A DNA stretch of 51,349 nucleotides from Candidatus Dadabacteria bacterium (GTDB lineage Bacteria; Desulfobacterota_D; UBA1144; Nemesobacterales; Nemesobacteraceae). Position 1 is the first letter of the stretch; each line of letters starts with the position of its first letter. This document shows positions 1-51,349 of the stretch, one piece after another. The notes beneath the pieces were generated by a model that searched no databases, was not told the DNA's origin, and saw only the letters and a list, made by a program, of their open reading frames with translations. Location of the stretch: NCBI GenBank assembly GCA_007571325.1, contig RKRQ01000089.1:1-51349 (forward strand), written 5' to 3'. The position numbers and the translations under genes are program-made.

Positions 1-87
1 GCTAGAAAGGTACTGGTCCACTTCTTAAACAGCGATCAAGATTTGTTAACCTTAATTATATTAAAATTATCAGACTGCTTAGAAATA

Positions 88-179
88 TGGCGGAGAGAGT
101 GGGATTCGAACCCACGAAGGGGCTTTCACCCCTTACTCGATTAGCAATCGAGCGCCTTCGACCACTCGGCCACCTCTCC
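88..179 (-). tRNA. tRNA-Ser (anticodon GCT)
   Basis: Read on the minus strand the sequence folds as a class II tRNA. The 7-bp acceptor stem starts GGAGAGG, the anticodon stem-loop CTCGA-TTGCTAA-TCGAG carries GCT, a long variable arm (AAGGGG/CCCCTT) follows, and the T-loop is GGTTCGAATCC. The discriminator is G and the terminal CCA is encoded in the DNA. It reads AGC/AGU serine codons. It lies just beyond the 3' end of the manC-like gene with its own candidate promoter between the two. Confidence 0.97.
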
Positions 180-196
180 CAAATTGGTGAAAGACA

Positions 197-224
197 ATGA
201 TAACTCAACGTAAACTAGAGTCAA
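197..224 (-). promoter_or_regulatory. Candidate promoter of tRNA-Ser
   Basis: On the minus strand TTGACT is followed after 16 bases by TATCAT. The predicted transcription start lies about 10 bases before the mature tRNA 5' end. The -35 box overlaps a small inverted repeat AGAGT-caaa-ACTCT. This is inferred from consensus similarity and position only. Confidence 0.45.
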
Positions 225-247
225 AACTCTGTTACACCCGACCCTTT

Positions 248-1603
248 TTAACACCTTATCAAAGAAAAAACCTCAAGAGCAATTAGAGCCTCCTGCGCTT
301 TGTTTTCAACAGTACAGTTCTCTCCGTTTTCAAGGAAAACAGTTTGCCCCGGACCGAGTTCGCTACTGCCTTCCTCACGAATGATAAGAGCTTTTCCCTG
401 GAGAATCAGCAGTCGGAGGTTTCTTGAAAATATATTCTCCGTCCTAGCAGACTTGCCGGGAAAAAGAGTCATTTTGATTACTTCTGAGAACTCGCGCTTT
501 TCAATCTTCTCCCTACTTCCCCAAGGATAGTAAACTATTGCCGCGCAGGTTGCCTCTTTCCTGCCCTCCCCTCTGAGTTCCTCTACAAACGCTCCCGCGT
601 CATTTGAGCAGTCAAGGTCTGAAATAAAAACTGCATCTCTAGTTTCAATGACAGCAATATTGTTAAGACCGTTTACGCAAATAAGCCTTGAACTGCTTTT
701 TACAAGAGAATTCTCTGTGTTTCTCGCTACTATATCCCCCTCAAAAACGTTGCCCACTGGATCTTTTGGAAAAAACTCGTAAAAAAGCCGCCATGACCCT
801 ATATCACTCCACGAAAAAGAAGACGGTATTACAACTGCACGCGAAGTCTTCTCCATCACAGCGCGATCAAAAGGGACAGAAGGAATCTTAGCATAAGCAT
901 CCGAATTGATTTTCTGATAGAAAGCTTCTTTTACCGGCGCATATATCTCAGGACAAAGAGCCGCATACTCTTCAATCACAGTGTGGACCCGGAAAACGAA
1001 CATTCCGGTGTTCCAGAAAAAATTCCCCGAGCGCAGATACTCATTTGCAACCTCGGCGGTGGGTTTTTCGACGAATTTTTTCATTCTAAGCCCACCGTAT
1101 TGAATAGATTCTCCACCCTCAATGTAACCGTATCCAGTCTCGGGTGCGGAAGGAGTGACTCCAAAAGACACTATGTAATTATCTTCGGCAAGCGAAATAG
1201 CTCTGCGCACATGGTCACGGAAATTCCCGTCGTCCCCGATAACATGATCCGAAGGAAAAACCATTATCACCGCATTTTCATTCTCAGAAGCAATATTAAG
1301 AATCCCAAGTAGAATCGCAGGGGCAGTGTTTCTCCCCACGGGTTCGGTAACAATTCTTATTTTTCCTAGAAGGTTCTTAGACCGAAGACTCTCTTCAACT
1401 AACAGACGCTGACTTTGCTCAAGCACAATAAAAATATTCTCTGCGGCGACAAGGCGGGCAGCGCGGTTAAGGGTTTCGACCAGAAGCGATTCATCTCCAT
1501 TTATGTTGAGTAACTGCTTGGGAAAAGATTCCCTTGAGAAAGGCCAAAGCCTAGTTCCTCGCCCCCCGGCAAGTATAAGGCAGTAAAGATTTTCTTTAGA
1601 CAT
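248..1603 (-). CDS. manC: Mannose-1-phosphate guanylyltransferase (ManC/AlgA type) with degenerate cupin domain
   Basis: A 451-residue protein with the nucleotidyltransferase signature LAGGRGTRLWPFSRE near residues 11-25, a lysine in the following FPKQ, and FVEKP near residue 176. These are typical of GDP-mannose pyrophosphorylases, which make GDP-mannose from mannose-1-phosphate and GTP for surface polysaccharide. In AlgA/ManC enzymes a C-terminal cupin carries phosphomannose isomerase activity, with a metal-binding HHH..EH segment. Here the region starting YYPWGSRE (about residue 360) keeps the fold outline, but the corresponding stretch reads SARTENIFSRN and the distal histidine is also missing. 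Isomerase activity is therefore unlikely. It is followed on the minus strand by tRNA-Ser and preceded, 38 bases away, by the DUF4301 gene, so the two may be cotranscribed. Confidence 0.92.
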   Translation of the reverse strand: MSKENLYCLILAGGRGTRLWPFSRESFPKQLLNINGDESLLVETLNRAARLVAAENIFIVLEQSQRLLVEESLRSKNLLGKIRIVTEPVGRNTAPAILLGILNIASENENAVIMVFPSDHVIGDDGNFRDHVRRAISLAEDNYIVSFGVTPSAPETGYGYIEGGESIQYGGLRMKKFVEKPTAEVANEYLRSGNFFWNTGMFVFRVHTVIEEYAALCPEIYAPVKEAFYQKINSDAYAKIPSVPFDRAVMEKTSRAVVIPSSFSWSDIGSWRLFYEFFPKDPVGNVFEGDIVARNTENSLVKSSSRLICVNGLNNIAVIETRDAVFISDLDCSNDAGAFVEELRGEGRKEATCAAIVYYPWGSREKIEKREFSEVIKMTLFPGKSARTENIFSRNLRLLILQGKALIIREEGSSELGPGQTVFLENGENCTVENKAQEALIALEVFSLIRC

Positions 1604-1641
1604 CTTTAGAACTGAGTTCCGGAAAACAAGTTTCTAAAAAG

Positions 1642-3114
1642 TTAATTTACCTGATGAGGCTCTTTTAGAAGGTCCCAGACAGTCTTCACCGGATTAAACG
1701 TGGTGGAAGGAACCTCAACGAAAATCGTTATCCAGTCGGACATAGAACCATTCCAGAGGCCAGGAAGCTCAAGCACCTTTATTTTTTCAGTATCAAAGGT
1801 CTTTTCGGTAATAATTCCAGTTTCCGGGTCAGTAAAATCAGACAGATTGAACTTCTCTCCCTTAAAATTCTTCACTCCGCATACAATATCGACAGGATTA
1901 AAATGAGTTGAACTCTCCCAGATAAGCTGCTGGGGTGAAGAATCCCATTTGACCTCAGCGCTTTCAACTATCTGAAGAGATTTTTTTTCTTCTCCCTCTA
2001 CCCAGAACGGACCGCCTCCAGGTTCACCCAGGTTTTTAACAACGCCGCAGACTCTAATCGGTCTGTTAAGCGCACCAAGTAGTAGCTTTTTTCTGTTGAC
2101 CTCTGAAAGCCCTTTAAGCTCCTGTGAAAGGTCCATAAAAAGCTCTTCCAAACAAAAAGAAATTATCTCCCGCTCCAAGGATTCCGCAACAGGGTCGGAA
2201 AAAAGAGCTTCTATGTAGTGAAAAACTCTTTTTTGTACTGAAAAGAGAAGTCCCCCTAGTGCCTTTTTCCATTTAACCGTATCTTTAAGAAGCCCTTTTT
2301 TTGCCACATTATCTATATTTTTTATAAAAATACAGTCATAAAAAAGTTCATTGAGGTTCTTTAGAAGCGCACCGTGTCCGGCAGGTCTTCTAAGCAGGGA
2401 CCCATCTTTGTCCAGAACAGGTGTGTTTTTCATTGTTACTGCTATCGTATCCGTTTCAGGGTCCTGAACCGAGTAAGTTACGTCAAATGAGATTCCTTCA
2501 TAGGAGAAAAGAGAAACTGCATGGTGCTGCTCTTGGACAAACTGTTCCGCAAAAGCAGGGGGAATAGTAAAATGCATAGAAGCTTTGCAACGCGAACTTA
2601 CGTATCCGAGAGCTTCTCTGAAGTGTTCGCAAAAAGCCGTCTTCGGTTCTCCTCCGTAATTATGAAAAGGCACAAGCCCTTTGGGGATATTGCCGTAACC
2701 CAAGCCCTCACTTCCCAGAAGAGTGTCGAAAAGAAGCCTGAAATTCCCTGAAGAAACAACTTCTTTTACACTCTTCCCCAATCTCTCCTCAAGCAGACCC
2801 GTAAAAGGAAATTTCCTCAAGTTCAAGAGAAACTTTTCAAGTATCTTTTCCTCCTCAGAAGTAGGAACTTTTTTGTCCGAGGAAAAAAGTTCCCGGAGGA
2901 TATTAATATCCCGGAACATTCTTGAAGCCGCTCCAGATGCCGGAACGAATTTACAGACACTCGCTTCGGAAAGAAGACTCTCGTATTTTAGCTGCAGTGC
3001 TTGGAATTCATCTTCTCTCAGTTTTCTTATACCATCGCCAATTGTCGCAGGACGAAGGAGTCTTCTTAATGGATAGCCCTTTTCAAACCGCTCAATCTGT
3101 TTCTGAACATCCAA
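1642..3114 (-). CDS. DUF4301 family protein
   Basis: Recognised as DUF4301 from RPATIGDGI near the N-terminus followed by KFVPASGAASRMFR, a conserved signature of this family; no biochemical function is established. The ORF track starts at a TTG at 3231, but the first 39 residues there look non-coding for this family. I prefer the TTG at 3114, which has GAGAG eight bases upstream and begins LDVQKQIERFEKG, matching the family's usual N-terminal region; this gives 490 residues. No signal peptide or membrane segment is visible, so it is probably cytoplasmic. It sits just upstream of the manC-like gene on the same strand and downstream of tRNA-Asp. A role linked to sugar-nucleotide metabolism is only a guess from adjacency. 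Confidence 0.8.
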   Translation of the reverse strand: MDVQKQIERFEKGYPLRRLLRPATIGDGIRKLREDEFQALQLKYESLLSEASVCKFVPASGAASRMFRDINILRELFSSDKKVPTSEEEKILEKFLLNLRKFPFTGLLEERLGKSVKEVVSSGNFRLLFDTLLGSEGLGYGNIPKGLVPFHNYGGEPKTAFCEHFREALGYVSSRCKASMHFTIPPAFAEQFVQEQHHAVSLFSYEGISFDVTYSVQDPETDTIAVTMKNTPVLDKDGSLLRRPAGHGALLKNLNELFYDCIFIKNIDNVAKKGLLKDTVKWKKALGGLLFSVQKRVFHYIEALFSDPVAESLEREIISFCLEELFMDLSQELKGLSEVNRKKLLLGALNRPIRVCGVVKNLGEPGGGPFWVEGEEKKSLQIVESAEVKWDSSPQQLIWESSTHFNPVDIVCGVKNFKGEKFNLSDFTDPETGIITEKTFDTEKIKVLELPGLWNGSMSDWITIFVEVPSTTFNPVKTVWDLLKEPHQVN

Positions 3115-3263
3115 TATAACAACTCTCTGCAGGCACGGAAAATTACCAAAAGCACTACCAGTACCTTTAGTGAAAACTATACATAAAAAACAGTATGTCC
3201 TGTGAATGGTGAAAGGAATTCGGCGGGACAAGCGTAGGATTTAGTGTGACTCTTTAATCGGGG

Positions 3264-3341
3264 TGGCGGGACCGACGGGATTTGAACCCGCGACCTCTGG
3301 CTTGACAGGCCAGCGTTCTAACCAAGCTGAACTACGGCCCC
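3264..3341 (-). tRNA. tRNA-Asp (anticodon GTC)
   Basis: The minus strand gives a canonical cloverleaf: acceptor GGGGCCG pairing with CGGTCCC (one G-U), anticodon arm CTGGC-CTGTCAA-GCCAG with GTC, T-arm GCGGGTTCAAATCCCGT, discriminator G and encoded CCA. It lies 14 bases downstream of tRNA-Val on the same strand, so the two are probably cotranscribed. Confidence 0.97.
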
Positions 3342-3355
3342 GTTTAAGAATCAGA

Positions 3356-3430
3356 TGGTGGGCGGTACAGGATTTGAACCTGTGACCCCCTGCTTGTAAG
3401 GCAGGTGCTCTCCCGCTGAGCTAACCGCCC
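3356..3430 (-). tRNA. tRNA-Val (anticodon TAC)
   Basis: The minus strand reads GGGCGGTTAGCTCAGC at the 5' end and has the anticodon arm CCTGC-CTTACAA-GCAGG with TAC, T-arm ACAGGTTCAAATCCTGT, discriminator A and encoded CCA. It lies 68 bases beyond the trxB stop codon, with a candidate promoter in between. Confidence 0.97.
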
Positions 3431-3450
3431 GTAAAAAAATGCAGGCAATT

Positions 3451-3480
3451 TGTATAACTGAATAAAAACTCGTTGTCCAA
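3451..3480 (-). promoter_or_regulatory. Candidate promoter of tRNA-Val/tRNA-Asp
   Basis: On the minus strand TTGGAC is followed after 18 bases by TATACA, in the gap between the trxB stop codon and tRNA-Val. The predicted start would lie about 13 bases upstream of the mature tRNA-Val. Consensus-based inference only. Confidence 0.4.
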
Positions 3481-3498
3481 AACCTGTACGAGGAAGAG

Positions 3499-4449
3499 TT
3501 ACAATCCATGTTCTTCTATGAATTTTTCCGCATCTATGGCCGCCATACATCCAGTTCCAGCAGCAGTTATAGCCTGCTTGTATCTTGTATCCTGTATGTC
3601 CCCCGCTGCAAAAACTCCCGCAACGTTTGTTTCAGAAGTGCCGTTTCCAGTAACCAGGTAACCGCTATCATCCATTTCGAGCTGTCCCTTGAAAATTTCG
3701 CTGTTGGGAGTATGCCCGATCGCTACGAACATACCCTGGCATTCCTTCACGTAACTCTCCCCTGTTACAATATCTTTTATCCGAACTCCCGTTACTCCAC
3801 TTTCTTTTGAACCCTGAACATCCTCAACAATGCTGTTCCAGATAAAATCTATTTTTTCGTTTTCTCTAGCCCGCTGCTGCATTATCGCAGATGCCCTGAG
3901 CTTCTCGCGCCTGTGAACTACTGTAACCCGGGTGGCAAACTTAGTGAGAAAGATAGATTCCTCCATAGCGCTGTCACCTCCTCCTACAACTACAAGTTCC
4001 TTGTCTCTGAAGAAAAACCCGTCGCACGTGGCACATGTTGAAACGCCGTAGCCCAAAAGCTCACGCTCTGAAGGAAGTCCGAGCATCCTCGCTGTCGCGC
4101 CTGAAGAAATAATGAATGTTGAGGCCAGTATCTGCTCATCTTCCGTTGATACTCGAAATGGTCTTTCGGAAAAATCAACCGCGGTTACAGCCTTCCGCAC
4201 GCATCGTGCCCCAAAACGTTCTGCCTGTTCCCTTATAAGATCCATAAGCTCAGGACCCATGATCCCATTTGGAAAACCGGGGAAATTCTCAACATCAGTG
4301 GTAGTCGTGAGTTGTCCACCCGCTTCTGGGCCCTCAAATACTAGAGGCTCAAGATTTGCCCGCGCTGAGTAGAGGGCCGCAGTAAGACCTGCCGGGCCGG
4401 AACCCATGATGACTACCTTATAGATTTGTTTCACTCCAGACCCCCGCAA
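3499..4449 (-). CDS. trxB: Thioredoxin reductase (NADPH)
   Basis: A 316-residue flavoprotein of normal TrxB length. The FAD-binding GSGPAG lies near residues 16-21, the redox pair CATC at residues 139-142, and the NADPH-binding GGGDSAMEE follows. The C-terminal ATAGD-like FAD motif reads FAAGDIQD. The enzyme moves electrons from NADPH through FAD and the cysteine pair to thioredoxin in the cytoplasm. The track start is a TTG at 4449; a GTG five codons downstream, preceded by GGGGG, is also plausible. The gene is divergent from ygfZ (107-base gap), with a TATAAA box about 20 bases before the start. No thioredoxin gene is in the window. Confidence 0.96.
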   Translation of the reverse strand: MRGSGVKQIYKVVIMGSGPAGLTAALYSARANLEPLVFEGPEAGGQLTTTTDVENFPGFPNGIMGPELMDLIREQAERFGARCVRKAVTAVDFSERPFRVSTEDEQILASTFIISSGATARMLGLPSERELLGYGVSTCATCDGFFFRDKELVVVGGGDSAMEESIFLTKFATRVTVVHRREKLRASAIMQQRARENEKIDFIWNSIVEDVQGSKESGVTGVRIKDIVTGESYVKECQGMFVAIGHTPNSEIFKGQLEMDDSGYLVTGNGTSETNVAGVFAAGDIQDTRYKQAITAAGTGCMAAIDAEKFIEEHGL

Positions 4450-4556
4450 TTTCTTTTTAGAACAGGGACTTTATACTACATTCAGGAAGTGGTTTTTCAA
4501 GGGACAGTATAAACTAATGCAGCGGGTACAACCCGTCCGTACAAACGCAGAAACCG

Positions 4557-5633
4557 ATGGAATGCACAACCAAAACTCCGCTTTATGAAAAACACTTAAC
4601 CCGTGGAGCAGTATTCTGTGAAACGGGAGGATTTTCCCTTCCCAAAAATTACGGTGACCCCGAAAAAGAAGTAAACACCGTAAGAAAATCAGTGGGGATT
4701 ATAGATGTTTCAAACAGGGGAAAACTTATCCTGTCAGGAGAAGATCACATAAAATTTCTTCAGGGAATACTTACAAACGACTTAAAGGAAAAGAGCCCAG
4801 GTACAGGGCTATACGCGGCAATACTCACACCTAAAGGGAAAATGATTTCAGATATGAGAGTTTTTAAGAAGGAAGACTCAGTGTATATGGATATAGAACC
4901 CGGCATGAGTGAGGACATAACACAACTTCTCAGAAAATTCAGACTTTCTTACAAAACCGAAGTGCTTGACGTTACAAAGGATTACTGCGTTTTGCACCTA
5001 TGCGGACCGGATTGCGGGAAATTCATAGAAAAACGCTTTGACGTCAGTATCGAACGGATGAACGAATATGATCACCGAACCTCCGGTGAGGTAAAAATAA
5101 TGAAGCTTAATAGAACTGGAGAAACCGGTTTTGACATTCTTTTTCCAAACCGAGATGCCACGGAGGTATGGGACCTCCTCCACTCCCCCTTGCAACTAGA
5201 GCTATCTGGACAGGAAGCTCTTGAAATTCTAAGGATTGAAGCCGGGATTCCTGTTTATGGAAAAGATATGGATATTTCCACAATACCTATTGAAGCCGGT
5301 ATCTGGAACGCCCTTGACTTCAAAAAAGGATGCTATGTGGGACAGGAAGTGATAGCCAGAATAAAGTGGAGAGGAAGGGTCAATTGGCATCTTGCGTATT
5401 TCGAGGCAGAGCAAGATGGTTTCCTATCACCTGAAGATATACTTTTGGTAAAAGAGAAAAAAGTGGGGAGGATAACTTCTTCTATCTACTCTCCGACCCT
5501 CGGCAAAAGGATCGCTATCGGCTATATAAGAAGGGAGTTCCGTGATTTTCAGGGAGAAATAACTGCTAAAGGGGAACAATACCATGATAAAGTAAAGATA
5601 GTGCGAAAACCTTTCCACAGAAGTTTTGAATAG
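4557..5633 (+). CDS. ygfZ: YgfZ/GcvT-type folate-binding protein
   Basis: A 358-residue protein of the aminomethyltransferase (GcvT) fold. The C-terminal signature KGCYVGQE, with its cysteine at residue 259, is diagnostic of YgfZ/IBA57 rather than true GcvT. YgfZ proteins bind tetrahydrofolate and support iron-sulfur enzymes such as MiaB. Residues 30-60 match the YgfZ N-terminal domain (GIIDVSNRGKLILSGED, then FLQGILTND). It starts at ATG 4557 with no clear Shine-Dalgarno; a small CGGGT-aca-ACCCG hairpin precedes it. It is divergent from trxB and ends about 140 bases before mreB, which appears to have its own promoter. Confidence 0.9.
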   Translation: MECTTKTPLYEKHLTRGAVFCETGGFSLPKNYGDPEKEVNTVRKSVGIIDVSNRGKLILSGEDHIKFLQGILTNDLKEKSPGTGLYAAILTPKGKMISDMRVFKKEDSVYMDIEPGMSEDITQLLRKFRLSYKTEVLDVTKDYCVLHLCGPDCGKFIEKRFDVSIERMNEYDHRTSGEVKIMKLNRTGETGFDILFPNRDATEVWDLLHSPLQLELSGQEALEILRIEAGIPVYGKDMDISTIPIEAGIWNALDFKKGCYVGQEVIARIKWRGRVNWHLAYFEAEQDGFLSPEDILLVKEKKVGRITSSIYSPTLGKRIAIGYIRREFRDFQGEITAKGEQYHDKVKIVRKPFHRSFE

Positions 5634-5652
5634 CTAAAAAAGATGCTATAAT
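5624..5652 (+). promoter_or_regulatory. Candidate promoter of the mreB operon (extended -10)
   Basis: TGCTATAAT is a perfect -10 with the TGn extension. A weak -35 (TTTTGA) lies 17 bases upstream and overlaps the end of ygfZ. The predicted start leaves a leader of about 115 bases before the mreB ATG, with AGAGG 13 bases before that ATG. Confidence 0.55.
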
Positions 5653-5773
5653 TTAAAAGCTAGTTTACATTTAGATGTCAGCCTACTTTCTTTAACTAGG
5701 TCGTATGAGGTGGATTTCTTAGCATGCCCCCATTGTAAATTAGTGTCAGCTTAAAAGAGGTAATAATAAAACA

Positions 5774-6814
5774 ATGGCATTAGGCAAGTTTTTAAAGTTT
5801 TTTTCAAACGACCTAGCAATTGACCTTGGAACTGCAAACACTCTCGTATATGCAAAAGATAACGGAATAGTGTGTAACGAACCGTCTGTGGTGGTGGTAC
5901 ATGATGTTCCGGGACAAGGATCAAGACTCATTGCGGTTGGAAAAGATGCAAGAGAGATGATCGGAAGAACTCCTGGGTCCATTAGAGCCATAAGACCTCT
6001 TCGCGATGGAGTTATAGCTGATTTCGACGCAGCCCAGAAAATGATCGAGTACTTTATAAAGAAATCCAACGGAAACAAAAGAAACTTTATACGCCCGAGG
6101 GTAATAATATCTGTTCCACTTCAGATTACAGAAGTGGAGAAAAGAGCTGTAAGAGAATCGGCCGAAGCCGCGGGGGCAAGGAAAGTATATCTTATCGAAG
6201 AAACAATGTGTGCTGCTATAGGATCCGGTATAGACGTGACGAAACCCTCGGGGCATATGGTGGTTGATATAGGAGGCGGCACCACAGGAATAGGCATTAT
6301 CGCCTTATCCGGAATAGTTGTAAGCAAATCGATCAAGGTTGGCGGAGATAAAATGGATGAAGCAATACAAAACTGGCTAAAAAGAAACCGCAATATAATC
6401 ATTGGATATAGAGCAGCAGAAGAACTTAAGAAGAAATTTTCCTCATATGCAATAGTAAGCAATGTTAAAAAAGTACAGATGAAGGTTACAGGAAGAAACA
6501 ACATTTCCGGTGTTCCTTCAATGCTCTCCATTCATATAGAAGAGATTGAAGAAGCGCTGAGAGACACCACAAATCAGATAATTGAAGCAATTTTAGAAAC
6601 TCTAGAAAGAACCCCGCCCGAACTGTCTGCCGATGTCTATGAATCGGGAATAATGCTCGCCGGAGGAGGCTCTCTTCTCAAAGGACTAGCTGAGCGTATA
6701 CAAGAAGAAACCAGCATCAAAGTAACAAGATCTGAGAACCCTCTTGACTGCGTTGTCATGGGTTCTGGAAAAGCTATTGCAAACATAGAACTTCTTAACT
6801 CGGTAGCAATATAA
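5774..6814 (+). CDS. mreB: Rod-shape-determining actin homologue MreB
   Basis: A 346-residue actin-fold ATPase of typical MreB length. IDLGTANTLVY (phosphate 1 loop) lies near residue 17, VVDIGGGTTGIGII (phosphate 2) near residue 160, and the adenosine loop GIMLAGGGSLLKG near residue 295. MreB forms membrane-associated filaments that position the lateral wall synthesis machinery. It is the first gene of mreB-mreC-mreD-mrdA-rodA. A 195-base gap before mreC leaves room for differential expression of mreB. Confidence 0.98.
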   Translation: MALGKFLKFFSNDLAIDLGTANTLVYAKDNGIVCNEPSVVVVHDVPGQGSRLIAVGKDAREMIGRTPGSIRAIRPLRDGVIADFDAAQKMIEYFIKKSNGNKRNFIRPRVIISVPLQITEVEKRAVRESAEAAGARKVYLIEETMCAAIGSGIDVTKPSGHMVVDIGGGTTGIGIIALSGIVVSKSIKVGGDKMDEAIQNWLKRNRNIIIGYRAAEELKKKFSSYAIVSNVKKVQMKVTGRNNISGVPSMLSIHIEEIEEALRDTTNQIIEAILETLERTPPELSADVYESGIMLAGGGSLLKGLAERIQEETSIKVTRSENPLDCVVMGSGKAIANIELLNSVAI

Positions 6815-7009
6815 ACACAGACAATAAGACTCTGTATCTGCTTTGCAGTTACTCTTGTTATCCGTCGTTTTTACTTGAAATTTGAGTTTTTTTTAATATC
6901 TTAATAGCAAGGAATTTCAATGCGTTGCAAGTCATTACAAAAGAGGTTTATTAACAGTATTTTTTCCTAAAAGTTGTAATTAAGTGTTTATTTACCGTTA
7001 GAAATCTTA

Positions 7010-7816
7010 ATGCGGAAGATTTTTAGTAAGTATCAGCTATTTCTATCGCTTATCCTAATAGTTGCGTCAATCAATCTGTTACCCGTACTTTTTGACCTGA
7101 AGAAGAATGAGAACAGCCTTACCACAAGATTGATGCTTAACATTAATCTTAGTTCGGGGACTTTTGCAAACTACGTTAAGGATGGAGTACGATACTATTG
7201 GGATCATTATGTTGACCTAGTAAATACAAGCATTGAAAACTCCCATTTAAAAGCACAGTTGCAGGAAATGGAAGCGCAGAACCTTGTTTTGACAGAAGTA
7301 AGGCTTGAGAACGAAAGACTTAAAAACCTTCTTAATTATAAAGACTCTTTTAAAGTAGAAATGGTGGGAGCAAAAATTATAGGAAGCAACCCTTCAGTCA
7401 TAGGACCCGGTTTCCTCATAGTAGACAGAGGGTCATCTTCAGGGATAAAAAAAGGGTCTCCCGTTTTAAATGATGTCAGAGCTATAGGAACCGTAGATGT
7501 GGTGGGTGAAAAAACTTCCACTGTAATGCTAATGACAAATACTTCAAGCGTAGCTGATGCAATTGTACAGAGAAGTCGTGTACGAGGTATAGTCGTCGGA
7601 GCAGGTAATCATTACGTTATGAAATATATCGAACAGGAGGGTGATATTATAGTCGGAGACAAGATCATATCATCCGGAAAAGATAGTATGTTCCCGAAAA
7701 GCATTGTTATAGGAACCGTAACAAAAATCGAGTTGGATAAAGGACTTAAGAAGGCAAAAATAAAACCGGAAATCGATGTGAGTAAGATTGAAGAGGTACT
7801 AATACCTATTAATTAA
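7010..7816 (+). CDS. mreC: Rod-shape-determining protein MreC
   Basis: A 268-residue protein with one N-terminal membrane segment (about residues 8-27, FLSLILIVASINLLPVLF), a coiled-coil (about residues 75-110, ending ENERLKNLLNY) and the periplasmic beta-barrel domain typical of MreC (VDRGSSSGIKKGSPVL and later motifs). MreC links MreB and MreD to PBP2 in the periplasm. There is no Shine-Dalgarno before the ATG. The preceding gap is AT-rich and contains TTGTAA and TTAGAA elements close to the start, a weak candidate for a short-leader promoter. Confidence 0.95.
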   Translation: MRKIFSKYQLFLSLILIVASINLLPVLFDLKKNENSLTTRLMLNINLSSGTFANYVKDGVRYYWDHYVDLVNTSIENSHLKAQLQEMEAQNLVLTEVRLENERLKNLLNYKDSFKVEMVGAKIIGSNPSVIGPGFLIVDRGSSSGIKKGSPVLNDVRAIGTVDVVGEKTSTVMLMTNTSSVADAIVQRSRVRGIVVGAGNHYVMKYIEQEGDIIVGDKIISSGKDSMFPKSIVIGTVTKIELDKGLKKAKIKPEIDVSKIEEVLIPIN

Positions 7817-7845
7817 TCCTCCCGTAAGTTAAATCCGATTGGAAC

Positions 7846-8349
7846 ATGATGAGAATAAACTTCTCTTTTTTTTTCTACCTTTTTTGTTCTTTTCTGTTCA
7901 TAATTATCCAGACATCAGTAATCCCGACCTCTTCATTGGGTAAATTCACCCCTGACCTCAACCTAATTATAATAATATGGCTAGCAATCAGACCTGAAAT
8001 ACCTAATCTGTTCATTCTTGCTTTTCTAAGCGGATTTTTAATGGATATCTTCTCGGCCCAGAACTTGGGATTCCATACAGTCACAAGATTCATTGTGTTT
8101 CTGGGGTTGTGGTCAAGTGTACACAGCTTCAATTACAATCCCAAAAAGCTTTCTTCCCTCCTTGTTGGGTTTTTTGCAGGCACACTCCTTTTGTACCTAT
8201 TGTTGCTTGTACTGTTTCTTTCCAAGCAAGTAGGACAGATAGAATTTTTCAGTGTTGAATTAGCACTCTATCAGGCTATTATTAACACCGTTATCGGCGT
8301 TCCAATCGTAGTGCTTTTGAGAAAACTGGATGGAGTTACTGAAGCGTAG
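7846..8349 (+). CDS. mreD: Rod-shape-determining membrane protein MreD
   Basis: A 167-residue, strongly hydrophobic protein with about five predicted membrane segments. The TPDLNLIIIIWLAIRPEIP and GFLMDIFSAQNLGFHT stretches resemble the conserved MreD core. Identification rests on hydropathy, length and position between mreC and mrdA. It starts at tandem ATG codons (ATGATG) and overlaps mrdA by 20 bases, which suggests translational coupling. Its N-terminal coding DNA contains a run of nine T. Confidence 0.9.
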   Translation: MMRINFSFFFYLFCSFLFIIIQTSVIPTSSLGKFTPDLNLIIIIWLAIRPEIPNLFILAFLSGFLMDIFSAQNLGFHTVTRFIVFLGLWSSVHSFNYNPKKLSSLLVGFFAGTLLLYLLLLVLFLSKQVGQIEFFSVELALYQAIINTVIGVPIVVLLRKLDGVTEA

Positions 8350-10129
8350 ATTCGCAATAGCTTTTCTTGTCCCAACACTGTTTTTTATCGCCTTCTCGGC
8401 AAGACTGTTTTACCTCCAGATATACAAAGGCGATGTATACAGAAGCTTTTCGGAAAAAAACATCCTTAGGATACTTGAACTTCCTGCGCCCAGAGGGCGG
8501 ATTTTCGACAGGAACGGAGAAAAGATCCTTTTTAACAAACCATCTTTTAACATACAGGTATTTCCTAGAGAAATAACCAATGTAGATAAGCTCGCGGGAC
8601 AACTTTCAGAACTAATAGACAGTCCGAAAGAAGGTCTTCAGAACAAACTTAGTAAAATAGCTAAAAAGAATAGTTTTCATCCTGTTACGATAGCTAAAGA
8701 CATAAGCTGGGAAGAACTTCTCCTTCTTGAGAAAAATAAACAAGCTTTACAGGGAATATTTCTGGAGCTAGAGCCCAAGAGATTCTATCCATATGAAGAA
8801 GCCGTCGTGCTGCTCGGATACACCGGAAGTGCGGATATCAACGAGTTAAAGAACCTCCACATCAAGTCCGGAAGTCAGGTAGGGAAAATAGGCGTAGAGA
8901 AAGCTTTTGACAGCGAACTCAGAGGAGCAGACGGACTTAAATACATCATGGTAGACGCATACGGAAAGGCAATCTCTGATTCTCTCTCCGAATCACTTCC
9001 AACAAACCGCAAAGATAAAAAAATGGTCTACGGAAAAGACTTATACCTAACAATTGATATAGAGTTGCAGAAAGTCGCCTCTGAGGCTCTGGGTGATGAA
9101 AATGGTGCCATAGTCGCAATGGATGTGAGAAGTGGAGAAATCCTAGCAATGGTAAGTCACCCGTTTTATATACCCGAGTTTATCTCAAAAAAAACTTCAA
9201 CCCAAGAACAGGAAAGGAGGAAGAAAAAAGAATCCTTTCTTAACCGTTCAACTCAGGCAACATATCCGCCTGGATCAGTGCTCAAAATAATCACGGCCTT
9301 TGCACTACTGGAGGAAAAAATAGTTAATACGCGATCATCTATACACTGCCCAGGTTACTACTTCGTAAACAAAAAACGTTTTAACTGCTGGCGCAAAGAA
9401 GAAGGACATGGGCATGTGAATCTCTACAAAGCAATTGTCGAATCATGCGATGTATTCTTCTATAAATTCTCCCTGAAACTGGGGGTTGACAGGCTTTACT
9501 CTTACATGAAGCAATTCGGATTGGGGAAGGAAACCGGCATAGTGCTAGCTGAAAAACGGGGAATAAATCCATCAACTGCGTGGAAGAAAAAACATCTGAA
9601 AGAGCGTTGGTATCCGGGTGAAACCGCAATTTTATCAATAGGTCAGGGATATGTAACAACAACCCCTCTTCAAATAAGTGTTATAACCTCAGCAATAGCA
9701 AATGGAGGCAGAATAGTCAAACCAAAGATAAGAAAAACGGATAAAAAAATACTGCCGTTCACAACAGAGGAACCTCAGAGTTTCAACAAAGATTCAATAA
9801 TTTTTCTGAAAAAAGCGCTGCACGATGCAGTAAACGGGCACCAAGGCACCGGTATCTACGCAAAATCAAGCATCGTACCTGTTTCTGGCAAAACAGGTAC
9901 GGCACAGGTTGTTTCGGCACAAGTTGAATCAACTGAAAAACGGTTCCAAGACCACGCTTGGTTCACTTCTTACGCACCATCGGACTCAGCGGAGATAGCC
10001 GTAACCGTTCTTGTTGAAAACGGAGGGAGTGGAGGTTTGGTAGCAGCTCCAATGGCAAAAAAAGTCATTGAAACCTATTTCAGACTAAAAAAAGAACGGA
10101 GTGAGGCTCAAGTTGCTAAATCTAACTAG
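8330..10129 (+). CDS. mrdA: Penicillin-binding protein 2 (transpeptidase)
   Basis: A 599-residue class B PBP. An N-terminal membrane anchor lies near residues 8-27, the PBP dimerisation domain begins at LPAPRGRIFDRNG, and the transpeptidase domain follows. Active-site motifs are SVLK at residues 316-319 (nucleophile S316), SCD at 372-374 and KTGT at 521-524. It cross-links peptidoglycan during elongation as partner of RodA. It overlaps mreD upstream and rodA downstream, as expected for a tightly coupled elongasome operon. Confidence 0.97.
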   Translation: MELLKRRFAIAFLVPTLFFIAFSARLFYLQIYKGDVYRSFSEKNILRILELPAPRGRIFDRNGEKILFNKPSFNIQVFPREITNVDKLAGQLSELIDSPKEGLQNKLSKIAKKNSFHPVTIAKDISWEELLLLEKNKQALQGIFLELEPKRFYPYEEAVVLLGYTGSADINELKNLHIKSGSQVGKIGVEKAFDSELRGADGLKYIMVDAYGKAISDSLSESLPTNRKDKKMVYGKDLYLTIDIELQKVASEALGDENGAIVAMDVRSGEILAMVSHPFYIPEFISKKTSTQEQERRKKKESFLNRSTQATYPPGSVLKIITAFALLEEKIVNTRSSIHCPGYYFVNKKRFNCWRKEEGHGHVNLYKAIVESCDVFFYKFSLKLGVDRLYSYMKQFGLGKETGIVLAEKRGINPSTAWKKKHLKERWYPGETAILSIGQGYVTTTPLQISVITSAIANGGRIVKPKIRKTDKKILPFTTEEPQSFNKDSIIFLKKALHDAVNGHQGTGIYAKSSIVPVSGKTGTAQVVSAQVESTEKRFQDHAWFTSYAPSDSAEIAVTVLVENGGSGGLVAAPMAKKVIETYFRLKKERSEAQVAKSN

Positions 10130-11183
10130 TCCCCTACAGATGCTGCTGCTGTTTAGCCTGTTATGCTTGGCAGGACTTGCCAACCTCTACAGCATTTCTT
10201 ACTTGTCCGACCTAGTAATATTTAAAAAACAATTAATATGGGTCCTAACGGGACTAGTGATTATGGTAGCCATAAGCCATTTAAAACCCATTGCCCTGAA
10301 GAGGTATTCGTTCACATTCTATCTGCTTTTACTCGTGCTGCTAGCGTTAATTTTCGTTTTTGGGAAAACGGTATCGGGGTCCAGAAGCTGGTTCCAGATA
10401 GGTCCGATATCGATTCAGCCCTCCGAATTTATTAAAATCGGGATAATAATGACGCTTGCCAATCACTACGCAAGTGATGTAATCATTAAAAAAACACATG
10501 GATTGAAAGACCTTGTTAAGCCTGTAGCTTTGCTTCTTGTCCCGACTTTGGCGGTCCTTGCTCAGCCAGATATGGGAACTGTGATAATAATGCTTTCTAT
10601 AGGTTCAAGCATTATTTTATTTATGGGAATCAGCAGGAAAAACCTGCTGCAAATAATAATAATAATACTGATATCCACTGTGCCTCTTTGGCATTTTCTA
10701 ATCAAAGATTATCAGAAGGAAAGAATATATTCCTTTCTGGACACTTCCTCCGACCCTTTTGGAATAAGCTATAACTCTATTCAGTCCCAGATTGCAATAG
10801 GATCCGGCATGGGTTATGGAAAAGGGTTTTCTCTCGGCTCACAATCCAACCTGAATTTTCTTCCCGCACACCATACGGATTTCGCATTTTCTGTGATTGC
10901 AGAGGAATGGGGGTTTCGAGGTTCGGTGTTTCTACTTCTTTTGTATTTCTCCATAGTTCTCTTTATTCTCAATATTGCAAAATCCCTAGAAGACCGCTTT
11001 TCTATAGTCACATGTTTTGGAATCGCAGCGATGTTCTTCTGGCATGCCGTGATAAACATTGCCATGGTTACGGGACTTCTGCCGATCATCGGCACTCCCC
11101 TTTTCCTAATTAGTTACGGCGGTTCCTCAACTTTGACAGCCTTTATAGGAATTGGCATCGTTCTATGCCTAGCGAAAAAATAA
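10101..11183 (+). CDS. rodA: Peptidoglycan glycosyltransferase RodA
   Basis: A 360-residue SEDS-family protein with about ten membrane segments. The conserved GSRSWFQIGPISIQPSEFIKI block lies near residue 92 and the family's C-terminal GTPLFLISYGGSS near residue 333. RodA polymerises lipid II into glycan strands with PBP2. The start is a GTG inside the end of mrdA (29-base overlap); the internal ATG at 10141 would cut into the first membrane segment and is less likely. The operon appears to end here; the oxidase genes begin about 90 bases later. Confidence 0.96.
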   Translation: MRLKLLNLTSPLQMLLLFSLLCLAGLANLYSISYLSDLVIFKKQLIWVLTGLVIMVAISHLKPIALKRYSFTFYLLLLVLLALIFVFGKTVSGSRSWFQIGPISIQPSEFIKIGIIMTLANHYASDVIIKKTHGLKDLVKPVALLLVPTLAVLAQPDMGTVIIMLSIGSSIILFMGISRKNLLQIIIIILISTVPLWHFLIKDYQKERIYSFLDTSSDPFGISYNSIQSQIAIGSGMGYGKGFSLGSQSNLNFLPAHHTDFAFSVIAEEWGFRGSVFLLLLYFSIVLFILNIAKSLEDRFSIVTCFGIAAMFFWHAVINIAMVTGLLPIIGTPLFLISYGGSSTLTAFIGIGIVLCLAKK

Positions 11184-11272
11184 ACAGAGTTTGAAAATCC
11201 GGCTAAAAGGGCAACGGAATCGGATTCTTGACAGAGAATTAGCATCAGATACAATCTACGCCGATTTGAGAT

Positions 11273-12175
11273 ATGGGGAAATGGAAAAACCTATTTTTCC
11301 TCAGGGCTTCAAACATTTTTCATTTAGAAAAAAAAGGCCGGAAAACGGCTCCTTTCATGTGGAGGTTCTTCATTTTTCTCAGTGTTATGTGTATTTCAAA
11401 CACTCTTTCGCTTCTTCCAGTATCAGATACCCATGCGCTTTCAAACGTAAACGATGTAAAGAAAATAGGTTTTGACGAAAAACTCGCATCTTCTATTGAT
11501 CTTGATACGGAATTTCTTGGAGAAGCCGGAGAAACGGTGGGCATTTCCTCCTTTTTTGGCCAGAAAAAACCGGTGGTTTTGAGCCTTGCCTACTTCACAT
11601 GCCCAAGACTCTGTCTTCTTAGTACAGACGGAGTTCTGGAAGTTGTAAACCAGATGGATTCCTTCAGACCTGGTAAGGATTACACCGTAGTAACGATAAG
11701 CTTCGACCCTGAAGAACCCCCTGATGCCATCGGCGCCAGAGCCGCAAAATATAAAAGAGCACTCACAGGCGGGGAAAAGGAGTCCAGCAACTGGCACTTC
11801 CTCACAGGGACGGCAGAAAATATATTGGCACTTACCGATTCAGTAGGATTCCGCTTCAAAAAAGACGGAAAAGAATTCGCTCATCCTTCAGGAATAGTAA
11901 TCCTTACGCCAGACGGCATAATCTCCCGGTATTTATACGGAGTTCAGCATGATCCCCGTAACTTTAGATTATCGCTGATAGAAGCTTCGGAAGGTAAGAT
12001 AGGTTCCTCAGAACTGCTTAACAAGGTACTTATGTTCTGTTATCAATTTGACCCGGTCGGAAAAAGATACGCGCTTGCCGCTCTTAACATAGTCAAGGCG
12101 GGAGGAATGGTAACTCTGACTGTTCTCGTAGCATTTCTCTGCATCATGTGGAGAAGAGAAAGAAAAATCTTTTAA
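11273..12175 (+). CDS. SCO1/SenC family copper chaperone for cytochrome oxidase
   Basis: A 300-residue protein with the SCO thioredoxin fold. The copper-binding CPRLC has cysteines at 110 and 114, with the partner histidine near residue 204 (AHPSG). Residues 29-55 form a signal peptide or anchor, and a second membrane segment lies at the C-terminus (GGMVTLTVLVAFLCIMW), so the domain should face the periplasm tethered at one or both ends. SCO proteins deliver copper to the CuA centre of subunit II, which is the next gene. The start is uncertain: ATG 11273 is used, but ATG 11357, right before the hydrophobic segment, is also possible. Confidence 0.92.
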   Translation: MGKWKNLFFLRASNIFHLEKKGRKTAPFMWRFFIFLSVMCISNTLSLLPVSDTHALSNVNDVKKIGFDEKLASSIDLDTEFLGEAGETVGISSFFGQKKPVVLSLAYFTCPRLCLLSTDGVLEVVNQMDSFRPGKDYTVVTISFDPEEPPDAIGARAAKYKRALTGGEKESSNWHFLTGTAENILALTDSVGFRFKKDGKEFAHPSGIVILTPDGIISRYLYGVQHDPRNFRLSLIEASEGKIGSSELLNKVLMFCYQFDPVGKRYALAALNIVKAGGMVTLTVLVAFLCIMWRRERKIF

Positions 12176-12201
12176 TTATTTGCGGAGGTTGTAAATCATA
12201 A

Positions 12202-13149
12202 ATGTCCACTTGGATACCGGAATCGGCTTCAAATCTTGCCGCAAGCGTTGATAACATAACCCTGTTTGTAACGATTATATCGATTTTCTTCTTTGTACTG
12301 ATTTCGGCAGTACTCGTAGGTTTTTCGATCAAGTATAGGAGAAAAAGCGAGGACCAGGAAACCGCTTACATAACTCACAATCCAATAATTGAAACTATAT
12401 GGACAATAATACCTACCATACTGCTCATGGTTATCTTCGCATGGGGCTGGATAGCTTTCAAGGAACTCCGCAATCCACCAGCTGAAGCAATTGAAGTCAA
12501 TGTTGTGGCAAAACAGTGGCTATGGGAATTTGAGTATTTCACCGGGAAAAAATCACTTAACGAACTTTTCGTGCAGCAGAACAAACCCGTAAGACTCATA
12601 ATGAGGTCGGACGATGTAATTCACAGCTTCTTTGTTCCTCAGTTCCGCGTAAAACAGGATATTCTTCCAGGAAACTACACGCAGCTCTGGTTTACCCCGA
12701 CCAAGGTCGGAACCTTTGACCTTCTATGTGCCGAATACTGTGGTTCCGGGCACTCGAAAATGCTTGCAAAAGTGAATGTTCTGAGTCCAGAATCATTTGT
12801 AAGATGGGAAAAAGGTGATGAGTTTGAAGACGGTGCTGTCATGACGGCAACAAACATATCTCCGGCGGAAAGAGGAAAAGATCTTTATTCTCAGAGAGGA
12901 TGTCTTGCCTGTCACAGCATAGACGGTAAAGAGGTTATAGGACCTACTTTCAAAAACCTTTACGGGAAAATGGAGAATCTTGAAGATGGTTCATCGGTTC
13001 AGGTAGATGAAAACTACCTAAGGGAATCAATTTATGAACCTCAGGCGAAGATGGTGAAGGGATACCCGCCAAACATGCCTTCGTTCAAAGGCATACTGTC
13101 TGAGGAAGAAGTAACTGCTCTTATTGAGTATATAAAAACGCTGAAGTAG
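12202..13149 (+). CDS. ctaC: Cytochrome c oxidase subunit II with fused cytochrome c (caa3 type)
   Basis: A 315-residue protein: two N-terminal membrane helices, a cupredoxin domain with CuA ligands in CAEYCGSGH (C176, C180, H184) and M187, then a C-terminal cytochrome c domain. CLACH at residues 234-238 binds heme c covalently, and the distal methionine is probably in YPPNMPSF. Such fusions define caa3 oxidases, in which the attached cytochrome feeds electrons to CuA. The aromatic stretch WLWEFEY before the copper site is also conserved. The Shine-Dalgarno GGAGG lies 13 bases upstream. It follows the SCO gene and precedes ctaD. Confidence 0.97.
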   Translation: MSTWIPESASNLAASVDNITLFVTIISIFFFVLISAVLVGFSIKYRRKSEDQETAYITHNPIIETIWTIIPTILLMVIFAWGWIAFKELRNPPAEAIEVNVVAKQWLWEFEYFTGKKSLNELFVQQNKPVRLIMRSDDVIHSFFVPQFRVKQDILPGNYTQLWFTPTKVGTFDLLCAEYCGSGHSKMLAKVNVLSPESFVRWEKGDEFEDGAVMTATNISPAERGKDLYSQRGCLACHSIDGKEVIGPTFKNLYGKMENLEDGSSVQVDENYLRESIYEPQAKMVKGYPPNMPSFKGILSEEEVTALIEYIKTLK

Positions 13150-13170
13150 GAAATATCAAAGGAGAACAAG

Positions 13171-14775
13171 ATGGCAAACGGAGTCATGACGCAAACCCAG
13201 CATATACCGTTTCTAGCTCAGAAAGGTTTAAAGTCGTGGATTTTGACAACGGATCATAAACGCATAGGGATCCTTTACCTCATCACGATCTCATTTTTCT
13301 TCCTTATAGCCGGCCTTACGGCTCTGGGCATGAGGTACGAACTTATGACTCCCGAGCTTGATTTCTTCAGAAATCCGACGGAGTATAACGTAGCATTTAC
13401 TCTTCACGGTTCCCTAATGGTGTTCTTTTTCATCGTTCCAGGAATCGCAGCAAGCTTCGGAAATTTCTTGATACCGCTTATGATTGGGGCTAGGGACGTA
13501 GCCTTCCCCAGAATCAACCTGCTGAGTTTCTGGATATACCTGGTCGGAACGGCAATTTTGCTCTATGCACTTATGCAACCGGCTGATACTGGCTGGACAT
13601 TCTATACCCCCTACAGTATTCAGACGGGAACCAAGGTGATAATGATAACTTTAGGGGTTTTCGTTCTCGGATTCTCATCAATTTTAACAGGAATGAACTT
13701 CATAGTGACCATACACAAGCTTCGTGCGCCTGGAATGACTTGGTCCAGGCTTCCACTCTTCATATGGGCTTCCTATGCAACTGCAATACTGCAGTTGCTA
13801 GCAACACCTGTTGTGGGAATCACTCTTCTTCTTTTGATAGCGGAGAGAGCGTTTGACATAGGCTTCTTTGACCCGGCTAAAGGAGGAGACCCAATACTTT
13901 TTCAGAACTTTTTCTGGTTTTATTCCCATCCTGCCGTCTACATAATGGTCATTCCAGCCTTTGGAATCATATCGGAAATAATCCCTGTTTTTGCAAGAAA
14001 ACCCATTTTCGGATACAAGGCTATTGCGTATTCAAGCTTTGCAATAGCCATAATAAGCTTTTTCGTCTGGCTACATCACATGTTTGTAAGCGGTATATCA
14101 GAGACAGCAGCGGCAATATTTTCTTTTCTAACTATGTTGGTAGCCATTCCCACAGCTGTAAAGGTATTTAACTGGACGGCCACTCTTTACAAGGGGTCTA
14201 TAGAGTTTCACTCGTCTATGCTTTACGCTTTGTCGTTTATAGTACTTTTCACGATTGGGGGATTGACCGGAGTTTATCTTGGGGCTCTGGCCGTTGATGT
14301 GCACCTGCACGATACATACTTCATAGTAGCCCACATGCATTACGTTATGATAGGAGGAACAGTGATGGGATTTTTCGGAGCCCTTCACTTCTGGTACCAG
14401 AAATGGTTCGGAAAAGTATTTAATGAACTGATTGCGAAAATCTCATGGTTTCTTGTTTTCGCAGGGTTCAATGTAACGTTTTTTCCACAGTTTTTCATGG
14501 GCTTTCAAGGAATGCCTAGAAGATACGCAACCTATCCCGTCGAGTACGAATCGTATCACGCGCTTTCAACTTACGGATCATGGATACTAGGAGTCGGGGT
14601 TCTTATTATGACTGTAAACCTGATTTTGCCGCTTATGAAAAAAGGGCAACCAGAATCGCCAAATCCTTATGGTTCCCTATCTCTTGAATGGCAGGTTCCT
14701 TCCCCACCACCCCATGAAAATTTTGACGAAATACCGACTGTAACTGATTGGACGTATGCTTACGGGAAAAAATAG
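13171..14775 (+). CDS. ctaD: Cytochrome c oxidase subunit I, A2-type
   Basis: A 534-residue heme-copper oxidase core with about twelve helices. Heme a and a3 histidines lie in TLHGSLMVF and HDTYFIVAHMHY, and CuB histidines in LHHMF and in YSHPAVY (H253, cross-linking Y257). At 251-257 it reads YSHPAVY, not the GHPEVY of A1 enzymes. The missing glutamate and the Tyr-Ser pair are the established hallmark of A2-type oxidases such as that of Rhodothermus. It reduces oxygen to water and pumps protons. AAGGAG lies six bases before the ATG. Confidence 0.98.
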   Translation: MANGVMTQTQHIPFLAQKGLKSWILTTDHKRIGILYLITISFFFLIAGLTALGMRYELMTPELDFFRNPTEYNVAFTLHGSLMVFFFIVPGIAASFGNFLIPLMIGARDVAFPRINLLSFWIYLVGTAILLYALMQPADTGWTFYTPYSIQTGTKVIMITLGVFVLGFSSILTGMNFIVTIHKLRAPGMTWSRLPLFIWASYATAILQLLATPVVGITLLLLIAERAFDIGFFDPAKGGDPILFQNFFWFYSHPAVYIMVIPAFGIISEIIPVFARKPIFGYKAIAYSSFAIAIISFFVWLHHMFVSGISETAAAIFSFLTMLVAIPTAVKVFNWTATLYKGSIEFHSSMLYALSFIVLFTIGGLTGVYLGALAVDVHLHDTYFIVAHMHYVMIGGTVMGFFGALHFWYQKWFGKVFNELIAKISWFLVFAGFNVTFFPQFFMGFQGMPRRYATYPVEYESYHALSTYGSWILGVGVLIMTVNLILPLMKKGQPESPNPYGSLSLEWQVPSPPPHENFDEIPTVTDWTYAYGKK

Positions 14776-14786
14776 ATCGGAGGCTA

Positions 14787-15413
14787 ATGCAAAAAATGAG
14801 TAGTAGTACAGCAGAACACGCCGAAAGCCACGCGCACGGACATGGACTGGGAGAAGCCGTAACGCATAGTGCGGCAAAATTCGGTATGTGGCTTTTTCTC
14901 GGAACAGAAATTCTTCTCTTCGGAGGACTTTTCGCAGCGTACGCGCTTTTCAGGGCAAAATTTCCGGATCTTTTTTACGAATCGCACAAAAAACTGGATA
15001 TAACCCTTGGTACCATAAATACCATAGTGCTTATATTCAGCAGTTTTACTATGGCTCTGGCAGTTTCGGCTTCACAGAAAAGAAACAGGAAGTGGCTGAT
15101 AATATTGCTTTCTGTAACCTTTATATGCGGAGCGGCTTTCGGAGTGAACAAGTACTTTGAGTACAGCGCCAAGTTCCACCACGGTATCTTTCCTGATACG
15201 AATATATTCTACGCCCTTTACTTCATGATGACCGGACTTCACATGATCCATGTGTTTATCGGAATGGGTATAATCTTCGCCCTAATAATAATGGCCAAGC
15301 AGAGACGGTTCGAAAAAGGAAGGTATACACCGGTTGAAGTAGGAGGACTTTACTGGCATCTGGTTGATCTGATATGGATATATCTGTTTCCGCTGTTGTA
15401 CTTAATTGGATAG
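14787..15413 (+). CDS. ctaE: Cytochrome c oxidase subunit III
   Basis: A five-helix, short form of subunit III (about 208 residues). The conserved FGMWLFLGTEILLFGGLFAAY is near the N-terminus and the GLYWHLVDLIWIYLFPLLYL block near the C-terminus. The track start at 14748 overlaps ctaD; ATG 14787 or 14796 is more likely, since GGAGG sits at 14779-14783. The N-terminus is histidine-rich (HAESHAHGHG), as is that of the next gene. Subunit III stabilises subunit I and proton uptake. Confidence 0.95.
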   Translation: MQKMSSSTAEHAESHAHGHGLGEAVTHSAAKFGMWLFLGTEILLFGGLFAAYALFRAKFPDLFYESHKKLDITLGTINTIVLIFSSFTMALAVSASQKRNRKWLIILLSVTFICGAAFGVNKYFEYSAKFHHGIFPDTNIFYALYFMMTGLHMIHVFIGMGIIFALIIMAKQRRFEKGRYTPVEVGGLYWHLVDLIWIYLFPLLYLIG

Positions 15414-15426
15414 ATGGAGAAAGAAA

Positions 15427-15735
15427 ATGAGCGCACATAACCACACTGAAGAACACCACACTGGTATAAGGGTATACGCCGCGGTATGTCTTGCACTGTT
15501 TGTTCTTACCGGAGTCACGGTGTACGTCGCGAAATTTGATTTCGGCGATATGAACATCGTTGTCGCCATGTTAGTAGCATCTATAAAGGCGTCAATAGTC
15601 GCCCTTTACTTCATGCATCTAAAATTTGAAGACAGACTGACTTGGATATACGCTCTTTATCCTCTTTTTCTGCTTTTCCTTTTAATCGGTTTCACCATTA
15701 TGGAAACCTTCACAAGGGTGCCGGTAATAAAGTAG
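15427..15735 (+). CDS. ctaF: Cytochrome c oxidase subunit IV-like protein
   Basis: A 102-residue protein with three predicted membrane helices, matching prokaryotic subunit IV in size, position and the motif IVALYFMHLKFE. The true start is probably ATG 15427, preceded by GGAG with seven bases between; the track start at 15406 runs back into ctaE. The N-terminus MSAHNHTEEHHTG is histidine-rich. Prokaryotic subunit IV is a small accessory subunit thought to aid assembly. Confidence 0.88.
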   Translation: MSAHNHTEEHHTGIRVYAAVCLALFVLTGVTVYVAKFDFGDMNIVVAMLVASIKASIVALYFMHLKFEDRLTWIYALYPLFLLFLLIGFTIMETFTRVPVIK

Positions 15736-15747
15736 TAATATAACGGC

Positions 15748-16617
15748 ATGCTTGCAAAGACCGCTCTAGGACTTCTATTCATACTTCTTATATGGGGAAA
15801 CGCTGTGTCAGGGCTAAAAGCAGGGCTCGCATGTCCCGACTGGCCGCTTTGCCATGGTGAGATAATTCCACCTTTCAGATGGGACATCTATGTCGAATTC
15901 TCTCACCGCGTTATAGGCGGCATAACATCCGTGGTACTTTTCATCCTCTGTTACAAAAGATTCCGTGTGTACAAAAAAAATTACAGAATACTTCCACTGA
16001 CGGTGGTTGTACTTCTTCTGTTTCAGATAGTACTGGGAGGAATCGTGGTCCTCACTAGACTTCCCGTTAACCTCACCACCATTCACTTCACAAATGCGAT
16101 TATAATCTTTTCCATTACCTTCTATCTAGTGTACTTTGACGGCATAAGCAAAAAACCCGATTTCTGTTTTTCAGGTCCAGCCGGACTTTTTTTTATTCTT
16201 TTCCTGCTCGTATTTATCCAGGCTTCTCTCGGAGCTTATGTAAGGCATTTGGGAGCAGGGCTCGCATGTCCCGATTTCCCCACATGTCTTGGTTACTGGA
16301 TTCCACCTGAGCTTTCAGGCAAAGTGCTGGCGCATTTTACTCACAGGACGGTAGCATATCTGCTCACGGTGGCATTTATATTGGTATTATTTATTTCAAG
16401 AAAATCCGAAAAATTGAAAGAAGCACGGAAAAACATGTCTCTAGCCGTTACTCTGCTTTTTCTGCAGATAGGACTGGGGATTCTGGTCGTAACATCAAAG
16501 CTTCTTTTTTATATCACGGCGCTTCACCTCTCAATAGGTCTTTTGGTTCTGTCTCTCTGCCTTGTTACCTGGTTCGTTTATATAAGTAAGAACACAGCTG
16601 CTAAGGAGGCCTACTGA
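15748..16617 (+). CDS. ctaA: Heme A synthase (CtaA/COX15)
   Basis: A 289-residue, eight-helix membrane protein built from two similar halves, each with a cysteine-pair loop: GLACPDWPLC near residue 26 and GLACPDFPTC near residue 171. Histidines for heme lie in FSHRVIGG, TIHFTN, FTHRTVAYL and ALHLSIG. It oxidises the C8 methyl of heme O to make heme A for the oxidase encoded upstream. It starts 12 bases after ctaF and ends just before ctaB, with the ctaB Shine-Dalgarno inside its last codons. Confidence 0.95.
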   Translation: MLAKTALGLLFILLIWGNAVSGLKAGLACPDWPLCHGEIIPPFRWDIYVEFSHRVIGGITSVVLFILCYKRFRVYKKNYRILPLTVVVLLLFQIVLGGIVVLTRLPVNLTTIHFTNAIIIFSITFYLVYFDGISKKPDFCFSGPAGLFFILFLLVFIQASLGAYVRHLGAGLACPDFPTCLGYWIPPELSGKVLAHFTHRTVAYLLTVAFILVLFISRKSEKLKEARKNMSLAVTLLFLQIGLGILVVTSKLLFYITALHLSIGLLVLSLCLVTWFVYISKNTAAKEAY

Positions 16618-16619
16618 AC

Positions 16620-17540
16620 TTGCAGAAAACGGAGAAAAAATCTGTGGGAAATATGGCGGTTTCCGCCGTTATTCTCTCCAAGCCCGGAATAATCATGAGT
16701 GTAGCATTTACGGGTCTTGCGGGGATGGTGGTAGCCAATCGCGCTCTGCCTTCTACTCAGGTGATTTTCCTATGCGTTGCATCCCTTCTTCTAAGCGCAG
16801 GGGGAGCAGCGATTCTGAACAATCTACTGGACAAAAAAATTGACAGACAGATGACCCGTCTTAATAAAAGAGTAAAAGCCCTGCAGGTTCTCGGGGAACG
16901 AAATGCTTGGATAATTTCAATATTTATGATGGTTGTGGCTCTTTTTCTCTCGTTTTCTTACTTCAATTACGTAAATGCAGCACTTATTCTCCTTGCCATT
17001 CTGAGCTATACCCTTATTTACACCCTTTTCCTCAAAAGAACTTCCCCTTTTGGCACCATCTTAGGGGGAATACCGGGGGCTCTTCCGGTACTCATAGGGT
17101 ACACGACCATAAAACCTGTTCTGCAGCTTGACGCAATAATAGTATTCGTATTCATGATGCTCTGGCAGCCTCCCCACTTCTGGGTACTAGCGCAGAAATA
17201 CAAAAAAGATTACGAAAAAGCCGGAATAAACGTTCTTCCCGTTGCCTTGGGTACAAAGTACACGAATATGCTTATACTTATCTATTCTCTTTCGTTGATA
17301 CCTTTAACCTTTATACTCTGGCTTACTGGAACAAATACGGTTTACTTCGCGGTTTTCGCAGCCATATCAGGAATATATTTCAACTATCTGGTAGTAAAGA
17401 GCGTCTTTGCCAACAGTGGTTATGGAAAAGCCTTCTCGGCTTCAATTATCTATATGCTTCTGATAATGCTCGGTATAGTGATCGACATACTTGCTAAGTC
17501 GCTCTCTCCTGTGGAAAGAGTTATAGGGAATTTTCTTTAG
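16620..17540 (+). CDS. ctaB: Protoheme IX farnesyltransferase (heme O synthase)
   Basis: A 306-residue UbiA-family prenyltransferase with about eight helices. The first aspartate-rich motif is NNLLDKKIDRQMTRLNKR near residue 65 and the second lies near KYKKDYEKAGINVLP. It attaches a farnesyl group to protoheme, giving heme O, the substrate of CtaA. The start is TTG 16620, supported by AAGGAGG ten bases upstream. Its 3' end overlaps the convergent pepF gene by 20 bases. Confidence 0.96.
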   Translation: MQKTEKKSVGNMAVSAVILSKPGIIMSVAFTGLAGMVVANRALPSTQVIFLCVASLLLSAGGAAILNNLLDKKIDRQMTRLNKRVKALQVLGERNAWIISIFMMVVALFLSFSYFNYVNAALILLAILSYTLIYTLFLKRTSPFGTILGGIPGALPVLIGYTTIKPVLQLDAIIVFVFMMLWQPPHFWVLAQKYKKDYEKAGINVLPVALGTKYTNMLILIYSLSLIPLTFILWLTGTNTVYFAVFAAISGIYFNYLVVKSVFANSGYGKAFSASIIYMLLIMLGIVIDILAKSLSPVERVIGNFL

Positions 17541-19320
17541 CGACGGATGGGAGAAGTTCTTTTAGTTCCTCAAGCGGGCGTGATAACGTAAAAATAGCCT
17601 CCTTCCAGAAATCTTTGCTTGTTATATCATCTCCTATTGATCTTTTCACGGCTCCCTCAGCATCATCTGAACCCGTAAGTCTGAGAAATTCCTCGTAAAC
17701 AGGTATAAACTCCTCTCCGCGCTGCAGGAATTTTTCGAAAAGTGCCCTGCTCAGAAGGTAACCGAAAGTATATGGAAAATTATAGAAACTGACGCCTGTT
17801 ATATAAAAATGAAGTTTCGACGCCCAAAAAAACGGATCATATTCTAAGAGTACATCTCCGAAAATTTCCTTCTGGGTTTCGGTCATAAGTTCTTTGAGTT
17901 CGCTTACCGTTAGTTCCCCTTTGGTACGTTGCTCATACAGCTTTTTTTCAAACTCGTACCTGACGGGTATGTCCAGAAGATATATAGCCCCGTGGTTCAC
18001 TTCCACATCCCTTACAAGTACCTTATCCTCAACATTTGCTGAAGGATTACGCAGAAGCCCTTCAGCGAGCAACATTTCTCCGAAAGTCGAAGCGGTCTCG
18101 GCAAGCGTCATAGGATAGAACTGAGAATAGGGGCGAAGATCTCTCATGATATGGGAATGGAAGGCGTGACCCGCTTCATGGGCAAGAGTAAGGATATCAC
18201 CTATCCCGGCATTATATGTCATAAATATTCTTGACTCCCCCGTTAAAAGAGAACCTGTGCAGAAACCGCCGGGTCTCTTTCCCTCTCTTACCTCCCAGTC
18301 TATCCATTCGCTTCGGCACATATGGTTGAAAAACCCGCCGAGGCGTGGATAAGCCTCTGAGAAAGAATCGTGAACCATGGATTTCGCACCGCTCCAGTCA
18401 ACCCTTCCGGTTTTTCCCAGGTTCATCGGGGCCCCCAGATCGTACCATGACACTCCATCAAGTCCCAGCGTTTTGGCCTTAAATCTCAGTATGTTTCTGG
18501 GTAGTTCAATAGCCTCTTTTATAGCTTCCATCATTGAATCCAGCGTCTGTCTTGAGACCGCAGCGTCAAAAAGCGCCACATCAAGAAAATGAGCAATTTC
18601 CCTGTGCCTGTAGAGTGTATGTCTCGTTCCCGATATGGCATTTACGGCCCCAGCGGCTAGGTCTTCAAAATCCTCCCAAGCCGCATTGCCGCCAAAAAAA
18701 GCTGCTTTCCTTATCTCCCTATCCGGATTTTCCATAAGCGATCTTCTCTGAGACATTGGAAGCCTTTTCTCGGTCCCGTCAGGATAAACCATATCAAACG
18801 TCATTTTTGAAGATACCGTATCGTATATACGTCCCCAGGCGTTTATCCCATCGACCCCTAGTTCAGAAGCAAGAATTTCCTTTGGGGCAGACATGCTGAA
18901 CCGGGAATTCTTCCAGACGCGCCTTACGTAGTAGGAGGCCGATTCTATCTCTGGAAAAGAAACAAGTTCGGAAATTAAATCCTCATTGGCATCTCTAAGA
19001 GCTCTTTGCAACTGAACCTCAAGCTTCTCAATATCTGAGCCGAGAAGAGAAATCGCGGCTTCCTCACGCAGGTAATCTTCCCGATTCGAATCCGAAGCGC
19101 TGAGACATCCTACATAAGAACGTATGTGAGAATATCTGCTTACAAGTTCCTCAACTTCCAAAAAAACATCTCTCCAGAATGCAAGGTTTTCTCTGCGGAG
19201 AGGATCAGAAGCGGAAGCCTTTTCATCAAGACTCTTTATACAGTCAGAGAAATCCTGTTTGAATTCTTTATACTCAGATCCCTGAAATTCAGGGAAATAA
19301 GAAGTCAAATCCCAGTTCAT
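17521..19320 (-). CDS. pepF: M3 family oligoendopeptidase F
   Basis: A 599-residue zinc peptidase. The HEAGH active-site motif lies in LAHEAGHAFHSH, and the third zinc ligand, a glutamate, lies in TLAETASTFGE about 25 residues later. N-terminal and catalytic regions match M3B oligoendopeptidases. These cleave short peptides in the cytoplasm. No signal peptide is seen. It is convergent with ctaB and shares 20 bases at the 3' ends, so the two transcripts would be antisense to each other there. Confidence 0.95.
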   Translation of the reverse strand: MNWDLTSYFPEFQGSEYKEFKQDFSDCIKSLDEKASASDPLRRENLAFWRDVFLEVEELVSRYSHIRSYVGCLSASDSNREDYLREEAAISLLGSDIEKLEVQLQRALRDANEDLISELVSFPEIESASYYVRRVWKNSRFSMSAPKEILASELGVDGINAWGRIYDTVSSKMTFDMVYPDGTEKRLPMSQRRSLMENPDREIRKAAFFGGNAAWEDFEDLAAGAVNAISGTRHTLYRHREIAHFLDVALFDAAVSRQTLDSMMEAIKEAIELPRNILRFKAKTLGLDGVSWYDLGAPMNLGKTGRVDWSGAKSMVHDSFSEAYPRLGGFFNHMCRSEWIDWEVREGKRPGGFCTGSLLTGESRIFMTYNAGIGDILTLAHEAGHAFHSHIMRDLRPYSQFYPMTLAETASTFGEMLLAEGLLRNPSANVEDKVLVRDVEVNHGAIYLLDIPVRYEFEKKLYEQRTKGELTVSELKELMTETQKEIFGDVLLEYDPFFWASKLHFYITGVSFYNFPYTFGYLLSRALFEKFLQRGEEFIPVYEEFLRLTGSDDAEGAVKRSIGDDITSKDFWKEAIFTLSRPLEELKELLPSVAKENSL

Positions 19321-19467
19321 AATTTATATTCTTTACGATTAGGTCCGCAGCAATATTCCAGCTGCAATAACTTTTTCAGACCACAAATGATACAACAGAA
19401 TTCGTTAATTTGGAACAAAAAGGCTTTTCCCCGAAAGGAATTCTAGTCCGACATTCTGTGAGAGCAT

Positions 19468-19495
19468 TTGACATTGCCCAAGGCGCATATATTTT
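19468..19495 (+). promoter_or_regulatory. Candidate carA promoter giving a near-leaderless mRNA
   Basis: A perfect TTGACA is followed after 16 bases by TATTTT. The latter ends 13 bases before the preferred carA ATG at 19509, so the predicted leader is about 6 bases. The promoter lies inside the track's extended ORF (start 19410), which argues that the extended start is not real. Confidence 0.55.
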
Positions 19496-19508
19496 AACCG
19501 TCTTAACA

Positions 19509-20642
19509 ATGAAAAAAGCTTATCTCGCACTTGAAAACGGCAAAGTGTTTGAAGGCACAAGCTTCGGAGCACTGGGAGAAGCAACCGGAGAAGTGGTATT
19601 CAACACTTCCCTAACCGGTTATCAGGAAATACTCACGGACCCTTCTTATAACGGTCAGATTCTCGTGATGACCTACCCTGAAATAGGAAATTACGGAGTT
19701 AACCCCGAAGATTTCGAATCAGAAAAACCCTACTTAAGCGGTTTTGTCGTGAAGGAATACTGGGATTATCCAAGCAACTGGAGATCAAGGGAGAGTCTGG
19801 GCAATGTTCTTTCAAGATACGCAATACCAGGCATACAAGGAATTGATACCAGAGAACTTACCAGAATCATACGAATCGGTGGAGCGGTAAAGGGAATTAT
19901 CTCAACAATTGAGACAAACCCAGAAACCTTGATTGAAAAAGTCAACTCTTCTCCCGGAATAGTGGGACGCGACCTGGTAACGGAAGTAAGCTGCACACAG
20001 CCTTATCAATGGAGTGAAGGAACGGGAGAGTGGCGTCTAAACAGATATGGTAGGGAACCAGAAGAACTCTTTAAAAGATTTAAAATCGCTGTCTACGACT
20101 TCGGAATAAAGAGAAACATTCTCAGAGAACTTTACGATCTTGGATGCGATATAACAGTCTTTCCATCAACAACAGACCCTAAGGATATATTGGCTTTTGA
20201 TCCCGACGGCATTTTTCTCTCAAATGGACCCGGGGACCCTGCCGCGGTCAAGTATGCCTCTAAAAACATGAAAAAACTTGTCGGGAAAAAACCCATCTTC
20301 GGAATCTGCTTGGGACACCAGATTCTGAGTCTTGCGCTCGGGGGAAAAACTTTCAAACTTAAATTCGGGCACCGTGGAGGAAATCAACCAGTTAAAAATC
20401 TTATGACCGGAAAAGTAGAGATAACTTCCCAGAATCACGGCTTCGCAGTGGACCCCGATTCGCTAAAAGGCAATGTAGCCATCTCTCACATAAACCTAAA
20501 CGATCAGACCGTTGAAGGGCTAGAGCATAAGGAATATCCCCTATCCTGCGTTCAGTATCACCCCGAAGCTTCCCCCGGCCCTCATGATTCCTCTTATCTT
20601 TTCAGAGGCTTCCTTGATATGATGGAAAATTTCTCTTCCTGA
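19509..20642 (+). CDS. carA: Carbamoyl-phosphate synthase small subunit
   Basis: A 377-residue glutaminase subunit. The N-terminal CPSase domain starts KKAYLALENGKVFEG, and the class I glutamine amidotransferase domain has nucleophile C267 in GICLGHQ and the His-Glu pair in YHPEAS. It releases ammonia from glutamine for CarB, feeding arginine and pyrimidine synthesis. The track's start at 19410 adds 33 residues unlike the family and containing a promoter, so ATG 19509 is used; it has no Shine-Dalgarno. carB is not in the window. The gene converges on endonuclease V with a 9-base gap. Confidence 0.96.
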   Translation: MKKAYLALENGKVFEGTSFGALGEATGEVVFNTSLTGYQEILTDPSYNGQILVMTYPEIGNYGVNPEDFESEKPYLSGFVVKEYWDYPSNWRSRESLGNVLSRYAIPGIQGIDTRELTRIIRIGGAVKGIISTIETNPETLIEKVNSSPGIVGRDLVTEVSCTQPYQWSEGTGEWRLNRYGREPEELFKRFKIAVYDFGIKRNILRELYDLGCDITVFPSTTDPKDILAFDPDGIFLSNGPGDPAAVKYASKNMKKLVGKKPIFGICLGHQILSLALGGKTFKLKFGHRGGNQPVKNLMTGKVEITSQNHGFAVDPDSLKGNVAISHINLNDQTVEGLEHKEYPLSCVQYHPEASPGPHDSSYLFRGFLDMMENFSS

Positions 20643-20651
20643 ATATCAAAG

Positions 20652-21365
20652 CTACACGCAAGCATTTTTTTTAAGCAAAGCAACGTATTTATCGGCAAGT
20701 CTCGTAGGTTCTGGAATCCTAAGACCCCGGCAACACTCAAGGGTAACTGCAACAGCCGTATCAAGATCGATTCTGTTCCCAACAGATATGAAAACCGGTT
20801 TCACACCGTCCCTGGTTCTCAAAGCGGTACCGACAACTTCACAGTTTTTTCCCCTCATTAACGCTTTTTTGCCTTTCTCAAGGCCCGGTTCACTGAAAGT
20901 TCCATAAAGACACTTTTTCGCGACACCGATTGCCGGAATATCGAGCAGAACTCCGACATGACAGGCAAGTCCAAACCCTCTTGGATGAGCAATCCCATGT
21001 CCATCTATCATAATCACGTCACAGCGTCCACGAAGTTCACTAAAGGTCCTTATAAGACAGGGAGCTTCTCTAAAGCCTAGAAGTCCCGGCACATAAGGGA
21101 AGACCTCATCCGACACAGTCCAAACCCTTTCAATCTCTTTGAGTTCCGGGTAGGAAAAAAGAATAATTCCACAGACAAGCTTTTTTTTGCTGACGCAAAC
21201 AGCTATATCCGCACCGGCAATCGTACGGATTCTTTTTGTATCGGAGGTTTTAACGACCCTAAGAGAAAGTTCTTTCTGAATACGAAAAGCCTCTTTAACA
21301 GACGGAGGCTCTCCAGAATAAAGCATCTCAAGGTCTTTTATCAAGCTGTCTGTAGAACTCATCAC
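20652..21365 (-). CDS. nfi: Endonuclease V (deoxyinosine repair)
   Basis: A 237-residue protein with the family motifs AGADIAV near residue 50, PGLLGFREAP, the catalytic-region DGHGIAHPRGFG, and GVAKKCLYG. Endonuclease V nicks DNA one nucleotide 3' of deoxyinosine to start deamination repair, using acidic residues that include the D of DGHG. The start is GTG 21365 or the adjacent ATG 21362. It is divergent from the dehalogenase-like gene, with very little space between the two starts. Confidence 0.95.
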   Translation of the reverse strand: MMSSTDSLIKDLEMLYSGEPPSVKEAFRIQKELSLRVVKTSDTKRIRTIAGADIAVCVSKKKLVCGIILFSYPELKEIERVWTVSDEVFPYVPGLLGFREAPCLIRTFSELRGRCDVIMIDGHGIAHPRGFGLACHVGVLLDIPAIGVAKKCLYGTFSEPGLEKGKKALMRGKNCEVVGTALRTRDGVKPVFISVGNRIDLDTAVAVTLECCRGLRIPEPTRLADKYVALLKKNACV

Positions 21366-21426
21366 AAAAAATGCAGGTGAAAGTCTCCCTTACTTCACAC
21401 ATAAAAGATTTTAACCGCGCTTTTAT

Positions 21427-21456
21427 TTGTAAACAGCATTTTGATTCAATTAGAAT
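21427..21456 (+). promoter_or_regulatory. Candidate promoter of the dehalogenase-like gene
   Basis: TTGTAA is followed after 18 bases by TAGAAT, which ends 10 bases before the preferred ATG at 21467. The predicted leader is only about 3-4 bases. The track's longer ORF (from 21371) would contain this promoter. Confidence 0.4.
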
Positions 21457-21466
21457 ATACGAAGAA

Positions 21467-22339
21467 ATGTTCGGCGAGAATTTTAAAAAACGCAGAATAC
21501 ATATTAATGGAATTGATATAAACACCGTCTGGGGAGGAAAAGGGAAACCCGTTCTTCTCCTACACGGCTACCCGCAAACGCACATAATGTGGCACGAGGT
21601 AGCACGTACTCTCGCCTCGCATTTTACGCTAGTGTGTCCTGACCTCCGGGGCTATGGAGACAGTTCCAAACCCGCCGGGGAAAAAGATCATTCAAACTAT
21701 TCAAAAAGAACCATGGCTTCAGATATGGTCTCTTTGATGGAAACCTTAGGATTTGATCAATTCTATTCCGCCGGGCACGACAGGGGAGCAAGAGTTCTTC
21801 ACCGCATGTGCCTTGATCATCCTGAAAGAGTCCGCAAAGCCTGCATTATGGATATAGCTCCTACGCACCATATGTTCAAAACAGCGGATAGGCATTTTGC
21901 CACGGGTTACTACCACTGGTTTTTTCTTATCCAGCCCGACGGACTTCCGGAAAAAATGATAGGAATGGACCCGGGATACTACCTTATGGAAAAGCTCAGA
22001 CGCTGGAGTGCTCCTGGAGCGAAGTTTCATCCCGAAGCCGTAAAAGAGTACGTACGCTGTTTCAGCGACCCCCAATCAATCCATGCCAGCTGCGAAGACT
22101 ATAGAGCCGCAGCCTCCATAGATATTGTTCACGACGAAGAAGATATGGACGCGCGGATAGAGTGCCCACTTCTCGCTCTCTGGGGAAACCGCGGATTCAT
22201 CCACAGAACATACGACGTGCTTGACGTATGGAGAAACAAGGCGTTAAGCGTGCAGGGAAAACCGCTTGACTGCGGCCATTTTCTCCCTGAAGAAAAACCC
22301 CGGGAGACTTCTGCGGAACTACTATCGTTTTTCGGATAG
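21467..22339 (+). CDS. Alpha/beta hydrolase, fluoroacetate/haloacetate dehalogenase family
   Basis: A 290-residue hydrolase from ATG 21467; the track's 32 extra N-terminal residues are not typical of the family. HGYPQTHIMWH forms the oxyanion region. GHDRGAR holds nucleophile D105 with R106 and R109, D129 is the acid, and H271 in CGHFLPEE is the base. H150-W151 and Y212 fit the fluoride-binding trio of the structurally known enzyme RPA1163, so all residues known to define fluoroacetate dehalogenase appear present. The reaction would replace halide on a haloacetate by hydroxyl, giving glycolate. A phosphoglycolate phosphatase, which also yields glycolate, lies 7 kb away but in another operon. 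Epoxide hydrolase is less likely given the double arginine. Confidence 0.85.
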   Translation: MFGENFKKRRIHINGIDINTVWGGKGKPVLLLHGYPQTHIMWHEVARTLASHFTLVCPDLRGYGDSSKPAGEKDHSNYSKRTMASDMVSLMETLGFDQFYSAGHDRGARVLHRMCLDHPERVRKACIMDIAPTHHMFKTADRHFATGYYHWFFLIQPDGLPEKMIGMDPGYYLMEKLRRWSAPGAKFHPEAVKEYVRCFSDPQSIHASCEDYRAAASIDIVHDEEDMDARIECPLLALWGNRGFIHRTYDVLDVWRNKALSVQGKPLDCGHFLPEEKPRETSAELLSFFG

Positions 22340-22420
22340 AGGGATTCTCCGGTACCGCATAAGTGGAGCTGGCTTTTTGTAGGGCAACCCCGCCTGATAT
22401 TGTCCGCAAACGCTATTTTG

Positions 22421-22426
22421 TATAGA
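22421..22426 (+). promoter_or_regulatory. Candidate -10 box immediately upstream of gshB
   Basis: TATAGA ends eight bases before the gshB ATG, the spacing expected of a leaderless transcript. No Shine-Dalgarno is visible. A -35 is poor (TTGTCC at a 15-base spacing). Confidence 0.35.
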
Positions 22427-22434
22427 GTATCACC

Positions 22435-23394
22435 ATGTCGAAAATGCTTTTCGTAATGGACCCGATTGAATCAATAAACATAAATAAGGACACAACCTTC
22501 GTCTTAATGCTCGAATGTCAAGCGAGAGGACATGAGGTTCGCTACTGTGAGCTTCAGAATCTTTTTGTCAGAAATTCCAAAGCGTGGGCAGATTCGACGG
22601 CGCTTCGACTTGAGAGAAAAACTGATTATTACGCTAAGGGCTCCGCGGAAACCTCTCCACTTGACGATTTTGACGTCGTATGGATGAGAAAAGACCCTCC
22701 TTTCAACATGGACTACATATACTCAACCTACATACTGAGCAGGGTTGAGGAATCCTCAACTCACGTAATTAACCATCCGGCTGGAATAAGGGAATCGAAC
22801 GAGAAAATGTACAGCCTTAATTTCACCGACTACATACCACCAACACTTGTTTCAAAAGATATAGAAAAGCTTAGAGAATTTCTCCTTGAGGTCGACAACG
22901 AAATGGTGGTAAAACCTCTTGATGGTTACGGAGGAGAGGGAATATTCTTCGTAAGGGGCGACGACCCTAATCTCAATGTAATCCTTGAGAGCATAACTCG
23001 TTTTGGGCAGACCTACGTGATGGCCCAGAAATTCATAAGAGAGGTTTCACAAGGAGACAAAAGAGTTATAATTTTAAATGGCCAACCCATAGGAGCCGTA
23101 ATGAGAGTCGCAGCAAAGGGAGAATTCAGAAGCAACTTCCATTCAGGAGGCCATCCAGAAAAGACTATTCTTACGGAAAGAGATATTGAAATATGCGATG
23201 CTCTTCGACAAAAACTTTTGGAGGACCGCCTCTACCTAGTTGGAATTGACATAGTCGGAGGATATTTGACTGAAGTTAACACCACGAGTCCTACATGTGT
23301 TCAGGAAATAAATTTTTTCAGTGGAGTAAAGCTTGAATCGCAGATAATTGACTTTGCAGAAAGCATAATCTGCGGTCTTTCTGCAAACCATTAA
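22435..23394 (+). CDS. gshB: Glutathione synthase (bacterial GshB type)
   Basis: A 319-residue ATP-grasp ligase of normal GshB length. The N-terminal domain has FVMDPIESININKDTT, the ATP-grasp core VVKPLDGYGGEGIFF, and the metal and ATP site ends VGIDIVGGYLTEVNTTSPTC. It joins gamma-glutamylcysteine and glycine to glutathione. No gshA is in the window. gatC follows 37 bases downstream on the same strand, so they could share a transcript. Presence of glutathione synthesis gives context for the GGCT-like fusion at 41.5-42.5 kb. Confidence 0.96.
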   Translation: MSKMLFVMDPIESININKDTTFVLMLECQARGHEVRYCELQNLFVRNSKAWADSTALRLERKTDYYAKGSAETSPLDDFDVVWMRKDPPFNMDYIYSTYILSRVEESSTHVINHPAGIRESNEKMYSLNFTDYIPPTLVSKDIEKLREFLLEVDNEMVVKPLDGYGGEGIFFVRGDDPNLNVILESITRFGQTYVMAQKFIREVSQGDKRVIILNGQPIGAVMRVAAKGEFRSNFHSGGHPEKTILTERDIEICDALRQKLLEDRLYLVGIDIVGGYLTEVNTTSPTCVQEINFFSGVKLESQIIDFAESIICGLSANH

Positions 23395-23431
23395 AAATAT
23401 TTCCAGACGAAAAAACACCTCACAGAATTTC

Positions 23432-23809
23432 ATGAAAATATCAAAAAAAAATGTGCTCAATACAGCTGAACTCGCAAGGCTCGAGTTTGATGAAGAAACG
23501 CTTTCGAAATTTGTCCGCCAGTTAGGAGATATCCTCGTCCACATAGAGGATCTTGCAGAGCTCGATACGGAAAACATTGAACCTACATCACACGTGCTTG
23601 ATCTCTCAACCCCTTTTCGAAAAGACGAGGTTATTCAATCAATAACAAGGGAAGAAGCTCTTCGCAACGCGTCCAGTCAAGAAAATGGCTTTTTCACTGT
23701 CCCCAAAATCATAATTAACCTTGGACCCACTGATGACCCTATATCAGTTCATCCAATTATACAATCGGAGCTAACTGTATTGCCCCCGAAAGCTAAGAAG
23801 CAAGACTGA
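23432..23809 (+). CDS. gatC: Asp/Glu-tRNA amidotransferase subunit C
   Basis: A 125-residue protein. Residues 1-97 match GatC ([16 protein letters not shown], then [11 protein letters not shown] and the terminal FFTVPKII). GatC stabilises GatA-GatB, which converts mischarged Asp-tRNA(Asn) or Glu-tRNA(Gln) to the amide. GatC is usually about 95 residues; here about 28 residues follow the normal end (from NLGPTDDP). It ends four bases before the gatA ATG. Codons 4-8 include a run of nine A. gatB is not in the window. Confidence 0.93.
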
Positions 23810-23813
23810 CCCA

Positions 23814-25277
23814 ATGTCCATTCCAAGAACCATAAAACAAACGGCAACATTGATAAAAAAAAGAGAAGTTTCCCCCACGGAGCTTACGGATCTTTTTCTT
23901 GAGCGCATATCCGTCCAGGATGAAAAAATAAACTCATACATAACCGTTTGGAAAAAGGCTGCCGTTGAGGCTGCCCTGATGGCCGAAAAAGAGATATCCA
24001 GAGGAAACTATCTGGGCCCCTTACATGGAGTCCCCATAGCGCTTAAGGATATTTTCGTAACAAAGAACTCGCGGACAACCTGCGGGTCGAAAATGCTGGA
24101 GAATTTTGTTGCCCCTTACGATTCCACCGTGGCCGAAAAACTTATTGCAAGCGGCTCGATAATACTTGGGAAAAACAACATGGACGAATTCGCCATGGGA
24201 TCTTCAAACGAAACATCCTACTTCGGGCCGGTAAAAAACCCCTGGGATACCGACAGGGTTCCGGGAGGGTCAAGCGGAGGCAGTGCCGCGGCAACGGCTG
24301 CAAATCTGTGTATAGCTTCAGTCGGAACAGATACAGGAGGTTCCATAAGGCAGCCCGGTTCGCTTTGCGGAATAGTGGGAATGAAACCTACCTATGGAAG
24401 AGTAAGCCGTTTTGGCATGATTGCCTTTGCGTCTTCCCTTGACCAGGCGGGACCGCTTACAAAGACCGTTGAAGACACGGCGATAATTCTTTCCTCCATA
24501 GCAGGCCATGACCCCCTGGACTCAACATCCGTAAACCTTCCAACAGTTGATTACGCAAGTGCGCTCAGTTCGGACATAAAGGGACTTCGAGTAGGCATAC
24601 CGAAGGAATACTTCGTTTCAGGAATGGATCCTGAAGTGGAGAAATCCGTCCGTGAAGCCATAGTCGAACTTGAAACTCTGGGAGCGGAAATTGTGGAGAT
24701 TTCACTTCCTCACTCCCGTTACGCAGTTTCAACCTATTATATAATAGCCCCTTCGGAAGCAAGCTCTAATCTCGCCAGGTACGATGGAGTACGATACACT
24801 TACCGCTGTGAGGAACCGGAGAGCTTAAGAGACCTCTTTTTCAGAAGCCGTTCGGAAGGATTCGGAGATGAGGTAAAACGAAGAATAATGCTTGGAACCT
24901 ATGCACTCTCCACAGGCTACTATGACGCCTATTACCTAAAAGCACAGAAGGTAAGAACCCTGATAATAAGAGATTTTGATAGGGCATGGGAAGAAGTTGA
25001 CGTTATAGCAAGCGCTACTTCTCCTGAAACTGCTTTTAGAATTGGTGAAAAGGCAGAGGACCCCTTGAAAATGTACCTATCTGATATACTCACCATTCCC
25101 TGTAACATAGCAGGTCTGCCGGGAATATCGGTTCCCTGCGGATTCAGTTCCGAGAAACTTCCAATAGGGCTTCAGATAATCGGAAAACCGTTTGACGAGC
25201 AGACAGTGCTAAATATCGCTTACGCCTATGAGCAAAGCACTAAATGGTACGAAAAAGAAGTTGCTTCACTAGGATAA
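23814..25277 (+). CDS. gatA: Asp/Glu-tRNA amidotransferase subunit A
   Basis: A 487-residue amidase-signature enzyme. The glycine- and serine-rich core [13 protein letters not shown] and [16 protein letters not shown] contains the catalytic serines, and the upstream catalytic lysine is in ALKDIFV. GatA hydrolyses glutamine and passes ammonia to GatB. Length and motifs are those of GatA rather than a general amidase, and gatC is directly upstream. It converges on rsmI with a 16-base gap. Confidence 0.97.
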
Positions 25278-25293
25278 CCAGAACTGCAAGCCT

Positions 25294-26130
25294 CTATTTC
25301 TCCCAAATTTCCAAGGCCATTTTGTATACGCTGTTTCTCGATTCCCCCGAAGACTCACAGACAGTTTTCACAGCATCACTGAGAGTAGCCCCACTCTTTT
25401 TCATCTCCTGCAGCTTCTTCCGCAGTTCTTCTGATGAAGTCTCCTCTCTCCCTCCCCTGTCGCCCTCTATAACTACCGTTACTTCTCCTTTAATTGAGTC
25501 TCTCTCCGAAAAAGCGGAAATGACTTGCGAAACTGGTCCCCGAACCATCTCTTCATAGAGTTTTGTCATCTCTCTTGCAACGCATATATTCCTTTCCCCA
25601 AGCGTTTCTAGCAGAATATTCAATGTTTCCGAGAGTCTTCTCACAGAATCGTAGAAAACCAAAGTATATGGATAGTCCTTTATATTTTTTAGAAGTTCTT
25701 TTTTTTTGACAACGGTCTTCGGAAAGAACCCGAGAAAGAGGAAACTGTCTGTAGGAAGTCCCGAAACAGTAAGTGCTGAGAGAACAGCTGAAGGGCCCGG
25801 TACCGGAATTGTTTTTATATCATTTTCTATTGAGAGATTTATAAGCCTCCACCCCGGGTCGGAAACTGAAGGAGTCCCAGCATCAGAAACAAGCGCCACA
25901 TCTTTTCCATCTTTAATTACTTGAAGCAATTTTTGTGACTTCTCAACCTCATTATGTTCATGATAACTTGTAATTGCGGTATCAATTCCATAGCGGGTAA
26001 GAAGCTTTTTTGTGATTCTCGTATCCTCGCATGCTATAACATCACAATTTCTGAGAACATTGAGAGCTCGTAAAGTTATATCTTCCAGATTTCCTATCGG
26101 GGTAGAAACCACGAAAAGTTTTCCAAACAT
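25294..26130 (-). CDS. rsmI: 16S rRNA (cytidine-1402-2'-O)-methyltransferase
   Basis: A 278-residue tetrapyrrole-methylase-fold protein. Family motifs are VSTPIGNLEDITLRAL near the N-terminus, CEDTRITKKLL, LVSDAGTPSVSDPG and PVPGPSAVLSAL. RsmI methylates the ribose of C1402 in the ribosomal decoding centre using S-adenosylmethionine. It begins at ATG 26130 without a clear Shine-Dalgarno and follows the nuclease-like gene by about 27 bases, so the two may be cotranscribed. Confidence 0.96.
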   Translation of the reverse strand: MFGKLFVVSTPIGNLEDITLRALNVLRNCDVIACEDTRITKKLLTRYGIDTAITSYHEHNEVEKSQKLLQVIKDGKDVALVSDAGTPSVSDPGWRLINLSIENDIKTIPVPGPSAVLSALTVSGLPTDSFLFLGFFPKTVVKKKELLKNIKDYPYTLVFYDSVRRLSETLNILLETLGERNICVAREMTKLYEEMVRGPVSQVISAFSERDSIKGEVTVVIEGDRGGREETSSEELRKKLQEMKKSGATLSDAVKTVCESSGESRNSVYKMALEIWEK

Positions 26131-26157
26131 ACTATGACCAGTTTATTCTCTTAGGTT

Positions 26158-26874
26158 TCATTGAAATATCTTGATTCCCATCCAAAATATTTCTGTTTCT
26201 CCTCTCTTTTCAATTGTCGTCTCTTCAGTTTGAATCTCTTCAGCGCTTAAATCAGCTCCTTTTGCTTCTCGCAACAATTCTTTTTCTGGTTCTTTTTTCC
26301 CTGAAATGGTTTTCGGTGCTCTTGGCGGAGTTTCCGACATAGCAACAGATGTAGGGACCTCTTTTGAACTAAACAAAACACTGAATGTTAGTATGATCAC
26401 GATAATAATCAATATCGATATATTCTGTATCTTCTTATCTTCTTCAGGGTGAGATGTGGGAACAGGGTCGTATTCTCTTTTTCTACGTCCGTGCCCCCTC
26501 AACTTGTACAAATTAACTAAAACCTGCCCCTTCAAATCTCTGTCACCCCCTCCCCATGTTTGAATCAAGTAATCAGAGTATCCATTCTCACTATACCATC
26601 TGATCTTCTTGGCAATGTATTGTCGGTAAGAGTAATCATCAAGCATCCCCCAATGTTCCCAGTAATACTGTTTACCATTAATAAAGAGTGTGAAGTCTGG
26701 ATAACGGCAGGAAAAACCGTCGAGACTAAGCAGCTCTCTTTCATACTCAAAAGAAATACCCTCTTGAGTAAGAATATTCGCAATAAACCTCTCTTGCTTG
26801 CTTCGAACCATATCACCGGAATCAGTACGATAGATTTTCCCTGACTCCCAGTCGTCCGTTACCGACAAGCTCAT
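26158..26874 (-). CDS. Membrane-anchored PD-(D/E)XK nuclease-like protein
   Basis: A 238-residue protein from ATG 26874, which has GGGAG six bases upstream (the track's GTG start at 26907 adds 11 residues). Residues 20-105 read VRSKQERFIANIL, a YPDF motif and YYWEHWGML, the pattern of a restriction-endonuclease-like domain that I know mainly as a module attached to helicases. The acidic residues of RSKQE, PD and WEH would form the active site. A basic patch (RGHGRRKR) precedes one strongly hydrophobic segment (about residues 151-170), then a charged low-complexity tail of about 68 residues. The positive-inside rule puts the nuclease-like domain in the cytoplasm. Function unknown; a role in defence or DNA processing at the membrane is speculation. 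Confidence 0.75.
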   Translation of the reverse strand: MSLSVTDDWESGKIYRTDSGDMVRSKQERFIANILTQEGISFEYERELLSLDGFSCRYPDFTLFINGKQYYWEHWGMLDDYSYRQYIAKKIRWYSENGYSDYLIQTWGGGDRDLKGQVLVNLYKLRGHGRRKREYDPVPTSHPEEDKKIQNISILIIIVIILTFSVLFSSKEVPTSVAMSETPPRAPKTISGKKEPEKELLREAKGADLSAEEIQTEETTIEKRGETEIFWMGIKIFQ

Positions 26875-26915
26875 TTCATTCTCCCTGTTCTTTGAACTGA
26901 AAAACACCTAATGGA

Positions 26916-26921
26916 ATTATA
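26916..26921 (-). promoter_or_regulatory. Candidate -10 box of the nuclease-like gene
   Basis: On the minus strand TATAAT (in TATATAAT) lies 41 bases before the preferred ATG. A weak TTATTG is 17 bases upstream. About 45 bases further upstream an AAAACA-gg-TGTTTT palindrome (26966-26979) could be an operator. Confidence 0.45.
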
Positions 26922-27089
26922 TACAACTAGTCAAACTGCAATAAGAGGTGGTACAAATGGAGTAAAAAACAGGTGTTTTACACAACGAGAAAAAGAGTTC
27001 TAATAACTCTCAAGTTAACGTAAGGAACTGGATGCTGAGACAGGTCAACTGACCCTCAAGATAGACTTTTTATCTTTTAAGTAAGTCTT

Positions 27090-27620
27090 TTACTTCGTTC
27101 TCATTCGTTCAAGGTACACGGAGGCATCAAGTTCTTCAAGCCGCACAGCCTTTTTCTTTACTTCGGAAGAAAGTTTTTTCTTGTACTCAGTCACAGAGCG
27201 TAAAAGCTTAGGGTCGGCAACAGAAAGAATCTCAACAGCAAGAATGCCCGCATTTTTTGCCCCACCAAGAGCAACTGTGGCAACCGGAACACCTGAAGGC
27301 ATCTGGAGAATGGAAAGTATAGAATCCCATCCATCAATAGAATTTGAGGACTTTATCGGAACTCCTATGACAGGAAGGGGCGAAACCGAAGCCACCATTC
27401 CTGGGAGATGCGCAGCACCTCCCGCTCCGGCTATTATGACCTTTATTCCCCTTTTATGAGCTTTTTTTGAAAAATCGACAAGACGCTCCGGAGTTCTATG
27501 GGCAGAAACTATGGTAACTTCATAACCTATTCCAAATTGTTCTAGAATCTCAACTGCTCCAACCATAACTGAGAGGTCGGAGTCAGAACCCATTATAACA
27601 CTTACCACAATCTGTTTCAT
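27090..27620 (-). CDS. purE: N5-carboxyaminoimidazole ribonucleotide mutase
   Basis: A 176-residue class I PurE. The substrate-binding MGSDSDLSVM lies near residue 10, and SAHRTPERL and the loop GAGGAAHLPGMVAS follow. It moves the carboxyl group from N5-CAIR to CAIR in purine synthesis, using the product of PurK. Its ATG overlaps the purK stop (ATGA), showing translational coupling. It is the last gene of gph-purK-purE. Confidence 0.97.
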   Translation of the reverse strand: MKQIVVSVIMGSDSDLSVMVGAVEILEQFGIGYEVTIVSAHRTPERLVDFSKKAHKRGIKVIIAGAGGAAHLPGMVASVSPLPVIGVPIKSSNSIDGWDSILSILQMPSGVPVATVALGGAKNAGILAVEILSVADPKLLRSVTEYKKKLSSEVKKKAVRLEELDASVYLERMRTK

Positions 27621-28762
27621 GCTATAGCCCTCAGGTTATTCATTATGAACTTTGCCTTGTCAATTGCATTTGAAATATCGTCGTCAAGTACTGTAACATG
27701 TCCCATCTTTCTGTAAGGCTTAGTCTTGGCTTTACCATATATGTGAAACTTCGCTCCTTTAATACCCATACATCCCAGCAATCCCTCGTATCTTACTTTA
27801 CCTTCAAAACCCGGTTGCCCGAGAATATTAATCATAACGGAAGGAGTTTTTATTTCAGTATCACCCGGGGGAAGATCCAAGATTGATCTAAGACACTGTT
27901 CGTACTGAGAAGTGCTGGAGGCATCAATAGTGTGATGTCCGCTGTTATGTGGTCTCGGAGCGGATTCGTTTATAAGAATATCGCCTTTTTTCGAAAGAAA
28001 CATCTCAACTGCGAGTATTCCGCATACGTCTAAAGACCTTATGGTCTGCTCGGCAAGCTCACATGCCTGAGCCGATAGAGCATCGTCAAGCTCACAGGGA
28101 CTTATAAGAAATTCAACTATGTTCGCTTGACTGTTAAACACCATCTCAACCGGAGGAAAGCATTTTATTTCCCCAGCGGGATTGCGTGAAACTATAACGG
28201 AAATCTCCTTCTCCACGTCAACAAGATCTTCAATTACTGATTCTCCCTCTAAAAGATGGTCTAAGTGTTCTTTTCCCCTTACTATATATACTCCCCTCCC
28301 GTCATAACCCGTTTTTGAAAGTTTTTGGACAAAAGGAATTTTTATCTTTCCAGACTCAACAGCCGCAGCTATCTCCTCTTTTCCCGGAAAAACCAAAAAG
28401 TCGGAAGTCGGAAGCTTTTGTGATACGTAGAACTCTTTCTGTTTTGCCTTGTCCTGTATAATTTCAAGCGCGTGCGGTCCGGGTCTTATAACAACCCCCT
28501 CCTCCTGCAAGCGAAAAAGCGCCTTTAGATTCACATGCTCAATCTCTATGGTCAGAATGTCGACATTTTTTCCGAAGGCGTAAACATCCTCGTAATTTCT
28601 GAAATCACCATGTGAAAATCTGGTGCACACGGAGGCCGCGGGACAATCTGATGAAGGGTCGAGCACGTAGGTGCTTAGGTTCCAGTTGCTTGCTACGAGG
28701 CAAAGCATTTTCCCCAGCTGTCCGCCTCCGAGAATCCCCAGTTTTACATTTTCAAAATCCAT
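27617..28762 (-). CDS. purK: N5-carboxyaminoimidazole ribonucleotide synthetase
   Basis: A 381-residue ATP-grasp enzyme from ATG 28762; the track uses a GTG four codons earlier. KLGILGGGQLGKML is the typical PurK N-terminus. KTGYDGRGVYI is the ATP loop, and NESAPRPHNSGHHTIDA the signature near residue 265. It makes N5-CAIR from AIR, bicarbonate and ATP for PurE. It follows gph closely, so the phosphatase and purine genes form one transcription unit. Confidence 0.96.
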   Translation of the reverse strand: MDFENVKLGILGGGQLGKMLCLVASNWNLSTYVLDPSSDCPAASVCTRFSHGDFRNYEDVYAFGKNVDILTIEIEHVNLKALFRLQEEGVVIRPGPHALEIIQDKAKQKEFYVSQKLPTSDFLVFPGKEEIAAAVESGKIKIPFVQKLSKTGYDGRGVYIVRGKEHLDHLLEGESVIEDLVDVEKEISVIVSRNPAGEIKCFPPVEMVFNSQANIVEFLISPCELDDALSAQACELAEQTIRSLDVCGILAVEMFLSKKGDILINESAPRPHNSGHHTIDASSTSQYEQCLRSILDLPPGDTEIKTPSVMINILGQPGFEGKVRYEGLLGCMGIKGAKFHIYGKAKTKPYRKMGHVTVLDDDISNAIDKAKFIMNNLRAIA

Positions 28763-28782
28763 AGCTATCAACACGCCGGAGA

Positions 28783-29442
28783 CTATAAGTTAACGATAGA
28801 TAGAAGCTCCATAGGAGTTTCTATAAGGTGCTCCGCTCCGTTTTTTCGAAGCTCATCACTTGTTCGAAACCCCCAGAGAACTCCCACCGGAAGCATTCCC
28901 GCCCCAACAGCCGTGAGCATATCCACCCCAGAATCTCCCAGATAAACCATCTGCGATGAGTCAATTCCAAGTTCACTTGATATCCGCAGCGCTCCCCAAG
29001 GATCAGGTTTTCTTGGAATTTCATCCGTATGACCTATAACCACTTCAAAATTCCAGTCCGCAAGCAGGTCATCTACATATTTTTCCGTAAACAAATGTGG
29101 CTTGTTGGTCAGAATCGTCTTTTTCACACCTCTTTCGGAAAGTTCGTCAAGAAGCTCCGGTATTCCTTCATAAAGTTTGGTTTTTACATTGAAGGCACGA
29201 CTGTAAATAATGTTGAAATCATCAAGACACTTTTCAACAATCGCTTCGTCGTTTCTTTTGTTCTCTGGAAGGGCTCTTGACACCATGGTTCTAGCCCCGT
29301 TTCCTATAAAATACTTGAAACATCCGGTCGCGTGCGTTGGAAGCCCGTTCATATCAAGTGCCTGATTCACCGCATCAGCAAGATCTTCAAGAGAGTCAAT
29401 CAAGGTTCCATCAAGATCAAATACAACTGCTCCGTAGTTCAT
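28783..29442 (-). CDS. gph: Phosphoglycolate phosphatase-like HAD hydrolase
   Basis: A 219-residue HAD-superfamily phosphatase. Motif I is FDLDGTLIDS (nucleophile aspartate near residue 9), motif II TNKP, the lysine lies in PRKPDPWG, and motif IV is YLGDSGVDM. The helical cap and the FIGNGARTMVSRAL segment are as in Gph. Phosphoglycolate is the likely substrate, but HAD specificity is hard to read from sequence. It is the first gene of gph-purK-purE. The 218-base gap to trmFO holds divergent promoters. Confidence 0.88.
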   Translation of the reverse strand: MNYGAVVFDLDGTLIDSLEDLADAVNQALDMNGLPTHATGCFKYFIGNGARTMVSRALPENKRNDEAIVEKCLDDFNIIYSRAFNVKTKLYEGIPELLDELSERGVKKTILTNKPHLFTEKYVDDLLADWNFEVVIGHTDEIPRKPDPWGALRISSELGIDSSQMVYLGDSGVDMLTAVGAGMLPVGVLWGFRTSDELRKNGAEHLIETPMELLSIVNL

Positions 29443-29552
29443 AGTCTCACGCTCAGTTAAACAATTAATATAATACCCAAAGAAAACAATTTGTTTTCCC
29501 GATAATAACCCTGATTCATGGTGAGCATTAGATACTTAAGGCAACTGCATTT

Positions 29553-29581
29553 TTGATTCTCTTTCGCTTCGCAATGATAAT
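29553..29581 (+). promoter_or_regulatory. Candidate trmFO promoter
   Basis: TTGATT is followed after 17 bases by GATAAT (in GATAATATAG). The predicted leader is about 70 bases, and GAGG lies eight bases before the trmFO ATG. Confidence 0.5.
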
Positions 29582-29660
29582 ATAGTTTTTCAGAATCCAG
29601 AAACCCTTTTAGACCAGAAAGCAGGCTAGACCTGAATCAAACAGTTTTGAGGTTTTTTTC

Positions 29661-30989
29661 ATGAGCAAAAAACAATCATCAATAATCGTAATAGGCGCGG
29701 GACTAGCCGGAGTCGAAGCCGCAAACCAGATAACGAAGTTCGGCATACGGGCAACTCTATACGAAATGAGACCGAGCAGAAAAACCGCCGCGCACAAAAC
29801 CTCAGGACTTGCAGAGCTTGTGTGCAGCAATTCTCTGAAATCAGCATCAACGGAAAATGCCTCCGGAATACTTAAAGAAGAAATGAAACATCTTGGCTCT
29901 CTCGTCATCGAGGCAGCCGAGGCATCAAGGGTTCCGGCGGGAAAGGCTCTTGCGGTTGACAGGGATATGTTTTCGGATTACATAACGCGAAAAATCCAGG
30001 CTAACAATCTTATAGACTTAAGAAGAGAAGAGGTAACGAACATACCTAAAAAGAGTATAACAATAGTAGCGACAGGTCCCCTCACCTCAGATGCGCTCTG
30101 CGCTGAGATTTGCTCGCTTACAAAATCGGAACATCTCTACTTCTACGACTCCATCTCCCCGATAATTGACGCAGACACAATCAACCGCTTGAAAACTTTC
30201 AGAGGATCAAGATATGACCGCGAAGACTCGGGAGAAGGAGATTATCTTAACTGTCCACTATCGAAGAATGAGTACTACCAGCTTGTAGATGGCTTACTTC
30301 AAGGAGAAAAAGTAGAAACCAGAGAGTTTGAGAAGGCTCTTTATTTTCAAAGCTGTATGCCGGTTGAGATTATGTGCGAAAGAGGAAGGGATACTCTTCG
30401 GTTCGGACCCTTAAAGCCCGTAGGCCTTACTGACCCAAAAACCGGCAAAACTCCATTCGCTGTTCTGCAGCTAAGAACAGAGAACAAAGAAGAAACAATG
30501 TATAACATGGTGGGTTTTCAGACAAAACTCAGATACCCACAGCAAAGAACTGTTTTCAGGAAAATTCCAGCACTTGAGAGAGCAGAATTTCTAAGATACG
30601 GAAGCATGCACAGAAACACATATATAGATTCCCCCAAACTGCTTGAAAAAGATCTTTCTTTGAGTTGCCGCCCAACCGTTTTTTTCGCAGGCCAGATCAC
30701 AGGAGTTGAAGGATATGTCGAATCTGCCGCAACAGGAATAATATGTGGAATAAACGCCTCAAGAAAAGCGCTCGGACTTAAACACATCCCCATCCCTAGG
30801 GAAACATCTATAGGTTCCCTGCTTGAGTACATCTCGGTCCCTAGAAAAAGCGGGTTTCAGCCAATGAATATAAACTTCGGGCTCTTTCCCAAGGTGGAAA
30901 AAGAAATCGGAAAGGAGAAAAAACGCAAGATCATCTTTCAGAGAGCAATCAGAAGTATGCTAGGGTACGACCCTTACGGACAGATGTAA
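29661..30989 (+). CDS. trmFO: Methylenetetrahydrofolate-tRNA-(uracil-54-C5)-methyltransferase
   Basis: A 442-residue FAD and folate enzyme. The dinucleotide-binding GAGLAGVEAA lies near residue 12. The family signature runs YEMRPSR, TSGLAELVCSNSLKS, MPVEIMCERGRDTLRFGP and FAGQITGVEGYVESAATG. It methylates U54 in the T-loop of tRNAs with methylenetetrahydrofolate as carbon donor. It contains the expected conserved cysteines (VCSNS and MCERG). It starts at ATG 29661 with GAGG at good spacing and is apparently transcribed alone. Confidence 0.97.
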   Translation: MSKKQSSIIVIGAGLAGVEAANQITKFGIRATLYEMRPSRKTAAHKTSGLAELVCSNSLKSASTENASGILKEEMKHLGSLVIEAAEASRVPAGKALAVDRDMFSDYITRKIQANNLIDLRREEVTNIPKKSITIVATGPLTSDALCAEICSLTKSEHLYFYDSISPIIDADTINRLKTFRGSRYDREDSGEGDYLNCPLSKNEYYQLVDGLLQGEKVETREFEKALYFQSCMPVEIMCERGRDTLRFGPLKPVGLTDPKTGKTPFAVLQLRTENKEETMYNMVGFQTKLRYPQQRTVFRKIPALERAEFLRYGSMHRNTYIDSPKLLEKDLSLSCRPTVFFAGQITGVEGYVESAATGIICGINASRKALGLKHIPIPRETSIGSLLEYISVPRKSGFQPMNINFGLFPKVEKEIGKEKKRKIIFQRAIRSMLGYDPYGQM

Positions 30990-31063
30990 TATGCAGTGTG
31001 CTTTAAGGAACATTCAGTGCAGATTGTCGTAAGTATTTTAAGGCCAGGTTTTTAGCAGCAAAC

Positions 31064-31072
31064 TGGTATAAT
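31064..31072 (+). promoter_or_regulatory. Extended -10 promoter element upstream of glyQ
   Basis: TGGTATAAT is a perfect extended -10 without an obvious -35. It would give a leader of about 30 bases before the glyQ ATG at 31110. That leader has no Shine-Dalgarno. A second box, TAATAT, ends 10 bases before the ATG and could give a near-leaderless form. Confidence 0.5.
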
Positions 31073-31109
31073 TTTATTCTTCTATTTTAATGGTAATATT
31101 TTGCCGGTC

Positions 31110-31997
31110 ATGACTTATCAAGAGCTAATTCTGTCCCTTCAGGATTACTGGTCATCCAAAGGATGTCTTGTGGTACAACCGTACGACACAGAGAAAGGTG
31201 CCGGAACTTTTAATCCGGCCACTTTCCTTCGGTGTCTTGGTCCTGAACCATGGCATGTAGCCTATGTTGAACCTTCGAGGAGACCAACAGACGGAAGATA
31301 CGGTGATAACCCGAATAGACTTCAGCACTACTATCAGTTCCAAGTTATAATAAAGCCTTCACCTGACAACATTCAGGAACTGTTCCTAGACAGTTTGAAA
31401 TCATTCGGAATAAACACCGTCGAGCACGATATAAGGTTTGTCGAGGATGACTGGGAATCTCCGACGCTTGGAGCCTGGGGGCTTGGATGGGAGGTATGGC
31501 TTGATGGAATGGAAATAACGCAGTTTACCTACTTTCAGCAAGCAGGCGGAATAGATCTTGATCCAATATCTGCGGAAATCACCTACGGAACTGAAAGAAT
31601 AGCAATGTACCTGCAGGAAGTAGAAAGCGTTTACGACCTTGAATGGACAAAGGGAATAACGTACGGGGAGATTCATCACCAGAGCGAAGTCCAATTCTCA
31701 AGATATAACTTTGAGGAATCAGACCCGGCAATGCTTAGCGACCTCTTTAACATGTACGAGCAGGAATGTATGTCCCTTATAGAAAAGCAACTTCCTCTTC
31801 CCGCCTACGAATACTGTCTTAAAAGTTCGCATACCTTCAATCTTCTTGATGCAAGAGGGGCTATAGGTGTAGCAGAACGGGCCTCATACATAGCAAGAGT
31901 AAGGACGCTTGCAAACCTATGTGCAACTCTATATCTGCAGACAAGAGAAAATCTGGGGTTCCCTCTTCTTAAAAACAACCCATGGAAAAAGAACTGA
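31110..31997 (+). CDS. glyQ: Glycyl-tRNA synthetase alpha subunit
   Basis: A 295-residue class II synthetase subunit. It begins [19 protein letters not shown] and contains [20 protein letters not shown] and [20 protein letters not shown], as in all alpha2beta2-type GlyRS. The alpha subunit binds glycine and ATP. The track starts three codons earlier at a TTG (31101), but family N-termini begin at this ATG. Its 3' end overlaps glyS by 16 bases. Confidence 0.97.
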
Positions 31998-34072
31998 TTC
32001 TGGAAATCGGAACTGAGGAAATACCTGCGCTTTTTCTTAAAAAAGCCCGGGAGGACCTTGGCAACACTCTGAGCGGAAAACTCAGTGATAAAGGCATTGA
32101 CTTCGGGGAAATGGAAATTTTCTATACCCCAAGAAGGATATCGGCAAGGGTAAGTGGACTTGAGAGAAAGCAGAAAGACCGCACAGCAGAAAACTTCGGC
32201 CCGCCAAAATACATAGCTTTTGACGAGAACGGAAAGCCCACCAAGGCTTCTTTAGGTTTTGCGAAATCCCAAGAAGTCGATGTTGAAAAACTTGTTATAG
32301 CGAGAAGGGATAAAGGAGAATTTCTCTGTGTACGGAAGACGATAAAAGGAAAAAAGACTTCATCTGTCCTAAAAGAAATTCTTCCGGAAGTGATCTCATC
32401 GATTCCTTTCCAAAAATCAATGAGATGGGGTAGCGGAAAGCTAACTTTTGCAAGACCCATAAGATGGATACAGGCCCGTTACGACGGTAAACCTGTAAAA
32501 TTCAATGTCGAGAACATAAAAAGTTCTGATCAGAGCTTCGGCCATAGATTCACTTCCCCAAAACCTTTCCGAGTAATATCCTGGGAGAACTATCTAAAAG
32601 ACCTTGAGAAAAAAAACGTAATAGTAGACCCTGAGAAAAGAAAGGAAATTATAACAAGGGATATGGAAGCTGTGTTAGCAAAAATAGGGGGAGTCGTAAA
32701 AGAGGATCCCGAACTGCTCGAAACCGTAGTGAACTTGGTGGAACATCCGACCGTTTTGGTGGGAAAATTCGAGGAAAAATACCTGCGCCTGCCTGAGGAA
32801 GTACTGATAAGCTCCATGAAGAACCACCAGAAATATTTTCCCGTTTATTCCGAGAAGACTGGGAAACTGCTATCCAGCTTCATCTTTGTCTGCGGAACCC
32901 CGATTAAAAATAAAAAGGTTGTTATAAGGGGAAACGAGAGGGTAATAAGGGCAAGACTAAACGATGCTGAATTCTTTTTCTCAGAAGATACCAAGAAGAA
33001 AATAAGCTCCTACACAGAATATCTTGAAAGCATGGTGTTTCTATCAGGCATAGGAAGCTACAGGGAAAAAGTTGAGCGCATGAAGACGCTCGCAACCTAT
33101 ATGTTCGGTAATCCCGATCTCGAGAGAGCAGCAGAACTTTCAAAATCGGATCTGGCAACCCAGATGGTCTTTGAGTTCGCTGAACTCCAGGGTGTTATGG
33201 GAAAGTATTACTCGCTTGCCTCCGGTGAGAAGAAGGCTATTGCAAATGCCATTGAAGAACAATACATGCCACTTACCAGAACCAGCGAGATTCCCCGAAC
33301 TAGGACCGGAGCAATGTTAAGCATTGTGGACAAAACGGACAATATCTGTTCGTGTTTTATCGCAAACCTCATACCTACCGGATCTTCTGACCCCTATGCT
33401 CTCAGAAGACAGACTCTTGGAATAATAAGGATCTGCATAGAGAAAAAGTTCGACATTTCTCTTTACAAAATCCTTGAGCACAACATTAAACTCGTACTTG
33501 AATCTATAGACGTGCAAAAGAATCTTAATGGCGAATCATCTGAGCAGAAGCTTAAAGAAAATATCCTCGCGTTTTTCTCTGAAAGGTTCAGAAATTTTCT
33601 CGTCGAATCCGGATACGATAGAAACATCGTCGATTCCGTTACCTCAGCCGGATTTGACAATCCCCTTGACGCCTACAACAGAATAAACGCTCTAGGCAAA
33701 TTCGCTAAAAGCAGAGACTTTGAAGTTCTTGCGACGGGCTTTAAAAGAATTTTTAACATAGCGAAAAACAAACCCTCTTCACCGTTTGACAAAGAACTCC
33801 TTAAGCAAAAAGAGGAAAAGGACCTCTACAGAGCTTTTACGAGAACGCAGACTGAGGTTTTAAAAAGAATAAGTAGCTCCAAAAAAGCCACAAGCCAAAG
33901 GGATTATCTAAGTTCTCTTGAGTCCATAAAAACGCTGGCAGGTCCCATAGACCGCTTTTTTGACGCAGTAATGGTCATGGATAAGAATCGCAAGACCAGA
34001 AACAACCGTCTGGCTTTATTAAATGAAATAAAAAATCTGTTTTTCATGATCGCCGATTTCTCAAAAATCTAA
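31982..34072 (+). CDS. glyS: Glycyl-tRNA synthetase beta subunit
   Basis: A 696-residue protein of normal length. The N-terminal signature [18 protein letters not shown] is followed by [17 protein letters not shown] and HQKYFPVY, an HD-like central domain, [16 protein letters not shown], and an anticodon-binding DALR-like end (RLALLNEI). It recognises tRNA(Gly) and pairs with GlyQ. The 16-base overlap with glyQ suggests coupled translation giving equal subunit amounts. Confidence 0.97.
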
Positions 34073-34245
34073 CGGCACGAACAATCAGTAACAATATCGT
34101 CCAGAATAAAACTGTATTTCAAAACAATGAACCAGATCATCTCCGGCATCCCTGCGAAATGGATTTGTTGATTTGACATTTAACTGTAGCTGCTTATCTG
34201 AGTTGTTCTATAAACGGAACTTCATGGAAATTATTCTGAAAACAT

Positions 34246-34273
34246 TTGAGAAGCTTTAGTATTCGGTTATCAT
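34246..34273 (+). promoter_or_regulatory. Candidate tatA promoter giving a near-leaderless mRNA
   Basis: TTGAGA is followed after 16 bases by TATCAT, which ends 10 bases before the tatA ATG. No Shine-Dalgarno precedes the ATG. The same -10 (TATCAT) and spacing occur at the tRNA-Ser promoter. Confidence 0.4.
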
Positions 34274-34283
34274 TTCCACCATA

Positions 34284-34463
34284 ATGTTCGGTCAATTCGG
34301 CATATGGGAATTAATTCTGATACTGGCAATACTGCTTATAGTTTTCGGTGCGAGCAGGTTTGAAGATTTGGGGTCATCGCTGGGTAAAGGAATAAGCGGA
34401 TTCAGAAAATCTTTGAAAGACGACGAATCAGACAATAAGGAAAAGAAGCCAAGCAGTTCCTGA
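34284..34463 (+). CDS. tatA: Sec-independent (Tat) translocase subunit TatA/E
   Basis: A 59-residue protein too short for the ORF track. Translation begins MFGQFGIWELILILAILLIVFG, a single membrane helix starting a few residues from the N-terminus. It is followed by the phenylalanine-glycine hinge (VFGASRFEDLG), an amphipathic helix (SSLGKGISGFRKSL) and a charged tail (DDESDNKEKK). This is the standard TatA architecture. TatA multimers form the pathway for folded twin-arginine substrates. tatC is not in the window. It converges on mce with a 14-base gap. Confidence 0.93.
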   Translation: MFGQFGIWELILILAILLIVFGASRFEDLGSSLGKGISGFRKSLKDDESDNKEKKPSSS

Positions 34464-34477
34464 TCAAAGACCAGTTT

Positions 34478-34900
34478 TCAATCCTTATTCTTCTCTGCAA
34501 GCTCCACTAGCACTCCATTCATTGACTTAGGATGTATAAAGGCAACCTTGGAATTATAAGATCCCGGCCTCGGATGTTCATCAATAAGCCTGACTCCTTT
34601 ATCCTTTAAAGCTTTGAGAGAAGATTCTATATCTTCAACTAAAAAACAGATATGATGGACTCCTTCCCCTCTTTTTTTCATAAATTCCGAAATCGGAGAA
34701 TTATCGTCTAGGGGTTCAATAAGTTCCACTGCTGAACCTTCTCCCGATTTGGGGGAAAGCATTGATGTTTTCACTCCATAGTTAACAACATCCTCTCTGT
34801 GAACAATCTCAAGCCCAAGCAATTTGGAGTAAATGTCTTCAGCCTTCTTTATATCTTTTACGGCGATAGCCACGTGATAAAGAAATCCATCCTTACTCAA
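34478..34900 (-). CDS. mce: Methylmalonyl-CoA epimerase
   Basis: A 140-residue vicinal-oxygen-chelate protein. The metal ligands lie in LYHVAIAV (His near residue 9), AVELIEPL (Glu), GVHHICFLV (His) and GVLVELAE (Glu), as in methylmalonyl-CoA epimerases. The enzyme interconverts the 2S and 2R forms in propionyl-CoA or branched-chain degradation. The start is TTG 34900 with GGAGG seven bases upstream. It follows rng by 18 bases on the same strand, so it is probably cotranscribed. No mutase gene is in the window. Confidence 0.93.
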   Translation of the reverse strand: MSKDGFLYHVAIAVKDIKKAEDIYSKLLGLEIVHREDVVNYGVKTSMLSPKSGEGSAVELIEPLDDNSPISEFMKKRGEGVHHICFLVEDIESSLKALKDKGVRLIDEHPRPGSYNSKVAFIHPKSMNGVLVELAEKNKD

Positions 34901-34918
34901 CTAGAAACCTCCTTCTCT

Positions 34919-36409
34919 CTAATCCAAGTCTTCTTCTCGGGAAATGGTGAATTTTTCGAGAAGATATTCATCTGATTTGAATTTTATCTTAACACCTCTT
35001 TCCCTCTGAATTCTTCTTATGGCTCTTCCCTCTATCTCTCTGACTTTCGCTATAACATTCTTGTTCGCATGTACCACAAGAGGTCTTTCAGCACTTTGCT
35101 TTGTCCACTGATCGATATCCCTCAATATTTCATAACATGTGGTATATATAGATTTTATCCTTCCGCTACCCTCGCACACATCGCAAGGTTCAGTCAGAGC
35201 GGAAAGCACGCTTTCCCTGACTCTGCGCCTTGTAAGCTGGACTATACTGAAAGATGATATTTCTTGGATAGTCGTTCTGGCCTTGTCCTTTTTCATCTCG
35301 GTGGTAAAAAGCGATTCTATCTTCCTTCTGGATTTAACAGACTGCATATCTATAAAATCGATAACTATGATGCCTACTAAGTTGCGAAGTCTGATCTGCC
35401 TTGCAGTTTCTACTGCAGCTTCCTGATTTGTTTTCATAATTGTTTCTTTATGAAATTCCTCTCCGACAAGTTTTCCGGAGTTGACATCTATTACAGTAAG
35501 CCCTTCTGCCTCGTCTATGATCAGATAACCTCCAGACTTCATCCAGACCTTTTTTCTGTACATTTTCTCTATCTGGCTCTCGATTCCATACCTGTGGAAT
35601 ATAGGTTCCTCTTTGTCATATATATCGACTTTGAAGTCGTCTCTTTTAATCTTGTCAGAAAAGTATTTGGTGATACGGCCATGGGCTTTGTGAGAGTCAA
35701 CAACTATTTTCTTGAGGCCGTTTCCCATCAAGTCTCTGACAACCTTGATACAGGTATCGGCTTCTTCATATACCACGCCCGGGTTTTTCAAACCTTCATA
35801 TTTTTTCTTTATCCTTTTCCACTTCCTTACAAGCGACCTCATCTCAAACTTGATGTCTTTCTCATCCGCACCCATGCAGGCTGTCCTCACTATAAAACCC
35901 AAGTCCTGGGGCTTTTTCTGCATAAATTCGGTAAACCTCTTCCGGCTTTTTTTGTCCGTTATTTTTCTGGACACATTAACAGAATCTGACCCAGAGAGAA
36001 GAACAAGATACTTGCCCGGTATCCCGACGTGAGAGGTTAGCTTGGGTCCTTTGTTTCCTGTGGGTTCCTTTGTTACCTGAACCATCACTTCTTGACCTTG
36101 CTGCAACATATCCTGTATTGGCTGGTGTTTTTTTCTATAGGTCTTCGCAGTCTCTTCCTCTTCAAGAAAAAGCTCAAGTGACTCTTCATATACATCCTCC
36201 GCAGAGAGAAACCCTGACTTGTCACTCCCTATGGTTACAAATGCCGCTTGCACACCTGGGACTATTTTTTCTACTTTTCCTTTATAGATGTTCCCCACCA
36301 TGGAAGAGCTTGATTTTCTCTCAATGAAAAGTTCGCTCAGTTTACTCTTCTCCAGAACCGCTATTCTGGTCTCGTTGTAAAGTGAGTTGATGATGAGTTG
36401 AGTATGCAT
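34919..36409 (-). CDS. rng: Ribonuclease G/E family endoribonuclease
   Basis: A 496-residue protein. An S1 RNA-binding domain (about residues 38-128) starts VGNIYKGKVEKIVPGVQAAFV. The RNase H-like and DNase I-like catalytic regions follow (IDEAEGLTVIDVNSGKL with metal-binding aspartates; GIIVIDFIDM), then the zinc-link CDVCEGSGRIKS. The length and missing long C-terminal scaffold indicate RNase G rather than full RNase E. It processes 5S/16S precursors and decays mRNA. It leads an operon with mce. Confidence 0.96.
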   Translation of the reverse strand: MHTQLIINSLYNETRIAVLEKSKLSELFIERKSSSSMVGNIYKGKVEKIVPGVQAAFVTIGSDKSGFLSAEDVYEESLELFLEEEETAKTYRKKHQPIQDMLQQGQEVMVQVTKEPTGNKGPKLTSHVGIPGKYLVLLSGSDSVNVSRKITDKKSRKRFTEFMQKKPQDLGFIVRTACMGADEKDIKFEMRSLVRKWKRIKKKYEGLKNPGVVYEEADTCIKVVRDLMGNGLKKIVVDSHKAHGRITKYFSDKIKRDDFKVDIYDKEEPIFHRYGIESQIEKMYRKKVWMKSGGYLIIDEAEGLTVIDVNSGKLVGEEFHKETIMKTNQEAAVETARQIRLRNLVGIIVIDFIDMQSVKSRRKIESLFTTEMKKDKARTTIQEISSFSIVQLTRRRVRESVLSALTEPCDVCEGSGRIKSIYTTCYEILRDIDQWTKQSAERPLVVHANKNVIAKVREIEGRAIRRIQRERGVKIKFKSDEYLLEKFTISREEDLD

Positions 36410-36558
36410 AAAACGTTGAAATATAAGGCAGGTATCTGGGTAGTATAACTGTAAGTATCAGATGTGAAAAAAATCAAGCGCGTTTTCTAGTAAGAATTGC
36501 GTTAGACATCCTGCTGAAACGAATATCCCACGCAATTGCGTACAGAAGCAAAGGATTT

Positions 36559-36990
36559 TTATCTGTTTTTGACAAACTCAGAAGCATTTCTTCCAAGCTC
36601 AACGATCATGTCAAAGTGCTTTTTTTCGATCTTCATGACTGAGAGTCTGCTCTGTCTTATAAGAGCTATATCCTTAAGTCTCTCGTCGCTTTTTATCTGC
36701 TTTAGAGATACCTTATTCTCAAGCGTCTCAACGGGCTTAAGATCCACTACCACCCATCTCTCGTCTTCTGTCGTGGGGTCTTGGTAGTACTCCCTTATAA
36801 CCTCGGATATCCCCACTACTTCAAGCCCCTTGTTGCTATGATAAAAAAGAACCCGATCGCCCTTTTTCATGCTTTTAAGATTATTCCTAGCCTGGTAGTT
36901 TCTAACCCCATCCCAATACGTCCATCCGTCCCGGAGAAATTCTTCCCACGAATATTTAAATGGTTCGGATTTAACAAGCCAGTAATTCAC
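36559..36990 (-). CDS. EVE domain protein (modified-nucleotide-binding fold)
   Basis: A 143-residue protein matching the EVE domain family from its start, MNYWLVKSEPFKYSWEE, through WDGVRNYQARNNL, KKGDRVLFYHSN and GISEVIREYYQDPT. EVE domains are PUA-like and are thought to bind modified DNA or RNA bases; in other bacteria stand-alone copies are often in housekeeping contexts. An AATTGCGT/ACGCAATT inverted repeat, with arms about 30 bases apart, lies downstream near 36495-36540. Transcribed alone on the minus strand. The exact substrate is unknown. Confidence 0.93.
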   Translation of the reverse strand: MNYWLVKSEPFKYSWEEFLRDGWTYWDGVRNYQARNNLKSMKKGDRVLFYHSNKGLEVVGISEVIREYYQDPTTEDERWVVVDLKPVETLENKVSLKQIKSDERLKDIALIRQSRLSVMKIEKKHFDMIVELGRNASEFVKNR

Positions 36991-37149
36991 GACTCAACTA
37001 ATATAGCGACACGTGGATACGGATTCAACCCCCGTACAAGGCTTTAAAAGAGAGGACCGATCCAGACTAACATTTAAGTATATCAGTTGGAAATACCACG
37101 CGATTGGATAATTACCTGAGTTTAAATCGGTATTTATTTGAAATATACT

Positions 37150-37155
37150 TATAAT
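37150..37155 (+). promoter_or_regulatory. Candidate -10 box of the hisA-hisF-dgt-mqn operon
   Basis: A perfect TATAAT (in CTTATAATAAC) lies in the AT-rich 219-base gap before hisA, giving a leader of about 48 bases. No good -35 is seen at normal spacing. GAGG lies seven bases before the hisA TTG start. Confidence 0.45.
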
Positions 37156-37209
37156 AACTTCTTCTCTTGTGTATTATTCCCCTGTTTTTAAGTTCAATGA
37201 GGTTTTAAA

Positions 37210-37935
37210 TTGTTAATAATTCCCGCAATAGACTTAAAAGACGGAAATTGCGTACGGCTTCTAAAAGGAGAAGAAGGTACGGAGACCGTATTTTCAGAGA
37301 GCCCGGCCGATACAGCGAAAAAGTGGGAACGGTGCGGAGCCAAGTGGATTCATGTCGTAGACCTCGATGGAGCTTTCAGAGGGAATCCCAGAAATTTCGA
37401 AGCGGTAGAAGAAATAGTTCGTTCCGTTTCCTCAAATGTTCAGGTTGGAGGAGGCATAAGAAATATAGCCACTGTAGAAAAATACCTGGAAATTGGTATC
37501 AAGAGAGCGATAATAGGCACCTCGGCTTTTACTGACAGACCCTTTCTTGAGAATATCTGCAAAAGATTTCCCGGCAAAATAGCTGTTGGAATCGATACAA
37601 GGGGAGGAAAAATAGCCCTGCGCGGATGGAAAGAAACAATAGACGCAAGTATTGCCGAAACAATGTTTGTATTGCGTGATATAGGGGTATCGATTGTAAT
37701 CCATACAAATGTTGACAGGGATGGAACCATGGAGGGAATAGATACTACCTCCATAAACAATTTTCTTTCTCTGTGTCCCCTTCCAGTAATTGTTTCAGGC
37801 GGTATCGCATCGCTTGCCGACTTGAGAGAGATAGAATCCATCGGAGATAACAAACTGCTTGGAGCCATCTTGGGAAAATCACTTTACACAGGCTCCATCA
37901 ATCTTAAAAACAGTATACAAAGGTTCCAGAAATAA
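37210..37935 (+). CDS. hisA: Phosphoribosylformimino-5-aminoimidazole carboxamide ribotide isomerase
   Basis: A 241-residue TIM barrel. The N-terminal [17 protein letters not shown] holds catalytic aspartate D8. The first-half phosphate site is VQVGGGIRN and the second-half [11 protein letters not shown] is followed by IVSGGIAS. HisA performs the Amadori rearrangement of ProFAR to PRFAR, the substrate of HisF, encoded next. The start is TTG 37210, supported by GAGG seven bases upstream. Only hisA and hisF of the histidine pathway are here. Confidence 0.97.
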
Positions 37936-37936
37936 A

Positions 37937-38698
37937 ATGATTTCTAAAAGAATAATTCCATGTCTTGATGTAAAAGACGGAAGAGTGGTAAAAGGGGTAC
38001 GCTTCGTTAATCTCCGAGATGCCGGAGACCCTGTTGAAGTGGCAAAAAAGTACAGCGAAGAAGGAGCCGATGAAATAACGTTTCTTGATATTACAGCTTC
38101 CCACGAAAAAAGGAAAACGATGATAGATGTGGTTGAGCGGACTGCGAGTGAGGTTTTTGTACCTCTAACGGTAGGAGGGGGTTTAAAAACCGTGGAAAAC
38201 ATAAGAGAACTTCTACTGGCAGGAGCAGATAAGGTTGCAATCAACACGGCGGCCATAACAGATCCAGATTTCGTAAAGCGGGCTTCTGACAGGTTTGGAA
38301 CCCAGTGCATAGTGGTCGCCATAGATGCAAGGAGAAAAAAGGACGAGGGTTGGGAGGTCTTCACTCACGGTGGACGCAATCCGACCGGGATAGACGCAAT
38401 CGTCTGGGCCGCGAAGATGGAGAATTTCGGAGCGGGTGAAATCCTTCTAACTAGCATGGACAGGGATGGCACAGAGGATGGGTATGATCTTGAACTCACA
38501 AAAGCGGTATCTGAGACGGTCGGCATTCCTGTAATAGCTTCGGGAGGGGCGGGAGAACTCGTACACCTGCTCGAAGCCGTAGAGACGGGGCGGGCGGATG
38601 CCGTATTGTGCGCCTCAATTTTTCATTACGGCAAGTATTCAATAAATCAAGCGAAGGAATTTTTGTCAGAGAAAGGAGTACTTGTAAGACTGCCGTAA
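37937..38698 (+). CDS. hisF: Imidazole glycerol phosphate synthase cyclase subunit
   Basis: A 253-residue TIM barrel from ATG 37937; the track's start at 37859 lies inside hisA. The N-terminal [19 protein letters not shown] includes catalytic D11, and [14 protein letters not shown] holds the second catalytic aspartate. VGGGLKT and ASGGAGEL bind phosphate. With HisH it converts PRFAR and ammonia to imidazole glycerol phosphate and AICAR. The ATG directly follows the hisA stop. hisH is not in the window. Confidence 0.97.
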
Positions 38699-38716
38699 AA
38701 AGAGGTTTACTAAATC

Positions 38717-39763
38717 TTGCTTATACGAAACCAGACCGAGGAAAATGAAAAAAAGTTGCTCAATCCAAGAGCAGCTCTGAGTTGCGAATCCAAGGGAAGA
38801 GTGAAGCCTGAGCGTGAATGCGATATAAGAACATGTTTTCAGAGGGACCGAGATAGAATAATTCACTGTAAAGCCTTCAGAAGACTCAAGCACAAAACCC
38901 AAGTATTCATTTCTCCCACCAACGATCACTACCGCACTAGGTTGACCCACGTAATAGAGGTCTCCCAGATAGCTCGAACCATATCTAAAGCACTTATGCT
39001 TAACGAAGATCTGACCGAAGCCATAGCACTTGGTCACGACCTCGGTCACACTCCTTTCGGCCACTCCGGCGAAGAAGGACTGAATGAAGTGTGTCCCGGT
39101 GGATTCAAACATGTTTTTCAGAGCATACGTATTATAGATGTAATTGAACGTGACGGGGCGGGGCTTAACTTGACGCATGAAGTCAGAGACGGAATTGCAA
39201 AGCACTCCAAGAGATGGGGCAAAGAAGGAATAGAAACTGAAGAAGACAGACCACTTACACTTGAAGGCCAAGTAGTCAAGATCTCAGACCTTGTGGCTTA
39301 TGCAAATCACGATCTTGATGACGCGGTCCGCTCGGGTATCATATCGGCCAGCGATGTTCCCGCAGAATATATCTCGGTCCTCGGAGGTACAGCTTCACAA
39401 AGAATAAACACAATGGTGGTCGACATTGTGGAGCAGACCATCTCAAGAGGCGGAACGAGAATTCTAATGAGCGATAAAGTGTTTGAAGCGCTTCTGGACC
39501 TCAGAAGGTATCTCTACGAGAACGTCTACGTAAGCGAGAGACTGCTTTCACTTCACAATAAATCCAAAAAAGTCGTAAAGGAACTCTACTCATATTTCTG
39601 CCAAAACGAGAAAATCTTCCGCCAGAACTATAATAGAATCCCCGTACGAAAGGATGAACTACTGGAAACAACCGTGTGTGATTTCATAGCGGGAATGTCC
39701 GATCTTTACGCTCTATCGCTTTACCAAAAAATATTTCTTCCGACCAGATGGACAAACAACTAG
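38717..39763 (+). CDS. dgt: Deoxyguanosinetriphosphate triphosphohydrolase-like HD protein
   Basis: A 348-residue HD-superfamily protein of the Dgt type. FRRLKHKTQVFISPTNDHYRTRLTHV begins the HD domain, and ALGHDLGHTPFGHSGE contains the His-Asp metal motif. A second conserved aspartate lies in VKISDLVAYANHDLDDA. Family members hydrolyse dNTPs to deoxynucleosides and triphosphate; this shorter form is usually annotated dGTPase-like. The start is TTG 38717, with AGAGG 11 bases upstream. It lies between hisF and mqnA on one strand. Confidence 0.94.
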   Translation: MLIRNQTEENEKKLLNPRAALSCESKGRVKPERECDIRTCFQRDRDRIIHCKAFRRLKHKTQVFISPTNDHYRTRLTHVIEVSQIARTISKALMLNEDLTEAIALGHDLGHTPFGHSGEEGLNEVCPGGFKHVFQSIRIIDVIERDGAGLNLTHEVRDGIAKHSKRWGKEGIETEEDRPLTLEGQVVKISDLVAYANHDLDDAVRSGIISASDVPAEYISVLGGTASQRINTMVVDIVEQTISRGGTRILMSDKVFEALLDLRRYLYENVYVSERLLSLHNKSKKVVKELYSYFCQNEKIFRQNYNRIPVRKDELLETTVCDFIAGMSDLYALSLYQKIFLPTRWTNN

Positions 39764-39809
39764 GAGATGCAGGATATAGAAGCATGAACAAAAAAAGGGG
39801 GACAGGCCG

Positions 39810-40619
39810 TTGATAAATCTCGGTGCGGCGCCTTTCCTTAACATGCGACCGCTCATTTACCCTCTGGAGAAAGGGATAGTGAAGCACAGCTTCAATATAA
39901 TGTATTTTGACCCTTTTCTTCTTTCTGAAAACCTGTCTAAAGGAGTAATAGACGTCGCGCCCATTCCCTCAATTGAATTTCTAAAAACCGAAGATTACTC
40001 CATCCTGCCGGGTATTTCCATATCCTCCTTCGGAAAAGTCGACAGCGTAATACTCAATGCGCACACAAAAATAAAAGAAATAAAGAGCGTGTCGGTTGAC
40101 AGTAGGTCTAGGAGTTCGACTGCATTGCTGAGAATAGTTATGGAGCTCTTCTTGGGTCTTAAACCCGAATACGTAAAAAGAGAACCCGGAAACGGTTTCC
40201 TCAAAGGGGTTGATGCCGGAATGCTTATAGGAAACGCCGGTCTTCAGGCCCGTCATCTTCTTGCTGACAAAGCTCCTTTCACCTACGACCTCGGGGAACT
40301 ATGGACAAAGGAAACGGCTCTTCCTTTTGTATATGCCGTAATGGCTATTAAAAAGGGAGACTATGTAACTGCTGAAGGCTGCAGATGTCTTCTTTCAATA
40401 AGAGAACAAGGCGTGGTACTCGCCCCAGAAATAGCAGATATAGAATCTGAAAAACTCGGACTCAGCAGAGAACAATGCCTGACCTACCTCCAAAAAAGAA
40501 TCAAATACGACTTTGACATATCTAAGATTAACGGACTCACGAAATATCGCGATCTTCTTTTTGAACTCAACGAAATAAAGAGCAAATATGAAATCGACTT
40601 TTACTCATACACGTCGTAG
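39810..40619 (+). CDS. mqnA: Chorismate dehydratase (futalosine pathway)
   Basis: A 269-residue periplasmic-binding-fold enzyme. The N-terminal LGAAPFLNMRPLIYPLE and VDVAPIPSIEF-like block (IDVAPIPSIEFL), then DSRSRSSTALLRIV and a C-terminal GELWTKETALPFVYAVMA, are characteristic of MqnA. It dehydrates chorismate to 3-enolpyruvylbenzoate, the first committed futalosine-route step. The start is TTG 39810, preceded by a GGGGG run. It is followed by mqnD 23 bases downstream. Confidence 0.94.
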   Translation: MINLGAAPFLNMRPLIYPLEKGIVKHSFNIMYFDPFLLSENLSKGVIDVAPIPSIEFLKTEDYSILPGISISSFGKVDSVILNAHTKIKEIKSVSVDSRSRSSTALLRIVMELFLGLKPEYVKREPGNGFLKGVDAGMLIGNAGLQARHLLADKAPFTYDLGELWTKETALPFVYAVMAIKKGDYVTAEGCRCLLSIREQGVVLAPEIADIESEKLGLSREQCLTYLQKRIKYDFDISKINGLTKYRDLLFELNEIKSKYEIDFYSYTS

Positions 40620-40642
40620 ATGAAATTAAGAAGGAGATAAAA

Positions 40643-41476
40643 ATGGAAAAACTGATTATGAAGCTGGGGCACAGTCCTGACGCGGATGACGCATTTATGT
40701 TCTACGCAATAGCGAGCGGCAAGGTAAATTCAGAACAAATTGCCTTTGAGCACGTGATCGAAGACATACAATCCCTTAATAGAAGAGCCCTAAAAGCAGA
40801 ACTTGAAGTCACGGCAATTTCTGCCCACGGGTACTTGAGCGTACAGGACAACTATCGGATTCTCTCCTGCGGAGCCAGCATGGGAAAAGGTTACGGACCC
40901 ATAGTAGTTGCCAAGGAAAAAATTTCTAATCTTAGAGGAAAAACCGTAGCTGTACCTGGAAAACTCACCACTGCCTATCTTCTTCTGAACCTCTATGCGG
41001 ATGATTTCATCCCGGTGGAAGCATCTTTTGACGAGATAATGGACAAAGTGCTTTCTGGAGAAGTGGATGCGGGTCTTCTGATACATGAAGGGCAGCTTAC
41101 TTATGAGGAGCTTGATCTCGAACTTCTGCTTGATCTCGGAATGATATGGGCACAGGAAACCGACCTTCCGATGCCGCTTGGGCTTAACGTCATAAGAAGA
41201 GACATACCTCAAGGGCTTGACACTGAAACTCTACGGGTACACAAAGAAAGTATAGAATATGCTCTTTCAAACAAGGTAGAAGCTCTTGATTACGCAATGC
41301 GCTTTGGAAGGGGGATGAGCGAAGATACGGGAGAAAAATTCGTCTTAATGTACGTGAATGAATGGACTAGAGATTTGGGTGAAAGCGGAATTGGAGCACT
41401 TGAACATCTTTTCGAAAAAGCTCAAAGAAAAGGAATGATTTTAGAAAAGCCTAGGCTTGATATTCTTTGCGACTGA
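40643..41476 (+). CDS. mqnD: 1,4-dihydroxy-6-naphthoate synthase (futalosine pathway)
   Basis: A 277-residue MqnD: GHSPDADDAFMFYAI at the N-terminus, TAISAHGYLSVQDNYRILSCGASMG, and LIHEGQLTYEE with the conserved histidine near residue 150. It cleaves cyclic dehypoxanthine futalosine to 1,4-dihydroxy-6-naphthoate on the way to menaquinone. AAGGAG lies at good spacing before the ATG. Its 3' end converges, seven bases apart, on the operon that encodes the deaminase needed for the same route. Confidence 0.95.
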   Translation: MEKLIMKLGHSPDADDAFMFYAIASGKVNSEQIAFEHVIEDIQSLNRRALKAELEVTAISAHGYLSVQDNYRILSCGASMGKGYGPIVVAKEKISNLRGKTVAVPGKLTTAYLLLNLYADDFIPVEASFDEIMDKVLSGEVDAGLLIHEGQLTYEELDLELLLDLGMIWAQETDLPMPLGLNVIRRDIPQGLDTETLRVHKESIEYALSNKVEALDYAMRFGRGMSEDTGEKFVLMYVNEWTRDLGESGIGALEHLFEKAQRKGMILEKPRLDILCD

Positions 41477-41483
41477 TTCTCCT

Positions 41484-42536
41484 CTATATAATTTTGTCAA
41501 CAAATCCCAGCAGAAAATTTATGAGACGACGAAACTCTTCTTCCCGTCTCCACGGCATTCTTAGTCTGTCGCTTATTTCAATCTGGATTGCAGGAACCGA
41601 AAACCGGTTCGCGGCGAATTTTGCCACAGTCATCTGTTTTGCGGCGGGGAATATATCAGTGCCTCCAGCCAAGATTCCATGTTCTTCTGTGGTAAGATAG
41701 AATTTATCAAGAATATCGAAAGCCGATAAAAGAAATTCCCTCCCCTTTCCCACACCCGGAAATAGATCCTGAGGTCTCTCGTTTCCGGTACCGTGTATGT
41801 CGAGGATAAGATCTACCTTCCTCTCGGAAAGAATTTCCCCAAGTTTATTTTTAAAACTACAGTCGTCATAGTAATTCGGGTCTTTCTCCTGTTCTCTGTT
41901 TGAATAGAGACAGTGACAGCCAAGAACTATATGCAGAACTGCCCCGAGAGCGGCAGTATAAAACTCATGACGCTTGAGCTTCCCCATTCTCCTATGAGCG
42001 GTCGAATGTGGACAAGTAACCAGAACAGGGACAGTGCCTTCAAGAAAAATGTTTTCTTCGCAGCCGCCATAGGGTTTCATCCTGTAATACTGTTTTTGGA
42101 TATTCTCAAAAGCAACGGCAAAAGAAAAAGGGTCCGTATCAGATAGACTGAAATCTGAAAACCAGTTGCCGTTTCTTATTATGTCTAAATCTCCTATACG
42201 CTTTCTAAGTTCAAATCCAGGCTCATAGGCGTAGAAAAACTCTTCTTCGCAACAGATAGTAGTTCTTGAAAAAAGCTTTTCATCTACAGACTCAAGAAAG
42301 TCAATGCGCCTCATAAAAACTTCTGAGTCCTTGGGAAGTTCATAAAGCTCTCCCTGAACCGCTAGTGGGGAAGCTTCATCAAACATAGCTGCCGGATAGC
42401 TAAAAGGAGTACTGTATAGAGTTCCGGGAACTCTCATCATCCTAAGCAATTTGCATTGTTCGAGGTGCTTGCTTCTCCGTTCGCCTTTTCGCAGGGTTCC
42501 ATAGACAAAAAACTTTCCGGGTTTCCCTTGAGTCAT
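41484..42536 (-). CDS. Fusion of a gamma-glutamylcyclotransferase-like domain with an N-formylglutamate-amidohydrolase-like domain
   Basis: A 350-residue protein with two domains. Residues 8-125 form a GGCT/AIG2-like domain: FVYGTLRKGE supplies the substrate-binding YGTLR, and E82 in IDFLESVDE fits the catalytic glutamate. Residues 165-350 resemble N-formylglutamate amidohydrolase or related zinc hydrolases: PVLVTCPHSTAHRR, LILDIHGTGNERPQD and IQIEISDRLR could give metal-binding His, Asp/His and Glu. I do not recognise this pairing as a standard architecture. It is the last gene of the dodecin-dapF-like-deaminase operon. A role in trimming gamma-glutamyl compounds is inference. Confidence 0.75.
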   Translation of the reverse strand: MTQGKPGKFFVYGTLRKGERRSKHLEQCKLLRMMRVPGTLYSTPFSYPAAMFDEASPLAVQGELYELPKDSEVFMRRIDFLESVDEKLFSRTTICCEEEFFYAYEPGFELRKRIGDLDIIRNGNWFSDFSLSDTDPFSFAVAFENIQKQYYRMKPYGGCEENIFLEGTVPVLVTCPHSTAHRRMGKLKRHEFYTAALGAVLHIVLGCHCLYSNREQEKDPNYYDDCSFKNKLGEILSERKVDLILDIHGTGNERPQDLFPGVGKGREFLLSAFDILDKFYLTTEEHGILAGGTDIFPAAKQMTVAKFAANRFSVPAIQIEISDRLRMPWRREEEFRRLINFLLGFVDKII

Positions 42537-42552
42537 CCTAGATAATGAAAAA

Positions 42553-43812
42553 CTAATGCTTGTGGCAAGCGCAGGAGTCTTTGCGGTAGATAAAATTTCC
42601 CCCTGCCATGGAGAACTGAAGATTCTCCCGCTTTGAAGATACTATGCAGAGATAAGGATCGGGATCAATCTTGTTCTGATAATTAATGCATATGATATCA
42701 GCACTTTTTCCAATCTCGAGACTTCCCGTATTTTCTTCAATAAAAAGGGCTCTGGCTCCACCAAGAGTTGCAGCATATACCGCCAAGCTGGCACTACTCT
42801 GTCCTATTCCCTGTTTAACCATCATATAATACAGAGATCTAATCTCCTCAAAGAAATCAAGGTCCGTATTGCTTGAAAGTCCATCGGTTCCAAGTCCTAC
42901 CCTGCCATGATCAAGAATAAGACGCAAGTTTGGTTTCCCCACTTTCAAAAAAACATTGCTCCTGGGGCAAAGAATAATTCCTAAATCAACGCGTCGGGCT
43001 ATCTCCATGTCTTCTTCAGTTACCTGGACCATGTGAACCGCGGACAGTTTTACATCCTTTCCGCGAAGATACTTTTCTATGTATCGCGTCGGAGTATCAG
43101 CAACCGGCCTTTCAAAAGTTTTTTTTCCTATCAATGGAAAGACTTTGCGCTCAAATTCATTGGGAAGTTTTTTTAAAAAATCGACTTCTTCAGGACTTTC
43201 ACCTAGATGAATTCCCGATGCAACCGAATTCTCGCACGCACAAGCGAAAACAGCATCCAAAAGTTCCGGTCCGCAGGAATAAGGCGCATGAGGAAAAGGC
43301 CTTTCCTCGTAAAGATATTCATTTTTAAACTCAATTGAGGGAAGTTTCGGTAAAATGCGGTCAAAAAGTTCAAGAAACGCGATTACTCTTGCTCCCGAGT
43401 TTCTGAGTATTTCCCTTCCACAAAAATCCAAAGATGATATCTCCCCTACAGTTGTGACCCCGCTTTCTATGACATCACGAAGACCAACTCTCATTGAATC
43501 CTTCACAAAGTCCTGATCTATTCCACCGGACTTAAGAACGATTAAGCGCTCAAGCCATCCGGTAAAATTCTTAAAACCCTTGATCTTTCCCTTCGTCCAG
43601 CTTAGTTCAAGGTGGGTGTGAGCATTTATAAAACCGGGGAGTATTATCGAGTTTGGCTTTTCCACTTTCTGAAAACCGGGATAGGATGGCTCGATATTTC
43701 CTGATTCCCCTATATCAACGATACGGCCTCGGTCTATAACCACCGCTCCGTTTCTAATTGGCTGGGAACTTATCGGAACAACAAAGTCAGCCGTTAAAAG
43801 CAGTTTTTCCAT
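42553..43812 (-). CDS. Amidohydrolase, probable aminodeoxyfutalosine deaminase
   Basis: A 419-residue metal-dependent deaminase of the cytosine/adenosine-deaminase-like group. Metal ligands are H65 and H67 (FINAHTHLEL), H202 (GIHLGE), H260 (AVHMVQ) and D310 (GTDGLSSN). SGVTTVGEISS and HAPYSC are typical. In organisms with the mqnA-mqnD route that form aminodeoxyfutalosine, an enzyme of this group converts it to futalosine or its analogue, and adjacency to mqnA/mqnD supports that job. The C-terminus ends in an unusual Cys/His cluster, CACHKH. Guanine or S-adenosylhomocysteine deaminase is the alternative. Confidence 0.82.
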   Translation of the reverse strand: MEKLLLTADFVVPISSQPIRNGAVVIDRGRIVDIGESGNIEPSYPGFQKVEKPNSIILPGFINAHTHLELSWTKGKIKGFKNFTGWLERLIVLKSGGIDQDFVKDSMRVGLRDVIESGVTTVGEISSLDFCGREILRNSGARVIAFLELFDRILPKLPSIEFKNEYLYEERPFPHAPYSCGPELLDAVFACACENSVASGIHLGESPEEVDFLKKLPNEFERKVFPLIGKKTFERPVADTPTRYIEKYLRGKDVKLSAVHMVQVTEEDMEIARRVDLGIILCPRSNVFLKVGKPNLRLILDHGRVGLGTDGLSSNTDLDFFEEIRSLYYMMVKQGIGQSSASLAVYAATLGGARALFIEENTGSLEIGKSADIICINYQNKIDPDPYLCIVSSKRENLQFSMAGGNFIYRKDSCACHKH

Positions 43813-43834
43813 TGAAAATAGGGAACCAGCCGGT

Positions 43835-44713
43835 CTAAAAATTCATCGCGGAGGGATTTTTAAGCTTGGAAAGCAGACTGTCGCTTAATACTCCCGAAAA
43901 AACCTCTTCTACCTCGCCACGCATTGTTATTGACCAGTCTTCCGCAATGTTTATATCAAGATGCCCACCGGGCATCAAAACTCTGAGCTGTCGTTCAGTA
44001 AGACCTGATTTTACGCATGCGGCTGCGACGGCACATGAACTGCTGCCGGAGGCAAGAGTGTAACCCGCTCCTCTTTCCCAGATCAGAATACGAACGCTGT
44101 CGCGCGAGACCACCTGAGCAAACTGAACATTCGTTCTGTTCGGAAAGAAGGGGTGATTTTCTATTTCGGGTCCAAGTTTTCTTATAATATCTTCTCTAAG
44201 TTCATCACAGAAAATAATACAGTGCGGATTGCCCACTGAAACGGCCGTAAAATCAAATTCCCCTGCCCTGAGTACAAGACGCTGAGACACAACTTCTTCT
44301 TTGTTTATGTCTACAGGGATTTCATCCGCCCTGAAAGTTGCCGTTCCCATTTCCACAGTGACATGGTGGACTTTTCCTTCTCTTTCCTCAACTTCGGCTT
44401 TAACAAAACCACCTGGAGTGTCTATGGAAAAAGCTTTACTAGAGGCATGTTTTCTTTCATAAAGGTACTTGGCGAAAATCCTGAGCCCGTTTCCGCTCTT
44501 CTCCGCTTCACTTCCGTCAGGATTGAGAATCCTAAGTCCGAAATCCGCCTTGGCGGAGGGGACAAGAAGCAGTATACCGTCCGAACCTATACCATAATTT
44601 CTATGGCATAAAAGTTCTATGGCAGCCTTGTCGAGATTAAAGTCTATTTCAGTACTGTCTAAGACAATATAATCATTTCCCAACCCGTGTGATTTAACAA
44701 AACAGTTCATCAC
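43835..44713 (-). CDS. Diaminopimelate epimerase homologue with both catalytic cysteines replaced by serine
   Basis: A 292-residue protein with the whole DapF fold: VKSHGLGNDYIVLD at the start, NPDGSEAEKSGNGLR near residue 64, SVGNPHCIIF near residue 159 and ERGAGYTLASGSSSCAVAA near residue 213. In canonical DapF, cysteines at CGNG and ACG act as the base pair that inverts the alpha carbon. Here they read SGNG (S73) and ASG (S222). The surrounding binding residues are kept, so the protein is not simply decaying. It may use a different substrate or chemistry. It sits between dodecin and the deaminase gene. Confidence 0.85.
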   Translation of the reverse strand: MMNCFVKSHGLGNDYIVLDSTEIDFNLDKAAIELLCHRNYGIGSDGILLLVPSAKADFGLRILNPDGSEAEKSGNGLRIFAKYLYERKHASSKAFSIDTPGGFVKAEVEEREGKVHHVTVEMGTATFRADEIPVDINKEEVVSQRLVLRAGEFDFTAVSVGNPHCIIFCDELREDIIRKLGPEIENHPFFPNRTNVQFAQVVSRDSVRILIWERGAGYTLASGSSSCAVAAACVKSGLTERQLRVLMPGGHLDINIAEDWSITMRGEVEEVFSGVLSDSLLSKLKNPSAMNF

Positions 44714-44751
44714 TTTATTTTCAGTTTTGGGAAAATATTCTGGAAAAAATG

Positions 44752-44955
44752 CTAATCCTCCAGAATGAAAGTGATTCTGACATGGGAACGGTACTCGGTG
44801 ACCTTCCCATTTTCTATATGGGCATTCATTTTCGTTATCTCGACTCCGGTAAGGCCTCTTATTGTCTTGTTCGCCCTATCAAGAGCCTCTTGTACAGCAT
44901 CATCCCATGATTTCTCGGATGATCCTATCACTTCCGTCACTCTAGCTACAGCCAT
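44752..44955 (-). CDS. Dodecin (flavin-binding protein)
   Basis: A 67-residue protein matching dodecin throughout: VARVTEVIGSSEKSWDDAVQEAL, then ANKTIRGLTGVEITKMNAHIENGKVTEYR. Dodecins form hollow 12-mers that store and quench flavins (or coenzyme A in some lineages). AAGGAGG lies six bases before the ATG. A TTACAA-ccctaca-TTGTAA inverted repeat (44989-45007) lies 34 bases upstream and may be an operator. It heads the operon dodecin, DapF homologue, deaminase, GGCT fusion. Confidence 0.96.
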   Translation of the reverse strand: MAVARVTEVIGSSEKSWDDAVQEALDRANKTIRGLTGVEITKMNAHIENGKVTEYRSHVRITFILED

Positions 44956-44988
44956 AGCAATCCTCCTTAGAACAGTCCGTCGGTATAA

Positions 44989-45007
44989 TTACAACCCTAC
45001 ATTGTAA
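44989..45007. promoter_or_regulatory. Inverted repeat upstream of dodecin, possible operator
   Basis: TTACAA and TTGTAA are separated by seven bases in the 102-base gap between ccsA and dodecin. The dyad is perfect over six bases on each side. Binding of a regulator is conjecture. Confidence 0.3.
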
Positions 45008-45057
45008 CTTCATTTCTGCATCTTTGTAAACCTCCGCCGCAGAACATTTGTTTTGCA

Positions 45058-45861
45058 TCATTCAAATTTGTGCTGTCCCGGGGAAATATACCCCACAACA
45101 AACGTTATCACCACAATACAGAATCCAATCACAGCCCCTAGTGCAGCCTTCCTACCTTTCCACCCAAGCGAAAGGCGTCCATTTATCAAAAAGGCGTAAA
45201 GAAGCCACGTAACAGTCGACCATGTTTCCTTTGCCCCCCACGTCCATACCTCGCTCCATATTTCCCTTGCCAGCATAAAACCGATTACCAAACTGATGGT
45301 AAGAAGTGGAAACCCAAGGAGAAGGCTCAGGTGATTTATTTTATCAAGAGTTGTAAGGGAAGGAAATTTTTTCAGATGGTTTCCGATTTTTTTCGACTTT
45401 AGCTGGTTTTCCTGAAATATGTAGATTGCACCTGTGAGAAACGATATAGCGAAAAATGCTTCTCCAAGAAAAATGGAAAGTATATGCGTGAGTATCCAGG
45501 GGTTGGCAAGAGTCGGGTCTTGGGTAATCATGCCATTCGGAATGATCAGGTAGGGAAAGGTTCCAAGAAAAGCAACAGGAAGCACGAACGCACCAAGCAC
45601 CGGGGTCTTGAATTTTAGCTGTGAGACTAAAAAGACAAGAGCTATTAACCACGAAAAAATAAAAAGGGACCTAGACATGCTTCCAGCTAGCGTATCCCCG
45701 CGGATGAGAAAAACGATCAGAAGTGAGGTATGGATAAGCACTCCCGCAATAGCAAAATAGACCCCGACCCGGGAGATTCTTCTTTTCTGAGACCAGAGGT
45801 ACGTTCCATAGGAAAGGGAAGAAAGCAGGTAAAAGAGCGAAATCAGATATATGACCTTCAT
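45058..45861 (-). CDS. ccsA: Cytochrome c assembly protein, CcsA/HemX type
   Basis: A 267-residue protein with eight predicted membrane helices. The tryptophan-rich loop EVWTWGAKETWS near residue 220 is the heme-handling motif of the CcsA/CcmC/HemX group, and histidines at HILSIF and near the end (GQHKF) are candidate heme ligands. CcsA-type proteins carry heme across the membrane for cytochrome c maturation, which the oxidase at 12-15 kb needs for its fused cytochrome domain. In many bacteria this form lies next to hemA; here it follows prfA by 52 bases. A HemX-like role in heme synthesis is the alternative. Confidence 0.85.
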   Translation of the reverse strand: MKVIYLISLFYLLSSLSYGTYLWSQKRRISRVGVYFAIAGVLIHTSLLIVFLIRGDTLAGSMSRSLFIFSWLIALVFLVSQLKFKTPVLGAFVLPVAFLGTFPYLIIPNGMITQDPTLANPWILTHILSIFLGEAFFAISFLTGAIYIFQENQLKSKKIGNHLKKFPSLTTLDKINHLSLLLGFPLLTISLVIGFMLAREIWSEVWTWGAKETWSTVTWLLYAFLINGRLSLGWKGRKAALGAVIGFCIVVITFVVGYISPGQHKFE

Positions 45862-45913
45862 TGAAGGTATATTCTATTTGCGTGGCTTGGCAAATACAAG
45901 TTGAGAAAAACTG

Positions 45914-47002
45914 TCAGTTCTCCGAAAGATTTTTCAGACTTTCGGCCTGAAAATGGGAAGTGAGTGGCTCAAGCAGAGGATCAAGGTCTCCTCTGAGCAC
46001 CTCCTCAACCTTATGGAGAGTCAGGCCTATTCTGTGATCTGTTATCCTTCCTTGGGGAAAGTTATAAGTTCTTATCTTCTCGCTTCTGTCACCACTTCCA
46101 ACTTGGGTTTTTCTTGTGCGGGAAATTTCGCGCACCCGTTTGCTCTCCTCCAACTCATAAAGTTTAGCGCGTAGCATGCTCATGGCATGAACTCTGTTTT
46201 TCTGCTGTGAGCGATCATCCTGACATTGTACAACTATTCCTGTGGGAAGATGCGTTATCCTTATAGCTGAATCTGTTTTGTTTACATGCTGACCCCCGGG
46301 ACCGGAGGATCTGAAAGTATCCACTTTTATCTCCTTATCATCTATTTCCACGTCAACCTCGTCAGCTTCGGGCAGCACGGCGACAGTCGCCGTGGACGTA
46401 TGTATCCTCCCGCCAGCCTCTGTAGATGGTATTCGCTGTACTCTGTGAACCCCGCTTTCATATCTGAGCTTACCGTAAACATCTCGCCCTTCAATCTTCA
46501 CAACAAGTTCTTTTATTCCTCCAATTCCTGTCTCGTTTATTGTTATGGTATCGACCTTCCAGCGGCGATTTTCACAATACCTTGAGTACATTCTGAGAAG
46601 GTCAGCCGCGAAAAGCGCCGCCTCTCCTCCTCCGGCTCCGGCTCTGATCTCAAGAAAAACGTTTTTGCCGATATTTGGATCTTTAGGCAAAAGAAGTTTT
46701 CTGAGTCTCTCTTCTAGCTCACTTCTCTCTTTAGAAAGCTCATTGAGTTCTTCGCGTGCAAGAGGGGCAAGTTCCCTGTCATCAAGTAATTCACGGCTTT
46801 GATTAGATATATCAACAACTTCTTTCAGCCTAGCGTAGACAGAAACCACGTCCTCAAGTTCAGAACGTTCCTTAGAACACCTGATTCTTTGTTGTGCGGA
46901 GATGTCAGGGGCACCGAGCTTTTTTTCAAGTTCAATGAACTTCCGCTCAAGCTCCTCAAGTTTTTCAAACAGCTTTCTGTCTTCTATGGGACTTGTTTCC
47001 AT
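45914..47002 (-). CDS. prfA: Peptide chain release factor 1
   Basis: A 362-residue class I release factor. The N-terminal coiled-coil is followed by EIRAGAGGGEAALFA, then HRVQRIPSTEAGGRIHTSTATVAV, and GGQ in SSGPGGQHVNKTDSAIRITH for peptidyl-tRNA hydrolysis. Length, the codon-recognition region and lack of the RF2-type sequence point to RF1, which reads UAA and UAG. No Shine-Dalgarno precedes the ATG; instead a CCTCC sequence lies there with a perfect TATAAT 11 bases upstream, suggesting a leaderless mRNA. Confidence 0.96.
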   Translation of the reverse strand: METSPIEDRKLFEKLEELERKFIELEKKLGAPDISAQQRIRCSKERSELEDVVSVYARLKEVVDISNQSRELLDDRELAPLAREELNELSKERSELEERLRKLLLPKDPNIGKNVFLEIRAGAGGGEAALFAADLLRMYSRYCENRRWKVDTITINETGIGGIKELVVKIEGRDVYGKLRYESGVHRVQRIPSTEAGGRIHTSTATVAVLPEADEVDVEIDDKEIKVDTFRSSGPGGQHVNKTDSAIRITHLPTGIVVQCQDDRSQQKNRVHAMSMLRAKLYELEESKRVREISRTRKTQVGSGDRSEKIRTYNFPQGRITDHRIGLTLHKVEEVLRGDLDPLLEPLTSHFQAESLKNLSEN

Positions 47003-47013
47003 TACAGGAGGAA

Positions 47014-47019
47014 ATTATA
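47014..47019 (-). promoter_or_regulatory. Candidate -10 box of prfA, leaderless position
   Basis: On the minus strand TATAAT ends 11 bases before the prfA ATG. The intervening bases TTCCTCCTGTA hold no Shine-Dalgarno. A partial -35 (TTACGT) lies 17 bases upstream. Confidence 0.5.
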
Positions 47020-47040
47020 GACAAAAAATTTCTAAAACGT

Positions 47041-48054
47041 AAAAAACCTCCGCCCTGAATTTCTATTAAGCAAGGTAAGCGAGAATTTTTAGGGTAAGAC
47101 GTCAAAATTTTTTTTATGATATCTATGGTGTCGCACTGAGCCATGTAGTGGGTTCTCTCAGACGCCTTCAAAAATCAAATATAAGGGTCAGGTCTTAAAA
47201 TTGACTCAAGACGTACTTCCCTCAGACACTCAATCAGTATGTAACCAAAGGCGGAGAAGTATATTCTCAACTGGTTTTAAACCATATACTGTGTAGGAGT
47301 ACGGTCTGAGAACAGCTGCAGTTGCTGAACTTCAATCCTTGTTTTCCATCTCTCCTTGGCACAATACGGCTCCTTGTAAAGAGTCTTTACGTCATATTGT
47401 TCATGTTTAAGCAGGATAGAAATTCTAATTGATGTTATACTGTATATTGATAAGGTTGTTCTCTGATTATATTCTAACTAGCTGAAATAATTATATTATA
47501 AGTACAAATAGCTTTTCCATGTCTCCTGTGAGAAATCCAGTCTTCTTCAAATAGTTTAGGTGAAAATTGAGGCCAATGCCTCTGATGACATAATCAAGCT
47601 TCAACTCTTTACGAACGCGTTTAATGATGCGCAATACACCCATGTAGTTACGCACCGGCAGTCGGTATGGCTCATTCATATAAAGCGGCAAGTGCCAATC
47701 GACAGCCAGCAAACTTTGTCATTGGCATTATGTGTCTACTTCACCAAACAGGGATATTCCCAAGTCAGAAGATAGCTTGTGGGTATTAGAGATAACTTTC
47801 TCTAGCACGATGGAAGGGGTCAAGTCTTGTAGAAAATCCCTCGCAGGCACGGAATCTTGAGAGTTGTGTGGTTTTGAAACGGACTTTGACCGACTATATG
47901 CAAAAAAACTTGCAAATGCTGGTTTTCAAGGTAAGTTAAATCGGCAATGTCGTAAAGCTTTTTTATCAAATATGAAAACTCCATTTGTTTAGCGTTACAC
48001 TTTGTGTTCATAAGGTTTTTGTCTTCTATCGTTTTAAGTTGCGAAGTGATTAGG
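47041..48054. other. Gene-poor stretch, probably decayed DNA
   Basis: About 1 kb between prfA and the repetitive surface-protein gene in which I recognise no intact gene. It contains several short minus-strand frames (47491-47712 and 47820-48011) that match no family I know. Two similar direct sequences, AAGGGTCAGGTCTT (47183) and AAGGGGTCAAGTCTT (47814), lie about 630 bases apart. There are small hairpins (TGGTTT-t-AAACCA at 47272; TAGAGA-taactt-TCTCTA at 47787). The AGGGTCAGGTCTT sequence resembles motifs I associate with the ends of REP-type or IS200-like elements, so a relic insertion is possible, but no transposase motif remains. Confidence 0.5.
47491..47712 (-). other. Short unrecognised frame, possible gene relic
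   Basis: A 73-codon frame on the minus strand without a credible ribosome-binding site and bounded upstream by an in-frame TGA. The composition (many Leu, Lys, Arg, Tyr; RIIKRVRKELKLDYVI) is protein-like rather than random, so it may be the tail of a former gene. No family recognised. Confidence 0.25.
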
Positions 48055-48076
48055 TTTTTTTACCCCCCCCCATTAT
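48055..48076 (+). promoter_or_regulatory. T7-A-C9 homopolymer tract in the promoter region of the surface-protein gene
   Basis: Seven T, one A and nine consecutive C (48063-48071) are followed at once by CATTAT, a four-of-six match to a -10 box, 28 bases before the ATG. A TTGCGA at 48039 is a possible -35 at abnormal distance. A poly-C tract placed like this resembles promoters whose strength switches with tract length, as in Neisseria opc and porA. The role is inferred. Confidence 0.45.
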
Positions 48077-48103
48077 GAGAAAGTTTAGGAAAAGGAGGAA
48101 AAA

Positions 48104-51100
48104 ATGGGATTATCTCTCTATTCCACTATGTACTACTTGTATTGTAGGCTAAACTACCTTACAGGCATTGTCTTAGCCGGTTTTATTTTAACTTTCCTTA
48201 TATATAACCATAGCACCTTTGCCACTCCGGTTCAAAACAACGAGTGTGGCTCCCTGCCATCTGCCAGCGGCACCATCACCTGCGACACCTCCACATACAG
48301 CACGTCGGGCGACGGGGGCATCTGGTACGATATAACTGCTTCCAGCACTTCTAACAAAAATTTCACGTTCGACTTAGATGATGAAATCGATATCAAATTC
48401 GTCACTGAGTACGATTCTGTTAACGGTTGGACTAAAATTCTCGACTCAGTTATGGAGAACGACCTTCACGGAAGTAAGTGCGATGACCCTTATGATTTCG
48501 GTGAATGTGAGGATGCCGCTGCTGTCAGGATTTTGAGGAATACTTATGTCGGGGACATAACCATCAATTCGTCTGCAAATATCGATGCAAGAACCAAGGA
48601 TGACTTCCATATTTTTGAGGACGAGGAGATGGGTATATATGTCAGGCAAAGGACTAAAGCCGACCTGACCCTGAACGCAACGGGCGGGACCATTATGTCT
48701 AGTGGGGAAGGTATATACTTAAGCCATACGGGTGCAAGCGGCGATATAAATCTAAACCTGTCCGGCGTCACAATCATTGCAGGTGATCGAGGCAATAATG
48801 ATGATGACAGCACTCCAGAACCGGTATCTAGTATAACACAAGGCGTTTTTGCGCAGATGGAACCCAGTACTACAGGTGATTTAACAATCACTATGTCTGG
48901 AGGAAGCATCAAAAATCTCTATGGACATGGCATCTTGGCAAATCAGGAAGGGAGAGGAACTTTAGACATAACGATATCGGGTACAGCGAAAATAGAGTCA
49001 GTGGATGCTTCCGGGGTCTCGGGGCTCCTTAGTTACAATAGTAGCAGTGGCTTTAGTAGCAGTGGCTTGAAAATTAATATGTTGGGAGGAAAAATCCATG
49101 TCGAGGGAAACCGAACTGGATCTGAAGGTAGAGCCCATGGTATCCATGCCCGGAAGAGTACTTCCAACACGGTGAATGGCGACTTCAATATAAAAATGTC
49201 CTGGGGAGAAATCGTGACAGAGAAAAAGCTCGCCCACGGTATTTTTGCAGATCAGATATGGACAGGGGACATCAATATCGATATGTCGGGGTATATCCAG
49301 ACGAAAAAATCAGAAGCTCTCGGCATCCACGGAAACCACACCGGAACCGGCGATATCACTATCAATCTGAAGGATGACGGATACATACGGACTGAAGGGT
49401 CAGAAGCCTACGGTATCTATGCAAACCACACCGGAACCGGTGATGTCGCCATCAATTTGAAGGACACCGACGATACCGAGACCAGTAAAATACAGACGGA
49501 GGGAAACGATTCCTACGGTATCTATGCAAACCACACCGGAGATGATGATATCACCATTGATGTATTCGGCGTTTTAATCCGGACGGGCGTAACCAAACAA
49601 GACGGGACGGTGACCGGAGACTCCGCCCACGGCATCTATGGAAAACACACAGGCGGTGGCGACCTGACTATCAGCCTGCGCGGCGAAGGAAAAATCCAGA
49701 CGATCGGAGACTCCGCCCACGGCATCTATGGCTACCGAACCGGAGCCGGTAGCGGTAAAATCAACATTGACATGTTTGTCGAGAGCGCCAATACCGGAGA
49801 CTGCAGCAGTAATAATACCGCAGACTGCGACATTCTGACCAAAGGTAACGACTCTCACGGTATTTATGGCTACCGAACCGGAAACGGCAACATTGACATC
49901 GATATCGATATGACCGGCGGAGACATTCTGACCGAAGGTACAGAATCCCACGGCATTTATGGCCGCCAATTCACCGGAAGCGGCAATATCGACATCGATA
50001 TGACCGGCGGCAGCATTCTGACCGAAGAGGTACGCTCCTACGGCATCTATGGAAACCATACAGGATCCGCTGCCAATTCTTCCGATAATGTAATCGATAT
50101 AAAGATGGCCGGCGGAGGTATTTTGACCAAGGGCGACTACGCCACCGGCATCAGGGGAATCAGCTCTACCGCAACCGGCGATGTCTCGATCGAACTTATG
50201 GGAGATGGCTCCATCCACACCCAAGGGGACTACGCCGAGGGCATCTATGGAAACTACACCGGAAACGGTGATCTCACGATCAGCCTGCGCGGTGGTAAAG
50301 GAGAAATCCAGACAACGGGAGACTCCGCCCACGGTATCTATGGAAATCACACCGGAAACGGTGATCTCACGATCAACTTCAACGGCTCCATTGAGACGTT
50401 AGGGGCGGGCGCTCATGGTATTCTCGCAAATCACAGTGGAACCACAGCCGATATATCCATTCACATGTCTGGCGGCAATGTCGTTACCCATGCCAGTGAC
50501 GCCTACCCGATCCATTTCATGTCCTCAAGCGCCAACAAAACCCTGACACTTAGCAACACCCTTATTGAACACGACATCGCAGACGGCAGTTTCGGAACTG
50601 CAATCAGCTTTTCGGGCAACAGCGACGACTTGTTGAGGGTCGAGGGTGGGGGTAAAACCACGATCCGTGGAGATGTGAATTTCTCTGAAGGAAATGACAG
50701 CCTCGTATTCTACACAGACCCAAACCAGGGAACCGTGGAGTTTGCCCATGAAGGCGGCATGATGATCGACCTTGAGCATATCTCCAAGATTGGTTCGGGA
50801 GTGGCGAGGCTACACTCTCTAAGCGTAGAGAGCGGGATTATGTCGCTTGAGAACGGCGATCTGCGTTTGAACGGCCATCTTGATCTCGGTGCAGACGGAG
50901 TTTTGATGATTCACGACCCGTCTCGGTTGATTTTTGAGTCAGGTGAAGAGCCGGATGACTACGGGCGTATAACGGCCAGTAAAGTAAGCTTCATGAGTCA
51001 GAACTCCAGGTTATATCTAAGTGAAGGAGCAAATCCTGCGCTTGACGAAAAGGACGTACTGCTGGTGAACTCGGAAGAACAAGAAGTCAAAGGAGGACAT

Positions 51101-51349
51101 TTCAGCACAGAACCCCCGGGTTCCGATCCAAACCCTGACGTGGAGCCTGTGCTATATGACGAGAACGATATGGAGATAGGTCTTGTCACGAACGACGGAA
51201 TCATTTGTTTAGCTGGCACTCCTAACAATTCTCCATGTCCATTAATTATCGAACCGCCGGACGACAAGGAACCGCCGGACGACAAGGAACCGCCGGACGA
51301 CAAGGAACCGCCGGACGACAAGGAACCGCCGGACGACAAGGAACCGCCG
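48104..51349 (+). CDS. Large secreted repetitive surface protein, autotransporter-passenger-like (3' end beyond window)
   Basis: An open frame of 1082 codons that I translated from ATG 48104 to the window edge without a stop; it is absent from the ORF track because it has no stop here. GGAGG lies five bases before the ATG. A long signal peptide contains YLTGIVLAGFILTFLIY and probably ends at STFA/TPVQ (about residue 41). Residues 175-790 hold about 17-18 imperfect repeats of the form AHGIYGNHTGNGDLTI plus a short strand and G-x-I-x-T, roughly 30 residues each, suiting a beta-helix or beta-roll. A non-repeat beta-rich region follows, then E-P-P-D-D-K tandem repeats. Autotransporter passengers have this order, with a C-terminal barrel expected downstream. 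An RTX-like or other adhesin is possible. Confidence 0.85.
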   Translation, partial: MGLSLYSTMYYLYCRLNYLTGIVLAGFILTFLIYNHSTFATPVQNNECGSLPSASGTITCDTSTYSTSGDGGIWYDITASSTSNKNFTFDLDDEIDIKFVTEYDSVNGWTKILDSVMENDLHGSKCDDPYDFGECEDAAAVRILRNTYVGDITINSSANIDARTKDDFHIFEDEEMGIYVRQRTKADLTLNATGGTIMSSGEGIYLSHTGASGDINLNLSGVTIIAGDRGNNDDDSTPEPVSSITQGVFAQMEPSTTGDLTITMSGGSIKNLYGHGILANQEGRGTLDITISGTAKIESVDASGVSGLLSYNSSSGFSSSGLKINMLGGKIHVEGNRTGSEGRAHGIHARKSTSNTVNGDFNIKMSWGEIVTEKKLAHGIFADQIWTGDINIDMSGYIQTKKSEALGIHGNHTGTGDITINLKDDGYIRTEGSEAYGIYANHTGTGDVAINLKDTDDTETSKIQTEGNDSYGIYANHTGDDDITIDVFGVLIRTGVTKQDGTVTGDSAHGIYGKHTGGGDLTISLRGEGKIQTIGDSAHGIYGYRTGAGSGKINIDMFVESANTGDCSSNNTADCDILTKGNDSHGIYGYRTGNGNIDIDIDMTGGDILTEGTESHGIYGRQFTGSGNIDIDMTGGSILTEEVRSYGIYGNHTGSAANSSDNVIDIKMAGGGILTKGDYATGIRGISSTATGDVSIELMGDGSIHTQGDYAEGIYGNYTGNGDLTISLRGGKGEIQTTGDSAHGIYGNHTGNGDLTINFNGSIETLGAGAHGILANHSGTTADISIHMSGGNVVTHASDAYPIHFMSSSANKTLTLSNTLIEHDIADGSFGTAISFSGNSDDLLRVEGGGKTTIRGDVNFSEGNDSLVFYTDPNQGTVEFAHEGGMMIDLEHISKIGSGVARLHSLSVESGIMSLENGDLRLNGHLDLGADGVLMIHDPSRLIFESGEEPDDYGRITASKVSFMSQNSRLYLSEGANPALDEKDVLLVNSEEQEVKGGHFSTEPPGSDPNPDVEPVLYDENDMEIGLVTNDGIICLAGTPNNSPCPLIIEPPDDKEPPDDKEPPDDKEPPDDKEPPDDKEPP
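48628..50480 (+). repeat. Array of about 17-18 diverged ~90-105 bp coding repeats
   Basis: The recurring protein core is HGIY followed by G/A-N-H-T-G-x-G-D-(I/L)-x-I and, about ten residues on, I-x-T-x-G. Units at 49317, 49407, 49512, 49626, 49716, 49854, 49947, 50037, 50232 and 50325 are the closest to each other; outer units are more diverged. Spacing varies because of inserts such as the DTDDTETS and CSSNNTADCD loops. Similar units in the middle suggest expansion by internal duplication. Confidence 0.85.
51251..51349 (+). repeat. 18-bp perfect tandem repeat, 5.5 copies, encoding EPPDDK
   Basis: GAACCGCCGGACGACAAG repeats without a single mismatch to the end of the window, in frame with the surface protein. 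It encodes a charged, proline-rich linker of the kind that separates a passenger from its membrane domain. The array continues beyond the window, so copy number is unknown. Confidence 0.97.

Follow-up and report, generated by a model that had tools for sequence, protein, structure and literature searches.

A DapF clade with serine in place of both catalytic cysteines, probably made up of working diaminopimelate epimerases

In the textbook view, diaminopimelate (DAP) epimerase, DapF, works with a cysteine thiol/thiolate pair, as do its relatives, and this pair is the basis of mechanism-based inhibitors. The locus considered here raises the question of what a DapF homologue does when serine stands in both places. 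It lies in a stretch of 51,349 nucleotides from a Candidatus Dadabacteria bacterium (contig RKRQ01000089.1), which is called the window below.

The gene, its serines and its predicted fold

The features of the window used in the analysis are the following.

43835..44713 (stop included), minus strand: Ser/Ser dapF homologue, identified by reading of the open reading frame, Pfam and NCBIfam profile scores, an AlphaFold model and PDB matches
44495..44497, minus strand: AGC codon of Ser72, replacing the first catalytic cysteine (Anabaena Cys75); invariant in the Ser/Ser clade
44048..44050, minus strand: TCC codon of Ser221, replacing the second catalytic cysteine (Anabaena Cys224); invariant in the Ser/Ser clade
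44498..44500, minus strand: AAG codon of Lys71, candidate helper residue; invariant in Ser/Ser proteins, Met in 95% of Cys/Cys rows
44039..44041, minus strand: AGT codon of Ser224, candidate helper residue; invariant in Ser/Ser proteins, Gly in all Cys/Cys rows
44752..44955, minus strand: dodecin (PF07311, 92.6 bits), upstream neighbour, context only
42553..43812, minus strand: amidohydrolase (PF01979), aminofutalosine-deaminase-like, downstream neighbour, context only

The dapF homologue may start with GTG at 44713 (292 codons) or, one codon on, with ATG at 44710 (291 codons), and residues are numbered from the latter. Its translation includes EAEKSGNGLRIF at the Ser72 site and WERGAGYTLASGSSSCAV at the Ser221 site, while canonical DapF has CGNG and ACGTGACA at these places, according to the alignment to PDB chains. 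The original prediction, that both catalytic cysteines have become serine and that the remaining active site is kept, is thereby confirmed. In particular, residues contacting DAP in Anabaena DapF (listed in PMC12039745), namely Asn66, Gly76, Asn77, Asn164, Asn197, Glu215, Arg216 and Gly225, are invariant in the Ser/Ser alignment, and only the position of Thr226 varies, being Ser or Thr. Two other cysteines of the window protein were considered as replacements and rejected: Cys226 is Ser in several Ser/Ser members and is also found in canonical forms, as is Cys164 (in NPHC).

Family assignment is clear from the profile scores. The window protein scores 200 bits with Pfam DAP_epimerase (PF01678) and 253 bits with the NCBIfam DapF equivalog TIGR00652 (cut-off 114.65), which names it DapF. 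The bifunctional DapF/glutamate racemase model of the Chlamydia type (NF038284) gives 71.5 bits, below its cut-off of 350, and the proline racemase/hydroxyproline epimerase model PF05544 shows no full-length match, the 27.4 bits coming from residues 54-138 alone. Among proteins of solved structure, the closest in sequence are the DAP epimerases of Arabidopsis, a cyanobacterium and Bacillus anthracis, each of which has both cysteines.

The AlphaFold model (mean pLDDT 94.1) points to the two-domain DapF fold, as DAP epimerases and O-ureidoserine racemase make up its 26 best PDB matches. In this model Ser72 and Ser221 directly precede the predicted helices 73-85 and 222-234; catalytic cysteines of the canonical DapF family likewise stand at helix starts, where they are stabilised by the helix dipoles (PMC12039745, PMC11602996).

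Spread of the serine pair and replacement of the Cys/Cys form

The window comes from a draft metagenome-assembled genome (1.3 Mb, 92.7% complete), which speaks for a sequencing or assembly error at both codons, named in the original prediction as a possible refutation. The chance of such an error is practically nil, since all 49 Dadabacteria genes whose DNA was read have the same Ser/Ser pair, and cultured isolates of other phyla carry it as well. A whole-protein search of 61 genomes gave a match in 56 of them, one each. A scan of the sequence collection yielded 555 confirmed relatives, the best 80 of which are all Ser/Ser, though AEKSGNGL was one of the two patterns used, which favours Ser at the first site but has no such effect at the second; searches with the whole protein do not have this bias. 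The carriers among these best 80 of 555 belong to Dadabacteria, Rokuibacteriota, Methylomirabilota/NC10, Aquificota, Armatimonadota, Chloroflexota, Nitrospirota, Ignavibacteriota, Bacillota and Bacteroidota (many Prolixibacteraceae, also Flavobacterium panacis and Apibacter mensalis), and the pair spreads over at least nine phyla. Among the loci tallied there are 190 Ser/Ser proteins, no mixed Cys/Ser ones, and Cys-type proteins read at both sites (27) or at one (17). The codons of 165 different Ser/Ser genes are AGY (134) or TCN (31) for Ser72, and always TCN for Ser221.

The original prediction had asked whether the Ser/Ser homologues form a clade. They do: in a tree built with both catalytic columns masked, a single branch (bootstrap 100, SH-aLRT 99) separates the Ser/Ser from the Cys/Cys rows, and a quick unmasked tree agrees on this split. 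The Cys/Cys rows came from Aquificota, Flavobacteriales, Clostridium and three PDB sequences only, and the tree is unrooted. Identity between the Ser/Ser and Cys/Cys proteins compared does not exceed 42%, and within the Ser/Ser group it is 41% upward. Among the positions that distinguish the clade are Lys71 (in place of Met), Ser72, Ser221 and Ile78 (all three in place of Cys) and Ser224 (in place of Gly), as well as Pro64, Tyr14 and Gln196.

The Ser/Ser gene takes the place of the Cys/Cys dapF genome by genome. Among 121 Aquificota genomes, typed by identity to the query (at least 65% for the Ser/Ser type, about 28-42% for the other form), 32 have the Ser/Ser type, 80 the other form, none both, and nine neither; twenty genes of the other form were fetched and read as Cys. 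If the two forms were independent, about 21 genomes would be expected to have both (hypergeometric P ~2e-21, the true figure being less extreme due to shared ancestry). Of 148 Flavobacteriales genomes searched, only Flavobacterium panacis has a Ser/Ser-like match, which stands there alone, and the relatives read have Cys. In Clostridiaceae, an intact Ser/Ser gene was found in nine genomes, six of which (C. paridis included) have no second match and sit among Cys/Cys relatives, and three have both forms. In Nitrospirota, 39 of 118 genomes have the Ser/Ser type by identity, and all 30 loci read are Ser/Ser; three of the 39 also have a match at Cys-type identity, assigned by identity alone. Since the two forms occur together in three genomes of Clostridiaceae and in up to three of Nitrospirota, some Ser/Ser copies could have another role.

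Several single loci are of separate interest. In a tenth Clostridiaceae genome (G587:C1:2465053-2465681, locus L308) the Ser/Ser dapF is broken by several stops, and the other DapF match has ~39% identity. In the Nitrospirota genomes G362, G372 and G381, which have a Ser/Ser-type match, the match at Cys-type identity lies in an open reading frame of 445-446 codons and may be fused; G384 has two Ser/Ser-type matches with ~50% identity. The genome of Neobacillus cucumis (locus L197) encodes, besides the Ser/Ser protein, a second, divergent Cys/Cys DapF-like protein (MCGNGLRL, ACGTAMSAS), which may have another substrate.

A sole DapF in genomes that need one

A DapF-family search of the window's draft genome, where the original prediction had left room for a second, canonical dapF, gave the Ser/Ser protein as the only match; at 92.7% completeness a missed canonical gene is unlikely, because the single-copy pattern holds across the window's phylum. 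Outside Dadabacteria, 30 Ser/Ser genomes (without completeness figures) were tested, and 26 of them have no DapF-family match besides the Ser/Ser protein. These 30 genomes, together with 15 from Dadabacteria, were surveyed for the rest of the pathway, the families being sought one by one. LysA is present in all 45 (over the cut-off in 38), MurE is over the cut-off in all 45, and DapB in all 39 genomes tested. The motif DNPR, which we take to be of the meso-DAP type, occurs in all 21 MurE sequences read, that of the window's genome included. A bypass via meso-DAP dehydrogenase was rejected, as this enzyme was found in none of the 45 Ser/Ser genomes, the Bacteroides and Corynebacterium controls being positive.

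The window's genome itself encodes DapL over the cut-off (contig C22), LysA (C77), DapB (C95) and MurE (C26). LysA acts on meso-DAP, and therefore this genome needs an epimerase; the presence of DapL, DapB, LysA and a meso-DAP-type MurE, with DAP dehydrogenase absent, leads to the same need. The Ser/Ser protein is the only candidate DAP epimerase homologue found there.

The original prediction had noted that the gene stands apart from lysine genes. This is true of the window, where dodecin and the amidohydrolase flank it, but not of relatives in Bacteroidota and Ignavibacteria. In Bacteroidota the Ser/Ser gene adjoins lysA in 17 loci (on the same strand and no more than about 300 bp away in 16 of them), and a divergent dapL is often nearby; two sampled LysA proteins of this group are over the cut-off and several others just under it. 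In an Ignavibacteria metagenome-assembled genome the DapL gene lies 95 bp downstream. In one Nitrospirota genome (L170) the lysA region has the order arg-lysA-dapA-dapB with no dapF between lysA and dapA, the Ser/Ser gene being on another contig.

In 25 Dadabacteria loci the neighbours of dapF are dodecin, the amidohydrolase, a CcsB-like gene and others. The best NCBIfam model for the amidohydrolase of the window is the aminofutalosine deaminase family hydrolase, with a score below the model cut-off. The aminofutalosine-type neighbourhood was rejected as a functional clue, the linkage of the amidohydrolase with dapF being seen in Dadabacteria only. The aminotransferase near dapF in some Dadabacteria was likewise rejected as dapL, since it does not reach the DapL cut-offs and its closest model is an alanine transaminase; the DapL over the cut-off is encoded elsewhere. 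Region 39810-43812 of the window holds, besides the amidohydrolase gene, two plus-strand genes that resemble MqnA and MqnD (a visual assignment; the NCBIfam models gave no match), and all three are conserved near dapF in Dadabacteria. At the window's end (50998-51339, minus strand) there is an open reading frame starting with tandem SSGG-L repeats.

From the neighbourhood without lysine genes, the original prediction had suggested a new substrate. An epimerase, racemase or isomerase of another compound in a new pathway would not be without precedent, as a Fusobacterium protein predicted to be DapF turned out to racemise histidine (PMC11602996). In the present case we consider it very improbable: it would leave genomes with LysA, MurE and DapB and no DAP dehydrogenase without a DAP epimerase, the residues that grip DAP at its distal amino and carboxyl groups do not vary, and elsewhere the gene lies beside lysA and dapL. 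The lack of a second dapF and the replacement of the Cys/Cys gene also speak against a new substrate.

Proton transfer and relation to known enzymes

We consider, with a probability of about 0.75, that the window protein serves this Dadabacterium, as its homologues serve many other bacteria, as the working DAP epimerase, and that it belongs to a Ser/Ser clade in which hydroxyls would transfer the proton, perhaps with help from Lys71 and Ser224. DAP epimerisation is inferred from homology, the predicted fold, the contact residues, the single clade, the sole DapF, the mutual exclusion of the two forms, the rest of the pathway and the operon context in Bacteroidota; the retention of serine at both sites, with two classes of codon at Ser72, also speaks for it. 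The points against it are the nearly dead Cys-to-Ser mutants of relatives, the occurrence of both forms in the Clostridiaceae and Nitrospirota genomes mentioned above, and the position of the Dadabacteria gene away from lysine genes.

The protein would bind LL-DAP as canonical DapF does and invert one alpha-carbon, producing meso-DAP for MurE and LysA. Ser72 and Ser221 would remove and return the proton through their hydroxyls, which would stand in for the thiol/thiolate pair where two helices begin, perhaps assisted by Lys71 and Ser224, found only in the clade. Substrate and overall reaction would remain unchanged, the proton-transfer pair having probably changed as a package. The assignment of the groups moving the proton is speculative, and the base could be a serine alkoxide, a lysine-assisted hydroxyl or water. 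With both cysteines replaced in an otherwise conserved active site, part of the chemistry must be unlike that of the textbook pair. Of the two outcomes given in the original prediction for a double serine, inactive or acting differently, the second is therefore retained in this sense, while inactivity is not supported, given the sole DapF and the presence of DapL, DapB, LysA and MurE.

It is possible, if rather doubtful, that DAP is epimerised with an acid/base other than the serines, the proton being transferred by Lys71, by bound water or hydroxide, or by a metal. Lys71, next to Ser72, and likewise Ser224 are invariant in the clade and absent from Cys/Cys rows, and no basic residue lies close to the thiols of canonical DapF (PMC12039745); still, the serines stand exactly at both cysteine places and vary together with them.

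The loss of both catalytic thiols could also mean a pseudoenzyme, regulator or scaffold that binds DAP with no epimerisation, meso-DAP being made by an unrelated protein. Mutants of relatives agree with this: single Cys-to-Ser mutants of PddB have <0.1% activity (PMC8225329), as do those of M. tuberculosis DapF according to the citation in the same paper, and the activity of HisR mutants is greatly reduced (PMC11602996). We find this explanation unlikely: to produce the exclusion observed, the substitute would have to travel with the Ser/Ser gene in several phyla and be absent or useless beside the Cys form, and pseudoenzymes do not usually keep an entire active site strictly invariant.

Compared with canonical DapF (TIGR00652/PF01678; structures from H. 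influenzae, Anabaena, Arabidopsis and B. anthracis), the Ser/Ser proteins have the same predicted fold, length, contact residues and place in the lysine/peptidoglycan pathway, and the window protein scores over the curated cut-off; they differ by the two serines, by clade-specific residues (Lys71, Ser224, Ile78, Pro64, Gln196) and by the low identity given above. The group is a variant clade of DapF and not canonical DapF, as one defining feature, the Cys pair, is missing, while sequence, predicted fold, contact residues and pathway place fit DapF. PhzF and other DapF-fold isomerases have the fold in common with it, and PhzF functions without a Cys pair, but these proteins show about 15% identity, a much weaker structural match and different chemistry.

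Serine at a catalytic position of the same fold is also known from engineered mutants of DapF (PDB 2q9h, C73S; 2q9j, C217S), HisR and PddB (PMC11602996, PMC8225329), which are single, man-made and nearly inactive, whereas the change in the Ser/Ser clade is natural, conserved, affects both sites and is accompanied by other co-varying residues. Natural hydroxyls in place of a thiol occur in cofactor-independent racemase families, in the Cys/Thr aspartate/glutamate racemases Ecl-DER and MMP0739 and in human trans-3-hydroxyproline dehydratase (PMC8142540); there one of the two residues is changed, not both, and the Cys-to-Thr change gives one-way enzymes or dehydratases. A literature search, with subscription papers mostly outside its reach, found no paper describing a Ser/Ser DapF clade.

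We give slightly better than an even chance to the broader view that the clade represents a natural, widespread cysteine-free cofactor-independent epimerase, in which serine, perhaps assisted by lysine, removes an alpha-proton of pKa about 29 at useful rates, and which does the work of the thiol enzyme in several lineages, perhaps thanks to resistance to oxidation or to thiol-reactive agents. Because a single Cys-to-Ser change almost abolishes the activity of related enzymes, the clade is worth testing, and in Lys71 and Ser224 nature provides co-varying residues for study. If the two serines do the same job as the cysteines, their attack on such a weak carbon acid could be tested by Ser/Cys swaps in both directions, and DapF inhibitors that target cysteine would miss many bacteria, among them Nitrospirota, Hydrogenothermaceae, Prolixibacteraceae and Dadabacteria.

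Follow-up and report, generated by a model that had tools for sequence, protein, structure and literature searches.

A run of nine cytosines lies in the leader of a large surface-protein gene at the end of the window, by which we mean the whole stretch of DNA analysed, 51,349 nucleotides long and corresponding to contig C55 of a 1.31-Mb genome in 105 contigs (completeness ~93%). We consider it probable that this C9 is a slippage-prone contingency tract through which expression of the surface protein phase-varies before translation. For the tract system of the genome and genus as a whole, phase variation by slippage is well supported. The preliminary description had proposed a phase-variation switch between possible promoter elements at this site: we recovered, in genome and genus, a C/G-tract system aimed at the surface-protein family of the window gene, but a promoter-spacer placement of the C9 itself was not seen. 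The features concerned are the following:

45914..47002, minus strand: prfA (peptide chain release factor 1), a conserved neighbor at one edge of the insertion
47047..48103, no strand: AT-rich stretch without coding sequence that forms the 5' portion of the insertion, with no match in relatives at the same place
48055-48061 (T7) and 48062 (A), plus strand: T7-A directly 5' of the C tract, by sequence reading
48063-48071, plus strand: C9 homopolymer, the putative slippage tract, one of 12 genomic C/G runs of 9-10
48071-48076 (CATTAT) and 48074-48079 (TATGAG), plus strand: tentative, weak -10-like hexamers at or after the tract, with scores not above those of shuffled sequence
48086-48088, plus strand: in-frame TAG between the C9 and the start codon, by direct reading
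48093-48098, plus strand: Shine-Dalgarno element (GGAGG), within AAAAGGAGGAAAAAATG, by direct reading
48104..51349, plus strand: surface-protein gene, with a signal-peptide-like N-terminus, an ECG..TITC motif and ~25-residue repeats of the form [HY]GI..H.G.GDI.I
51251..51349, plus strand: tandem repeat with an 18-bp unit, GAACCGCCGGACGACAAG (EPPDDK), within which the contig ends and whose 99 bp also begin the continuation on contig C67 (C67 minus strand)

Positions 48055-48071 read TTTTTTTACCCCCCCCC and are followed by 32 bases and then by the ATG at 48104-48106; the T7-A-C9 element earlier claimed near the start of the surface gene is present at this distance, and the gene's open frame segment starts 17 nt 3' of the tract. 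Equally borne out is the claimed rarity of long C/G runs in the window, where the C9 is the sole C/G run of at least 7, next to two runs of C6 and none of G6, and where A/T runs of 8-9 are common. A nearest-neighbor, first-order model gives ~0.1 C9 per 51-kb window by chance, and a single C9, judged on the window alone, is suggestive only of being non-random. It is the genome-wide length distribution, and not the count in the window, that argues for its non-randomness. Pattern searches of the genome recovered 180, 6, 0, 9 and 3 exact C/G runs of 6, 7, 8, 9 and 10 bases respectively, a strongly two-peaked distribution with 12 runs of at least 9. As runs of 7-8 are nearly absent and those of 9-10 are present, the tracts of at least 9 are kept as a class of their own, distinct from ordinary runs, whose numbers drop with length. 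Across 13 genomes of the genus, C/G runs of 7, 8 and at least 9 number 419, 63 and 186, the last count including a few assembly artefacts such as a 51-base C run at a contig end. Elsewhere in the order the number of long tracts per genome varies from 0 to 26. The genome yielded no mutS, a gene present in 12 of 12 genus-mates; the site where it would be expected coincides with a break in the assembly, between contigs C82 and C22, so that loss of mutS is not inferable, and we dropped it as a cause of slippage.

The long tracts of this genome are concentrated on relatives of the window gene. The products of this family share an extended N-terminal region, a hydrophobic core and, ahead of the repeats, the motif ECG..(P)SGGGTI.C. 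Seven of the 12 long tracts lie at 5' ends of the family, eight members being assumed; the nominal probability of ~6e-17, which takes the tracts as independent, is overstated because some of them are paralogous and because the tract of the member on contig C18 lies slightly outside the modelled stretch. The paralogs on C23, C99 and C83 (the last with two tracts) have G9 in or at their first codons with the frame open, and that on C32 has a G10 such that the frame from the ATG ends just past the tract and the remainder is open in another frame. The tract of the C18 member, a G10, is 128 nt 5' of the start, that of the window gene is in the leader, and the family member on C41 is devoid of one. 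The second G9 of the C83 paralog (L181:13488-13496) is located 5 nt 5' of the ATG, at the place expected of the Shine-Dalgarno element, and may tune translation; the C32 paralog has a G6 at this place.

Two of the remaining tracts occur before a collagen-like lipoprotein gene (contig C104) and at a family-2 glycosyltransferase gene (C22). Three of the 12 have no evident surface gene beside them, namely those on C49 (beside parS-like sites), C82 and C3 (before a sugar epimerase-like gene). In other bacteria, lipoprotein, sugar epimerase-like and glycosyltransferase genes are commonly subject to phase variation. The tract on C49, a C9 (L179:7998-8059, near 24000), is 38 bp from the parS-like site TGTTTCACGTGAAACA, of which a second copy is found 1.5 kb further on.

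The window gene runs off the end of contig C55 and continues on C67. The shared 99-bp repeat supports this join, and synteny confirms that the contigs are neighbors: in each of two sister genomes the block that ends at C67 position 14227 is followed within ~40 bp by the prfA block (from window 47046). The remaining genus genomes that we checked likewise lose synteny upstream of prfA at 47046. As the two sister genomes have only ~40 bp at this place, the surface gene and its leader constitute inserted DNA of 5.4 kb or more (window 47047-51349 and C67 14228-15394), and the gene is species-specific. The 1.1 kb upstream of the gene found no match in plasmids, and the tract flanks found none in viral contigs. 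The window protein itself has no Pfam match; its repeat passenger resembles that of a protein from a sister genome (G012:C6) whose end is a Pfam autotransporter domain (6e-20). The C-terminal part encoded on C67, 345 aa long and ending in MRIEFRF, looks by eye like an outer-membrane barrel; searches against Pfam, NCBIfam and PDB sequences gave no match for it, nor did it match the barrels of G011 and G012. The window protein may be a type Va autotransporter with a passenger of the beta-helix type. The family members on C18 (L175), on C41 (L184) and in G011 (L187) display a MYXO-CTERM-like tail (GGCSIG.., a hydrophobic stretch and a basic end) and no barrel. One kind of passenger thus appears to be combined with two different anchors in this surface-protein family.

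The C9 had also been said to lie between possible promoter elements, and on this point our results differ: no sigma-70-like -35/-10 pair was found around the tract. A strict scan returned no such pair spanning the C9, the best pair at tract lengths of 6-14 was not above shuffled sequence, and there is no TTGAC within 12 nt 5' of the tract. Elsewhere in the genome the tract before the lipoprotein gene on C104 has the layout TTGACA-TTA-C9-ATG-TAGAGT, with the start codon 49 nt on; if the window matched this layout, a -35 element would be expected near 48055-48062. The nearest homologue of the window gene is found in the sister genome G011 (24% identity, E 2e-24); upstream of its ATG lies TTGACT-C9, with 69 nt between tract and ATG. 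Of 160 tract-strands in sister genomes, 15 have TTGAC at most 12 nt upstream, where 1.4 would be expected, and the downstream control has none; -10-like hexamers at these TTGAC-tracts show spacings of 13 to 20.

Eleven of the 15 promoters with TTGAC beside a tract are copies of one dispersed cassette located before unrelated genes, and for this reason the independent evidence from TTGAC comes down to about four cases and we dropped its use as broad proof of promoter tracts. The other four rows represent three independent cases, namely C104, the G011 homologue and one orthologous pair. These cases show that the genus does have promoter-type tracts and that one of them is at the window gene's nearest homologue. 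An opc-like promoter at the window C9 would be compatible with a weak -10 and no good -35 element. The cassette, which is lacking in the window, is found in G002, G010, G011 and G012 (copies at L197:101, L200:3010, L202:127, L203:101, L204:101 and 3952, L209:2924, L212:1723, L218:2948, L232:3004 and L242:2986) and is made up of ~60 nt that terminate in CTGTAATTTGAC, followed by a tract of G9-G13, a -10 region and finally GAAGTTTAACTGGAA. The cassette may carry slippage control from one gene to another. It had no transposase match, and the idea that it represents an insertion-sequence end was dropped.

Differences in tract length were seen on comparing orthologous or duplicated tracts, with one genome per species. 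The G9 of the C83 paralog corresponds to G10 in the C32 paralog, with flanks 86-92% identical; the same promoter has G13 (spacer 20) in G011 versus G9 (spacer 16) in G010, with flanks 99% identical; the tract in the dnaG leader is C9 in G010 versus C10 in G012; and another orthologous or duplicated pair has G9 versus G10. Some of the compared pairs are equal in length. The dnaG tract (L216:2991-2999, L238:3040-3049), which lies 16 nt before the start of the primase gene and is conserved in the two sister species, is an odd target for phase variation.

In the mechanism that we favor, slipped-strand mispairing would add units to the C9 or remove them, and the resulting length would determine how much is transcribed from an overlapping promoter, a change in length altering the spacing or face between an upstream contact and the -10 element. 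The outcome would be graded or on/off expression of the surface protein in subpopulations, as with opc/porA in Neisseria. The lack of a recognizable promoter pair across the C9 is also what would be expected if the tract were hypermutable and functional but transcribed, with the promoter further upstream and the length of the tract within the 5' leader altering mRNA stability or translation; some leaders in the genus do have a tract near the start codon, such as that of dnaG. However, we found no better promoter upstream of the tract, the leader is less structured than shuffled sequences (z +2.3), and in predicted RNA folding the Shine-Dalgarno element is ~0.2 unpaired at all lengths from C7 to C13. 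Control by the length of a transcribed tract is on these grounds unlikely, and its particular form in which the C tract governs the Shine-Dalgarno element through RNA structure was set aside, as the predicted folding has no dependence on tract length.

That the C9 is instead an inert run devoid of regulatory effect, tolerated in a poorly constrained and recently inserted intergenic stretch, would be in keeping with the non-coding, species-specific nature of the flanking 1.1 kb and with the C9 frequency that nearest-neighbor chance alone provides per window. Against this stand the near absence of runs of 7-8 genome-wide alongside the presence of those of 9-10, the placement of seven of the 12 long runs at 5' ends within a single small family of genes, and the C9 likewise found in the leader of the G011 homologue, and we regard an inert run as rather improbable. 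The G9/G10 tracts within the first codons of the C23, C32, C83 and C99 paralogs bring to mind a further alternative, that the window gene truly starts upstream of the C9, which would then act as a frame-shift switch within the coding sequence. The TAG at 48086-48088 closes the frame before the ATG whatever the tract length, so that the length of the C9 cannot shift the reading frame of the gene, and a strong Shine-Dalgarno element precedes the ATG at 48104; provided that the bases read between tract and ATG are correct, we accordingly discarded this alternative as barely credible.

At the level of the genus a broader scheme is conceivable, which we put forward tentatively as a possibility short of a probable one. 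Under this scheme the surface proteome of the genus would be governed by an entire contingency system of C/G tracts, comprising switches in 5' coding regions, tracts in leaders and promoters, and the dispersed TTGAC-polyG cassette that would place unrelated genes under slippage control, and the window gene would represent a recent, species-specific insertion with its own promoter-type switch. We have here an uncultured, small-genome lineage with about a dozen C/G tracts, of both promoter and coding type, concentrated on one exposed repeat-protein family. If the tracts vary in the population, the bacterium would make mixed surface types at random, and such a random mix, if true, suggests selection by host, phages or neighbors. 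A search of the open literature for phase variation in lineages of this sort, or in sponge-type symbionts, returned no paper. The proposed switch is of a known, opc/porA-like kind, and the lineage carries frame-switch tracts and promoter tracts alike.

Phase variation by homopolymeric tracts is best known from mucosal pathogens, and three such systems offer themselves for comparison. In Campylobacter both intergenic and intragenic G/C tracts occur (PMC8355987), and the present genome resembles it in having G/C tracts of at least 9 genome-wide at surface and glycan genes, in leaders as well as in 5' coding regions. It differs in belonging to another phylum, in the concentration of its tracts on one repeat-protein family and in the dispersed promoter cassette, tract included, that is found in its sister species. 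In Neisseria, the phase-variable autotransporters NalP and MspA have homopolymeric tracts within the coding sequence (PMC3723659); the 5'-end G9/G10 tracts of the window gene's paralogs, with their in-frame and out-of-frame states, are of this type, whereas the window gene's own tract is in the leader, outside the reading frame. The closest parallel is provided by porA, fetA and opc of Neisseria, in which homopolymers between the -35 and -10 elements change promoter activity (PMC2791445); for opc of Neisseria meningitidis a poly-C tract in the promoter region is cited from Sarkari 1994 in a later article (PMC3960869). Unlike these genes, the window represents an unrelated bacterium and protein and has no recognizable -35/-10 pair around the C9. 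Like them, it has a C or G homopolymer some tens of bases ahead of a surface-protein start codon, and the window C9 most likely works as the tracts of opc, porA and fetA do.
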